Source: Bacillota bacterium
GTDB taxonomy: Bacteria > Bacillota > Sulfobacillia > JAIMAT01
Direction of reading: 5' to 3'
DNA: 43,643 bases
NCBI GenBank assembly: GCA_023511835.1
Contig: JAIMAT010000010.1
Coordinates: forward strand, 1-43,643
Each line of letters begins with the position of its first letter. Position 1 is the first letter of the stretch. The notes below the pieces were generated by a model, which was not told the DNA's origin, did not search any database, and saw only the letters and a list, made by a program, of their open reading frames with translations. A program made the position numbers and the translations under genes. This document shows, one piece after another, positions 1 to 43,643 of the stretch.

Positions 1-1
1 C

Positions 2-313
2 GCCGGGGTGCTCTCCTTGGCCGGAGGCCTCGCCTTGGACCAAGGCGTTCCTTGGGCCGCCTGGCTCGCCCTCGCGGCCCTCGCGGGCTACGTCTCCCAC
101 CTCGTGCTCGACCTGGCCAACCCGACGCCCCGGATGCTCCTCTGGCCCTGGTCGAGGAAGCGGATCCGGCCGGAGCGCCTCCCCGCTCTGCCCGACGGAA
201 GCCTCCCGGAGAACGCGCTCGAGGCGCTCCTGTCCTGTCTGGCCCTCGCCAGCGGCTGGACCGTCCTGGGCCCAGACGCCCTTTGGCGTCTTCGGGAGGT
301 GGTGCGCCCGTGA
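2..313 (+). CDS. YdjM/DUF457-like membrane metal-dependent hydrolase, C-terminal part
   Basis: The reading frame is open to the left window edge, so this is the 3' end of a longer gene; the GTG at position 8 is probably internal. The visible ~103 residues have a hydrophobic helix followed by GYVSHLVLDLANP and LLWPWSRKRIRP, which match the C-terminal His-containing motif and the Trp-Pro segment of the YdjM/DUF457 family of small multi-pass membrane proteins annotated as metal-dependent hydrolases. The biochemical function of the family is poorly defined. The stop overlaps the start of the next gene (GTGA), so the two are translationally coupled. The gene belongs to the same + strand run as the mobile-element genes that follow. 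Confidence 0.6.
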   Translation, partial: AGVLSLAGGLALDQGVPWAAWLALAALAGYVSHLVLDLANPTPRMLLWPWSRKRIRPERLPALPDGSLPENALEALLSCLALASGWTVLGPDALWRLREVVRP

Positions 314-1491
314 TCGAGGCGGTCGTCACCCGCGCCACCGCGACCGCCGTGGCGCCCCTGGTTGGCGCAGACGGCCATCTCCAGGTGGTCGAGCGCGGCC
401 AGGGCGGGCCGGCCGTGGAGACGGCCGCCCGGGTGCCCTCCGACACCCTGATCGTCGACGCGGACGGGCTCCCGGGCATCGGTCCCCTCGTCACCTATCG
501 GCTGGCCCGGCCACAGAGCCGCGTGATCGTCCTCGCCCCGGGTCGCTCGCCTGGCGATAGGCTTCTCGCGAGCATCGTGGCACTGGGCGTCTACGACATC
601 GTCACCGACCCGGAGGAGCTCGCGACCGTGGTGGACAGGCCTCCGGCCACCCTCGCCCAGGCGATCCGCTGGGTCGACCCGAGCCGGGATCCCGGCGCCC
701 AGGCGGCCACGGCCACGCGCGTCGAGGTGGTCGACCGCCTCGTTCCCCTGGGGGCGCGCAGCCAGCTCATCGCCGTCGGCGGCATCGCCCCGGGAGCGGG
801 AACCACCACGGTGGCCGCGGCCATCGCCGGCGCGCTCGCCCGGCGCTGGGGCGTCTACCTGGTGGAGGCGAGCCAGGTGCCCTCGGCGGCCTTGGCCGCG
901 ACCGGGCCGGCCGAGTGGGTTCCCCGGTTGGCGGTGATACCCGGCGCGCTCGTGAGCGTGGCCGAGGGTGAGGAGGCGGGGAAGCCCCTTCCCTATGCCC
1001 GGCCCCCCGAGGCGTGGGAGAGGGTGATGGAGGTCCTCCGCGCCCGCGACCGGCCCTATGTGGTGGCCGACCTGGGCACGGTCGACGTCGGCGTGGACGA
1101 GCTCTGGCGGCTCGCCAGTCGCCACGCCGACCTGACGGTCCTCGTGGGCTCGGGCGAGCCCGCCCGCTTCGCCTGGTGGCTCGCCTGGCGGTGGCGTACG
1201 AGGCGCCACCGGGCGCTTCCCAATACGGTGGTCCTCACGGGTTCGCGGGTGAATCCCCGCGACTGGTGGCTCGCGATGTCAGACGGTGACCCCGGCTTCC
1301 CGCCGGCATCCGTCCGCGCGGTGCACTTCCCGCGCCCGGAGCCTCGCCTCCGCGATGGCCGGTGGGAGACACCGCCCGCCTATCGCGACGAGGAGGAAGC
1401 CCTTCGGGGCGCCGTGCGCGAGATCCTCGGCGACCTTTGGCCGCCGGAACCCGAAAGGAGGCACCGCTGGAAGCCGCCGTGGCGGAGGTGA
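310..1491 (+). CDS. CpaE/ParA-like P-loop ATPase of the integrated element
   Basis: The protein has 393 aa from a GTG that overlaps the upstream stop by 4 nt. An open frame extends further upstream, but it runs antiparallel to the hydrolase codons, and family-like sequence begins only here. Residues ~1-115 look like a degenerate receiver-type alpha/beta domain (VIVLAPGRSPGD, then GVYDIVTD), as in CpaE/TadZ proteins. From ~150 a nucleotide-binding domain follows, with the variant Walker A GGIAPGAGTTT at 157-167, which lacks the usual lysine before the threonines. ParA/CpaE relatives are cytoplasmic ATPases that position DNA or secretion machinery. Within a mobile element a role in conjugative-apparatus assembly or partition is plausible but not shown. 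The C-terminus is basic (RRHRWKPPWRR). Confidence 0.6.
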   Translation: MIEAVVTRATATAVAPLVGADGHLQVVERGQGGPAVETAARVPSDTLIVDADGLPGIGPLVTYRLARPQSRVIVLAPGRSPGDRLLASIVALGVYDIVTDPEELATVVDRPPATLAQAIRWVDPSRDPGAQAATATRVEVVDRLVPLGARSQLIAVGGIAPGAGTTTVAAAIAGALARRWGVYLVEASQVPSAALAATGPAEWVPRLAVIPGALVSVAEGEEAGKPLPYARPPEAWERVMEVLRARDRPYVVADLGTVDVGVDELWRLASRHADLTVLVGSGEPARFAWWLAWRWRTRRHRALPNTVVLTGSRVNPRDWWLAMSDGDPGFPPASVRAVHFPRPEPRLRDGRWETPPAYRDEEEALRGAVREILGDLWPPEPERRHRWKPPWRR

Positions 1492-1535
1492 GGGCGCATG
1501 GTACGCTCAGCGTGAACCTGGGAGGGAGGGGAAGG

Positions 1536-1898
1536 ATGGGCCCGGACCGGACTGACGGCCATCGACGGGCCGAGGAGTGGTCGCTCTACTACCACAGGCT
1601 CGTCGCCCAGAAGCTCCGCGACGCGCCCGAAGCCGTGCTCGCCAAGGCCCGCAGGAATCTCGCCGAGATGCGCCGGCTGCACGGGCCCAGCGTGGAACCG
1701 TACGCGGCTCGTTGGGAAGAGCTCCTAGACGGGCCCGTCGAGGAGCTGCTCCAGGCGCTCTCCTCGCCTAGCGAGGAGGACCGTGCGCTCCGGCAGTGCA
1801 CGCCTTTCGCGGGCGTGCTGAGCCCAAGAGAGCGATGGGAGGCCTACCGGGCATGGAGTCACGAGCGGAGGCGAGCCGATGCGGCGCGACCAACTTGA
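1536..1898 (+). CDS. Antitoxin-like protein, first gene of a nucleotidyltransferase pair
   Basis: The gene encodes 120 aa. The ATG at 1536 is chosen because a purine-rich GGAGGGAGG lies 6-7 nt upstream and because sequence before it is not family-like. The protein is helical and charged (WSLYYHRLVAQKLRD, then YAARWEELLDGPVEELLQALSSPSEED and LRQCTPFAGVLSPRERW). I recognise the pattern of a Leu-rich helix, PVEELL, SPSEE and FAGVLSPRERW from small proteins encoded just upstream of DUF6036-type nucleotidyltransferases, mostly in actinobacteria, where the pair resembles a toxin-antitoxin module. The reading frame overlaps the next gene by 20 nt. There is no obvious DNA-binding motif. The antitoxin role is inferred from the arrangement only. 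Confidence 0.5.
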   Translation: MGPDRTDGHRRAEEWSLYYHRLVAQKLRDAPEAVLAKARRNLAEMRRLHGPSVEPYAARWEELLDGPVEELLQALSSPSEEDRALRQCTPFAGVLSPRERWEAYRAWSHERRRADAARPT

Positions 1899-2460
1899 GC
1901 ACGTCATCCGGGCTGTGGGAGCGATCCTCGGCGAGACCCGGCTCGTCATCCTGGGCAGCCAGTCCATCCTGGGCAAGTACCCAACCGGCCTGCCTCCCGA
2001 AGCCACCTTCTCGGTGGAGGTCGACGTCCTGCCGTTCGACGACCTGGAGGGGCGCAAAGCCGACCTGATCGACGGCACGATCGGGGAGGGCTCGCTCTTC
2101 CATGAGACGTTCGGGATCTACGCGCAAGGCGTCGGAGAGAAGACAGCCCGTCTTCCGGACGGGTGGCGCGAGCGCCTGATCCCCGTCCAGAACGCGAACA
2201 CCATGGGCGTTACCGGGTACTGCCTGGAGCCCCATGACCTCCTGATCTCGAAGTACTTGGCAGGACGGCCGAAAGATCTCGCCTTCTGCGAGGCCGTGGT
2301 GCGAGCGGGGCTCGTGAGAGAGGACGTCCTCGTCGACCGCCTCCGGCACACGTCCTGCACCCCCGAGGAGGCCCGGCGCGTCCTCGCGGCCATCCGCCGT
2401 CACTTCCGCGACCGCGGAGAACGCCAGGACCGCGAGGCCGACCCCGGGCGCGACCGCTGA
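1879..2460 (+). CDS. DUF6036-like nucleotidyltransferase (putative toxin partner)
   Basis: The gene encodes 193 aa and starts inside the preceding gene (ATG 1879). The N-terminal ~110 residues fit a minimal nucleotidyltransferase: a LVILGSQSIL strand-turn in place of the GGxAL-type GS motif, then EVDVLPF supplying the acidic metal ligands. The segment EPHDLLISKYLAGRPKDLAFCEAVVRAGLV is typical of DUF6036/AbiEii-like proteins and follows the catalytic core. Such enzymes transfer nucleotides to RNA or protein targets, and several act as toxins. The tight overlap with the upstream gene supports a two-gene module. A hairpin terminator begins 20 nt after the stop, so the module is a closed transcription unit with the genes before it. 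Confidence 0.6.
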   Translation: MRRDQLEHVIRAVGAILGETRLVILGSQSILGKYPTGLPPEATFSVEVDVLPFDDLEGRKADLIDGTIGEGSLFHETFGIYAQGVGEKTARLPDGWRERLIPVQNANTMGVTGYCLEPHDLLISKYLAGRPKDLAFCEAVVRAGLVREDVLVDRLRHTSCTPEEARRVLAAIRRHFRDRGERQDREADPGRDR

Positions 2461-2480
2461 ACGCTGAGAGCCGTGGAGCG

Positions 2481-2502
2481 GGGCCGTATCCGCGGCCCTT
2501 TT
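2481..2502 (+). terminator. Rho-independent terminator after the nucleotidyltransferase
   Basis: GGGCCG (2481-2486), a 6-nt loop, CGGCCC (2493-2498) and TTTT (2499-2502) form a short perfect stem with a U-tract on the + strand. It separates the pair at 1536-2460 from the genes beyond 2700. Between here and 2672 I see no gene. Confidence 0.65.
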
Positions 2503-2672
2503 CCCATGTCCAGAGGCTCCGGCCGAGCCTGCCCCCGCCGGGCTTCCCGCTCCGCGCTCGTTCCGCCCTGGCCCCTGTGCCCGGCGGGACCGCGGTGCGC
2601 GCCCAGCCCTCGGCTATCAGAACCGCTAGGCGGCCCCCGGAGCATAAGGAACTGGTCAGACATCTAGAACCC

Positions 2673-2703
2673 GGGAGGGGCGGCCCATGCGGCCGCCCCT
2701 CCC
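2673..2703 (+). promoter_or_regulatory. Perfect 13-bp hairpin in the leader of the zinc-ribbon gene
   Basis: An inverted repeat of 13 bp (2673-2685 with 2691-2703) has a 5-nt loop, and lies 4 nt upstream of the ribosome-binding site GGAGGT (2708-2713) of the gene starting at 2721. It has no T-run after it, so it is not a classical terminator. It may act as an attenuator, an mRNA-stability element or a protein-binding palindrome. Confidence 0.5.
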
Positions 2704-2720
2704 ACTTGGAGGTGCAGCCC

Positions 2721-3272
2721 ATGTCGGTAGGACCCTGCCCCCTCTGCGGGGCGGAGGCGCTCGAGGAGATGGAAGACGGCTGGCAGTGTCCGGAATGCGA
2801 GTGGGTGCTCTGGCGCGAGATCGGGCATCGACCGCTCAGCGACGCCGAGGCAGCCGAGCTCTGCAAGAAGGGGAAGACGGCGGTATTGAGCGGTTTCCGC
2901 TCCAAGGCCGGGAAGCCGTTCAAGGCCGCCCTCAAGGTGAACGACGAGGGCAAGGTCGTCTTCGACTTCCCCGAGCGGCCGCCCGCCGAGCCGGTGGGAA
3001 GGTGCCCGTCCTGCGGCGCGGACGTCATCGAGTACGACCGCTCCTACTCCTGCTCGGCCTGGCGGGAGACCGGCTGCTCCTTCGCCCTCTGGAAGGAGAT
3101 CGCCGGCCATCAGGTGACGCGGGTGGAGGCGACCTCGCTCCTCCGTGGGGAGACGGTGGGGCCGGTCCGGCTCAAGGGTCGCAGCGGCCGGCACTTCCGG
3201 GCTCGGCTCCGCCTCGGGGAGGACCACCGCGTCGAGTTCGTCTTCGACGACACCGCCCAGGCCGTCTCGTGA
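2721..3272 (+). CDS. Stand-alone topoisomerase C-terminal zinc-ribbon repeat protein (Toprim_Crpt-like)
   Basis: The gene encodes 183 aa. ATG 2721 follows GGAGGT by 7 nt. The protein consists of two copies of one unit: a Cys4 zinc ribbon (CPLCG...CPEC in unit 1; CPSCG...CSAWRETGC in unit 2), then W-[RK]-EI-[AG]GH, a helical stretch with an LS/VT-x-x-EA motif, and GFRSKAGKPFKAALKV or LKGRSGRHFRARLRL. This is the repeat found at the C-terminus of bacterial topoisomerase III-type enzymes (Toprim_Crpt), here without a topoisomerase. Such proteins are frequent in Gram-positive integrative elements and probably bind single-stranded or nicked DNA. It lies directly upstream of the ardC-like gene. Confidence 0.7.
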   Translation: MSVGPCPLCGAEALEEMEDGWQCPECEWVLWREIGHRPLSDAEAAELCKKGKTAVLSGFRSKAGKPFKAALKVNDEGKVVFDFPERPPAEPVGRCPSCGADVIEYDRSYSCSAWRETGCSFALWKEIAGHQVTRVEATSLLRGETVGPVRLKGRSGRHFRARLRLGEDHRVEFVFDDTAQAVS

Positions 3273-3290
3273 ACACTCGGACCGCCCCAG

Positions 3291-3325
3291 GGGGTCGGGC
3301 TGGGCCCGGACCCCTCTCTCCCTTT
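3291..3325 (+). terminator. Hairpin plus pyrimidine tract between the zinc-ribbon and ardC-like genes
   Basis: GGGGTC (3291-3296) pairs with GACCCC (3309-3314), and an inner GGGC/GCCC can extend the stem. A pyrimidine run ending in CCCTTT follows. The ribosome-binding site of the next gene begins at 3328. This could be a partial terminator or attenuator that lowers expression of the downstream genes. Confidence 0.4.
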
Positions 3326-3341
3326 CCGGAGGTGCAGAGCG

Positions 3342-4319
3342 TTGAACCCCGAGACCGTGCGGGAACGGGTCCAGGCGCTCCACAGGCGACTGGAGGAAGG
3401 CATCGCCCGCCTCCAGACCGCCGGGGAATGGCAGCGCTACCTCAAGGTCCAGGCCCGCTTCCACCGTTACAGCTTCGCCAACACCCTGCTCATCCTCACC
3501 CAGCGGCCTGACGCCACCCTGGTGGCCGGCTACCGAGCCTGGCAGGAGCTCGGGCGCCACGTCAGGCGCGGCGAACACGGCATCGTCATCCTCGCTCCGG
3601 TGGTCGTCCGGAGTCGAGCCAACGAGGAATCGCTGCCCGCACTTCGGGCAGCAACCGTTTCGGACGAAGAGAGCCGCGAAGAGGAGGGTGGCCACCCGGA
3701 CCTGAGCTCAAGGGACGAACGGGTCATCCGATTCCGGCCCGTCTACGTCTTCGACGTGAGCCAGACCGAAGGGAAGCCCCTCCCGGAGCCACCCGTCCAG
3801 ACGCTCCGGGGCCACTCCAAGGCGGCGGAGCGCCTCTACCGCGCGCTTCTCCGCATGGCCGCGGCGGAGGGGATCCGCGTGGCGGAGACCTCCGAACTGG
3901 GCGGTGCCCATGGCGTCTGGCGCCCGCAGGAGCGAGAGATCCTCCTTCTCGCCTCCGATCCGCCGGATCAGCGGGCGAAGACGCTGGCCCACGAACTCGC
4001 CCACGCCTGGCTCCACCCCGCAGGGTACCCCTACGAGCAGAACCGGGCGCGCGCCGAGACGGAGGCCGAGAGCGTGGCCTACGTGGTCTCGGCGGCAAGG
4101 GGCCTCGACACGTCCCGCTACTCCTTCGGCTACGTGCTCGGGTGGGCCCAAGATCCGAAGCTCGTGCGCGAGTCAGGCGAGCGGATCCAGGCGACCGCCC
4201 GACGCATGATCGATCGACTCGAGGAGCTTGAGCACCGCTGGGAGCAGGTGGAGAGAACCCACGCCGGGCTTGGAAACCCACGGGGCGAGCGCGAGGAAGC
4301 GCTCGCCCTGGAACGATAG
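3342..4319 (+). CDS. ArdC-like antirestriction protein with zincin metallopeptidase domain
   Basis: The gene encodes 325 aa from TTG 3342, with GGAGGTG 7 nt upstream. Residues ~5-90 match the ArdC N-terminal ssDNA-binding domain (WQRYLKVQARFHRYSFANTLL, GYRAWQELGRHVRRGEHGI). Residues ~195-255 form a zinc peptidase domain with HELAH at 217-221 followed by AETEAESVAYVV, whose glutamates include the third metal ligand. ArdC proteins carried by plasmids and conjugative elements bind incoming single-stranded DNA and protect it from host restriction. The ArdC domain here is followed by a charged, poorly conserved linker (~100-130). The location two genes before the integrase supports a mobile-element function. 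Confidence 0.75.
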   Translation: MNPETVRERVQALHRRLEEGIARLQTAGEWQRYLKVQARFHRYSFANTLLILTQRPDATLVAGYRAWQELGRHVRRGEHGIVILAPVVVRSRANEESLPALRAATVSDEESREEEGGHPDLSSRDERVIRFRPVYVFDVSQTEGKPLPEPPVQTLRGHSKAAERLYRALLRMAAAEGIRVAETSELGGAHGVWRPQEREILLLASDPPDQRAKTLAHELAHAWLHPAGYPYEQNRARAETEAESVAYVVSAARGLDTSRYSFGYVLGWAQDPKLVRESGERIQATARRMIDRLEELEHRWEQVERTHAGLGNPRGEREEALALER

Positions 4320-4330
4320 GAGGCGTCAGC

Positions 4331-4549
4331 ATGGACGACCGCATTCTCGACGAGGACGGAGAGCCGCTGGTGCTCACCGTCGCCGAGGTGGCCCGGCTCC
4401 TGAGGGTCGGCCAGACCACCCTGCGCCAGGCGCTCAAGCGGGGCGACATCCCCCACGTGCGCCTGGGCCGGCGGATTCTCATCCGCCGCGACGCGCTCTT
4501 CGCGTGGATGGAGGAGCGGGAGCAGAGGGCTGCAATCACCACCGGCTGA
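4331..4549 (+). CDS. xis: Excisionase-like helix-turn-helix protein
   Basis: The gene encodes 72 aa from ATG 4331, preceded by AGGAGG ending 5 nt upstream. It is a single winged-helix MerR-like DNA-binding domain (LTVAEVARLLRVGQTTLRQALKRGDIP, then RLGRRILIRRDALFAWM), the standard excisionase fold of the HTH_17 family. It begins 11 nt after the ardC-like gene and lies directly upstream of the integrase. Excisionases bend DNA at the attachment site and bias the integrase toward excision. Confidence 0.75.
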   Translation: MDDRILDEDGEPLVLTVAEVARLLRVGQTTLRQALKRGDIPHVRLGRRILIRRDALFAWMEEREQRAAITTG

Positions 4550-4626
4550 AAGGCCGCCCGCGAAGGTCATGGCGGCTCCCCGGCGTACTTCCTGGGCCGG
4601 AGGGGCCACCTCGCCTTTCGAGCGAG

Positions 4627-5805
4627 GTGACCAGAACCTTGGCAAAGGCACAACAGGCAAAAAAGGGCGCCGCTCCACGGGGCCACATCGAGCGGCGTGG
4701 GCAAAGCTCCTGGCGGGTGGAGGTCACCCTCGGGACCGAGCCTACCACCGGCCGGCGAAAGCGCCTACGGGTCACGGTCCGAGGGACCGAGGAGGACGCG
4801 CAGCGGAAGCTGACGGAGCTCCTGCGCCAGGCCGACCTCGGGCAAGCGGTAGAGCCGTCGAGAATCACTGTGGGAAGGTACCTCGAGCAGTGGATCGAAA
4901 CTGTCAGACACCAACTCGCACCCTCAAGTCACATCGCCTACGGATTCGCTCTCCGGTCGTGGCGGAGAACCAGCTTGGCCGACATCCGCCTGCAAGCCCT
5001 GACGGCCCTCCAGGTGGAACGCGCCCTGGGCGAGCTGCTCGCGGCCGGGCTTTCGCCCCGCACGGCGGCCACGCGATTGACCATCCTTAAGCGGGCGCTT
5101 TCCGATGCGGTACGATGGGGCTTGCTGCCGGCCAACCCGGCGGCGCGGGTGAAGCGCCCCAAATGGGTCGGGCCGGAGATGCGGGCCTTGGATGAAGGCG
5201 AGGCCAAGCAGCTTGCCCAAGCCGCTCGGACGGCGGAAGAGACGGGAGCAGGGAGAAAGTACGCCCGCATCATCCTCTTGGCCCTCGCCACGGGGATGCG
5301 TCTCTCCGAGATTCTCGGCCTGCGCTGGTCGGACGTGGGGCCGCGGGAGCTGAGCGTGCGCCAGGGACTCCGCGACGGTCACACGCCCCACCCACCGAAG
5401 ACGGCGGCTGCGATGCGGACGATCCCCCTGGCAGACCAGGCCCTCCAGGCTCTGCGGCGGCAGCGGCACTGGCAGTTGGAGCAGCGACTCGCTTGGGGCC
5501 CGGCCTGGAGGCAGACGGACTACGTCATGACGCACGAGGATGGCTCCCCGATCGCGGAAAGGATGGTGGAGCTCTGGTACAAGCGCTGGATTCGCTCGGT
5601 CGGGTTGCGGGAGCCTGCTCCCCGGATTCACGACCTGCGGCACACCTGGGCTACGCTCCAGCTCCGCGCGGGGACTCCGGTCCACGTCGTGAGCCGGCTG
5701 CTCGGGCATTCGAGCATCGCTGTCACCCTCTCCGTGTACGCCCACGTATTGCCCGAGGAGACGGTGGGAGCTGCGGAGACAGCCGACAAATGGCTCCATG
5801 TTTAG
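4627..5805 (+). CDS. int: Tyrosine recombinase/integrase of the element
   Basis: The gene encodes 392 aa from GTG 4627. The frame is open upstream but lacks family-like sequence, and the ribosome-binding site is weak, so TTG 4639 is an alternative start. The order is an AP2-like arm-binding domain (GHIERRGQSSWRVEVTLG, ~19-75), a SAM-like core-binding domain (~80-175) and a catalytic domain. Catalytic residues are R225 (TGMRLSEI), K258 (PPKTAAAMRTI), H335 and R338 (IHDLRHTWA), H361 (LLGHSSI) and the nucleophile Y371 (SVYAHV). All are intact, so the enzyme should be active. It marks the right end of the element; its stop lies 40 nt before paired direct repeats and 119 nt before speE. Confidence 0.85.
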   Translation: MTRTLAKAQQAKKGAAPRGHIERRGQSSWRVEVTLGTEPTTGRRKRLRVTVRGTEEDAQRKLTELLRQADLGQAVEPSRITVGRYLEQWIETVRHQLAPSSHIAYGFALRSWRRTSLADIRLQALTALQVERALGELLAAGLSPRTAATRLTILKRALSDAVRWGLLPANPAARVKRPKWVGPEMRALDEGEAKQLAQAARTAEETGAGRKYARIILLALATGMRLSEILGLRWSDVGPRELSVRQGLRDGHTPHPPKTAAAMRTIPLADQALQALRRQRHWQLEQRLAWGPAWRQTDYVMTHEDGSPIAERMVELWYKRWIRSVGLREPAPRIHDLRHTWATLQLRAGTPVHVVSRLLGHSSIAVTLSVYAHVLPEETVGAAETADKWLHV

Positions 5806-5845
5806 GGCACATCCAGGGCAGGAGACCGAGACGGCAGGCGGCGCT

Positions 5846-5867
5846 GTCCCCAATCCGGTCCCCAATC
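5846..5867 (+). repeat. Two direct repeats GTCCCCAATC next to the integrase
   Basis: Identical 10-mers occur at 5846-5855 and 5858-5867 (12-nt period), just past the integrase gene. Short direct repeats at this place are typical arm-type integrase-binding sites near an attachment site. The same 10-mer recurs twice at 39554-39621 and I see it nowhere else in the window. The rest of the gap up to speE shows no gene, tRNA or clear promoter. Confidence 0.5.
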
Positions 5868-5923
5868 ATGGGGGCAAGCAACCGCAACCTGGCTCAGGAC
5901 AAGGGCTTCCGGGGGTGGGTACT

Positions 5924-6787
5924 TTGAACGCCTGGTTCACCGAGGAACAGACGCGCGACATGCGCCTCTCGCTGCGCGTCCGCTCGCTCCTGCACCGGGA
6001 GCGGAGCGGCTACCAGGAGATCGCCGTCTACGAGACGGCGGAGGTGGGGCGCCTCCTGGTCCTGGACGACGTGATCATGACCAGCGAGAGGGACGAGTTC
6101 GGCTACCACGAGATGATCAGCCACGTGGCGCTCTGCACGCACCCGGCGCCGCGCCGCGTGCTCATCATCGGCGGCGGCGACGGCGGCACGCTGCGCGAGG
6201 TGGCGCGCCACCGCGAGGTGGAGGAGATCCACATGGTGGAGATCGACGAGCGGGTGATCGAGGTGTCGCGCCGCTTCCTGCCCTCCATCGCCGCCGCCTT
6301 CGACGACCCGCGCCTCCGGCTGCACATCGACGACGGCATCGAGTACGTGCGCGCCGCGGCCGAGAAGGGCGACCGGTACGACGTCATCCTCTGCGACTCC
6401 ACCGACCCGGTGGGGCCGGCGGCGGGCCTCTTCAGCGCCGACTTCTTCCGGAACGCCGCGGCGGCGCTGGGCGAGGAAGGGCTCTACGCCGCCCAGACCG
6501 AGTCGCCCTACTTCAACCGCGAGCTGCTGAGCGGCGTCCAGCGCGACCTGCGCGAGGCCTTCGGGCGGAGCTACCTCTACCTGAGCGCCGTCCCCACCTA
6601 TCCGGGCGGCCTCTGGAGCTTCTCCATGGGCTCGAAGGGGCCCGACCCGACGGGAGCGGAGCTGCACTTCGAGCGGGTGGAGGGGATGCCGCTCCGCTTC
6701 TACTCGCCCGAGGTGCACCGCGCCGCCTTCGCGCTGCCGCCCTTCGTGCGCGAGCTGCTGCCGGGGGAGGCGCGGGGGGCGCGGTGA
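5924..6787 (+). CDS. speE: Spermidine synthase
   Basis: The gene encodes 287 aa. TTG 5924 is preferred because the family N-terminus (WFTEEQT, then LLHRERSGYQEIAVYET) begins right after it, while the longer open frame runs into integrase-side DNA. The enzyme transfers an aminopropyl group from decarboxylated S-adenosylmethionine to putrescine. Family motifs are LVLDDVIMTSERDEFGYHEM, the nucleotide-binding GGGDGGTLREV, VEIDERVIEVSRR and the catalytic CDSTDPVGPA. The stop overlaps speB by 4 nt. The gene sits directly against the mobile element: the ribosome-binding site is only a G-run (5911-5919) and no promoter is evident between integrase and speE, so expression may depend on element-derived transcription. 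Confidence 0.9.
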   Translation: MNAWFTEEQTRDMRLSLRVRSLLHRERSGYQEIAVYETAEVGRLLVLDDVIMTSERDEFGYHEMISHVALCTHPAPRRVLIIGGGDGGTLREVARHREVEEIHMVEIDERVIEVSRRFLPSIAAAFDDPRLRLHIDDGIEYVRAAAEKGDRYDVILCDSTDPVGPAAGLFSADFFRNAAAALGEEGLYAAQTESPYFNRELLSGVQRDLREAFGRSYLYLSAVPTYPGGLWSFSMGSKGPDPTGAELHFERVEGMPLRFYSPEVHRAAFALPPFVRELLPGEARGAR

Positions 6788-7644
6788 GCGGGCGGTTCGT
6801 GCGGCGGGGGGGCTTCCTGGGCGCGGTGGAGCGGGAGCGTGCGCGCGCGGTGCTGGTGGGCCTGCCGCTGGACGCCACCACCAGCTTCCGCGGCGGCACG
6901 CGCGAGGCGCCGGCGCGGGTGCGCGAGGTCTCCGACGTGCTGGAGGAGTACAGCCTGGAGCTGGACCGGAGCCTGGAGGAGCACCCGCTGGCCGACGCGG
7001 GCGACGTGGCCGTGGTGCCGGGGAACGTGGCGCTCTCACTCGGCCGCATCGAGGAGGCCGTGGGCGAGCTGCTGGACGAGGGGAAGCTGCCCCTCGGCGT
7101 GGGCGGCGAGCATCTGGCCAGCCTGGGCACCTTCCGCGCGCTCCTGGCGCGCCACCCCGACCTGCACGTGATCCAGCTGGACGCCCACGCCGACCTGCGC
7201 GACCGGTACGAGGGCGAGGCGCTCTCCCACGCCACCGTGTTGCGGCGCATGGCCGAGGCGCTGCCGCCGGGACGGGTCCACCAGTTCGGCGTCCGCTCGG
7301 CGGTGCCGGAGGAAATGGCCTTCGCGCGGGAGCGGACGGAGCTGGTGCCGGTTCAGGTGCTGGAGCCGGTCCGCCGCCTGGTCGGCTCGGGAAGGCTGGA
7401 AGGGGCACCGGTCTTTCTGACGGTGGACATCGACGTGGTCGACCCCGCCTTCGCCCCGGGGACGGGGACGCCCGAGCCGGGCGGGGTGAGCGCGCGCGAG
7501 CTGCTGGAGGCGCTCTACGCCATGGCGCCGCTGCGCGTCATCGCCTTCGACGTGATGGAGATCTCGCCGCCGCGCGACCTCTCCGAGCGGACGGCCATCC
7601 TGGGGGCGAAGCTGGTGCGGGAGGCGGCGCTGCTGTGGGGCTGA
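6784..7644 (+). CDS. speB: Agmatinase / ureohydrolase family protein
   Basis: The gene encodes 286 aa and its GTG start overlaps the speE stop. It belongs to the arginase/agmatinase superfamily: GGEH (first Mn ligand), DAHADLRD (three Asp/His ligands), SHAT, and DIDVVDPAFAPGTGTPEPGG (the two remaining Asp ligands and substrate loop) are all present. Agmatinase makes putrescine and urea from agmatine, which would feed the adjacent spermidine synthase. Coupling to speE supports this over arginase or formiminoglutamase. The C-terminal DVMEISPPRDLSERTA is also typical of agmatinases. Confidence 0.88.
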   Translation: MSGRFVRRGGFLGAVERERARAVLVGLPLDATTSFRGGTREAPARVREVSDVLEEYSLELDRSLEEHPLADAGDVAVVPGNVALSLGRIEEAVGELLDEGKLPLGVGGEHLASLGTFRALLARHPDLHVIQLDAHADLRDRYEGEALSHATVLRRMAEALPPGRVHQFGVRSAVPEEMAFARERTELVPVQVLEPVRRLVGSGRLEGAPVFLTVDIDVVDPAFAPGTGTPEPGGVSARELLEALYAMAPLRVIAFDVMEISPPRDLSERTAILGAKLVREAALLWG

Positions 7645-7693
7645 GGCGCACTTTCTGGACGGGGACGGCGCGGAACCGGAGGGGATGCGGGCG

Positions 7694-9415
7694 ATGGGCG
7701 TGATCGAGCGGACGGTAGAGGAGCTGCGCGGCCGGCTGGAGGCCGCCTGGCGGGCGGCGGTGGCGGAGGGCGAGCTGCCGGAGGGCGGGTTGCCGCCCTT
7801 CGCCGTGGAGCGGCCCAGCGAGCCGGGCCACGGCGACTTCACCTCCAACCTGGCCATGCTGCTGGCGCGGACCGCAAGGAAGCCCCCCCGCGCCATCGGC
7901 GAGGCGCTCCTCCGCCACCTCCCCGCGGGCGCGGGGGCGGCGCCGGTGCGCGAGGTGGAGGTGGCCGGGCCGGGCTTCCTCAACTTCCACCTGGAACCGG
8001 GCTGGATCCGGCCGGTGGTGGAGGAGGTGCTCCGCGCCGGCGAGCGGTACGGACAGGCGCCCGCCAACGGGATCCGGGTCAACATCGAGTTCGTCTCGGC
8101 CAACCCCACCGGCCCGCTCAACGTGGTCAACGCGCGCGCCGCCGCCTTCGGCGACGCGCTGGCGGCGGTGATGGCGGCCGCCGGCTACGGCGCCTACCGG
8201 GAGTTCTACGTCAACGACGCCGGCGGGCAGTTCGAGAAGCTGGGCCTGGCCATGGAGCTGCGCGCCCGCCAGGAGCTGGGCGAGGCGGTGGAGCTGCCCG
8301 AGGGTGTCTACCCCGGCGAATACGTTCGCGACCTGGCCCGCCTCTGGCTCCAGCAGTGGGAGGCGCCCGCCGACCCCGAGCTCCGCCTCGACCTGCTCCG
8401 CCGGGAGGATCCCGCCCTGCGCGAGGCCATGGGCCGCTTCGCCGTGGAGAGGATCGTCGGGGAGCAGCGCCGGGTGCTGGAGCGCTATGGCGTCCGCTTC
8501 GACCGCTGGTCGCGCGAGTCGGAGATCCGCGCCCGCGGCCTCGACGGCGGGCCCGAGTGGGTGGTGGAGGAGCTCCGGCGGCGCGGCGCCGTGGAGGAGC
8601 GGGAGGGGGCGCTCTGGTTCCTCTCCGACCGCTGGGGCGACGAGAAGCCGCGCGTCCTCCGCCGCTCCAACGGCGAGCTTACGTACTTCGTGCCCGACGT
8701 CGCCTACCACGTCGACAAGTTCCGGCGCGGCTTCGACCGGCTCATCGACATCTGGGGGCAGGACCACCACGGCTACGTGGCGCGGATGCGGGCGGCGCTG
8801 GCGGCGCTGGGCTACGAGACGGAACGCTTCGAGGTGCTGATCAACCAGATCGTCCGCCTGGTGCGCGGCGGCGAGGTCGTGCGCATGTCGAAGCGGCAGG
8901 GCGAGTACGTCACCATGGAGGAGCTGCTGGACGAGGTGGGCACCGACGCCGCGCGCTTCTTCTTCCTGATGCGGACGATCAACAGCCACATGGACTTCGA
9001 CCTGGACCTGGCCAAGCTCCAGGGCGAGGCCAACCCGGTCTACTACGTCCAGTACGCGCACGCGCGCATCGCCAGCATCCTCCGCCAGGGACGGGCGGAG
9101 GGGATGACGCCGCCCGGGCCGGGCGAGGTGCCCGCGGAGCGGCTGACGGAGCCGGCGGAGCTGGAGCTGATGCGGAAGCTGGGCGAGTTCCCGGAGGAGA
9201 TCCGGCTGGCCGCGGAGGAGAGGGCGCCGCACCGGATCGCGACCTACGTGCGCGAGCTGGCGACGCTCTTCCACGCGTTCTACACGCGCTGCCGCGTCCT
9301 CGACCCGGCGGAGCCGGAGCTGACGCGCGCGCGCCTGGGTCTGGTGGAGGCGACGCGTATCGTCCTGGCGCGGGGGTTGGGGCTCCTGGGGGTGAGCGCG
9401 CCGGAGCGGATGTGA
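7694..9415 (+). CDS. argS: Arginyl-tRNA synthetase
   Basis: The gene encodes 573 aa. ATG 7694 has GGAGGGG ending 9 nt upstream, whereas the in-frame ATG at 7685 abuts that site, so 7694 is preferred. It charges tRNA-Arg with arginine. The order is the N-terminal Add-1 domain (~1-110), a class I catalytic core starting at FVSANPTGPL, the KMSKS-like VRMSKRQGEYVTM, and a DALR anticodon-binding domain ending in the classic LGVSAPERM. The position normally occupied by the HIGH-like HVGH reads NVVN. The gene follows speB by 49 nt, a common gene order in Gram-positive spe-arg regions. Confidence 0.92.
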   Translation: MGVIERTVEELRGRLEAAWRAAVAEGELPEGGLPPFAVERPSEPGHGDFTSNLAMLLARTARKPPRAIGEALLRHLPAGAGAAPVREVEVAGPGFLNFHLEPGWIRPVVEEVLRAGERYGQAPANGIRVNIEFVSANPTGPLNVVNARAAAFGDALAAVMAAAGYGAYREFYVNDAGGQFEKLGLAMELRARQELGEAVELPEGVYPGEYVRDLARLWLQQWEAPADPELRLDLLRREDPALREAMGRFAVERIVGEQRRVLERYGVRFDRWSRESEIRARGLDGGPEWVVEELRRRGAVEEREGALWFLSDRWGDEKPRVLRRSNGELTYFVPDVAYHVDKFRRGFDRLIDIWGQDHHGYVARMRAALAALGYETERFEVLINQIVRLVRGGEVVRMSKRQGEYVTMEELLDEVGTDAARFFFLMRTINSHMDFDLDLAKLQGEANPVYYVQYAHARIASILRQGRAEGMTPPGPGEVPAERLTEPAELELMRKLGEFPEEIRLAAEERAPHRIATYVRELATLFHAFYTRCRVLDPAEPELTRARLGLVEATRIVLARGLGLLGVSAPERM

Positions 9416-9423
9416 GCCGGGGC

Positions 9424-9444
9424 GACCGCGCCGCCGGGGCGGTC
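9424..9444 (+). terminator. GC-rich hairpin after argS
   Basis: GACCGC (9424-9429) pairs with GCGGTC (9439-9444) over a 9-nt loop, 9 nt after the argS stop. There is no T-tract, so terminator function is only suggested by position. Confidence 0.35.
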
Positions 9445-9494
9445 CGTCGCGCTCCCGTCGGAGGCCGGGGATCCTGGTGCCAGGAGGCGTGGCG

Positions 9495-10061
9495 ATGCCC
9501 GTCGTGGAGCCGAAGTTGCGCTACGACCACCTCCGCCAGTTGCCGGAGGACGGAAGGCGCTACGAGCTCGCCGAGGGGGTGCTCTGGGCGAGTTCCCCGC
9601 CCAGGGAGCGCCACCAGCGCGTGGTGGCCCGGCTGGTCGCGTGGTTGGACGGCCTGGGGCGGGCAGGCCTCGGCCGGGTCTACCCGGCTCCCTTCGACGT
9701 GGTGCTCTCCGAGGAGACCGTCTTCCAGCCGGACGTCCTCTTCGTCCGGGAGGAGCATAGGGGCGTCGTGACCGAGGAGAACGTCCAAGGACCGCCGGAC
9801 CTGGTCGTGGAGGTGCTCTCCGAGGCCACCCGGGAGTGCGATCTCGGGCTGAAGCTCCGCCTCTACGCCCATTACGGCGTGCCGGAGACCTGGATCGTCG
9901 ATCCCGACGGTCGAAGCGTGCGCATCTTCCGCCGCGGCCCGGAGGGGAGATACGTCGAAGAGACGACCGTCCGCCCGGGGCAGGCCTTGACCTCGCCGCT
10001 CCTCGGCGACGCGCGGTTCCCGGTGGAGGAGCTCTTCGACGGAGGCGCGGGGCTCGCCTGA
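9495..10061 (+). CDS. Uma2 family (DUF820) putative endonuclease
   Basis: The gene encodes 188 aa from ATG 9495 with AGGAGG 7 nt upstream. The sequence has the family hallmarks: YELAEGVLWASSPPRERHQRVVARL near the N-terminus, FQPDVLFVREEH (the PD of the PD-(D/E)xK fold), PPDLVVEVLSEATRECDLGLKLRLYAHYGVPETWIVDPDGRSV with the E-x-L core and the conserved K and Y. Uma2 proteins are PD-(D/E)xK nuclease-fold proteins, abundant as multicopy families in cyanobacteria, Chloroflexi and thermophilic Gram-positives. Their cellular role is unknown. The gene converges with the MFS exporter gene 15 nt away. Confidence 0.82.
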   Translation: MPVVEPKLRYDHLRQLPEDGRRYELAEGVLWASSPPRERHQRVVARLVAWLDGLGRAGLGRVYPAPFDVVLSEETVFQPDVLFVREEHRGVVTEENVQGPPDLVVEVLSEATRECDLGLKLRLYAHYGVPETWIVDPDGRSVRIFRRGPEGRYVEETTVRPGQALTSPLLGDARFPVEELFDGGAGLA

Positions 10062-10076
10062 GGCGCGGGACTCGTC

Positions 10077-11354
10077 TCAGGCGCCGGCGCCCGTCTCGCC
10101 CTGCCGGTCCGCGGGGGCGGGCCGCGCTTCCCGGAAGCCGCGCAGCGGCGAGAAGACCAGCCAGAGTGCGGACGCGCCGGCCCCCGCCGCCGCGAGAAGG
10201 AGCGTCGCTCGCAGCCCGAGGAGCCTCCCCAGCAGGCCGCCCAGGAGCGACCCCAGCGGCATCAGACCCCAGACGATGAAGCGCAGGGTGGCGTTCATCC
10301 GCCCCAGGAGCGCGTCCGGCGTGATCGCCTGGCGGAGGCTGAGCGCGTGGACGTTGTAGACGGGGATGGCGCAGGCGGTGAGCAGGCCGCCCGCGACGAC
10401 CATCGCCACCCGGGCCGCTCTCGGCCCGGCGGCCAGGGGAAGGCCCAGCTGCCCGAAGCCGATGGCCGCGGCGGAGAGGACGAGCGTCCGGCCGAGCCCG
10501 AGGCGCCGTCCCAGCGGCGCCGCCGCCAGGGCGCCCAGGAGCGCCCCTGCGCTCTGCTCCGAGAAGATGAGCCCGACGGCGACCGCGTCGAAGTGGAGCT
10601 CGCGCGTCAGGTAGAGGATGATCAGCGCCTCGGCCATGCTTCCGAAGAAGTTGCCGGTTCCCGTCGTGGCGGCCAGCGCTCGCAGCCGCGGCTCCCGGGC
10701 GACAAGCCGCAGCCCCTCGGCGACCTGCGCGCCGAGCGGCGGCTCCTCGGAGCCGCGCTCCGGGGCCGGTTCGGGGCGGCGGATCCCGGCGAGCGCCAGC
10801 GCGGAGAGGGCGAAAGAGGCCGCGTCGGCCAGGACCGCCAAGGCCGCGCCCCACAGGTGGACGAGGGCGCCGGCCAGCGAGGGACCTGCCACCCGCGCCA
10901 GCGAGCGGCTCACCTCAAGCTTGCTGTTCGCCTCGACCAGGTGGGGCCGTTCAACCAGGGCGGGGACGTACGCCTGGTAGCCCACCTCGAAGAGGACGGT
11001 CAGCGTTCCGGCCAGGAAGCCCACCCCGGCCAGCCACTCCACGCTCAACCGTCCCGCCAGCGCCCCCGCGGGGATCAGCGCCAGGACCAGGGCGCGGCCG
11101 GCGTCGGCGGCGACCATCGCCGGGCGCCGCCGGCTCCGGTCGAGCCAGGCGCCGGCCGGCAGCGCGAAGAGGAGCCACGGCAGCCACTGGACCGCGTTGA
11201 GGAGCCCCATCTGCTCCGGCGTCGCGTGCAGCCGGAGGGATGCGATCAGCGGCACGGCCAGCAGGGTGACCTGCGACCCGAAGAGCGAGACCGTCTGTCC
11301 CGCCCAGAAGAGCAGGAAATCCGCCTGCCGCCAGAGCCCTCCCGGCCGTCTCAC
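10077..11354 (-). CDS. MFS transporter (MFS_3 / EntS-like exporter)
   Basis: The gene encodes ~425 aa. The frame is open to 11453, but GTG 11354 is preferred because it is followed at once by LWRQADFLLFWAGQTVSLFGSQVT, the usual first helix of this family. About twelve hydrophobic helices and the loop motif AGAWLDRSRRRPAM (motif A of the major facilitator superfamily) identify it. The second half opens after residue ~195 with a charged loop. Relatives export siderophores or macrolide-type drugs, and the substrate cannot be read from sequence. It is divergent from the YbaK-like gene, with 138 bp between starts to hold both promoters. Confidence 0.8.
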   Translation of the reverse strand: MRRPGGLWRQADFLLFWAGQTVSLFGSQVTLLAVPLIASLRLHATPEQMGLLNAVQWLPWLLFALPAGAWLDRSRRRPAMVAADAGRALVLALIPAGALAGRLSVEWLAGVGFLAGTLTVLFEVGYQAYVPALVERPHLVEANSKLEVSRSLARVAGPSLAGALVHLWGAALAVLADAASFALSALALAGIRRPEPAPERGSEEPPLGAQVAEGLRLVAREPRLRALAATTGTGNFFGSMAEALIILYLTRELHFDAVAVGLIFSEQSAGALLGALAAAPLGRRLGLGRTLVLSAAAIGFGQLGLPLAAGPRAARVAMVVAGGLLTACAIPVYNVHALSLRQAITPDALLGRMNATLRFIVWGLMPLGSLLGGLLGRLLGLRATLLLAAAGAGASALWLVFSPLRGFREARPAPADRQGETGAGA

Positions 11355-11492
11355 CCTCCCGGCCTCCCTCCGGGCGGCGCAGGATTCGGTCGTCTCGTCG
11401 CCGTAACCTGCGGGAACATGCGTCGCGCGCCCCCCGACCGCGGCGGGCGGCACCGGGCGCGCGCGACGCCCTCACAGCGGGAGGAAGCGACC

Positions 11493-11984
11493 ATGCACCC
11501 CAACGTGCAGCGGGTCCTGGCGGCGCTCCAGGCGGCCGGCCTGACCCCCGAGGTTCGCGAGATGCCGCAGTCCACCGCCACCGCCCGCGAGGCGGCGGAG
11601 GCCGTCGGGACGACCGTCGACCGCATCGTCAAGAGCCTCCTCTGGCTGGTCGACGGCGAGCCGGTGCTGGTGCTGGTCTCCGGGGCCCACCGCGTCGACG
11701 AGGCGAGGCTGGCGCGGGCGCTCGCCGGCCTCCTCGGGCGGGAACCTGGAAGCGTGCGGCGCGCGGACGCCTCGACGGTCAAGGCGGTGACCGGCTTCCC
11801 CGTGGGCGGCGTGCCGCCCGCAGGCCACCTCCGCCCCCTTCCCACGGTGGTCGACCGGAGTCTCCTCGACGGCGGCGAGGCCACCCTCTGGGCGGCCGCC
11901 GGGACGCCGCGCGCCGTCTTCGCGACGACGGCGGCCGACCTCCTCCGCCTGACGGGGGGCCGGCCGGCCGAGATCGCGGAGTAG
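11493..11984 (+). CDS. YbaK/EbsC (ProX-like) aminoacyl-tRNA deacylase
   Basis: The gene encodes 163 aa from ATG 11493, preceded by GGGAGGAAG. It is an INS/YbaK superfamily editing domain: STATAREAAEAVGTTVDRIVKSLLW near the N-terminus (with the conserved catalytic Lys), LVSGAHRVDEARLARAL, and TGFPVGGVPPAGH, the substrate-pocket GxxPxGH motif. Such free-standing proteins hydrolyse mischarged aminoacyl-tRNAs in trans (Cys-tRNA-Pro for YbaK). The exact tRNA specificity is not inferable. It converges with the response regulator gene 17 nt downstream. Confidence 0.82.
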   Translation: MHPNVQRVLAALQAAGLTPEVREMPQSTATAREAAEAVGTTVDRIVKSLLWLVDGEPVLVLVSGAHRVDEARLARALAGLLGREPGSVRRADASTVKAVTGFPVGGVPPAGHLRPLPTVVDRSLLDGGEATLWAAAGTPRAVFATTAADLLRLTGGRPAEIAE

Positions 11985-12001
11985 CGCGGCCCGCGCGCTC
12001 C

Positions 12002-12499
12002 TCAGTCCGGGAGCCCGGGCGGGAGCCCGTCCGGTCCCTCCCGCCGCGAGTAAGCCACCCAGCGGGCCACCTGCCGCTCCAGCTCGTCCAGATCGAAGGG
12101 CTTGACCAGGTAGCCCTGCGCCCCCGCCAGGGAGGCTTCGCCCTCGGGCGGCACCCTGGCCGAGAGGATGAGGACGGGCAGGCCGGCGGTGGCCGGGCTG
12201 GCGCGGAGGCGGCGGAGCACCTCGTAGCCGTCGAGGCCGGGCAGGATCAGGTCCAGCAGGACCAAGTCCAGCGGCTCCCGCTCGGCGATGGCCAGCGCGG
12301 CGAAGCCGTCCGCGGCCTCCAGGACCGTGTAGCCCTGGAGTCCCAGGTCCGTCGCCAGCAGCTGCCGGATGTAGGGCTTGTCGTCGACGGCCAGCACGCG
12401 CCCGCGCTCTCCGGGCCGCTCCGCCCGCGACCGCGCTGCCCACGCCGCCCGCGGCCCCGCGCCCGGCCGCACCTGCCTGCCCGCTAAGATCAAGGCCAT
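12002..12499 (-). CDS. Orphan single-domain response regulator (receiver)
   Basis: The gene encodes 165 aa. ATG 12499 abuts a G-run, while TTG two codons later has better spacing. Residues ~1-33 are a low-complexity basic leader. The rest is one receiver domain: VLAVDDKPYIRQLL (acidic pair), LDLVLLDLILPGLDGYEVLRRLR (phosphoacceptor Asp in LLDL), ILSAR (Ser switch residue) and YLVKPFDLDELERQVARW (Lys). There is no output domain and no histidine kinase beside it. A strikingly similar protein is encoded at 28142-28624. It probably acts by protein-protein interaction, as Spo0F and CheY do. It is divergent from the pst operon. Confidence 0.82.
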   Translation of the reverse strand: MALILAGRQVRPGAGPRAAWAARSRAERPGERGRVLAVDDKPYIRQLLATDLGLQGYTVLEAADGFAALAIAEREPLDLVLLDLILPGLDGYEVLRRLRASPATAGLPVLILSARVPPEGEASLAGAQGYLVKPFDLDELERQVARWVAYSRREGPDGLPPGLPD

Positions 12500-12690
12500 C
12501 CCCCCTGCCGGCCCGGGGCCGGGGCCCCGCCCGGCTCCCCGTGGGGCGCTTCCGCACGCTGCATCGATTCACGGGCCGCAAGCCGATTCCTGCCACCGAT
12601 ACCGTTGAACCGGAGGCCGCGGCGACGACCGGCGTCGCGCCGGGTCGAGCGGTGCCGGCGACGGCCGGTCCCCGCCCTGCCGTCGGGCCG

Positions 12691-12747
12691 GCCTTAACGG
12701 AGCCTTAACACTTCGTCCGGCCGGGGCGCCGCCGCTTCTGGTAGGTT
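12691..12747 (+). promoter_or_regulatory. Pho-box-like repeats and -10 region of the pst operon
   Basis: Two direct copies of GCCTTAAC (12691-12698, 12702-12709) lie 11 bp apart, which is the arrangement of PhoP-binding TT(A/T)ACA-type repeats in Gram-positive Pho promoters. A TAGGTT -10-like hexamer follows at 12742-12747, placing the repeats about where an activator would sit. Transcription toward pstB would begin near 12755. The rest of the 287-bp gap between the receiver gene and pstB shows no gene. Confidence 0.55.
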
Positions 12748-12786
12748 GGAGGCGGAGCCGGGGAAGCTGAAGGTGGGGGCGGTACC

Positions 12787-13638
12787 GTGCAAGCGGAGGC
12801 GCCGGTGGTCACCGAGGAGCGTCCCGGTCCGCGCGCGGGCGTCGCGGCCTCGAGCGGAGGCGCCCGCGAGGCGGCGGCGGCCACGCAGCCCAAGATCGTG
12901 GTCCGGGATCTGAACACCTACTACGGCGCCAAGCAGGCGCTGAAGAACGTCAGCCTGGAGGCGCCCGCGCATCGCGTGACGGCGCTGATCGGTCCCTCGG
13001 GTTGCGGCAAGTCCACCTTTCTGCGCACGCTCAACCGGATGAACGACACCATCCCGGGCTTCCGACTGGAGGGCCGCGTCCTCCTGGACGACGAGGACGT
13101 CTACGCGCCCGGCGTCGACCCCGTGGCGCTCCGGCGGCGGGTGGGCATGGTCTTCCAGCGACCCAACCCCTTCCCGCGTTCGATCTACGAGAACGTGGCC
13201 TTCGGGCCGAGGCTCCACGGCCTCAAGAGGAAGGCCGAGCTGGACGAGGTGGTGGAGTGGAGCCTGCGCGCGGCCAACCTCTGGGAGGAGGTGCGGGACC
13301 GCCTGCGCGACTCGGCCTTCACCCTCTCGGGCGGGCAGCAGCAGCGCCTCTGCATCGCCCGGGCGCTGGCCGTCCACCCCGAGGTGCTGCTGATGGACGA
13401 GCCGGCCAGCGCCCTCGACCCCACCTCCACCAGCCGCATCGAGGACCTGATCACCTACCTGAAGAGCGAGTACACCATTATCATCGTCACCCACAACATG
13501 CAGCAGGCGGCGCGCATCTCCGACCAGACCGCCTTCTTCCTCGACGGCCAGCTGGTCGAGGCGGGTCCGACCAGCGAGATCTTCACCCGGCCGAGGGAGA
13601 AGCGGACGGAGGAGTACATCACCGGCCGGTTCGGCTGA
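12787..13638 (+). CDS. pstB: Phosphate ABC transporter ATP-binding protein
   Basis: The gene encodes 283 aa from GTG 12787, with a purine-rich site upstream. It energises high-affinity phosphate uptake with PstC and PstA. After a 35-residue low-complexity leader, absent from typical ~255-aa PstB proteins, the ABC domain has Walker [10 protein letters not shown] (69-77), RMND, the Q-loop [16 protein letters not shown] typical of PstB, the signature LSGGQQQRL, Walker [13 protein letters not shown] and the switch His in VTHNMQQA. It is the first gene of pstB-pstC-pstA and lies downstream of Pho-box-like repeats, so phosphate-starvation control is likely. Confidence 0.93.
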
Positions 13639-13668
13639 CCGGCGCGGGCGCCGCCGGGAGGCAGAAGC

Positions 13669-14589
13669 GTGAAGCAGAGGGGCGACCTTCTCTTCCGGGC
13701 CTTGACCACGCTGGGCGGCCTGCTGATCTTCCTCGTGGTCGCGCTGATGCTGGTGCAGATGGTGGAAGGCTCGCTGCCCATCCTCTCCCGGGCGGGAGTG
13801 GGCTTCTTCGCCGGCACCACCTGGGATCCGGTCCACTCCGTCTTCCACGCCCTGCCCTCCATCTGGGGCACGCTGGTCAGCTCCTTCATCGGCCTCCTCA
13901 TCGCCGTCCCCTTCGGCCTGGCGGTGGCCATCTTTCTCTCGCAGGTGGCGCCGCACTGGCTGGCGGGCACCGCCTCGGTGGCGGTGGAGCTGCTGGCCGC
14001 CATCCCCAGCGTGGTCTACGGCTACTGGGGCATCTTCGTGCTGGCTCCGCTCATGCGCCAGGTCATCGAGCCGGCGCTGTCGGCCGCGCTGGGCTGGCTG
14101 CCCTTCTTCCAGGGGCCGCCCTTCGGCATCGGCATGCTCTCGGCCGGGCTGATCCTCTCCGTCATGGTCCTGCCCACGGTGACGGCCGTGGCGCGCGACG
14201 TGCTGGCGGCGGTGCCGGTGGAGCAGCGGGACGCGGCGCTGGCGCTGGGGGCGACGCGCTGGGAGGCCATCACCGGGGCGCTGCTTCCTTATGCGCGGAC
14301 GGGGCTGGTGGGCGCCGTGGTGTTGGCGCTGGGGCGCGCGGTGGGCGAGACGATGGCGGTCACCATGCTGATCGGCAACCAGCCGACGCTCTCGCTCTCG
14401 CTCTTCTCGCCCGCCTACTCCATGGCCAGCATCATCGCCAACGAGTTCACCGAGGCGACGACCACCCTGCACGTCTCCGCCCTGATCGCCATCGGGCTGA
14501 CGCTCTTCGTGCTGGGCTTCGTGCTCAACGCCGGGGCGCGGCTTCTCGTCTGGCAGATGGACCGGCGCCTGGGGGGTGCGCGGGGGTGA
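13669..14589 (+). CDS. pstC: Phosphate ABC transporter permease PstC
   Basis: The gene encodes 306 aa from GTG 13669, 8 nt after GGGAGG. It is an integral membrane protein with six predicted helices and the ABC permease EAA loop AALALGATRWEAITGALLPYARTGLVGAVVLALGRAVGETMAV. The large loop after the first helix (LPILSRAGVGFFAGTTWDP) is characteristic of PstC. The stop overlaps the pstA start (GTGA), giving translational coupling. Together with PstA it forms the phosphate channel. Confidence 0.92.
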   Translation: MKQRGDLLFRALTTLGGLLIFLVVALMLVQMVEGSLPILSRAGVGFFAGTTWDPVHSVFHALPSIWGTLVSSFIGLLIAVPFGLAVAIFLSQVAPHWLAGTASVAVELLAAIPSVVYGYWGIFVLAPLMRQVIEPALSAALGWLPFFQGPPFGIGMLSAGLILSVMVLPTVTAVARDVLAAVPVEQRDAALALGATRWEAITGALLPYARTGLVGAVVLALGRAVGETMAVTMLIGNQPTLSLSLFSPAYSMASIIANEFTEATTTLHVSALIAIGLTLFVLGFVLNAGARLLVWQMDRRLGGARG

Positions 14590-15503
14590 GCCGGGCGACG
14601 GAGCTGGCGGAGGCGGTCGGCGGGCCGGGCGGCTATCCGGTGGAGCTTCCTCCCGTCGACACGCGCTGGCGGAGGCGGAAGGACCGGCTGATGGTGGGGC
14701 TGACCGTCCTCGCCTTCGCCCTGGCGCTGGTGCCTCTCCTCCACATCCTGGGCTACACGCTCTGGCACGGCCTGCCGGTGCTCGACTGGGCCTTCTTCAC
14801 GCGCCTGCCGGCGCCGGTGGGGGAGGCGGGCGGAGGCGTCCTGCAGGCGCTGGTGGGGACGACGGTGATCGTCCTCCTGGCGGCGCTGATGGGCGTCCCG
14901 GTGGGGCTGTTGGCGGGCGTCTACCTGGCCGAGTTCGGCCGCGGGCGCTTCGCGGCCTGGCTCAGCTTCCTGAGCGACGTCCTGACCGGCGTCCCCTCCA
15001 TCACCGTGGGCATCTTCGCCTACACGGTGATCGTCGTCCCGATGCGCTCCTTCTCCGCCCTGTCGGGGGCGGTGGCGCTGGCCGTGCTGATGGTGCCGAC
15101 GGTGACGCGGACGACGGCCGACATGCTGCGGCTGGTGCCGGTGGAGATGCGCGACGGGGCGCTGGCGCTGGGCGCCCCCTACTGGTACGCGGTGCTGGCG
15201 GTGGAGATGCGACAGGCGCTGCCGGGCATCGTGACGGGCGTGCTCCTGGCGGTGGCCCGGGTGGCCGGGGAGACGGCGCCGCTCCTCTTCACCGCCTTCG
15301 GCTCCAACGTGCTGGTCTGGAACGTGCTGCGGCCCATGGCGACCATGACGCTCCAGATCTTCCAGTACTCCATCTCGCCCTGGCCGGCGCAGCAGCAGCT
15401 GGCCTGGGGCGCCGCCCTGGTCCTCATCCTGCTGGTGCTGGCGCTCAACCTGGGGGCGCGCGCCCTCGCCCGCCGCATGTCGCGCTACAACGCCGGGCGC
15501 TGA
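14586..15503 (+). CDS. pstA: Phosphate ABC transporter permease PstA
   Basis: The gene encodes 305 aa; the GTG start overlaps the pstC stop by 4 nt. A ~35-residue cytoplasmic leader precedes the first helix. Family motifs are LSDVLTGVPSITVGIFAYTV, the EAA loop GALALGAPYWYAVLAVEMRQALPGIVTGVLLAVARVAGETAPLLFTA, and the terminal VLALNLGARALARRM. It completes the membrane part of the phosphate importer. The substrate-binding protein PstS and the regulator PhoU are not encoded downstream: the next gene, on the opposite strand, overlaps the pstA 3' end by 19 nt. Confidence 0.92.
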   Translation: MSRATELAEAVGGPGGYPVELPPVDTRWRRRKDRLMVGLTVLAFALALVPLLHILGYTLWHGLPVLDWAFFTRLPAPVGEAGGGVLQALVGTTVIVLLAALMGVPVGLLAGVYLAEFGRGRFAAWLSFLSDVLTGVPSITVGIFAYTVIVVPMRSFSALSGAVALAVLMVPTVTRTTADMLRLVPVEMRDGALALGAPYWYAVLAVEMRQALPGIVTGVLLAVARVAGETAPLLFTAFGSNVLVWNVLRPMATMTLQIFQYSISPWPAQQQLAWGAALVLILLVLALNLGARALARRMSRYNAGR

Positions 15504-17614
15504 GCGAAGCCGCCCGTCTCCGGGCCGGCCGACGGTGCGCCCTCCCCCTCCGGGCCGGCCGCCGGCGAGCCGTCCTGCGGCCCCTCGCCGGCCTCCTCGG
15601 CCGCCTGGCCCAGCGGACGGAGGCGGAGGCTCTGCCGCCGCGGGCGGACCTGGGCCACCTGGACGCGGAGGCGGCCGCGCGCGGGTGCCGTCAGCCGCCC
15701 CTCCAGGCCGCCCAGGGCGGGAAGGGTGCAGGCGCCCGTCTCGCCGGCCTGGCCCTCGAAGACCTGGTCGCGGTGGAGCTCCAGGTAGCGCAGGAGCCAG
15801 TAGCGCTGGCGGGTCTGCAGGGCGCGCCGGACCTCGCTCATGCCGCGCTCGATGTAGCCGATCAGCTCGCCCATGGCCAGCTCGTCGTAGAAGGGCCGCC
15901 CCTCACGGAGCAGCGCCAGCAGCTGGCGCTGGGCCACCAGGTCGCCGAAGCGGCGCAGCGGCGAGGTGGCCTGGATGTAGGGGTTGAGCGCCAGCACCTC
16001 GTGCGGCCCCGGCTCCACGCTCACCCGGGCGCCCTCGCCGCGGCGCGAGGTGCGGAAGGGCGCGGGGACGCGGGAGCGCGCCAGGAAGCGGGCGAAACCG
16101 TGGTTCCCCCAGATCATGGCCTCGGCCACCAGGCGGCGCGCGGGCGTGTCGTAGAGCGGCTCCACCCGGATGCTGCCGCCTTCCACGCGCACCTCCACCT
16201 CGCTGTGCTCGAAGCGATGGGCGCCGGCGGCGACGCGCCCCTCCTCCAGGCGCTCGGTGAAGGCGCGCAGCCGCTCGAGAGGCGCGGCGAAACGCGCCTC
16301 CGGACCGGCCCCCGCCTCCCCGCCCCCGGCCAGCGTCCGGTCCACTTCGTCGTAGGTGAGGCGCGCGCTCAGACAGAGGAGCGCCAGCTCCAGCTCCTCC
16401 TCCAGCAACTCGCCGCTGGCGGCGTCGAAGCGGAGGTAGACGGAGAGGGCGGGCCTCGCCTCCCGTTCGCTGAGCGAGAGCCAGCCCTCCACCAGCTCGG
16501 CCGGGAACATGGGCAGGACGCCCTCGGGGAAGTAGAAGGTCTCGCCCCGCCGCATCGCCTCCCGCTCCAGCGGCCCGCCCGCGGGCACGGCCAGCGCCGG
16601 CGCGGCGATGTGGACGCCCAGGCAGAGGCGGTCGCCCTCTGCCCAGAAGGAGATGGCGTCGTCCACCTCGCGCGTCTCGGCCGAGTCCACCGCCAGGACC
16701 GGCGCCCCGACCGCCTCGGCGAGGGCGCGGGGGAGGCCGCTGCCGGGGCGCCTCTCCAGCAGCCGGCGCGCCTCCTCCAGCGCGGCCGCCGAGCGCCCGC
16801 GGGGCAGCTCGTGGCGCTCGAAGGTCTCGTTGACGTCCTGGTCGAGCACGCCGGCCGCCTCCAGCAGCTCCAGCGCCTCGTCGGCGCCCTCCAGGCCGGA
16901 GGCCTGCGCCAGCTCCGCCGAGGGCGGTCGCGCCTCGCCGTGGAGCGCCCAGAGCGCCAGGGCGCGCGCCTCGTCGCGCGCCTCGGGGGGCAGGAGCTCC
17001 TCGTGGATCCAGGCGGGGGCGGCGGGGTCCGGCGGCGCCGGAGGCGGCGGCTCCCCCTCCAGGCGGCGGGCCAGGGAGGGGCGGAGCCGCTCCACCCAGG
17101 CGGCCAGCGCCGCCAGCCGCCGGCCGCGTGCCTCCAGGGCGGAGGCCTCGCGCCGGGCCGCCTCGACCCGTTCCGCGCTGCGCGGCAGAAGGCGGCCCTC
17201 GGCCGCCTCGAAGAAGGTGTTCTCGCGCGACAGCTGGACGGCCAGGGCGAGGAGCGCCTCGGGGGCCGCTTCCTCGCCCAGGTAGAGGCGGGCGAGCTCC
17301 TCCAGGCGGAAGCCGGGCGGGGCGGCGGCGCGGCCCTCGCCGGCGACGCCGGCCGCCTCGTCCAGGGCGGCCGACCAGAGGAGCTCCAGGTCGACGGGCC
17401 AGCGCGCGGCCAGCGCCTCCAGGGCGGCGGCCACCTCCAGCCGCGAGGAAGGCTCGCCGACCCCCGGCGCCTCCCCGACCAGCCAGGCGCGCTCGGGCGC
17501 CAGCTCCACCCGCTCGCCGTCGGGCGCCAGCAGGAGCCAGCGGCCCCGCGGCCCGCCGTTCAGCCGCGCCGCCACCTGGAGCCGGCGGCGGCGCTCCCAG
17601 ACCACCATCTGCAT
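15485..17614 (-). CDS. RNB-domain ribonuclease (RNase II/R family)
   Basis: The gene encodes 709 aa from ATG 17614. It is a 3'-5' exoribonuclease-type protein. The N-terminal ~300 residues are a helical, Ala/Glu-rich region. The RNB domain begins at LAVDSAETREVDDAIS (308-322) with acidic Mg ligands D310, D318 and D319 and Glu at 316, where classical RNase II has Asp. It includes HIAAPALAVP, ETFYFPEGVLPMFP, LTYDEVDRTL and YIQATSPLRRFGDLVAQRQL, the RNA-clamping motif. A degenerate S1-like tail (~625-675) and a low-complexity C-terminus follow. Classical cold-shock domains are not obvious, so this resembles the shorter bacterial/plastid-type RNB proteins. It converges with and overlaps pstA. Confidence 0.85.
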   Translation of the reverse strand: MQMVVWERRRRLQVAARLNGGPRGRWLLLAPDGERVELAPERAWLVGEAPGVGEPSSRLEVAAALEALAARWPVDLELLWSAALDEAAGVAGEGRAAAPPGFRLEELARLYLGEEAAPEALLALAVQLSRENTFFEAAEGRLLPRSAERVEAARREASALEARGRRLAALAAWVERLRPSLARRLEGEPPPPAPPDPAAPAWIHEELLPPEARDEARALALWALHGEARPPSAELAQASGLEGADEALELLEAAGVLDQDVNETFERHELPRGRSAAALEEARRLLERRPGSGLPRALAEAVGAPVLAVDSAETREVDDAISFWAEGDRLCLGVHIAAPALAVPAGGPLEREAMRRGETFYFPEGVLPMFPAELVEGWLSLSEREARPALSVYLRFDAASGELLEEELELALLCLSARLTYDEVDRTLAGGGEAGAGPEARFAAPLERLRAFTERLEEGRVAAGAHRFEHSEVEVRVEGGSIRVEPLYDTPARRLVAEAMIWGNHGFARFLARSRVPAPFRTSRRGEGARVSVEPGPHEVLALNPYIQATSPLRRFGDLVAQRQLLALLREGRPFYDELAMGELIGYIERGMSEVRRALQTRQRYWLLRYLELHRDQVFEGQAGETGACTLPALGGLEGRLTAPARGRLRVQVAQVRPRRQSLRLRPLGQAAEEAGEGPQDGSPAAGPEGEGAPSAGPETGGFAQRPAL

Positions 17615-17652
17615 GAGTCCAGTCTATCCGCTGCCTACCCGGGACGCACGGA

Positions 17653-17673
17653 GGCGGGCCCGACGGGCCCGCC
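17653..17673 (-). terminator. GC-rich 9-bp hairpin between doxX-like and RNB genes
   Basis: GGCGGGCCC (17653-17661) pairs with GGGCCCGCC (17665-17673) over a 3-nt loop. It lies downstream of the doxX-like gene on the minus strand. No U-tract follows on either strand, so termination is suggested by position only. Confidence 0.35.
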
Positions 17674-17706
17674 CCGCGCCCGAGCCGCCTGCCGGCCCGC
17701 CGAGGC

Positions 17707-18246
17707 TCAGCCGGCGGCCTCTCCCCGGGCGGCCTCCGCCTCTTCCCGGCGCCCGAAGAGGCGCGGCCAGAGCCAGCGGTCGACGCCCAGGTAGCCCGCG
17801 TTGGTCCCGGCCACCAGGATGAGCAGGGCCAGCGTGTAGAGCCAGCCGTTGGAACTGGAGGAGCCGGCCAGCATGAAGTTGAGGTTCATCAGCGCCCCGC
17901 CTGCGGCGGCGATGGGGGTGAGGAAGCCGAAGATCAGCCCCAGCCCGACGAGCAGCTCCGCCCCCACGATGAAGTAGGAGAAGGCCGGACCGGCGTGGAT
18001 GTTGATCAGGAAGTGCAGGAAGTCGCGGTACCACCAGTGCGCGGAACCGGGGACCGGCTTGCCGTCGGGACCCACCAGCAGGCCCGCGCCCTTCGTCCAG
18101 AAGCCCGTGATGGCCGTCCCGGCCTTGGCGCCCACCCAGACGTCCTCGTGCAGCTTCTCCCAGCCCGCGACCAGCCACTGCCAGCCGACGTAGACGCGCA
18201 GCAGGAGCCAGATCCAGCTGTAGGCCCGGTCGCGGAAGAGTCGCAT
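17707..18246 (-). CDS. DoxX-family membrane protein
   Basis: The gene encodes 179 aa from ATG 18246, with AAGGTGGG just upstream; the frame is open further but is then low complexity. The protein has four hydrophobic helices: WIWLLLRVYVGWQWLVAGWEKL, FLINIHAGPAFSYFIVGAELLVGLGLIFGFLTPIAAAGGALMNLNFMLAG, and WLYTLALLILVAGTNAGYLGVDRWLWP. The RVYVGWQWLVAGWEKL and GAELLVGLGLIFG patterns are typical of the DoxX/TQO small-subunit family. Members take part in thiosulfate:quinone oxidoreductase or in redox-stress complexes; the partner subunit is not seen here, so the role is open. Confidence 0.8.
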   Translation of the reverse strand: MRLFRDRAYSWIWLLLRVYVGWQWLVAGWEKLHEDVWVGAKAGTAITGFWTKGAGLLVGPDGKPVPGSAHWWYRDFLHFLINIHAGPAFSYFIVGAELLVGLGLIFGFLTPIAAAGGALMNLNFMLAGSSSSNGWLYTLALLILVAGTNAGYLGVDRWLWPRLFGRREEAEAARGEAAG

Positions 18247-18433
18247 GACGCCCACCTTCGACGCCTCCTTCCCGGGGAGCGTCCGGGGTTCTCCTCCGGG
18301 CCGGGCTCGCCGTCCCGGCCCGCCTCCGCCTCCCCGCATCGGCCCGAGCGTAGCGGCGGGCGCGGGCGGCCGTTCATCCGCCCGCGAGAGTAACTTCTGC
18401 CCGATCTCCTGGTGTTTCTGCCCTTCTCGCCCA

Positions 18434-18461
18434 TTGGCGCCTCGGTCCTGGACCTTACAAT
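18434..18461 (+). promoter_or_regulatory. Sigma-A-type promoter for citrate synthase
   Basis: TTGGCG (18434-18439), a 16-nt spacer and TACAAT (18456-18461) lie 149 nt upstream of the citrate synthase start, inside the 363-bp gap from the doxX-like start (18246). The area around the -10 is clearly more A/T-rich than its surroundings. The remainder of the gap shows no gene; the 5' untranslated region would be ~140 nt long. Confidence 0.5.
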
Positions 18462-18609
18462 GAATCTAGGTTCACCAACTTACACGACGGCCGCCGCCGG
18501 CAGGCGCAGTCAGGCGGGATGGCGAATAGGATTCCGGGCGCCCGGGCCCCGGGGACGTCTTCGGTTGGGCGGGCCCGCCGGCGCAGCCGCGTGCGATGGG
18601 GGGATGGAG

Positions 18610-19734
18610 ATGCCCAACGAGACGCCGAAGGCGGGTCTGGAAGACGTCGTCGCCGGGATGTCCGAGATCTGTTTCATCGACGGCCTGGAGGGACGCCTGC
18701 TCTACCGGGGCTACGACATCCACGACCTGGCCGAGCATGCGTCCTTCGAGGAGGTCGTCTACCTGCTCTGGTACGGCGCGCTGCCCACGCGGGCGCAGCT
18801 GGAGCGGCTGGAGTCCGAGCTGGGCGGCCACCGGCTGCCCGCGGACGTGCTGGAGTACCTGCGCCGGGCGCCGAAGCAGGCCAACCCCATGTCCATCCTG
18901 CGCACGGCCGTCAGCATGCTCTCGGACAGCGACGAGCGGGCCGACGACAACTCGCGCGAGGCCAACCTGGCCAAGGCGGCGCGGATGACGGCGCTCATCC
19001 CGGCCATCGTGGCCGCCTACGCCCGGCTGCGCCAGGGCCTGGAGCCGGTGGAGCCGCGGCCGGAGCTGGGCCTGGCCCGGAACTTCCTCTACATGCTCAA
19101 CGGCCGCCAGCCCGAGGAGCGCGTCGGCCGCATGTTCGACGTCTGCCTGGTGCTGCACGCCGACCACGAGCTGAACGCCTCCACCTTCGCCGCGCGCGAG
19201 ACGGTCAGCACGCTCTCCGACCTCTACTCGGCGATCACGTCGGCCGTCGGCACGCTCAAGGGCCCCTCGCACGGCGGCGCCAACACGGCCGTGATGAAGA
19301 TGCTGCTGGAGATCGGCGAGCCGGAGCGGGTGGACGCCTGGATCCACGAGGCGCTGGACAACAAGAAGAAGATCATGGGCTTCGGCCACCGCGTCTACCG
19401 CACCGAGGACCCGCGGGCGACGCACCTGCGCGAGTTCTCCCGCGAGCTCTGCGAGCGGACCGGGAACGGCAAGTACTTCCTGATGCAGCAGCGCATCGAG
19501 GAGATCATGCTCCAGGAGAAGGGGCTCTACCCCAACGTCGACTTCTACTCGGCGACCACCTACTACTCCATGGGCATCCCGGTCGACCTCTTCACGCCCA
19601 TCTTCGCCGTCAGCCGCATCTCCGGCTGGACGGCGCACGCGCTGGAGCAGTACGCCAACAACCGGCTGATCCGGCCGCGCGCCGAGTACGTGGGACCGAC
19701 CCGCGAGACGTACGTGCCCATCGACGAGCGCTGA
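18610..19734 (+). CDS. gltA: Citrate synthase
   Basis: The gene encodes 374 aa. ATG 18610 has a G-run 6 nt upstream; the in-frame ATG 18604 abuts that run. It condenses acetyl-CoA and oxaloacetate at the entry to the TCA cycle. Catalytic motifs are intact: GPSHGGAN (His), GFGHRVYRTEDPRA (second His) and NVDFYSATTYYSMGIP (Asp), plus the N-terminal ICFIDGLEGRLLYRGYDIHDLAEHASFEEV. Length and motifs fit the short Gram-positive/archaeal citrate synthases. A 2-methylcitrate synthase cannot be excluded by sequence alone, but no prp genes are nearby. Confidence 0.92.
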   Translation: MPNETPKAGLEDVVAGMSEICFIDGLEGRLLYRGYDIHDLAEHASFEEVVYLLWYGALPTRAQLERLESELGGHRLPADVLEYLRRAPKQANPMSILRTAVSMLSDSDERADDNSREANLAKAARMTALIPAIVAAYARLRQGLEPVEPRPELGLARNFLYMLNGRQPEERVGRMFDVCLVLHADHELNASTFAARETVSTLSDLYSAITSAVGTLKGPSHGGANTAVMKMLLEIGEPERVDAWIHEALDNKKKIMGFGHRVYRTEDPRATHLREFSRELCERTGNGKYFLMQQRIEEIMLQEKGLYPNVDFYSATTYYSMGIPVDLFTPIFAVSRISGWTAHALEQYANNRLIRPRAEYVGPTRETYVPIDER

Positions 19735-19741
19735 GCGTGCG

Positions 19742-19832
19742 GGCGCCCCGCCTCCGGCAGGCGCGGGGGCGGGGCGCCAGGCCGCGGCGGAAGGCCCCGC
19801 CCGCCGGCCCGGCTGCCGGTGGGCGGGGCCTT
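19742..19832 (+). terminator. Two tandem GC-rich terminator hairpins after citrate synthase
   Basis: Stem 1: an 11-bp perfect repeat, 19742-19752 with 19768-19778. Stem 2: a 12-bp perfect repeat, 19791-19802 with 19821-19832, starting AAGG and ending CCTT. They occupy the gap between citrate synthase and the convergent EamA gene, and being symmetrical could serve both. T-tracts are minimal, as is common in very GC-rich genomes. Confidence 0.6.
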
Positions 19833-19884
19833 CTCGTCGGCGGGGGAAGGGCCCGGCGGCCGGCTCCGGCCCCTCCGCGCGCGG

Positions 19885-20865
19885 CTAGCGGGCGGCGGAG
19901 CCGGCCCGCCGTGGCGCCCGGTCCCCGGCTTCGGACGCTTCGGGCTCGCCGTGGACCAGCCAGACGAGGCCCGCCAGCAGGACCAGCGCGCCCAGCAGCT
20001 GGCTCGGGGCGAGGCGCTCACCCAGGAGGAGGACGCCCCAGAGCAGGGCGAAGACGGGCTCGCTGGTGGCCAGGATGGCCGTCCGGGCCGGCCCGATGCG
20101 CTCCAGGCTGCGCGCCAGGGCCAGGATGGCGACGAAGGTGGGGACGAGGCCGAGGGCGAGGGAGGCCCACCAGGCGCCGGCGCTCCAGCCGCCGGGACCT
20201 CCCCGGAGCCAGCTCCAGGCCATGCTCCCCGAGCCGGGCAGAGCGGCGCCGGTCCAGGCGGCCACGGCCAGGAGGGCGAGGAGCCCCCAGGAGACGGAGA
20301 GGCGGGCGGCCCGCTCGGGCGGCGTGCCGGCGGCGATCACCCGGTGGACCAGGAGCATCTGCACGGTGTTGGAGAGCGCCGCGGCCAGCGCCAGGAGGAC
20401 GCCTGCCGACCACTCCCGTCCGCCGGCCCAGGAGGCGCCCGCCACCAGGAAGGTGCCCGCCAGCGCCACCGCCAGCGCGGCCACCCGCCGGCGCGTCAGC
20501 CGCTCCTCCCCCAGCCAGTGCGCGCCCAGGGAGACCCAGACCGGATAGGTGTAGAGGAGCAGGATGGCGAGCGAGGTGGGCAGCCGGGCGAAGCTGGCGA
20601 AGAGGAGAAGGGTGGTGCCAGCGTAGCCGACGACGCCGGAGAGCACCAGCTCGAGCCGGAGGCTTCGCGGAGCGGGTGCGGCCTCCTCCCGGCCCCCGGC
20701 GCCCAGCCGCTCGGCGGCGCGGAGTGCCAGCACGGCGACCGCGTAGCGAAGGAGCAGCACGGGCGGGACGGCCCCGCCGCCCGCGGCGGCGGCGCGGGCG
20801 AGCAGACCCTCGGTGCTGAAGGCGAGGGCGGAGAGGATGGCCCAGAGAAAGCCCGGCAACGGCAA
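19885..20865 (-). CDS. EamA/DMT-family transporter
   Basis: The gene encodes ~326 aa from TTG 20865; TTG 20859 has better ribosome-binding-site spacing. Ten hydrophobic helices form two EamA repeats: GFLWAILSALAFSTEGLLAR through AILLLYTYPVWVSLGAHWLGEERLTRR, then SAGVLLALAAALSNTVQMLLVHRV through ATSEPVFALLWGVLLLGERLAPSQLLGALVLLAGL. The paired ...LGE(R)L endings are diagnostic. Members export amino acids or metabolites; the substrate is not inferable. It lies 9 nt downstream of the XRE regulator, so the two are probably co-transcribed and the regulator may control its own operon. Confidence 0.82.
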   Translation of the reverse strand: MPLPGFLWAILSALAFSTEGLLARAAAAGGGAVPPVLLLRYAVAVLALRAAERLGAGGREEAAPAPRSLRLELVLSGVVGYAGTTLLLFASFARLPTSLAILLLYTYPVWVSLGAHWLGEERLTRRRVAALAVALAGTFLVAGASWAGGREWSAGVLLALAAALSNTVQMLLVHRVIAAGTPPERAARLSVSWGLLALLAVAAWTGAALPGSGSMAWSWLRGGPGGWSAGAWWASLALGLVPTFVAILALARSLERIGPARTAILATSEPVFALLWGVLLLGERLAPSQLLGALVLLAGLVWLVHGEPEASEAGDRAPRRAGSAAR

Positions 20866-20874
20866 GACCCCTCG

Positions 20875-21369
20875 TCAGGACGGCCGGCGAGCCTCCTCCC
20901 GTCCCGGAGACGGGCCGCCCGGGCCGAGGAGCGCCAGCAGAGAGCAGAGCTGCTCCACCACCGGCGGCTCGAAGGAAGCCGCCAGCTGGATCAAGCGGCG
21001 CAAGTCGGGCCGGTCCAGGAGGAGCGTGGCCGTCTCGCGCAGGTCGCGCGGCAGGTAGGAGACCAGCGAGGCGGTGTCGCCCAGGATCTCGGCCATGCTG
21101 ACGCCGTAGGTGGTGGCCAGCTCGCGCAGCGTCTCCAGGTCCGGCTGCCGCTCGCCCCGCTCGTAGCGGCCGATGGTGGAGAAGTGCCTGCCGGTCAGCC
21201 GCTCGACGTCGTAGAGGCTGAGATGACGCTCGAGGCGGAGGCGCCTGAGCCTCTCGCCCAGGCTGCGCACCGCCGGACGCCCGGCGGCGCCGGCCCCCGG
21301 CACTCGCGGGTCTGGCGTCTCGCGCCCTCCGCGCCCTCCCGCCGGCATCCTGGCGGCCTCGCCTCCCAC
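20875..21369 (-). CDS. XRE-family transcriptional regulator
   Basis: The gene encodes 164 aa from GTG 21369, with AAAGGTGG immediately upstream; internal starts cannot be excluded because the first ~36 residues are low complexity. The helix-turn-helix is LGERLRRLRLERHLSLYDVERLTGRHFSTIGRYERGERQPDLETLRELATTYGVSMAEIL (~37-96), a Cro/CI-type domain. A C-terminal helical region (~105-150) with LLLDRPDLRRLIQLAASFEPPVVEQL follows and may mediate oligomerisation. An inverted repeat at 21405-21511 in its promoter region is a candidate operator. Confidence 0.8.
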   Translation of the reverse strand: MGGEAARMPAGGRGGRETPDPRVPGAGAAGRPAVRSLGERLRRLRLERHLSLYDVERLTGRHFSTIGRYERGERQPDLETLRELATTYGVSMAEILGDTASLVSYLPRDLRETATLLLDRPDLRRLIQLAASFEPPVVEQLCSLLALLGPGGPSPGREEARRPS

Positions 21370-21404
21370 GCCACCTTTGGCGCGGGACGGCCGCTCACCT
21401 ATAG

Positions 21405-21511
21405 CCGTTTTGTCACGTCCTGCGCCTTCCGGCGTCCAGGACGGGCCGCCCGCCGGCCGCGTCCCGCGGCGCGGCCGGCGGTTCCGGCGTGCCCAGCATA
21501 CGACAAAACCG
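21405..21511. promoter_or_regulatory. Widely spaced inverted repeat upstream of the XRE regulator
   Basis: CCGTTTTGTCA at 21405-21415 recurs inverted as CGACAAAACCG at 21501-21511 (core TTTTGTC/GACAAAA). The first copy lies ~36 nt upstream of the XRE start beside a TATAGG-like -10 on the minus strand. Both are islands of A/T in GC-rich DNA. They may be operator half-sites for the adjacent regulator. The rest of the 199-bp gap to the SIMPL gene holds no gene. Confidence 0.35.
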
Positions 21512-21568
21512 CGGCGACCGGCGGGAGCCGTGCGGGGGGCGCCGGCGTGGCCGGCGCTCGTCGCCCGC

Positions 21569-22375
21569 CTAGCCGCCCGCGGGGGCCGCGTCGAAGACCG
21601 CCTGGACGGTGGCGGTGACGGTCAGCTGGCCCGGCTGGAGCGGCACGGCCGCCTCGGCCGCCGGCAGGGAACGGACGGCGAAGGGGATGGGCGAGCCGGC
21701 GTCGCCCACCTGGAGCGAGCGCAGACCCAGGAGGCGCAGACCGGCGTGGGCCGCCGCCGCCTGGGCGCGCTCGCGCGCGTCGTCGATGGCCAGCTGGACC
21801 GCCTGGCGCTCCAGCGCGCTGCGGTCGCGCAGATCGAAGACGACCCCGCCCGACTGGTTGGCCCCGGCCTGGGCGGCGGCGTCGAGGACGGCGCCGGCGC
21901 GGTCGGCCGGCACGCCGACGGAGAGCATGTGGACCGCCTCGTAGGCCGACGGGGCGGCGGCCGTTCCCTCCGAGCCGTAGACGGGGGCGAGCGAGTAGTC
22001 GGAGGTCTGGATCTGCCGGCTGTCGACGCCGGCCTGGCGGAGCGCCTGGAGCACCTTTTCCATCGCGGCGCCGGCCGCCTGCGAGGCGGCCTGGGCGCTG
22101 GCGGCGCGTACGCGGACGCCCAGCTGGAGCCGCGCCCAGTCGGGCGTCGCCTGGACGCTTCCGCTGCCGCCCACGGTGAGGGTGGCCGTCCCGTCCGCCG
22201 AGCCGGCCGGCGCGGCCAGGGCGGCCGCCTGCGGCGGGCGGCGGAGCGGGACGGGCAGGCCCGGCAGGACCAGGAGGGCGAGCAGGCCGAGGAGCGCCAG
22301 CAGCGCCGCCGCCAGCACCGGGAGCGCGGCGCGGGGGCTGCGCGGCGGCGGGACGGAGGAGCCTTGCGACGTCAT
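21569..22375 (-). CDS. SIMPL-domain (DUF541) secreted/anchored protein
   Basis: The gene encodes 268 aa from ATG 22375, with GGGAGGTG 6 nt upstream; the open frame extends further but lacks signals. A proline-rich N-terminus precedes one signal anchor (ALPVLAAALLALLGLLALLVLPGLPV). The SIMPL domain follows: ATLTVGGSGSVQATPDWARLQLGVRVRA, SRQIQTSDYSLAPVYG and a YEAVHMLSVGVP core, then GANQSGGVVFDLRDRSALERQAVQLAIDDARERAQAAA. SIMPL proteins (BP26/OMP28, YggE-like) form oligomeric periplasmic or surface assemblies with stress-related roles. Here it would face the outside of the membrane. It is divergent from the VanW gene. Confidence 0.82.
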   Translation of the reverse strand: MTSQGSSVPPPRSPRAALPVLAAALLALLGLLALLVLPGLPVPLRRPPQAAALAAPAGSADGTATLTVGGSGSVQATPDWARLQLGVRVRAASAQAASQAAGAAMEKVLQALRQAGVDSRQIQTSDYSLAPVYGSEGTAAAPSAYEAVHMLSVGVPADRAGAVLDAAAQAGANQSGGVVFDLRDRSALERQAVQLAIDDARERAQAAAAHAGLRLLGLRSLQVGDAGSPIPFAVRSLPAAEAAVPLQPGQLTVTATVQAVFDAAPAGG

Positions 22376-22544
22376 GGGAACACCTCCCGCCCTCTGAGAC
22401 GTGTCGCGAGGAAGGAAGTTCCGGCGGCGCCAGCTTCCTCCCGCTGCGCCAGCCCGCCACTGGCCTGCTGCCCGCTGGCGGGCGGCGGTGCAACTGCCAG
22501 CTTGGCCGGCGCGGGCGCTCCAAAAGCTCTTCGGGGTGAGATGC

Positions 22545-23645
22545 ATGGAGCGACGCGTGCCGCGGGCGTACGCGGCCGGCCTGCTACTGACGGCCCTTCT
22601 CCTCGCCGCCTGCCTTCCGGCCGGCCGGACCGTGCCGGGCCGGCCGGGCGGGCAGCCCCGCGCGCGGGCCGCGACCCCGGCCGGGCCCTGCGCGGGCGCC
22701 CAGGCCGGGCCGGAGGCGCCGCGCCCTGCCGTCGCGGCCGGTCCTTCGGCCGGGAGCGACTCCGCCCCCGGCCGGCCCGGCGACGAGGCGGAGCTCCGGC
22801 AGACCGGAGTGGCCGGCGGCCGGCCGGCGGGGCTCGACGACCGGCGCCTCCGGGAGCTCCTCCGCCGCTACCGCCTGAGCGTCGCCATGGGCACCTACCG
22901 CACCAGCTACGCCCACGCCAGCGCCTCCCAGGCCGGCAACATCGAGCTGACGGCGCGGCGCCTCGACGGGCAGGTGGTGGAGCCGGGCGCCGTCTTCTCC
23001 TTCAACGGGCGGCTCGGCCCGTACGACCGCGCCCACGGCTACGGCGAGGGGCGCATGTTCCTCGGCGACCGCATCGTGCCCAGCGTGGGCGGAGGGGTAT
23101 GCCAGGTGGCCAGCACGCTCTTCAACGCCGTGGTGCTGGCCGGCCTGCCGGTGGTGGAGCGCCACCTGCACGGTCTGCTGGTGCCCTATCTGCCGCCGGG
23201 ACAGGATGCCACCGTCGCCGAGGAGGCCGGCCTCGACTTCCGCTTCCGGAACGACCGCTCCTATCCTCTGGTCGTCGCCGCCGACACGCTGCCCGGACGC
23301 TGGCTGCGGGTGACCGTCTGGGGCCGCGAGCAGCCGCCCGAGATCCGCTGGGAGCATCGCATCTCCGACTGGCGGCCGGCGCCGCTGGAGCGCCTGCCGG
23401 CCGGGCCCGGAGAGGGGAAGGGCGAGCCGCTCCCCGGGGGCGGCCGCCTGCTGGCCCCCGGGCAGCCGGGCCTGACGGTCCACAGCTGGATCGTGCGCAG
23501 CCTCCCCGGCGGCTGGCAGCGCATCGACATGGGCGTCCACACCTACCTGCCCAGCCCGCGCATCCTCCGGCTTCCGCCGACCGCTCCGGGCGGGCGGGGC
23601 GGCCCCGAGGGCGGCCGGGCCGGCGGGGGGCGACCGGGGGCGTAG
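22545..23645 (+). CDS. VanW-family lipoprotein
   Basis: The gene encodes 366 aa from ATG 22545, preceded by GGGGTGAG. The signal peptide ends in the lipobox LLAAC (Cys23), so it is membrane-anchored outside the cell. A low-complexity linker (~24-85) leads to the VanW domain: STFRTS-like TYRTSYAHASASQAGNIELTARRLDG, VFSFNGRLGPYDRAHGYGEG, VPSVGGGVCQVASTLFNAVVLAGLPVVERHLHGLLVPYLPPGQDATV, and LDFRFRNDRSYPLVV. VanW proteins occur in vancomycin-resistance clusters and widely in spore-formers; their reaction is unknown. The 169-bp upstream gap is shared with the divergent SIMPL gene and contains a 7-bp inverted repeat (22453-22482). Confidence 0.85.
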   Translation: MERRVPRAYAAGLLLTALLLAACLPAGRTVPGRPGGQPRARAATPAGPCAGAQAGPEAPRPAVAAGPSAGSDSAPGRPGDEAELRQTGVAGGRPAGLDDRRLRELLRRYRLSVAMGTYRTSYAHASASQAGNIELTARRLDGQVVEPGAVFSFNGRLGPYDRAHGYGEGRMFLGDRIVPSVGGGVCQVASTLFNAVVLAGLPVVERHLHGLLVPYLPPGQDATVAEEAGLDFRFRNDRSYPLVVAADTLPGRWLRVTVWGREQPPEIRWEHRISDWRPAPLERLPAGPGEGKGEPLPGGGRLLAPGQPGLTVHSWIVRSLPGGWQRIDMGVHTYLPSPRILRLPPTAPGGRGGPEGGRAGGGRPGA

Positions 23646-23688
23646 GCCAACCCTTCGCCCGCATAGAGGAAGAGGGCGGGGTGGCGCG

Positions 23689-24576
23689 ATGCCGCCGGCT
23701 CTCCTGCTGGCCGGGCGGATCCTCCTGCTGGCGGGCGAGCAGCTGCTGGTCAAGCGCCTCGCCGGCGGCCGGGCGGGCGAGCTGGCGGTCACCTTCCTCT
23801 TCTTCGCCTGGGCGACGCTGGCGCTCCTGCCCTTCGCCCTGGGCGCGGCGCTGGGGGCCGGGGGCGACGCGGCGCGGCAGGGGATGCTCCGCCTGGCCGG
23901 GCGGTGGCCCGAGCTGGTCGCCGCCGGCCTGGTCTACACCGCCGCCTTCGCGCTCTACGTGGCCGGCCTGGTGCGGGGCGAGCTGAGCCGCGTGGCGCCG
24001 CTGGCGGCCGTCAACCAGCTGGCGCTCCTCGTGCTGGCGGTGGGCTTCGGCGGCGAGCGGCCGACGTTGCCGCGCCTGGCCGGCATGGCGCTGATGGCGG
24101 CGGGGACGGTCCGCCTCGCCCGGCCGGTGCCGGCGGGGGACGGGGGGGCGGCGGAGGAGGAGCGCTGGGCCGCCCGGGCGACGGTGGGGTACGGGGTACT
24201 GGCGGCGGCCGCCCGCCTCCTCGACCGGGAGGCGGCCGCCGGGCTTCCTCCGGTGCTCTACGCCGCCGTCGTCGACGCCCAGGTGACCTTCTGGACGGCG
24301 CTGGCGGTCACCGCGGGCGGCGAGTGGGGCGAGGTGGCCGGGCTCCTGCGCCGCCGGCCGGGGGCGACGGCGGGGGCGGGGGCGGCCAACGCGGGCTCCT
24401 ATCTGCTGCTGGTCCTGCTCCTCCCCCGGCTGCCGCTGACGGTGCTGGAGCCGGCCGGCGCGCTGGCCGGCCTCCTGGCCGCGCTGGCCGGCATCGCGCT
24501 GGACGGAGAGAGCGGGCGCGGAAAGCTCCTGCCGGCGCTGCTCATGGCGGCAGGCTCCTTTTGCCTGGCGGCCTGA
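23689..24576 (+). CDS. EamA/DMT-like membrane transporter
   Basis: The gene encodes 295 aa from ATG 23689. About ten hydrophobic helices in two repeats are present: LLAGRILLLAGEQLLVKRLAGG, VYTAAFALYVAGLVRGELSRVAPLAAVNQLALLVLAVGFGGERPTLPRLAGMALMAAGTV, and after a loop ARATVGYGVLAAAARLLDREAAAGLPPVLYAAVVDAQVTFWTALAVTA with LPLTVLEPAGALAGLLAALAG near the end. The overall pattern fits the drug/metabolite transporter superfamily, but the motifs are weaker than in the EamA protein at 19885-20865. The substrate is unknown. It is 43 nt downstream of vanW and 64 nt upstream of the deacetylase gene, so the three may form one envelope-related operon. Confidence 0.65.
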   Translation: MPPALLLAGRILLLAGEQLLVKRLAGGRAGELAVTFLFFAWATLALLPFALGAALGAGGDAARQGMLRLAGRWPELVAAGLVYTAAFALYVAGLVRGELSRVAPLAAVNQLALLVLAVGFGGERPTLPRLAGMALMAAGTVRLARPVPAGDGGAAEEERWAARATVGYGVLAAAARLLDREAAAGLPPVLYAAVVDAQVTFWTALAVTAGGEWGEVAGLLRRRPGATAGAGAANAGSYLLLVLLLPRLPLTVLEPAGALAGLLAALAGIALDGESGRGKLLPALLMAAGSFCLAA

Positions 24577-24640
24577 GGCGGCGGGTCGGGGCGGCCGGCG
24601 CCTCCCGGCCGTGCCGGCCCCGGGGCGAGGGGGAGAGCGC

Positions 24641-25516
24641 GTGAAGGCGGTCTTCTGGGGCAGCGGCGGCTGCCGCGGCTGGAGGCGCGCCCTGGCCTGC
24701 GCCGGAGCGGCCGCGGCGCTGGTGGCCCTCGCCGGCCTGGCGCGGGCCCTGGCCATGGGGGCGACGACGGCGCCGCCCGCCGCATCGCCGGCGGCTTCGC
24801 CCTCCGCCACCGCACCGGGGCGCGCCACCGCCCGGGTGGTGACCGCGGCCCGGCCGGGCGACCACCTGATCGCCCTCACCTTCGACGACGGGCCCGACCC
24901 GCGCTTCACGCCCGAGATCCTCGCGATCCTGCGCCGCTACCGGGCGGAGGCCACCTTCTTCGTCGTCGGCCAGGAAGCCCAGCGCCATCCCGACCTGGTG
25001 CGCGCCATCGCCGCCGCCGGGAGCGAGGTGGCCTCCCACGGCTGGAGTCATACCAGCTTCCAGCGGTTGAGCGAGGGGGCCATGGAGGAGGAGCTGGCGC
25101 GGACGAACCGGCTGATCCGGAGCCTGACCGGGCGGCCGGCTCGCCTCTTCCGGCCGCCCTACGGGCGCTACAACGCCACCGTCCTCTCCGTCGCCGCGCG
25201 GCTGGGGATGACGGTGGTCCTCTGGACGCCGGGCCACGATCCCTTCGACTGGGCCGGGGCGCTGCCCGGGCTGATCGTGCAGCGCTGCTGCAACCGCATC
25301 CAGGGCGGCGAGATCATCCTTCTCCACGACGGCGGCGGCGACCGCCGGAACACCGTGCGCGCGCTGGGCGCCATCCTGGAGCGGCTGCGGGCGGAGCACT
25401 ACCAGGTGGTGACGGTCAGCGAGATGCTGGAGCGGGCGGCCCGGCTCGGGTCGACCGGCCGGTCCGCCGGGTCCGCCGCGGCCCCGCGCCCGGCGGCCGC
25501 GCCCGCCTCGCGTTGA
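24641..25516 (+). CDS. Polysaccharide deacetylase (NodB domain)
   Basis: The gene encodes 291 aa from GTG 24641 with a purine-rich site (GAGGGGGAGAG) upstream. A signal anchor spans ~14-37, followed by a Ala/Pro/Thr-rich linker and the CE4 NodB domain: TFDDGPDPRFTPEIL (motif 1, 80-94, D82/D83), SHGWSH (motif 2, zinc His pair), RPPYGRYN (motif 3), and LLHDGGGDRRNTV (motif 5). Related Gram-positive enzymes (PdaA/PdaB type) de-N-acetylate peptidoglycan or chitin-like polymers during sporulation or wall maintenance. All metal ligands are visible, so an active enzyme is expected outside the membrane. Its stop codon lies within the -35 element of the pyrG promoter. Confidence 0.88.
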   Translation: MKAVFWGSGGCRGWRRALACAGAAAALVALAGLARALAMGATTAPPAASPAASPSATAPGRATARVVTAARPGDHLIALTFDDGPDPRFTPEILAILRRYRAEATFFVVGQEAQRHPDLVRAIAAAGSEVASHGWSHTSFQRLSEGAMEEELARTNRLIRSLTGRPARLFRPPYGRYNATVLSVAARLGMTVVLWTPGHDPFDWAGALPGLIVQRCCNRIQGGEIILLHDGGGDRRNTVRALGAILERLRAEHYQVVTVSEMLERAARLGSTGRSAGSAAAPRPAAAPASR

Positions 25517-25579
25517 CACTCTTCGCGGGCCATCGCTAGACTGGGGGACGGCCGGCCGGCCCGGTGCGACCGGGCGGCC
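25513..25579 (+). promoter_or_regulatory. pyrG promoter and leader hairpin
   Basis: TTGACA (25513-25518), an 18-nt spacer and TAGACT (25537-25542) form a near-consensus sigma-A promoter. Its -35 box overlaps the stop of the deacetylase gene. Transcripts would start near 25549 and immediately contain a GC-rich hairpin (25554-25565 with 25569-25579, 3-nt loop), ~65 nt before pyrG. A G-run (25543-25547) sits at the start. The layout recalls leader-controlled pyrG genes of Gram-positives, but the GGGCTC initial sequence and a T-tract are missing. Confidence 0.6.
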
Positions 25580-25593
25580 CCGCCTCGTCCTGA

Positions 25594-27321
<1,728 letters not shown>

Positions 27322-27328
27322 AGCCCGG

Positions 27329-27345
27329 GCGGGGCCGGACCCCGC
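27329..27345 (+). terminator. Hairpin after pyrG
   Basis: GCGGGG (27329-27334) pairs with CCCCGC (27340-27345) over a 5-nt loop, 8 nt after the pyrG stop. No T-run follows; assignment is by position. Downstream, TTGGAC (27425-27430) and TAGGAT (27450-27455) with a long 19-nt spacer are a possible promoter for the gene at 27492. Confidence 0.4.
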
Positions 27346-27491
27346 GGCCCCCGCCGCCCGCCGCCGGACGCGTCGACTTCCGGCGAAACGCGTCGCCACC
27401 GGCCGAAGGGGCGCCGAATTTGCGTTGGACGGGACGTCGCCCGAGCCTCTAGGATCGGGATTGTGATTTCTCGCTCCGGGAGGTTACCCTG

Positions 27492-27998
27492 GTGCACAAC
27501 CCCGCAGAGCCGGCCCGGCCGCTGGAGGCCGGCTGGACCGAATCGTCCGCAGCCCGTCGCGCGCCGGAGGGGCGTCCCGCCGCGGGCGTCCCGACCGTCC
27601 TCCAGGTCTGGCGGCACCTGATGATCCGCCGCAACCGCCGCCTCGAGCTCCCCGTCGCCTTCCAGCAGGAGCCGGGCCGATCCCGCGGCGCCCCGCTGCT
27701 CGTCCCGTCGCCGGCCGCGCGAAACCGCCCGGAGTGGGATCCCGAGGAAGAGATCCGCTCCAGCCTGACCGTCCTCCACGGCGTCCTCCAGCTGCTGGCG
27801 CGGCCCCAGACCGGCCTCCCGCCGGAGCTGCGCCGCCTCGTGGAGGGCGCCCGGGAGGCGGAGCGCGAGCTGGAGCGGGCGCTCTTGCTCGCCCGGGCGC
27901 TGCGGGAGGTGGCGGTCGGCGAGGAGCCGGGCCCGGTCCTGGACGGGGAGCCCGACCCCGTGGAGGCTGGCGCCGGCTGCCGTCCGGGACAGGGGTGA
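27492..27998 (+). CDS. Hypothetical protein with a degenerate histidine-kinase dimerisation (DHp-like) hairpin
   Basis: The gene encodes 168 aa from GTG 27492, 8 nt after GGGAGG. I do not recognise a named family. Residues ~1-80 are low complexity and basic. Residues 84-145 predict two long helices; the first, PEEEIRSSLTVLHGVLQLL (84-102), matches the H-box of HisKA domains (HE[LI]RTPLTVIxGxLxLL), but the phosphoacceptor His position carries Glu86. There is no ATPase domain. The second helix (LPPELRRLVEGAREAERELERALLLARAL) fits the return strand of a DHp hairpin. It lies 143 nt upstream of an orphan receiver gene, so it may be a non-phosphorylatable partner or scaffold. This reading is inference. 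Confidence 0.5.
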   Translation: MHNPAEPARPLEAGWTESSAARRAPEGRPAAGVPTVLQVWRHLMIRRNRRLELPVAFQQEPGRSRGAPLLVPSPAARNRPEWDPEEEIRSSLTVLHGVLQLLARPQTGLPPELRRLVEGAREAERELERALLLARALREVAVGEEPGPVLDGEPDPVEAGAGCRPGQG

Positions 27999-28141
27999 CC
28001 GGCGCGGAGCCCGACTCGCGCCGCTCGCCCGCGAAAGAGACCAATCGCTCCGCCTGCCATCGAAACAGTATTGGAGGAAGGAATCGGCTTAAGTCCCGGG
28101 AAGAAGCCTGTACCCCTTGGGGGTCGGGGCGGAGGCGGGGG

Positions 28142-28624
28142 GTGATCCCGTTGACCGTGGGTTTGGATGCTTCCTTTGAGGAGAGCGGACTGGGCACGAC
28201 GGAGCGCGCCGAGGTGGACGGAGGCGCGCGGGGCGTGGTCCTGGCCGTGGACGACAAGCCCTACATCCGCCAGCTTCTGGCCACGGATCTCGGCCTCCAG
28301 GGCTACACGGTGCTGGAGGCGGCGGACGGTGCCGAGGCGCTGGAGCTGGCCGCGCGCCGGCGGCCCGACGTCGTCCTGCTCGACCTGCTCATGCCGGGCC
28401 TCGACGGCTACGAGGTGCTGCGCCGCCTGCGCGCCGACCCCGCCACCGCCGACCTGCCCGTCATCATCCTCTCGGCCAGAACGGAGCTGGACGGTCCGCC
28501 CGAGGTGCCGGGGGCGCAGGGGTACCTGGTGAAGCCCTTCGACCTGGACGACCTGGAGAGCCAGGTGGCCCGCTGGGTCGAGTACTCGCGGCGAAACCGG
28601 AGCGCCTCCTGGCTCTCCGCCTGA
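28142..28624 (+). CDS. Orphan single-domain response regulator, paralogue of the 12002-12499 protein
   Basis: The gene encodes 160 aa from GTG 28142 (GGAGG ends 6 nt upstream; TTG 28151 is an alternative). A short ~33-residue leader precedes one receiver domain with VLAVDDKPYIRQLL, the phosphoacceptor in VVLLDLLMPGLDGYEVLRRLR, ILSART and YLVKPFDLDDLESQVARWVEYSRR. Most receiver residues are identical to those of the minus-strand protein at 12002-12499, with an uninterrupted identical block of about 30 residues around the acidic pair. There is no output domain and no kinase beside it; the upstream neighbour is a DHp-like protein lacking the phospho-His. The 143-bp gap upstream holds no gene but has A/T-rich patches that may contain the promoter. 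Confidence 0.82.
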   Translation: MIPLTVGLDASFEESGLGTTERAEVDGGARGVVLAVDDKPYIRQLLATDLGLQGYTVLEAADGAEALELAARRRPDVVLLDLLMPGLDGYEVLRRLRADPATADLPVIILSARTELDGPPEVPGAQGYLVKPFDLDDLESQVARWVEYSRRNRSASWLSA

Positions 28625-28692
28625 ACCGGCCGGCCCCGGTGCTGACGGCCCCGCAGCCGGCCGGTTCGTCGTCCCCGCCGGGAGGAGCGGCC

Positions 28693-30204
28693 TCAGGGCT
28701 GCCCTTGCAGGTAGCGGGCGGCCGCCTCGAGCTGCGTGTCGACGACCGGCGGCTGCACCAGCAGGTCCGCCTGCCGCTGGTCGAGGAGGCCGTCGCTCCG
28801 CACGGAGCCGCCGTCCGGAACGGGCGCCTGCGCCAGCCAGGGGTCCGAGGTCCAGCTCCCCCGGTTGACCGCCCGCTCCCAGGCGCGCAGGGCGCCCTCC
28901 GTCCGCGGTCCGAAGACGCCGTCCAGCGGCCCCGGGTCGAAGCCCCACGCCTTCAGGTACTCCTGCATGGCCAGCACGTCCAGGCCCACCTGCCCCGGCC
29001 GGAGCAGCCGCGTCAGCCTGAGCGGCCCGAAGTCGGGGGCCGAGGGGTCGGGCACGACCACGTCGGGCAGGATGCCGACACCGTCGACGGCGCGCCCCGA
29101 GGGCGTGTAGTAGAGCGCCGTGGTCAGCTTGACGGCGCCCCCGTCGGGCAGCTCGAAGATCTGCTGCACCGAGCCCTTGCCGAAGGTGCGGGTACCGAAG
29201 AGGCGGCCCACGCCGCGGTCCTGGATGGCCCCGGCGACGATCTCGGCCGCGCTGGCCGTCCCCTCGTTGACCAGCACCGCCAGCTTGAAGGGCCAGGGCT
29301 GCGTGGCCGACTGGAGCACCTGCTCGTCCTGGGCCGTCTCGCCGCGCGTGCGGATGCGGACGACGGGCCCCTGGGGGACGAAGACGCTGGCCACCTGCAC
29401 GCCCTGGGAGAGGAGCCCGCCGGGATTGTCGCGCAGGTCGAGGATGAAGCGATCCTTGCCCTGCATGCGGAAGAACTGGACCACCAGCGAGACCGTGTCG
29501 GCCGTCTGCTGGTCGAAGCCGCTGACCACCAGGTCGACGATGCCGCCGGGCAAGCTCTTCACCGTCACCGGCTGGAGGCGGATGGGCGCCCGGGTGAGCG
29601 TGACGTCGAAGGGCGGGCGCCCCGCCCGCTGGATGGTCAGGCGCACCGGGGTGCCGGCGGGACCCTGGATGCGCGCCGCCGCCTCCTGCGTGCTCCAGCC
29701 GCTGGCGTCCTGGCCGTCCACCGCCACGATGCGGTCGCCGGCGCGGAGCCCCGCACGCGCCGCGGGGCTGCCCGGGACCGGCGCCACCACGGTGAGCAGG
29801 CCGTTGATGGTCTCCAGCTGGACGCCGACGCCCACGATCTGGCCGGTGATCACCTGGTTGCTGAAGCTCTGGTACTCCTGCGGCGTCATGTAGACGGAGT
29901 AGGGGTCGCCCAGCGACTCCAGGAGGCCCTGGATGGAGCCCTGCCAGAGCTGGTCGGGGGAGACGCTCCGGACGTAGTCCTGCTCGATCAGCTGCCGGAC
30001 GGCGTCGAAAAGCTGCTGGGTGTTGGTGACCGCCGGGGTCGTCCCCTGCGCCGTCTCGCCGGCGGACGGCGCCTGGGCGGGCTCGGGCGCCGGTGCCGCC
30101 TGGGCGGAGGCCGGGGCCGGGGCGAACGCCGCGAAGGCCAGCGCCCAGGCCAGCAGGAGCGCGGCCAGGCGCGGGCGGAACAGGCGATGGCGGATACGGG
30201 TCAT
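28693..30204 (-). CDS. S41 carboxy-terminal processing protease with peptidoglycan-binding domain
   Basis: The gene encodes 503 aa from ATG 30204. The order is a signal peptide (~1-34), a Gln/Ala/Pro-rich linker, a helical N-terminal segment (LFDAVRQLIEQDYVR), a PDZ domain (~125-205, with GSPAARAGLRAGDRIVAVDGQD), and the S41 protease core with FILDLRDNPGG (254-263). Catalytic Ser318 (NEGTASAAEI) and Lys343 (RTFGKGSVQ) are present. A peptidoglycan-binding domain (~402-446, LRPGQVGLDVLAMQEYLKAWGFDPGPLDGVFGPRTEGALRAW) and a C-terminal tail complete it. CtpA/CtpB-type proteases cut secreted substrates; in Bacillus, CtpB acts in the sigma-K checkpoint. It is divergent from the SLH gene across a 219-bp gap. 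Confidence 0.9.
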   Translation of the reverse strand: MTRIRHRLFRPRLAALLLAWALAFAAFAPAPASAQAAPAPEPAQAPSAGETAQGTTPAVTNTQQLFDAVRQLIEQDYVRSVSPDQLWQGSIQGLLESLGDPYSVYMTPQEYQSFSNQVITGQIVGVGVQLETINGLLTVVAPVPGSPAARAGLRAGDRIVAVDGQDASGWSTQEAAARIQGPAGTPVRLTIQRAGRPPFDVTLTRAPIRLQPVTVKSLPGGIVDLVVSGFDQQTADTVSLVVQFFRMQGKDRFILDLRDNPGGLLSQGVQVASVFVPQGPVVRIRTRGETAQDEQVLQSATQPWPFKLAVLVNEGTASAAEIVAGAIQDRGVGRLFGTRTFGKGSVQQIFELPDGGAVKLTTALYYTPSGRAVDGVGILPDVVVPDPSAPDFGPLRLTRLLRPGQVGLDVLAMQEYLKAWGFDPGPLDGVFGPRTEGALRAWERAVNRGSWTSDPWLAQAPVPDGGSVRSDGLLDQRQADLLVQPPVVDTQLEAAARYLQGQP

Positions 30205-30423
30205 GAGACGCCTCCTCTATGCCAATCGCAAGGGAATTCCCGCCGGAGGGGGCGCCTCCTGCCTCCGGGGCGGTCTCCGGGCCGCCGGGCGGCCTGCCGT
30301 GCCGACTCGGGCCTTTACGGTTCGGTTACAGCCGCGCCCCGGCGGGAGCGGGCGGCGCTCCGGCGGCTATACTCAGAGGCGACTTCATCCGACCACTCGC
30401 GCTTCGACGGAGGTCGCGCCGCA

Positions 30424-31422
30424 ATGCGACGTCAGCCGCTCCGGGCCCGGCGGGCGGGCCTCTCTCTCCTGGCGGCCGGGCTCCTGGCCCTGCTCTCCGC
30501 GCTCCTCCCTGTCCACGCGGCCCTGGCGGCGCCCTCGGTGCGCCTCGTCCCCGCCGGTCGGCTCTTCAGCGACTTGGCCTCCCCGGGCGACGCCCAGGTC
30601 TTCGGCGCACTGGCCGCACTGGGCGCCTTCCAGGGGGACGGCGGCCCGGGCGGGCCGGTGCGGCCCGACGACCCCATCGACCGGGCGGAGTTCGCCAGCG
30701 TGCTGGCCCAGTTGACGGGACGGGCCGGCGTGGCCAGCGTCATGTCCAGCTTCCAGCCGCCCTACGCCGACGCGGCCGCCATCCCGAACTGGGCGCGCGG
30801 GGCGGTCAACGTGGCGTACAGCGCGGGGCTTCTGCGCGGCTACCCCGACGGCACCTTCCGCCCCGACCGGCCGGTCAGCGAGGCGGAGGTGCTGGCGGCG
30901 CTGGCACGGACGGCCGGCTACACGTCGGCGCCGGGCTCCTGGCCCGGCAACTGGGTCGACCTGGCCGACGCCCAGGGACTGGCCGACAAGAGCACCGTCG
31001 ACCCGTCCGCCGCGGCCACCCGGCGCTTCGTCGCCCAGGTGGCCTACCGGGCGCTCTTCATCCCCGGCCCCGACGGCAAGACGCTCTTCGCGCGGACGGG
31101 CGGCGCCGAGGGCGAAGTGGCGGTCCTGGACGGCGCCACCATCCGCATCCGCCCCCCCGCCGCAGGAAGCGCCCTCGGCTCGACGCGCATCCTCTCCTCT
31201 CTCGACCCGGCCTCCGCGGAGGCGCCGGAGGCGATCCGCCCGGCGCCCGGCGCCCTGGCCGCCCTGGGCGAGACGGTCACCTACCGCGACCCCGACCTCT
31301 TCGCCCTGGCGCCGCAGGTGATCGCCATCGGCTTCGCCAGCTGGTCCGACCTGAAGGTGGGCACGCTGGTCCGCCTCTACCTGAACGACGGCCAGGTGAC
31401 CGGCATCGAGACGGTGCAGTAG
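30424..31422 (+). CDS. S-layer homology (SLH) domain protein
   Basis: The gene encodes 332 aa from ATG 30424, 9 nt after GGAGGT; a TATACT -10-like box lies at 30368-30373. A Sec signal peptide (~1-35, ending ALAAPS) is followed by SLH repeats: LFSDLASPGDAQVFGALAALGAFQGDG...DPIDRAEFASVLAQL, the clear second repeat YADAAAIPNWARGAVNVAYSAGLLRGYPDGTFRPDRPVSEAEVLAAL, and a weaker third (WVDLADAQGLADK...RRFVAQVAYRALF). SLH domains hold proteins on pyruvylated wall polymers. The C-terminal ~120 residues show no family I recognise. This is likely a surface or cell-wall-organising protein. Confidence 0.85.
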   Translation: MRRQPLRARRAGLSLLAAGLLALLSALLPVHAALAAPSVRLVPAGRLFSDLASPGDAQVFGALAALGAFQGDGGPGGPVRPDDPIDRAEFASVLAQLTGRAGVASVMSSFQPPYADAAAIPNWARGAVNVAYSAGLLRGYPDGTFRPDRPVSEAEVLAALARTAGYTSAPGSWPGNWVDLADAQGLADKSTVDPSAAATRRFVAQVAYRALFIPGPDGKTLFARTGGAEGEVAVLDGATIRIRPPAAGSALGSTRILSSLDPASAEAPEAIRPAPGALAALGETVTYRDPDLFALAPQVIAIGFASWSDLKVGTLVRLYLNDGQVTGIETVQ

Positions 31423-31476
31423 GGGGCGGCCGGCGGGCCGCCCTGCGCCCGGCCCGCCCGTTCACGGCCCGCCCGT

Positions 31477-32070
31477 TCAGGAGGAGCCGGACGAGCCGCC
31501 CCCGCCCGGCGAGGTGCCGCTCCCTCCGCCGGGGCCGCCGCTCCCGCCGCCCGGGGCACCTCCCCCGGGGAAGCCGCGCGGCGGCCCCGGAGGCCCGCTC
31601 CGCTCGACGAAGGCGGCGATCCGCTGCCGCATGGCCTGGAGCCGCTGCTGCTCCTGCTGCGCCGTCATCTGGCCGCTCTTCACCGCCTGGTCGAGCCGGC
31701 TCTTCGCCGCCTCCAGGAGCGCTTGCTCCAGCCCCTGGACGCTCTTCCCCTCCGCCTGGGCCACCTGGGCCAGCGAGCGGCCCTGCTGCAGCTGCTGCTG
31801 CAGCTGCGCGGTCGTGAGACCGAGGTACTGGGCGGCCGCGCCCAGGTTGAAGAAGCCGCCGAAACCCCTTCCTGCGCCGGGGCGCCCGCCCGGGCTCCCC
31901 GCCGGCGCGCCGGGCACGGTGGCTCCGGCGGCGTTCCCGGAGGGCGTCGCGCCGTTCGCCACCGAGGCCGAGCGGGCCGGCGAAGAGCCGCAGCCCGCGA
32001 GGAGGAGGCCGCCCGCCAGCAGCAGGGCGCCCGCCGTCCTGGGCCAGGCGCGCGTCGCCATGGTCACCAT
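31477..32070 (-). CDS. Small lipoprotein with Gln-rich helical domain
   Basis: The gene encodes ~197 aa; ATG 32070 or the nearby GTG/ATG within 9 nt are possible starts (GGTGGAGG upstream). The signal peptide ends in the lipobox LLLAGC, so the protein is membrane-anchored. A Gly/Pro/Ala-rich spacer precedes a helical domain: YLGLTTAQLQQQLQQGRSLAQVAQAEGKSVQGLEQALLEAAKSRLDQAVKSGQMTAQQEQQRL. The pattern LGL[ST]xxxLxxxLxxGxSLAxxAxxxGxxxxxLxxAL is a recurrent secreted helical motif in Gram-positives of unknown function. The tail is Gly/Pro/Ser-rich and low complexity. A TATACT-like -10 on the minus strand (32134-32139) lies 64 nt upstream. Confidence 0.6.
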   Translation of the reverse strand: MVTMATRAWPRTAGALLLAGGLLLAGCGSSPARSASVANGATPSGNAAGATVPGAPAGSPGGRPGAGRGFGGFFNLGAAAQYLGLTTAQLQQQLQQGRSLAQVAQAEGKSVQGLEQALLEAAKSRLDQAVKSGQMTAQQEQQRLQAMRQRIAAFVERSGPPGPPRGFPGGGAPGGGSGGPGGGSGTSPGGGGSSGSS

Positions 32071-32290
32071 CGCCTCCACCGGAAGAGCTGGTCGCGGATA
32101 CCGCGGCAGGAAGCGGTACCCGGACCGGCGCCCAGTATACGTCCGCGCGGCCGCGCCACCATGGCCGGGAGGCGGCGCGGGAGGCCGCTCCCCGGCTCCG
32201 CCGCGAGGGGCAGGCAGGACGTTGGCAACGCGGGCAAGAAGAGCCTCCCGTCGACAACGCTGTCGTCGAACCGCGGGTGGGGAGGTCGTC

Positions 32291-33208
32291 ATGCAGCCTT
32301 CGATGGAACGGGAAGCCGTCTACGAAGACGAGATCGACCTGCGCGAGCTGGTGGCCACGCTGGTGCGCAGGAAGTGGTGGATCGCCGGCGTCACCCTGAT
32401 CGCGCTGGCGGTGGCCGGCGTCCTCAGCTTCGCCGTCCTTCCTCCGACGTACGCCGTCTCCGTGCAGGTGGCGCCGCCGGCCAACCAAGCGCTCCTAGAC
32501 ATGATCTACGGTATGGATTCCGCTGTCCAAGGCTCGGCGGGATCGACCGGCAACGCCACCGGACAGTCGGAGATCCAGGCTTATACGGCGATGGCATCTT
32601 CCGACGTCGTCCTCGCCCAGGTGGCCCGGGAGGTAGGGTGGCAGAAGAACTACAGCGAGCTGCAGCAAAGCTTCGCCGTCCAGGCGGACAGCAACGGCGG
32701 CACCCTGACGGTCACGGCGCGGGCGCCCAGCGCGGAGGAGGCCTACCGGCTGGCGACAGCATGGCGGCGGGCCTTCGTCGGCGCCGCCGTCAACCTGGCC
32801 AGACAGCAGCTGGACCTCCAGATCCAGGTGGGCGAGCGGCGGGTGGCGGGTGAAGAGGCCGCGCTCGACCGGCTGCAGGCCACCCTCGGGCCGGGTGGAA
32901 ACCCCAGCACTGCGACGATGATCTCAGTCGCCGCCGTCGGCCAAGTGCTGGCCCAGGCCCAGGGCGACCTCGACCGCTTGCTGGCGCTGCGCCAGTCCGT
33001 CGACGCGGTGGCGGCGCCCACCGTCCTCCAGGACGCGCGCCTGCCCGAGGCTCCGGTGGCGCCGCGCAAGGCGCTCAACCTGGCGGTGGCGCTTGTGCTT
33101 GGCCTGATGGTGGGCGTACTCGCCGCCTTCTTCGCCGACTACTGGGCGCGGGGGCAGGAGGCGGTGCCGGAGGCGGCGGCCGACGGGGCGACGGCGAGCG
33201 GCCGCTGA
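32291..33208 (+). CDS. Wzz/YveK-like polysaccharide chain-length (co-polymerase) protein
   Basis: The gene encodes 305 aa from ATG 32291 with GGAGGT just upstream; the very long open frame before it is antisense to the lipoprotein. The protein has two membrane segments typical of Wzz: near the N-terminus (EIDLRELVATLVRRKWWIAGVTLIALAVAGVLSFAVLPPTYAVSVQV) and near the C-terminus (APVAPRKALNLAVALVLGLMVGVLAAFFADYWA, with the conserved Pro-rich lead-in). A coiled, helical extracellular region lies between. Such proteins set the chain length of exported polysaccharide, often with a tyrosine kinase partner. No glycosyltransferase or kinase is adjacent. Confidence 0.8.
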   Translation: MQPSMEREAVYEDEIDLRELVATLVRRKWWIAGVTLIALAVAGVLSFAVLPPTYAVSVQVAPPANQALLDMIYGMDSAVQGSAGSTGNATGQSEIQAYTAMASSDVVLAQVAREVGWQKNYSELQQSFAVQADSNGGTLTVTARAPSAEEAYRLATAWRRAFVGAAVNLARQQLDLQIQVGERRVAGEEAALDRLQATLGPGGNPSTATMISVAAVGQVLAQAQGDLDRLLALRQSVDAVAAPTVLQDARLPEAPVAPRKALNLAVALVLGLMVGVLAAFFADYWARGQEAVPEAAADGATASGR

Positions 33209-33214
33209 GGCCCG

Positions 33215-33718
33215 TCAGGCCGTCCCCGCCTGAGGCGAGCCGTCGGCGCGGCCCGCCTCCGCGGGACGCATCAGGTGGTAGCTGGCGGTGCCGATGGCCA
33301 CCAGCTCGCCCCGGGCGTCGACCACGTCGACGCTCAGGAAGGCGACCGTCCGGCCGATGCGCCGGATGCGCGCCGTGGCCCGCAGGCGCTCGGACTCCAG
33401 CGTCGCCCCGTGGACGAACTCCACGTGCAGGTCGATGGTGGCGTGGCGCGTGCCCGGGGCCGTGTTGGCCACCACGGCGACGCCCGCCGCGGTGTCGACC
33501 AGGGTGGCGATGAAGCCGCCGTGGACGCGGCCCGCCATCTGCAGGTGGCGGCGCTCCACGGGCATCTCCACCACCGCTTCCTGGTCGGAGACGCGCACGG
33601 GCACGAGGCCCAGCAGCTCCCAGGCGGGATTGTCGGGGAGCAGGGAGCGATCGAAGGGAAAGGCGGCGCCGGCGGCGCCGGCTGACGGCGGAAGACCCTG
33701 GACGCCCAGCGCGACCAC
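33215..33718 (-). CDS. Hotdog-fold thioesterase (PaaI/YdiI-like)
   Basis: The gene encodes up to 167 aa from GTG 33718, whose ribosome-binding site overlaps it, so the true start is uncertain. The hotdog core is clear: MPVERRHLQMAGRVHGGFIATLVDTAAGVAVVA with the catalytic HGGFIATLVDT motif, then TIDLHVEFVHGATLESERLRATARIRRIGRTVAFLSVDVVDARGELVAIGTASYHL. Members hydrolyse acyl-CoA esters, commonly aromatic or short-chain. It converges with the Wzz-like gene 6 nt away. The downstream substrate context is unclear. Confidence 0.85.
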   Translation of the reverse strand: MVALGVQGLPPSAGAAGAAFPFDRSLLPDNPAWELLGLVPVRVSDQEAVVEMPVERRHLQMAGRVHGGFIATLVDTAAGVAVVANTAPGTRHATIDLHVEFVHGATLESERLRATARIRRIGRTVAFLSVDVVDARGELVAIGTASYHLMRPAEAGRADGSPQAGTA

Positions 33719-33758
33719 CTCCCGGGGGTCGAGATGAGCATACCAGAGCCGCCGGCAG

Positions 33759-34112
33759 CTAGCTTCGTAGCAGTTCCTCGCGCGCCTCGCCGCCGGGGTA
33801 GCGGTCGGGGCGGACGGTCAGCTCGCCCGGCTCGGCGCGGAGGCGGAGCCGGTAGGCGCCCTCGCCCAGCCGCTCCACGCCGGCGACGGCGTCGGCGCGG
33901 GCGGAGAGGACCGCCCCCTGTGCGTGGATGTCGAGCCGCCCCTCCACCATCTCGCACTCCTCCGGACGGAAGCGGAAGGCGACCGCCCAGCCGTCGGCCA
34001 GGCGGTAGGCGACCTTCAGCGTCTCCCGGCGCGAGCGCAGCTCCTCCACCATCCGCTCCAGCTCGCGCGTGACGGCGCCGAGGCCGGCTTCCGTGGTCGC
34101 CAAGGCCAACAC
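33759..34112 (-). CDS. Hypothetical protein
   Basis: The gene encodes ~117 aa with start at GTG 34112 or a TTG a few codons later; the frame is open to 34148. I do not recognise a family. It is a small, charged alpha/beta-looking protein: a helix (LGAVTRELERMVEELRSRRETLKVAYRLADGW) followed by beta-rich segments (AVAFRFRPEECEMVEGRLDIHAQGAVLSARADAVAGVERLGEGAYRLRLRAEPGELTVRPDRY). It contains no signal peptide or cysteine motif beyond one Cys. It lies between the thioesterase and the GNAT fusion gene on the same strand, with 40- and 85-nt gaps, so a common transcript is possible. Confidence 0.5.
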   Translation of the reverse strand: MLALATTEAGLGAVTRELERMVEELRSRRETLKVAYRLADGWAVAFRFRPEECEMVEGRLDIHAQGAVLSARADAVAGVERLGEGAYRLRLRAEPGELTVRPDRYPGGEAREELLRS

Positions 34113-34197
34113 CCCCCGGCTAGGATGCGCCGGCGGCGGCCGTCGCATGCCGGGCGGCTCACGCCGGGCGGCGGCCCGTGCCGCGAGACGGGCCGGC

Positions 34198-36597
34198 TCA
34201 GGGGCGGGCCACGGCCACGCGCGGGGCGGGCGCGCAGGCGCGGGGCGGCAGCGGGCGCACGTCGGGGAGCTCCAGGCGGCGGAGCTCGGGCACTTCCTCA
34301 GCCAGGCGCGAGAGGCGCAGGAAGAGGTCGGCCAGGCAGGCGACCGCCTCCGCCGGCGCCCCCTCGCCCAGTGCCGCCGCGGCCAGGTCGGCGGCCTCCA
34401 GGTCGGTCAGCGGCGTGATGCGGGCCAGCGGCTCGCCCAGGGGGACGAACTCGCCGCGGCGGGCGGTGGGCGCCAGGCGCCGCACCAGGAGGAGCGGCCC
34501 GAAGAGCGGGTCCGGCTCCACCGTCACCGCCAGCCGGAGCCCCCGCTCGGGCGCCCGCGACGGCTCCACCTCCAGGCCCGCGGCGGCCACCACCGCCTCC
34601 GCCTCCTCGGCGGGCAGCCAGCGCTCCTCCTCGTCGGGGGCCAGCCGCTCCAGCGCCTCGCGCGCCAGCTGGCGCGCCCGCTCCACGTCGGCCCCCTCCA
34701 GGTCGGGGATGCGGCCGCGCGGCCGGCGGCGGAAGGCCGCGTAGCGCGCTGCCCGCGCCAGCGCCCGCACCGTCCGCTCGGGGAAGGGGTAGACGGGCAG
34801 GCGGCGCGCCTCCGGATCCAGGAAGCGGACGGCGTAGGCGCGCTCGGCGGAGGGCAGGAAGTTGGCCACCACCGGCTTGCGCACGCCCTCCGCCTCGGCC
34901 TCGCGCACGCCCTCCAGGAGCGCGCGCGCCACCGCCGCCTCGTCGGAGAGGCCGGCCGGGACGAAGAGGACGACGACGGCGTCCACCTCCGGGTCGCGCA
35001 GCACCTCGGGCAGCGCCCGCCGGTAGCCCTCCGCCAGCGCCTCGAAGCCCAGGTCGAGCGGCGGGCGGGCCAGGAGGAGCCCCTCGGCGCGCAGCGCGTC
35101 GACGGTGATGACGGCGCCGCCGGCGCTGTTGGTGACCACCGCCACGCGCTCGCCCGCCGGCAGCGGCTCGGCCTCGAGGACGGCGGCCACGTCGAAGAGC
35201 TCCTCCAGCGTGTCCGCGCGGATGATGCCCGCCTGGCGGAAGAGCGCCTCCACGGCCACCTCGCGCGCCTGGCCGGCGGCCTGGCGCGCCTCGGAGACCT
35301 GGACGCCGGCGGCGGTGCGCGCGCCGCGCACCACAAGGACCGGCTTCCTGGGGGTGATGCGGCGGCAGATGCGCGAGAACTTGCGCGGGTTGCCGAAGGA
35401 CTCCAGGTAGAGGGCGATCATCTCCGTCTCCGGGTCGTCCTCCCAGTACTGGAGGCAGTCGTTGCCCGAGACGTCGGCCTTGTTGCCCATGCTGACGAAG
35501 CTGGAGAGGCCGACGCCGATGCGGCTGAGCGCGTCCAGGATGGCCACGCCCAGCGCCCCCGACTGGCTGGCGAAGGCCAGCCGGCCGCGGGCGGGCAGGC
35601 GCGGGGCGAAGCTGGCGTTGAGGCGGACCGCCTCCGCCGTGTTGACGATGCCCAGGCAGTTGGGGCCCACCAGGCGGATGCCGGCGGCGCGCAGGCGGCG
35701 GACCACCTCCTGCTGGAGCGCCTCGCCCTCCGGCCCGGCGTCGGCGAAGCCGGCGGAGGTGATCAGCACCGCGCGGACGCGCGCCTGGACGCAGTCGTCC
35801 ACCACCTGCAGCACCTCGCGCGCCGGCACCACCACCACCGCCAGGTCGACCGGCTCGGGCAGGTCGCGCAGGCTGGGATAGGCGCGGACGGCCGCCACCG
35901 CGTGCGCCGAGGGGTTGACGGGGTAGACGACGCCCTGGAAGCCTCCCTCCAGCAGGTGGCGGAAGAGGAGGTGGCCCAGCCGCTGCGGGTCGCGCGAGGC
36001 GCCCACCACCGCCACCGTCGCCGGCCGGAAGAAGGGCTCGAGGGAGGCCGCGGTGGCCAGCTTCTCCCGCGTCTCCTGCAGCGCCCGGCTCCGCTCGGTG
36101 GCGCCCAGGGGGAGGACCATGCGCACCGCCCCGTCCTCCCAGCGCTCGCGGGTCTCGTAGCCCGAGTCGTAGAGCACCTGGATCATCCTGCGGTTGGCGG
36201 GCAGCACCACCGCCTCGAAGCGCTGGTAGCCGGCCCGCCAGGCCGCCTCGGCCAAGTGCTCCAGGAGGAGCGTGCCCAGCCCGCGCCCCTGGTAGCGGTC
36301 GTCCACCAGAAAGGCCACCTCGGCCGTCCCCGGCTCGCCCGCGGGCGCGTAGTTGCCCACCGCCAGGAAGCGCTCCCCCGCCTCGCAGACCAGCGCCAGC
36401 GCCTCGCGCCCGTCGCCCGCCAGGAGCCGCTCCAGCTCCCGCTCGCTCACCTCGCGCACGGCGTGGAAGAAGCGGAAGTAGAGGCTGTCCGGCGAGGCGC
36501 TGCGGAAGAGCTCGCGCAGCCGCTCCCGGTCGCGCGCCTCGCGGCCGAGCGGGCGCAGCTCCGCCACCGTGCCGTCGCGCAGGATGACGCGCGCCAC
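34198..36597 (-). CDS. GNAT acetyltransferase fused to acyl-CoA-synthetase-like (NDP-forming) domains
   Basis: The gene encodes 799 aa from GTG 36597, immediately after the GH1 gene stop. Residues 1-165 are a GNAT domain (acetyl-CoA loop VDDRYQGRGLGTLLLEHL, 98-115). From ~185 a CoA-binding Rossmann domain (VAVVGASRDPQRLGHLLFRHLLEGGF) and succinyl-CoA-ligase-like domains follow (VGPNCLGIVNT, FASQSGALG, VSMGNKADVSGNDCLQYW). The layout matches protein lysine acetyltransferases with N-terminal GNAT, which control acetyl-CoA synthetase-type enzymes. Two catalytic features are missing: the SHTG phospho-His motif reads VSEARQ (434-439), and the ATP-grasp part appears internally shortened before VEPDPLFGP. 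The synthetase half is thus probably a sensor, not an enzyme. Confidence 0.8.
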   Translation of the reverse strand: MARVILRDGTVAELRPLGREARDRERLRELFRSASPDSLYFRFFHAVREVSERELERLLAGDGREALALVCEAGERFLAVGNYAPAGEPGTAEVAFLVDDRYQGRGLGTLLLEHLAEAAWRAGYQRFEAVVLPANRRMIQVLYDSGYETRERWEDGAVRMVLPLGATERSRALQETREKLATAASLEPFFRPATVAVVGASRDPQRLGHLLFRHLLEGGFQGVVYPVNPSAHAVAAVRAYPSLRDLPEPVDLAVVVVPAREVLQVVDDCVQARVRAVLITSAGFADAGPEGEALQQEVVRRLRAAGIRLVGPNCLGIVNTAEAVRLNASFAPRLPARGRLAFASQSGALGVAILDALSRIGVGLSSFVSMGNKADVSGNDCLQYWEDDPETEMIALYLESFGNPRKFSRICRRITPRKPVLVVRGARTAAGVQVSEARQAAGQAREVAVEALFRQAGIIRADTLEELFDVAAVLEAEPLPAGERVAVVTNSAGGAVITVDALRAEGLLLARPPLDLGFEALAEGYRRALPEVLRDPEVDAVVVLFVPAGLSDEAAVARALLEGVREAEAEGVRKPVVANFLPSAERAYAVRFLDPEARRLPVYPFPERTVRALARAARYAAFRRRPRGRIPDLEGADVERARQLAREALERLAPDEEERWLPAEEAEAVVAAAGLEVEPSRAPERGLRLAVTVEPDPLFGPLLLVRRLAPTARRGEFVPLGEPLARITPLTDLEAADLAAAALGEGAPAEAVACLADLFLRLSRLAEEVPELRRLELPDVRPLPPRACAPAPRVAVARP

Positions 36598-36600
36598 CGC

Positions 36601-37860
36601 CTATCCCTCCTCGCGCAGCCCGGCCGCCTCGGGCGGCAGCGGCAGGAGGCGGCCCGCCCGCGCCATCTCGCCGTAGTAGCGCGCGCTGGGCCGTACCTCG
36701 CGGCGCTGGGTGGCGTAGTCGACGCCGATCAGGCCGAAGCGGGGGCGGAAGCCCTCCGCCCACTCGAAGTTGTCCAGGAGCGCCCAGTAGAAGTAGCCGC
36801 GCACGTCCAGCCCGCGTGCCAGCGCCGCCGCCACCTGCTCCAGATGGAGGCGGATCCAGAGCTGGCGCTCGCGGTCGTCCAGGGTGGCGATGCCGTTCTC
36901 CGTCACCACCACCGGGCGCCCGTAGGCGGCCGCCGCCTCCAGCGTCCGGCCCAGCCCGTCGGGCGCCCAGACCCAGCCCATCTGCGTCGTCCGCTGGCCG
37001 GGCAGGGCGCTGAGCGGGCTGAGCAGCCCCTGGAGGCGCCAGCTCCAGCGGCTCCAGCTGCGCGAGTAGTAGTTGAGGCCGACGAAGTCCTGCCGCTCGC
37101 GGATCCGCTCCAGGAAGTCCAGGTTGAAGAGCCGCCAGTGGAGCCGGGCGGCGCGCCGGTCGCCGGCCCGGCGCGGGTCCAGCGGCACGAAGTCGATCAT
37201 GTTCTGCGCCACGCCCGCCATCGCCGAGCCGCCGCCCAGCGCGTGCACCGCCTCCCAGGCGCGGCGGTGCGCCTCCGCCAGCGCCGCCAGCGCCCGCGCC
37301 GCCGCCCGCGGCGAGCGCAGCTGCGGCGGCCAGATCCCCGCCAGGAAGCCCTGCACCGCCAGCACCATGGGCTCGTTGACTGTCACCCACCACTCCACGC
37401 CGTGCGGTGCCAGCGCCCGCACCACGCGCTCCGCGTAGGCGGCGAAGCGCTCCGGCGCCCGCGGCCAGAGCCAGCCGCCGCGGTTGGCGAGCCAGCGCGG
37501 CAGCGTGAAGTGGTAGAGCGTCACCAGCGGCGTGACGCCCCGCTCCCGGCAGGCCTCCACCATGGCGGCGTAGTGCTCCAGCTCTCCCTCCGCGAAGTCG
37601 CCCGGGAAGGGCTCCACCCGCGCCCACTCCACGCCGAAGCGGTAGGCGTTCAGCCCCAGGTCGGCCAGCAGGCCGATGTCCTCGCGGAAGCGCCGGTAGT
37701 GGTCGGCCGCCAGCCCCGAGCGGTCGCCGCCGGCGACGTGGCCGGGCAGCTGCTCCCAGGCCCACCAGTCGCTCAGCCGGTTCTCGCCCTCCACCTGGTG
37801 ACCGCTGGTGGCCGCCCCCCAGAGGAAGCCGGCGGGGAAGCGGAAGTCCTCGGGGACCAT
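36601..37860 (-). CDS. GH1 family beta-glucosidase/beta-glycosidase
   Basis: The gene encodes 419 aa from ATG 37860, 7 nt after GAGGTGAG. It is a TIM-barrel retaining glycosidase: FRFPAGFLWGAATSGHQVEG at the N-terminus, the acid/base Glu163 in WVTVNEP, the catalytic nucleophile Glu321 in VVVTENGIA, FVGLNYYSRSW, and YFYWALLDNFEWAEGFRPRFGLIGVDY near the C-terminus. All catalytic residues are intact. It lacks a signal peptide, so it acts in the cytoplasm on imported disaccharides or glycosides. No sugar transporter is nearby. The 126-bp gap upstream contains a GATAAT-like box on the minus strand and no gene. Confidence 0.93.
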   Translation of the reverse strand: MVPEDFRFPAGFLWGAATSGHQVEGENRLSDWWAWEQLPGHVAGGDRSGLAADHYRRFREDIGLLADLGLNAYRFGVEWARVEPFPGDFAEGELEHYAAMVEACRERGVTPLVTLYHFTLPRWLANRGGWLWPRAPERFAAYAERVVRALAPHGVEWWVTVNEPMVLAVQGFLAGIWPPQLRSPRAAARALAALAEAHRRAWEAVHALGGGSAMAGVAQNMIDFVPLDPRRAGDRRAARLHWRLFNLDFLERIRERQDFVGLNYYSRSWSRWSWRLQGLLSPLSALPGQRTTQMGWVWAPDGLGRTLEAAAAYGRPVVVTENGIATLDDRERQLWIRLHLEQVAAALARGLDVRGYFYWALLDNFEWAEGFRPRFGLIGVDYATQRREVRPSARYYGEMARAGRLLPLPPEAAGLREEG

Positions 37861-37986
37861 GCGCGCTCACCTCGGACGCGATCTCGGCCGCCCCGCGCGG
37901 CACGCGAACGAAGGCGGCGGGCGCCGCGCCGGCCTCCGGCCGGCCCCGGGCCCACCGCCATTATCCGCCTCCCGCCGCCGGCCCGC

Positions 37987-38562
37987 TCAGAAGACGGTGC
38001 GCCGGCGGGCGAAGCGCTCCTGGACGTAGTCCAGCGTCTCGCCGAAGCGCTGGAAGTGCGTCACCTCCCTCTGCCGCAGGAAGGCGAGCACCCGCGAGAC
38101 GCGCTCGTCGTCCGAGAGGTCGAGCAGGTCCTCGTAGGTGGTGCGCGCCTTCTCCTCCGCCGCCATGTCCTCGTGCAGGCAGGTGACGGGGTCGTCGAAG
38201 GACTGGAAGTAGGTGGCCGTCCAGGGGACGCCGTTGGCGTCCTCCAGGAACATGGCGTAGCCGTGCTGGGCGTAGTGTCCGCCCAGCCCCGCCCGCTCCA
38301 GGTCGCGCGGGGAGGCGTCCTGGATCAGCTTCTGCACCAGCGTGCCCACCATCTCCATGTGGGCCAGCTCCTCGGTGCCGATGTCGGTCAGGATCGCCTT
38401 GCCCCGCCCCGTGGGCATGGCGAAGGACTGGGTCAGGTAGCGCCAGGCGGCGGTGAACTCGCCGTCCGGGCCGCCGAACTGGGTCATGATCACCTTGGCC
38501 AGCGCCGGGTTGGGCCGGGTGATCTCGATGGGGACCTCCAGCTGCTTGACAAAGACCCACAT
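37987..38562 (-). CDS. cotJC: Spore coat CotJC-type manganese catalase
   Basis: The gene encodes 191 aa from ATG 38562, with GGAGGAGG 7 nt upstream. It is a di-manganese catalase of the short CotJC kind: MWVFVKQLEVPIEI at the N-terminus, metal ligands E35 (DGEFTAAWRYLTQSF), E65/H68 (GTEELAHMEM), E136 (AAEEKARTTYEDL) and H169 (EVTHFQRFGE). Length is as for CotJC (~190 aa). It disproportionates hydrogen peroxide and is a spore coat component in endospore-formers. The operon order cotJA-cotJB-cotJC with tight spacing supports the call and shows that the host makes spores. Confidence 0.93.
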   Translation of the reverse strand: MWVFVKQLEVPIEITRPNPALAKVIMTQFGGPDGEFTAAWRYLTQSFAMPTGRGKAILTDIGTEELAHMEMVGTLVQKLIQDASPRDLERAGLGGHYAQHGYAMFLEDANGVPWTATYFQSFDDPVTCLHEDMAAEEKARTTYEDLLDLSDDERVSRVLAFLRQREVTHFQRFGETLDYVQERFARRRTVF

Positions 38563-38625
38563 GCCGCTCGCCTCCTCCGTGGCACCGCCTGGGCCGTCGA
38601 CTCGCCGCCTGCCGCCCGGCCCGCC

Positions 38626-38913
38626 TCAGGGGTCGGGCCCGCCCCAGAGCGGCCAGGGGAAGGGCGTCCGCGTCCACTGCCAGGGGTAGCCGCTGGGATC
38701 CTCGCCGTGGTTCATCAGAGGACCGAAGCGGCGCACCCACTCGCGGTGGAGCACCATCAGCTCGGAGACCAGCCGGTTGTAGTCGTCCAGCGCCCGCCGG
38801 TCGTCGGGGTGCGTGTCCAGGTAGAGGTTGATCTCCAGGGCGGCGAAGTGGAGCTGCTGCATGCGCAGCGAGAGCGCGTCGGGCGTCATCCCCTGCGCCT
38901 TCACCTCGTCCAT
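38626..38913 (-). CDS. cotJB: Spore coat protein CotJB
   Basis: The gene encodes 95 aa from ATG 38913, with GGGAGGTGG 7 nt upstream; the longer open frame is antisense to cotJA-region DNA. The CotJB pattern is clear: LSLRMQQLHFAALEINLYLDTHPDDRRALDDYNRLVSELMVLHREWVRRFGPLMNHG followed by WQWTRTPFPWPLWG. CotJB is a small coat protein required with CotJA for assembly of CotJC. It overlaps the 3' end of cotJA by 13 nt and is 63 nt upstream of cotJC. Confidence 0.9.
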   Translation of the reverse strand: MDEVKAQGMTPDALSLRMQQLHFAALEINLYLDTHPDDRRALDDYNRLVSELMVLHREWVRRFGPLMNHGEDPSGYPWQWTRTPFPWPLWGGPDP

Positions 38914-39389
38914 GCGCGGCCACCTCCCGCGGGCGTGCGCCAGGGCCGCCCCGTGTAGGGGCGCACCAGGTCGGGCCAGAGCGAGCCCTGGCGGAGCGCC
39001 TCCTCGAGCGGGAACTGGTTCCTGTAGGAAGCGGCGCTCTGGATGGGGACGAAGGCCATGGTCAGATCGATCCCCGCGGGGAGGACATAGCTCCCCGGCC
39101 CCGGCTGCGGGACGGCTCCGCCCGGTCCCGCCGGCGGCCAAGCCGGCAGGTCGGGAGGCAGGCCGGCCTCGGGACCGGGTCCGGCCCCCGGACCGGCTCC
39201 GGCGCCTCCCCCGCCCCAGTTGTCGTAAAAGCCCCCTTGCGCCGAGCCGCTCCCGGGCGCGGCCGCCTCCCCGGCGGGGAGGCCGGCGGCGGCCTCCCCG
39301 CCGCCCGCGCCGGCCGGCTGCCCGCCGCCCGGCGGCCCGCCGGCGGGTGCCGCCTCCGTGCCGCGACGTCGCCGCGGATCGCGCAGCAT
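38901..39389 (-). CDS. cotJA: Spore coat-associated CotJA-like protein with long low-complexity N-terminus
   Basis: The gene encodes 162 aa from ATG 39389, 6 nt after GGGAGGAG. Only the C-terminal ~55 residues match CotJA: LTMAFVPIQSAASYRNQFPLEEALRQGSLWPDLVRPYTGRPW, the short proline/aromatic coat motif. The first ~105 residues are Gly/Pro/Ala-rich (for example GGGGAGAGPGAGPGPEAG), about doubling the usual length of 60-80 aa. It is the first gene of the cotJ operon. No clear sporulation-sigma promoter could be read upstream. Confidence 0.8.
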   Translation of the reverse strand: MLRDPRRRRGTEAAPAGGPPGGGQPAGAGGGEAAAGLPAGEAAAPGSGSAQGGFYDNWGGGGAGAGPGAGPGPEAGLPPDLPAWPPAGPGGAVPQPGPGSYVLPAGIDLTMAFVPIQSAASYRNQFPLEEALRQGSLWPDLVRPYTGRPWRTPAGGGRAWTR

Positions 39390-40005
39390 CGCCTCTCCTC
39401 CCTTCCGACGTGGTCAAGCCAGCATATGGACGGCTTCCGGGAAGGGTGCGGCAGCCGCGGTGGCCGGAGGCGGAAAGCCTTGTCCTGCACGGGCTGGCGG
39501 TGTTGTCCAGCGCGTGCAGCGGTACCTGGAATCGGGGGCTGTCGGAGTCTTCGGTCCCCAATCTGCCCCCAACTGGGTTGGTAGTAATTAGGGAACCAGC
39601 AGACCTGGTTTGTCCCCAATCCCCTCCGAAGATCCAAGCGGGGCGACCCCTCCGCCTTGGCCCCTCGGCGACGTAGCCGGTAGACCAAAGCGGGGATCCT
39701 CCCCGGAGGAACCGACCCGGCACGCTGGGGCAAGCAGTAGGGAGGAGGCACGTCAAGCGCATACCGAGCTGTAGGCAAAGATGCCGCCCGTGACGGCGGC
39801 CGTCGCCTGTATCCCAGGTCGTGGTGGAAAAGTCCCGGATGAGCTGAGTTTCCTCCAGCTACGACCGAGGGAACAGACCGAGGTGAAGCCGGACAGGTCG
39901 GCCGGTTCCCGGGACCGAGATTCGGACGCCAGAAGAGCCGGCCGTGGCTGAACCTGGAGACTGCTGGCGCGCGGATTCGATAACGAGGGCGTCGCCTTCG
40001 ACATA
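39390..40005. other. Gene-free accessory junction region
   Basis: There is no supportable gene between the cotJ operon start and the IstB remnant. The stretch contains two GTCCCCAATC repeats (39554-39621) and a GGCTTCCGGG (39430-39439) that also occurs beside the integrase (5908-5917). Codon-like organisation is absent on both strands. It looks like the decayed edge of an inserted segment. Confidence 0.5.
39554..39621 (+). repeat. Second pair of GTCCCCAATC direct repeats
   Basis: Perfect 10-mers at 39554-39563 and 39612-39621 are the same orientation as the pair at 5846-5867 beside the integrase. A degenerate GCCCCCAAC lies between. They may be integrase arm-type sites left by a related element. 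Confidence 0.45.
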
Positions 40006-40350
40006 TACACCGACAACACGAACTCGTCGACCGCGAATGGAGCGAGCGACAGAGCCGCCGGGTCCAGAGGCAGCTGGCAGCTGGAGGAGGCGCATCTGCG
40101 GCTCCCCACCTCGGTGGAGGCGACGACTTCGAGACCGCACCGGGTGGACAAGGCGTGGGTCCACCAGCTGGCCGAAGGGCGCTGGCTCCTGGAACGCCCC
40201 AACGCCTTGATCACCGGCCCTACGGGAGCTGGGAAGACCTTCGTGGCTTGCGCGCTCGGCAACGCCGCCTGCCGTCAGGGTTTCCGTTTCCGCTACTTGC
40301 GGCTCGCAAGACTCCTGAGCGAGCTCAACAGCGTCCCAGCTCGTGGCGGA
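40006..40350 (+). pseudogene. IstB-like (IS21 family) ATPase remnant
   Basis: The IstB helper ATPase is recognisable in two frames. Frame one reads HELVDREWSERQSRRVQRQL (to ~40074). After a tandem 7-bp duplication, CAGCTGG at 40071-40077 and 40078-40084, the match resumes in another frame: LEEAHLRLPTSVEA, LDKALV-like VDKAWVHQLAEGRWLLERPNALITGPTGAGKTFVACALGNAACRQGFRFRYLRLARLLSEL. Walker A GPTGAGKTF is intact. The N-terminal ~50 residues and everything after the LARLLSEL helix (including Walker B) are missing. IstA is absent. This is a dead fragment of an IS21-type element. Confidence 0.75.
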
Positions 40351-40902
40351 ACTTCCCTGGCGGCAGCTTCAGGATCGGGATACCGCCGTCGGCGGTAGGG
40401 ATATCGCCTCACCTCCTGGTCTTTCCGCAGCTTGGCCATCGACTCCTGGCGGAAGTAGCGGCGCGGTGCCGCCTGCCAGGAGTCGCTTTACCCAGGCGGT
40501 AAGGGGAAGGTCCATGGGAGCTGTGGCGAAGTTGGCCCACGACCGCCGCTAGCAGGACGCGGCGCCCCATGTGAGAGCGGCAGAGGAGGCGAAAGCCCGT
40601 TAGTGACTGAACGCGGGCCTACCCACCCCGGCTTTGGCAGCGTATGCTACCTAGGGAGTTCGTGCTACGAACAATGGAAATTGCTGGTACCATCTTCCCG
40701 GCGACATGGCTTGGTTCTTACCACCCAAGGGCGCTTGGCTGATGCGCCTCCGGTTAGCGCGCCCGCGGGCCATCTGCCTCGCGGTCGGCTGTCCCGCAAA
40801 TACTAGTCTCAAGGAGGTCGGGCAATGCCCTTGGCTCAGATTGCTTCCCTGCGTTCTTGAGGCCATCGAACGTTCACCCGACGGCGAAGGGCGGGAATAG
40901 CC
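40351..40902. other. Gene-free decayed region with palindromes
   Basis: No gene is supportable here on either strand. Two strong palindromes are present: an 8-bp perfect repeat around one base (40381-40397), and a composite hairpin at 40441-40484 with an outer 10-bp stem (GACTCCTGGC/GCCAGGAGTC) and inner 5-bp stem (GCGGC/GCCGC). G+C falls toward the right end, approaching the following ATPase gene. The promoter of that gene should lie in its last ~200 bp; no consensus boxes are convincing. Confidence 0.45.
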
Positions 40903-41880
40903 GTGCCAACGGCCGAGCAGCTAAAGGCACTGATTCGCACCCATGCCGAGGGCGACGACGAGCGCTTTTACGCCGTCGCCCTACAGCTCGCTGCCCGGGA
41001 GGCCCGCCAGGGTCATACCAAACTGGCCCAGGAGCTCCGCGACCTGGTTGATGAGGTACGCGCACGTCCAAAGTCCCTACCTGCCAAGCCCGTACCCATC
41101 GTCCAGCCCCGAGGCGAGTTGGCCGGTCTCCTCAGTGCCACATACCCAAAAATCAGGCTTGCTGATATGACCCTCGACCACCTCGTCCGCACCAGGCTCG
41201 ACCGCGTTCTTATGGAGCAACGCAACCGTGCATCACTCCGCGAGCACGGCTTTTCGCCGATCCGCAAGCTCCTCCTAAGCGGTCCACCCGGCACGGGCAA
41301 GACCATGACATCTGCTGCTCTCGCTGGCGAACTAGGGCTAGCCCTCTTCACCATTCAGCTGGATGGGCTTATCACCAAATATCTCGGCGAAACCGCAGCC
41401 AAGCTGCGCCTCATCTTCGACGCCATCCATGCCACACGCGCTGTCTATCTCTTCGACGAGTTCGATGCGCTAGGCGGAGAGCGCTCAGCGCGCAACGACG
41501 TCGGCGAAATCCGCCGCGTTCTCACCTCCTTTCTTCAATTTCTCGAGGTGGACGACTCCGACAGCCTCATCGTCGCCGCCACAAATCATCCCCACCTCCT
41601 TGATGAAGCGCTTTTCCGCCGTTTCGATTCGCTCATTGAGTACTGTTTACCCTCCCAATCCCTCGCAGAACAACTCATCCGCGCCCGGCTTGCACATCTA
41701 GACATAACTGATGTCGACTGGGCGAAGGTACGGGAAGCCACAGACAGGCTCAGCCACGCGGACGTCACCCGCGCGTGCGAACAAGTCGCTAAGAACGCAA
41801 TTCTTGAACGCAGAAACTATGTTCGTACAAAGGAACTTTTGGAAGCTCTCGCCGAGCGTCGTAAGATGCGTTCATTATGA
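40903..41880 (+). CDS. AAA+ ATPase paired with a subtilisin-like protease
   Basis: The gene encodes 325 aa from GTG 40903 with only a weak ribosome-binding site. After a helical N-terminal region (~1-75), a single FtsH/spastin-like AAA+ module carries Walker A GPPGTGKT (127-134), the pore-type loop TKYLGE (158-163), Walker B YLFDEFDAL (182-190), sensor 1 ATN (226-228), the arginine finger region FRRFD (238-242) and a C-terminal lid. It lacks any protease or zinc motif of its own. The subtilase gene starts 17 nt after its stop. I recognise this ATPase as the constant partner of such subtilases in many bacteria, where it may unfold or present substrates or control the protease. Its A/T-richer third positions differ sharply from the backbone, indicating horizontal transfer. 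Confidence 0.85.
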   Translation: MPTAEQLKALIRTHAEGDDERFYAVALQLAAREARQGHTKLAQELRDLVDEVRARPKSLPAKPVPIVQPRGELAGLLSATYPKIRLADMTLDHLVRTRLDRVLMEQRNRASLREHGFSPIRKLLLSGPPGTGKTMTSAALAGELGLALFTIQLDGLITKYLGETAAKLRLIFDAIHATRAVYLFDEFDALGGERSARNDVGEIRRVLTSFLQFLEVDDSDSLIVAATNHPHLLDEALFRRFDSLIEYCLPSQSLAEQLIRARLAHLDITDVDWAKVREATDRLSHADVTRACEQVAKNAILERRNYVRTKELLEALAERRKMRSL

Positions 41881-41896
41881 TGGCGGGGATTGATCT

Positions 41897-43189
41897 ATGG
41901 GCGCGATCCGTGATAAGAGACACTTGATCGTTCCCAAGGAGCCGGCAGTTGAGCCATATCGTCCGCCCAAACGACGCGTCTTACCTCGACCTCTTCCTGG
42001 CCCCGAGGACCGTTTGACTCACGCAGCCGCTCTCCGCACCTCGCTGCAAAAGGCGGAACAGGAGGCCTTAGAGCAGCGTGCAGCCCTGGGTCTGACCGTG
42101 CACGGCGCGCAGCCGGGTATCTACGTCCAGTTCGAAAGCCTACCGGGAATCGATCTTAACGTTAAGTCTCTTGAAGATCGGCGTCAGCGGATAGAGGTTG
42201 TTGCCGTACAGACTGTAAAATCAGGCTCCGATGGTGACCCCGTTCAGCGTGCCACGGTATTTATTCCAGACGGCAAACTCAAACACTTTTTCACGCGCTT
42301 TGAGCAGTATGCCACCGAGCAGACGAGCAAAGGCGAGCCTCGACACAAGGACATGGTGGATCGAATTGCTGATGTTCGGCGCGCCGCGTTGCGGGAACTC
42401 TGGACAGACGCTGTGACAGCTTACCCACGGGAACACGAAACCATTTGGTGGGAGGTGTGGCTTCGCGTCCATGACGGACACGAGGTCGAACGCCTCTGTG
42501 AGTTTGCACGTGTCGTGGGACTTCACATGGGAGAACAAAGACTTGTATTTGACGACCGGATCGTCGTGCTAGTTCGGGCAACGCCAGAACAGCTATCCGG
42601 CTCGATAGACGTCCTTAATGATGTGGCCGAGGTGCGGCGGGCTAAAGAAAGCGCCGCGTTCTTCGTCGACATGTCTCGACAGGACCAACTCGCCTGGGCC
42701 GAGGACTTCTCTCGGCGAATCACCCGTCCGCCGACCGATGCCCCTGCAGTGTGCATTCTGGATACGGGCGTTGCGAGCGGGCATCCCCTGCTTCAACCGG
42801 TCATTGATCAGTCGGGGGTCACGTCCGTAGATCCCACGTGGGGGGGACATGATGACGGCGGTGGACCAGGCCGTATGGGTCATGGGACGGAGATGGCTGG
42901 CCTTGCCGCGTATGGTGATCTTACGCCGCTCTTGAGTGGTAGCGCGCTGGTCCGCGTCCACCACCGGCTTGAGTCAGTGAAGATCCTCCCACCGCGCGGG
43001 GACAATCATCCAAACCTATACGGTGCGATCACTGCGCAGGCAGTTTCTCGCGCAGAAATCCTTGCACCGGATCGACGACGCGTCTTCTCGCTCGCTGTGA
43101 CAGCAAACGACCAGCGGGATCGCGGCCAGCCCACGTCTTGGTCTGCAGCCATTGACGCATTGGCGGCTGGACGGATATTCGACCGATGA
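41897..43189 (+). pseudogene. S8 subtilisin-like protease truncated before the catalytic serine
   Basis: The remaining frame is 430 aa from ATG 41897 (GGGG ~8 nt upstream). It has a long N-terminal region (~1-275; QKAEQEALEQRAALGL, GIYVQFESLPGIDLNVKSLEDRRQRIEVVAV, WWEVWLR, VVLVRATPEQL) of the kind found in ATPase-paired subtilases. The peptidase domain follows, with Asp289 (VCILDTGVASGHPLL) and His329 (GRMGHGTEMAGL). The match ends near residue 425 (SWSAAIDALAAG); the GTS serine motif and the C-terminal part are missing. An IS256-type element lies immediately downstream, so the gene was probably interrupted by it. No signal peptide is present: the protease would be cytoplasmic. Confidence 0.8.
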
Positions 43190-43643
43190 TGTCCCTCTGA
43201 CGCTGTAAAAGCGTTCAGGCTGCCCGGGACGCATCGGAGCTCGGGTTTTCACCCTCGTTCTCTCTGCCGGGCTTCGGCGGCACCGGATCCAGGCCCAGCT
43301 CCTGGCGAAGGGCGAGGATCTGCCGCTGTTCGAGCTGGGTGAGGTGGATCTGCTGCCAGCGGGCGGCGGCCCGGATCAGCGCGCCGAAGATCAGCTTGAG
43401 CGCGCTCCGCTCGTCGAAGAAGCGCGGGAGAACCTTGGTCCGCCGCCGCTCCTCCTCGAAGCTCCGTTCGATCAGGTTGGTGGTCCGCACGAACTTCCGG
43501 TGCCCCGCCGGCAGCCGGAGGTGTTGGAGGCTGGCCTCGAGGTCGTCCTGGAAGCTGTGCACGGCCGAGGGGAGAACCCGCTCGTAGCGGGCGACGAAGT
43601 CCTGGGCGAGGCGGCGCCCCTCTTCCAGGTTGGGCGCGTCGCG
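43190..43643 (-). mobile_element. IS256-family insertion sequence, 3' end, running off the window
   Basis: The element's end lies between the last subtilase-like codon (~43170) and the transposase stop (43217). This interval contains a short palindrome, ACGCT-5 nt-AGCGT at 43200-43214. Neither the opposite end nor a target duplication can be seen. Confidence 0.7.
43215..43643 (-). CDS. IS256-family (mutator) transposase, C-terminal part
   Basis: About 142 residues are visible; the frame stays open to the right window edge, so an apparent GTG at 43562 is internal. The C-terminal mutator signature is clear: VLPSAVHSFQDDLEASLQHLRLP, FVRTTNLIERSFEEERRRTKVLPRFFDERSALKLIFGALIRAAARWQQI. The conserved Glu of the DDE triad lies within NLIERSFEE. 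The enzyme catalyses cut-and-paste or copy-out transposition. It is oriented against the truncated subtilase gene, with the stop 26 nt from that gene's last in-frame codon, and composition returns to high G+C. Confidence 0.88.
   Translation of the reverse strand, partial: RDAPNLEEGRRLAQDFVARYERVLPSAVHSFQDDLEASLQHLRLPAGHRKFVRTTNLIERSFEEERRRTKVLPRFFDERSALKLIFGALIRAAARWQQIHLTQLEQRQILALRQELGLDPVPPKPGRENEGENPSSDASRAA

What the first reader, a model, noticed from the sequence alone, without database searches (positions are those of the whole stretch)
40903..43643. AAA+ ATPase / cytoplasmic subtilase two-gene system disrupted by an IS256 element
Seen: a AAA+ protein with all ATPase motifs, then 17 nt later an S8 protease with a ~275-residue non-catalytic N-terminal region, Asp289 and His329 but no catalytic serine; the match stops where IS256-family DNA begins. 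Both genes are markedly more A/T-rich than the backbone and sit beside IS21 debris. Established: subtilases paired with such ATPases recur in diverse bacteria, and neither protein has a secretion signal. Inference: the pair is a horizontally moved conflict or defence module in which the ATPase gates an intracellular protease, and it has been inactivated by transposition in this lineage.
Basis: partly seen in the sequence, partly recalled or inferred. Interest (0 to 1): 0.78.

Follow-up and report, generated by a model that had tools for sequence, protein, structure and literature searches.

The report
Toxin-antitoxin defence pair broken by transposon
The end of this contig carries a damaged copy of IetAS, a known two-gene bacterial toxin-antitoxin and anti-phage system, whose protease (toxin) gene has been cut in half by a jumping gene while its ATPase (antitoxin) gene is still whole; it is an ordinary relic of a known system rather than a new one.

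Summary
Window 40903-41880 encodes an intact 325-aa AAA ATPase. At 41897 begins an S8 protease that keeps 429 of about 840 residues, with Asp289 and His329 present and the oxyanion Asn and catalytic Ser missing. It stops exactly at the end of an IS256-family element (43185), which supplies the stop codon.

The pair is a divergent IetAS, a known toxin (IetS) - antitoxin (IetA) system first described on plasmid pTiC58 and listed among anti-phage systems. PADLOC IetA scores 241 bits; full-length relatives score 103-134 bits on PADLOC IetS. All 47 relatives with readable upstream DNA carry the ATPase before the protease. Six of 11 examined chromosomal neighbourhoods hold restriction-modification, Wadjet, Qat or BrxL genes. 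The pair is 59% G+C in a 74% backbone, is not found in two sister species, and its tree mixes phyla, so it was acquired horizontally.

The missing half is not in the 96%-complete draft, and no element end there carries the expected target duplication, so deletion and assembly gap remain open.

Verdict: an IS-inactivated, probably antitoxin-only remnant of a known system. How IetA controls IetS is still not established. Low novelty.

The parts
39432..40902 (.). Island DNA that replaces the syntenic region of a sister species; degraded mobile-element sequence
   Evidence: DNA synteny with sister species G001/G002 stops at about 39431; pieces of it recur near ends of contigs C11 and C14
40114..40398 (+). 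IstB (IS21-family helper ATPase) fragment
   Evidence: Pfam PF01695 E=1.2e-15, profile 74-142 of 238
40903..41880 (+). ietA: intact AAA ATPase, 325 aa (antitoxin by homology)
   Evidence: PADLOC IetA PDLC02196 240.7 bits, E=8.2e-72; Pfam AAA; NCBIfam IteA 197 bits, below its cut-off of 510; motifs conserved; confident model, pLDDT 82.6, with PAN/proteasome ATPase as best fold match
41281..41304 (+). Walker A GPPGTGKT of IetA
   Evidence: alignment of 12 IetA
41897..43184 (+). ietS 5' half: residues 1-429 of an approx. 840-residue S8 protease (toxin by homology)
   Evidence: Pfam Peptidase_S8 residues 282-422; PADLOC IetS 45 bits; aligns to residues 1-429 of full-length relatives of about 790-870 aa
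42761..42763 (+). codon of catalytic Asp289
   Evidence: invariant D289 in alignment A1
42881..42883 (+). codon of catalytic His329
   Evidence: invariant H329 in alignment A1
43185..43643 (-). One end and C-terminal part of an IS256-family element, running off the contig end; it supplies the stop codon of truncated ietS (43187-43189)
   Evidence: 98% identical to the complete 1107-bp element in G001 (L050:1414-2520) starting at the same base; same end at C106:1-77
43185..43213 (+). Terminal inverted-repeat end of the element
   Evidence: pattern GATGATGTCC-N7-GCTGTAAA-N-GCG found at 6 element ends in the genome, 0 on reversed-pattern control
43215..43643 (-). C-terminal 142 aa of the IS256-family transposase
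   Evidence: Pfam Transposase_mut E=4e-11; NCBIfam transpos_IS256 E=2.5e-17

Best explanation
This is a horizontally acquired, divergent copy of the IetAS toxin-antitoxin/anti-phage system whose toxin gene ietS was cut after codon 429 by an IS256-family element, leaving the antitoxin gene ietA intact. In the working ancestor, IetS would be a cytoplasmic subtilase toxin that kills or arrests the cell by proteolysis when released. IetA, a classic AAA ATPase of the PAN/FtsH/p97 type, would hold it in check, and phage infection or loss of the carrying DNA would lift that control. In this strain the protease lacks half of its catalytic domain, including the serine, so the system cannot act. An intact antitoxin beside a dead toxin is a state that can be lost without harm. 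Shown here: gene identity, pairing, position of the break, IS identity, G+C contrast, patchy distribution. Taken from published work on relatives: toxin and antitoxin roles, anti-phage listing. Inferred: the trigger, IetA holding IetS directly, inactivity of the fragment.
For: IetA profile match 240.7 bits. Nearest full-length IetS relatives match PADLOC IetS at E=1.6e-36 to 1.3e-39. Relatives pair ATPase then protease in 47 of 47 loci with readable upstream DNA. Relatives 61-75% identical in Acidobacteriota, Alphaproteobacteria and another class of the same phylum, against 41-50% in the same class. Not found in the two sister species, where synteny breaks at about 39431. 417 plasmid records and 18 IMG/VR contigs carry relatives. 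Defence genes beside 6 of 11 chromosomal pairs: type I RM (L004), type IV restriction enzyme (L006), JetD (L007), Wadjet JetC/JetD (L008), BrxL (L010), QatA/QatC (L011). IS end defined by three independent junctions. Literature on relatives: antitoxin-only deletion lethal, toxin or double deletion viable in the mycoplasma pair (PMC6755753); IetS called a toxin (PMC8562856); IetAS listed as anti-phage (PMC9958689).
Against: NCBIfam's equivalog cut-offs for IteA (197 of 510) are not met, nor for IteS by the full-length relatives scanned (48-69 of 900), so this is a divergent branch in which neither toxicity nor phage defence has been tested. The draft genome is 96% complete in 156 contigs and the contig ends in the repeat, so the 3' half could exist unassembled; it would still be separated by the element. 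No element end carries the target duplication expected for the partner of this junction. The order and timing of insertion are not known.
Confidence: 0.86

Rival explanations
1. The intact ietA, with or without the N-terminal half of IetS, is kept because it works alone: as an immunity (anti-addiction) gene against IetAS-bearing plasmids or phages, or as a decoy that ties up incoming IetS.
For: IetA is full length with all motifs, and the 429 residues of IetS contain no frameshift; relatives are common on plasmids and in viral contigs; IetA is intact beside broken IetS in other loci: L003, L011, L013, L085 and L098/L106.
Against: A recent IS insertion explains intact reading frames equally well; no close relative allows a selection test; breaks fall in the longer gene 6 of 6 times, which chance alone would give about 13% of the time (0.716^6).
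Confidence: 0.07
2. The junction is an assembly chimera or one state of a mixed population: the organism carries an uninterrupted ietS, and the assembler joined it to a multi-copy IS end.
For: The contig ends inside a multi-copy repeat (two right ends, four left ends in the draft), and contigs share about 77 bp at element ends, as k-mer assemblies do.
Against: The break is exactly at the element terminus, as in the sister species' copy; no contig anywhere in the draft holds the missing half, while the same query finds it in G073.
Confidence: 0.04
3. The pair is a housekeeping regulated protease (an FtsH- or proteasome-like quality-control machine) and not a conflict system.
For: The IetA fold is closest to PAN/proteasome ATPases and FtsH.
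Against: Present in about 3% of the phylum's sampled genomes (12 of 398), not found in sister species, on plasmids, beside defence genes, toxin-antitoxin genetics in relatives.
Confidence: 0.03

Closest known systems
IetAS (ietA/ietS) of plasmid pTiC58, listed by PADLOC as ietAS and by NCBIfam as IteA/IteS
   Same: Same two genes in the same order, AAA ATPase then S8 subtilase with a long N-terminal region; strong IetA profile match; full-length relatives of this IetS match IetS profiles.
   Different: Divergent: below NCBIfam equivalog cut-offs. This copy lacks the C-terminal half of IetS because of the IS insertion. The pTiC58 proteins themselves were not compared here.
[quoted passage not shown]
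   Same: Same architecture; ATPase shown to be needed only when the protease is present, so losing the toxin is harmless, which is the state seen here.
   Different: Full-length and functional; sequences not compared here.
Intact pairs in Iodidimonas muriae (L004) and in another class of the same phylum (L078)
   Same: 61.9% and 68.6% identical over the 430 residues of this fragment, same gene order.
   Different: Full-length IetS (about 846 aa), no IS.
IS256-family elements
   Same: Transposase_mut/IS256 transposase matches; terminal inverted repeats seen in the sister-species copy.
   Different: Only one end is in the window; no target duplication was recovered.

Membership tests
IetAS | AAA ATPase matching IetA models | tested here: met
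   PDLC02196 240.7 bits over 4-321
IetAS | S8 protease matching IetS models | tested here: inconclusive
   45 bits over residues 269-383 for the fragment; full-length relatives 103-134 bits
IetAS | Adjacent genes, ATPase immediately upstream, same strand | tested here: met
   16-nt gap here; 47 of 47 readable relatives paired
IetAS | Complete catalytic Asp/His/Ser set | tested here: not met
   Asp289 and His329 present; Asn and Ser absent beyond the IS junction. This copy is the broken remnant of a member, not a working system
NCBIfam IteA/IteS equivalogs | Score above the curated cut-off | tested here: not met
   IteA 197 bits against 510; IteS 48-69 bits against 900 in three full-length relatives
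IetAS | IetS toxic alone, neutralised by IetA; phage protection | not testable with these tools
   Published for relatives only
IS256 family | Transposase_mut / IS256 transposase | tested here: met
   Pfam 42.8 bits, above the Pfam cut-off of 21; NCBIfam 62.9 bits, below 150 because only the C-terminal third is present
IS256 family | Terminal inverted repeats | tested here: met
   27 of 40 positions pair in the complete copy in G001
IS256 family | 8-9 bp target duplication | tested here: not met
   None of the four left ends in the draft carries the duplicate of ATTCGACC, and the G001 copy has none; other left ends may be unassembled

The most novel reading that the evidence does not exclude
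The antitoxin-only state is functional: IetA (perhaps with the truncated IetS N-terminal half as a decoy) is retained as immunity against IetAS-carrying plasmids or phages, and recurrent toxin-side breaks in several lineages would reflect conversion of the system into an anti-addiction gene.
Probability: 0.06. Interest if true: 0.5.

Novelty: new member of a known kind. Interest (0 to 1): 0.2.

Why it matters
It adds a clear natural example of a protease toxin being silenced by an insertion element while its ATPase antitoxin stays intact, and extends IetAS to a high-G+C lineage in which the two sister species searched have no copy. The mechanism of IetAS is still described as unknown in the papers read, so its intact close relatives (L004, L078) are useful material, but this copy itself tells little about mechanism.

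Tried and rejected
The IetS structure prediction failed (mean pLDDT 41), so no fold search was made with it and the N-terminal domain remains unassigned; sequence search of PDB finds only the catalytic part of subtilisins. The missing half was sought by protein in the whole draft (none, with a positive control) and through partner element ends and target duplications (no partner). Contigs beginning with an element end were compared with the sister species' next syntenic region, without a match. A 20-base pattern at the junction found no uninterrupted copy in viral contigs. A bias of breaks toward the toxin gene (6 of 6) was considered as evidence and rejected as too weak (about 13% by length alone; MAG frameshifts may be errors). 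The original 2009 paper is not held.

Full report
What is there. The window is the whole of contig C10 of a 2.36-Mb, 156-contig, 96%-complete draft genome. At its right end lie two genes on the + strand. The first, 40903-41880 (GTG start), encodes a 325-residue protein with one AAA domain (Pfam E=9e-28) and complete motifs: Walker A GPPGTGKT, Walker B LFDEFD, sensor ATN, arginine finger FRRFD. The second starts 16 nt later at 41897. Its Pfam match to Peptidase_S8 begins at residue 282 and covers only the first 137 of 288 profile positions. The reading frame ends at 43189 after 430 codons.

The break. Intact relatives are about 790-870 residues long and align with this protein only as far as residue 425-429. 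Asp289 and His329 are present; the oxyanion Asn and catalytic Ser of relatives are not. From 43185 on, the DNA is 98% identical to an IS256-family element in a sister species, G001, beginning at the same base. That copy is complete: 1107 bp, L050:1414-2520, with imperfect terminal inverted repeats. The same end is found on contig C106 of this genome, where it interrupts an ABC-transporter ATPase gene. The last codon of the truncated protease is a hybrid and its stop codon is the element's TGA at 43187-43189. So the protease gene is cut exactly at an IS terminus.

Where is the other half? A protein query made from the C-terminal 412 residues of a close relative finds nothing in the draft genome, while it finds the gene in G073. 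Four contigs (C2, C91, C104, C122) begin or end with the opposite end of the element, so there are at least four copies, but none carries the duplicate of the 8 bases (ATTCGACC) flanking this junction. The 3' half is therefore either deleted or lost in an assembly gap; this cannot be settled here.

What it is. The ATPase matches PADLOC's IetA (240.7 bits, E=8e-72). The protease fragment matches IetS weakly (45 bits), as expected for half a protein; its nearest full-length relatives match IetS at E=1.6e-36 to 1.3e-39. NCBIfam's IteA and IteS models are also the best defence-related matches but fall far below their equivalog cut-offs, in this copy and in relatives. The right statement is therefore 'a divergent branch of the IetAS family', not 'an IteA equivalog'. 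In all 47 related loci where enough upstream DNA is readable, the ATPase gene directly precedes the protease gene: 12 from genome contigs, 3 from class relatives, 6 annotated plasmids, 9 from a phylum sample, 17 IMG/VR contigs. Four other loci were cut by contig ends or unclear.

Origin. The pair is 59% G+C against 74% for the rest of the window. It is not found in the two sister species searched; DNA synteny with them stops at about 39431. Between that point and ietA lies mobile-element debris, including an IstB fragment. The nearest relatives are in another class of the same phylum (68.6% for the IetS fragment), Beijerinckiaceae, Iodidimonas and an Acidobacteriota MAG (61-63%), while the one clear relative in the same class is 41% identical; the tree mixes phyla with strong support for the six-member group as a whole. 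Only 12 of 398 sampled genomes of the phylum have the protease. This is the pattern of a mobile conflict system.

Neighbourhoods. Among 11 chromosomal relatives with flanking DNA, six have recognised defence genes within 10 kb: a complete type I restriction-modification set (L004), a type IV restriction enzyme (L006), JetD and a candidate defence gene (L007), JetC/JetD (L008), BrxL (L010), QatA/QatC (L011). No background rate was measured, so this is a description and not a test. Relatives are also on 417 plasmid records, 307 of them predicted conjugative.

How it works, most likely. In the related mycoplasma pair, deleting the ATPase alone is lethal while deleting the protease or both is tolerated (PMC6755753), the protease is toxic and the ATPase neutralises it (PMC8562856, which also cites the pTiC58 system). 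Reviews and surveys list ietAS as an anti-phage system of unknown mechanism. The IetA model is confident (pLDDT 82.6) and closest to proteasome-activating ATPases and FtsH, which suggests, but does not show, that IetA handles a polypeptide: either IetS itself or a substrate passed to it. I therefore favour an antitoxin role exercised by direct contact with IetS, released on infection or on loss of the carrying DNA. The trigger and the target of IetS are unknown. In this genome the toxin is disabled and the antitoxin remains, the order of loss that toxin-antitoxin logic permits.

A pattern that was weighed and not relied on. IetS is broken while IetA looks intact in L003, L011, L013, L085 and L098/L106 as well as in the window; the reverse was not seen, and L005 has breaks in both. 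IetS is 2.5 times longer than IetA, so six of six breaks in it would occur by chance about 13% of the time, and some breaks in MAGs may be sequence errors.

Verdict on the finding. It is, however, an inactivated copy of an already described system, so interest is low. The gating mechanism remains an inference.

Noticed in passing
L024 (G000:C106) 1-240: The same IS256-family element end interrupts an ABC-transporter ATPase gene, so at least two genes in this genome are cut by this element; four further element ends lie at contig ends C2, C91, C104 and C122.
   Followed up: partly
window 39470-39572 and 40330-40599: Stretches 77-91% identical to sequences near the ends of contigs C11 and C14: repeated mobile-element debris that probably breaks the assembly there.
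   Followed up: partly
L085 (G355:C40): An ietA gene followed after about 120 nt by only the C-terminal part of ietS in an open frame of 352 aa: apparently an N-terminal deletion of the toxin beside an intact antitoxin.
   Followed up: partly
window 40903-41070 (IetA residues 1-56): The model of IetA has three consecutive helices (4-14, 20-35, 39-54) before the AAA domain, with several residues invariant in 12 relatives; its fold was not identified and its similarity to three-helix adaptor domains such as MIT is only an impression.
   Followed up: no
window 36601-38562: Family 1 glycosidase and manganese-catalase-like genes next to the island; this backbone is 83-87% identical to both sister species up to about 39.2 kb.
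   Followed up: partly
IMG/VR loci L090-L107: Eighteen contigs classed as viral carry IetS relatives, 17 with IetA readable upstream, so the pair appears to travel in proviruses or phage-like elements.
   Followed up: partly
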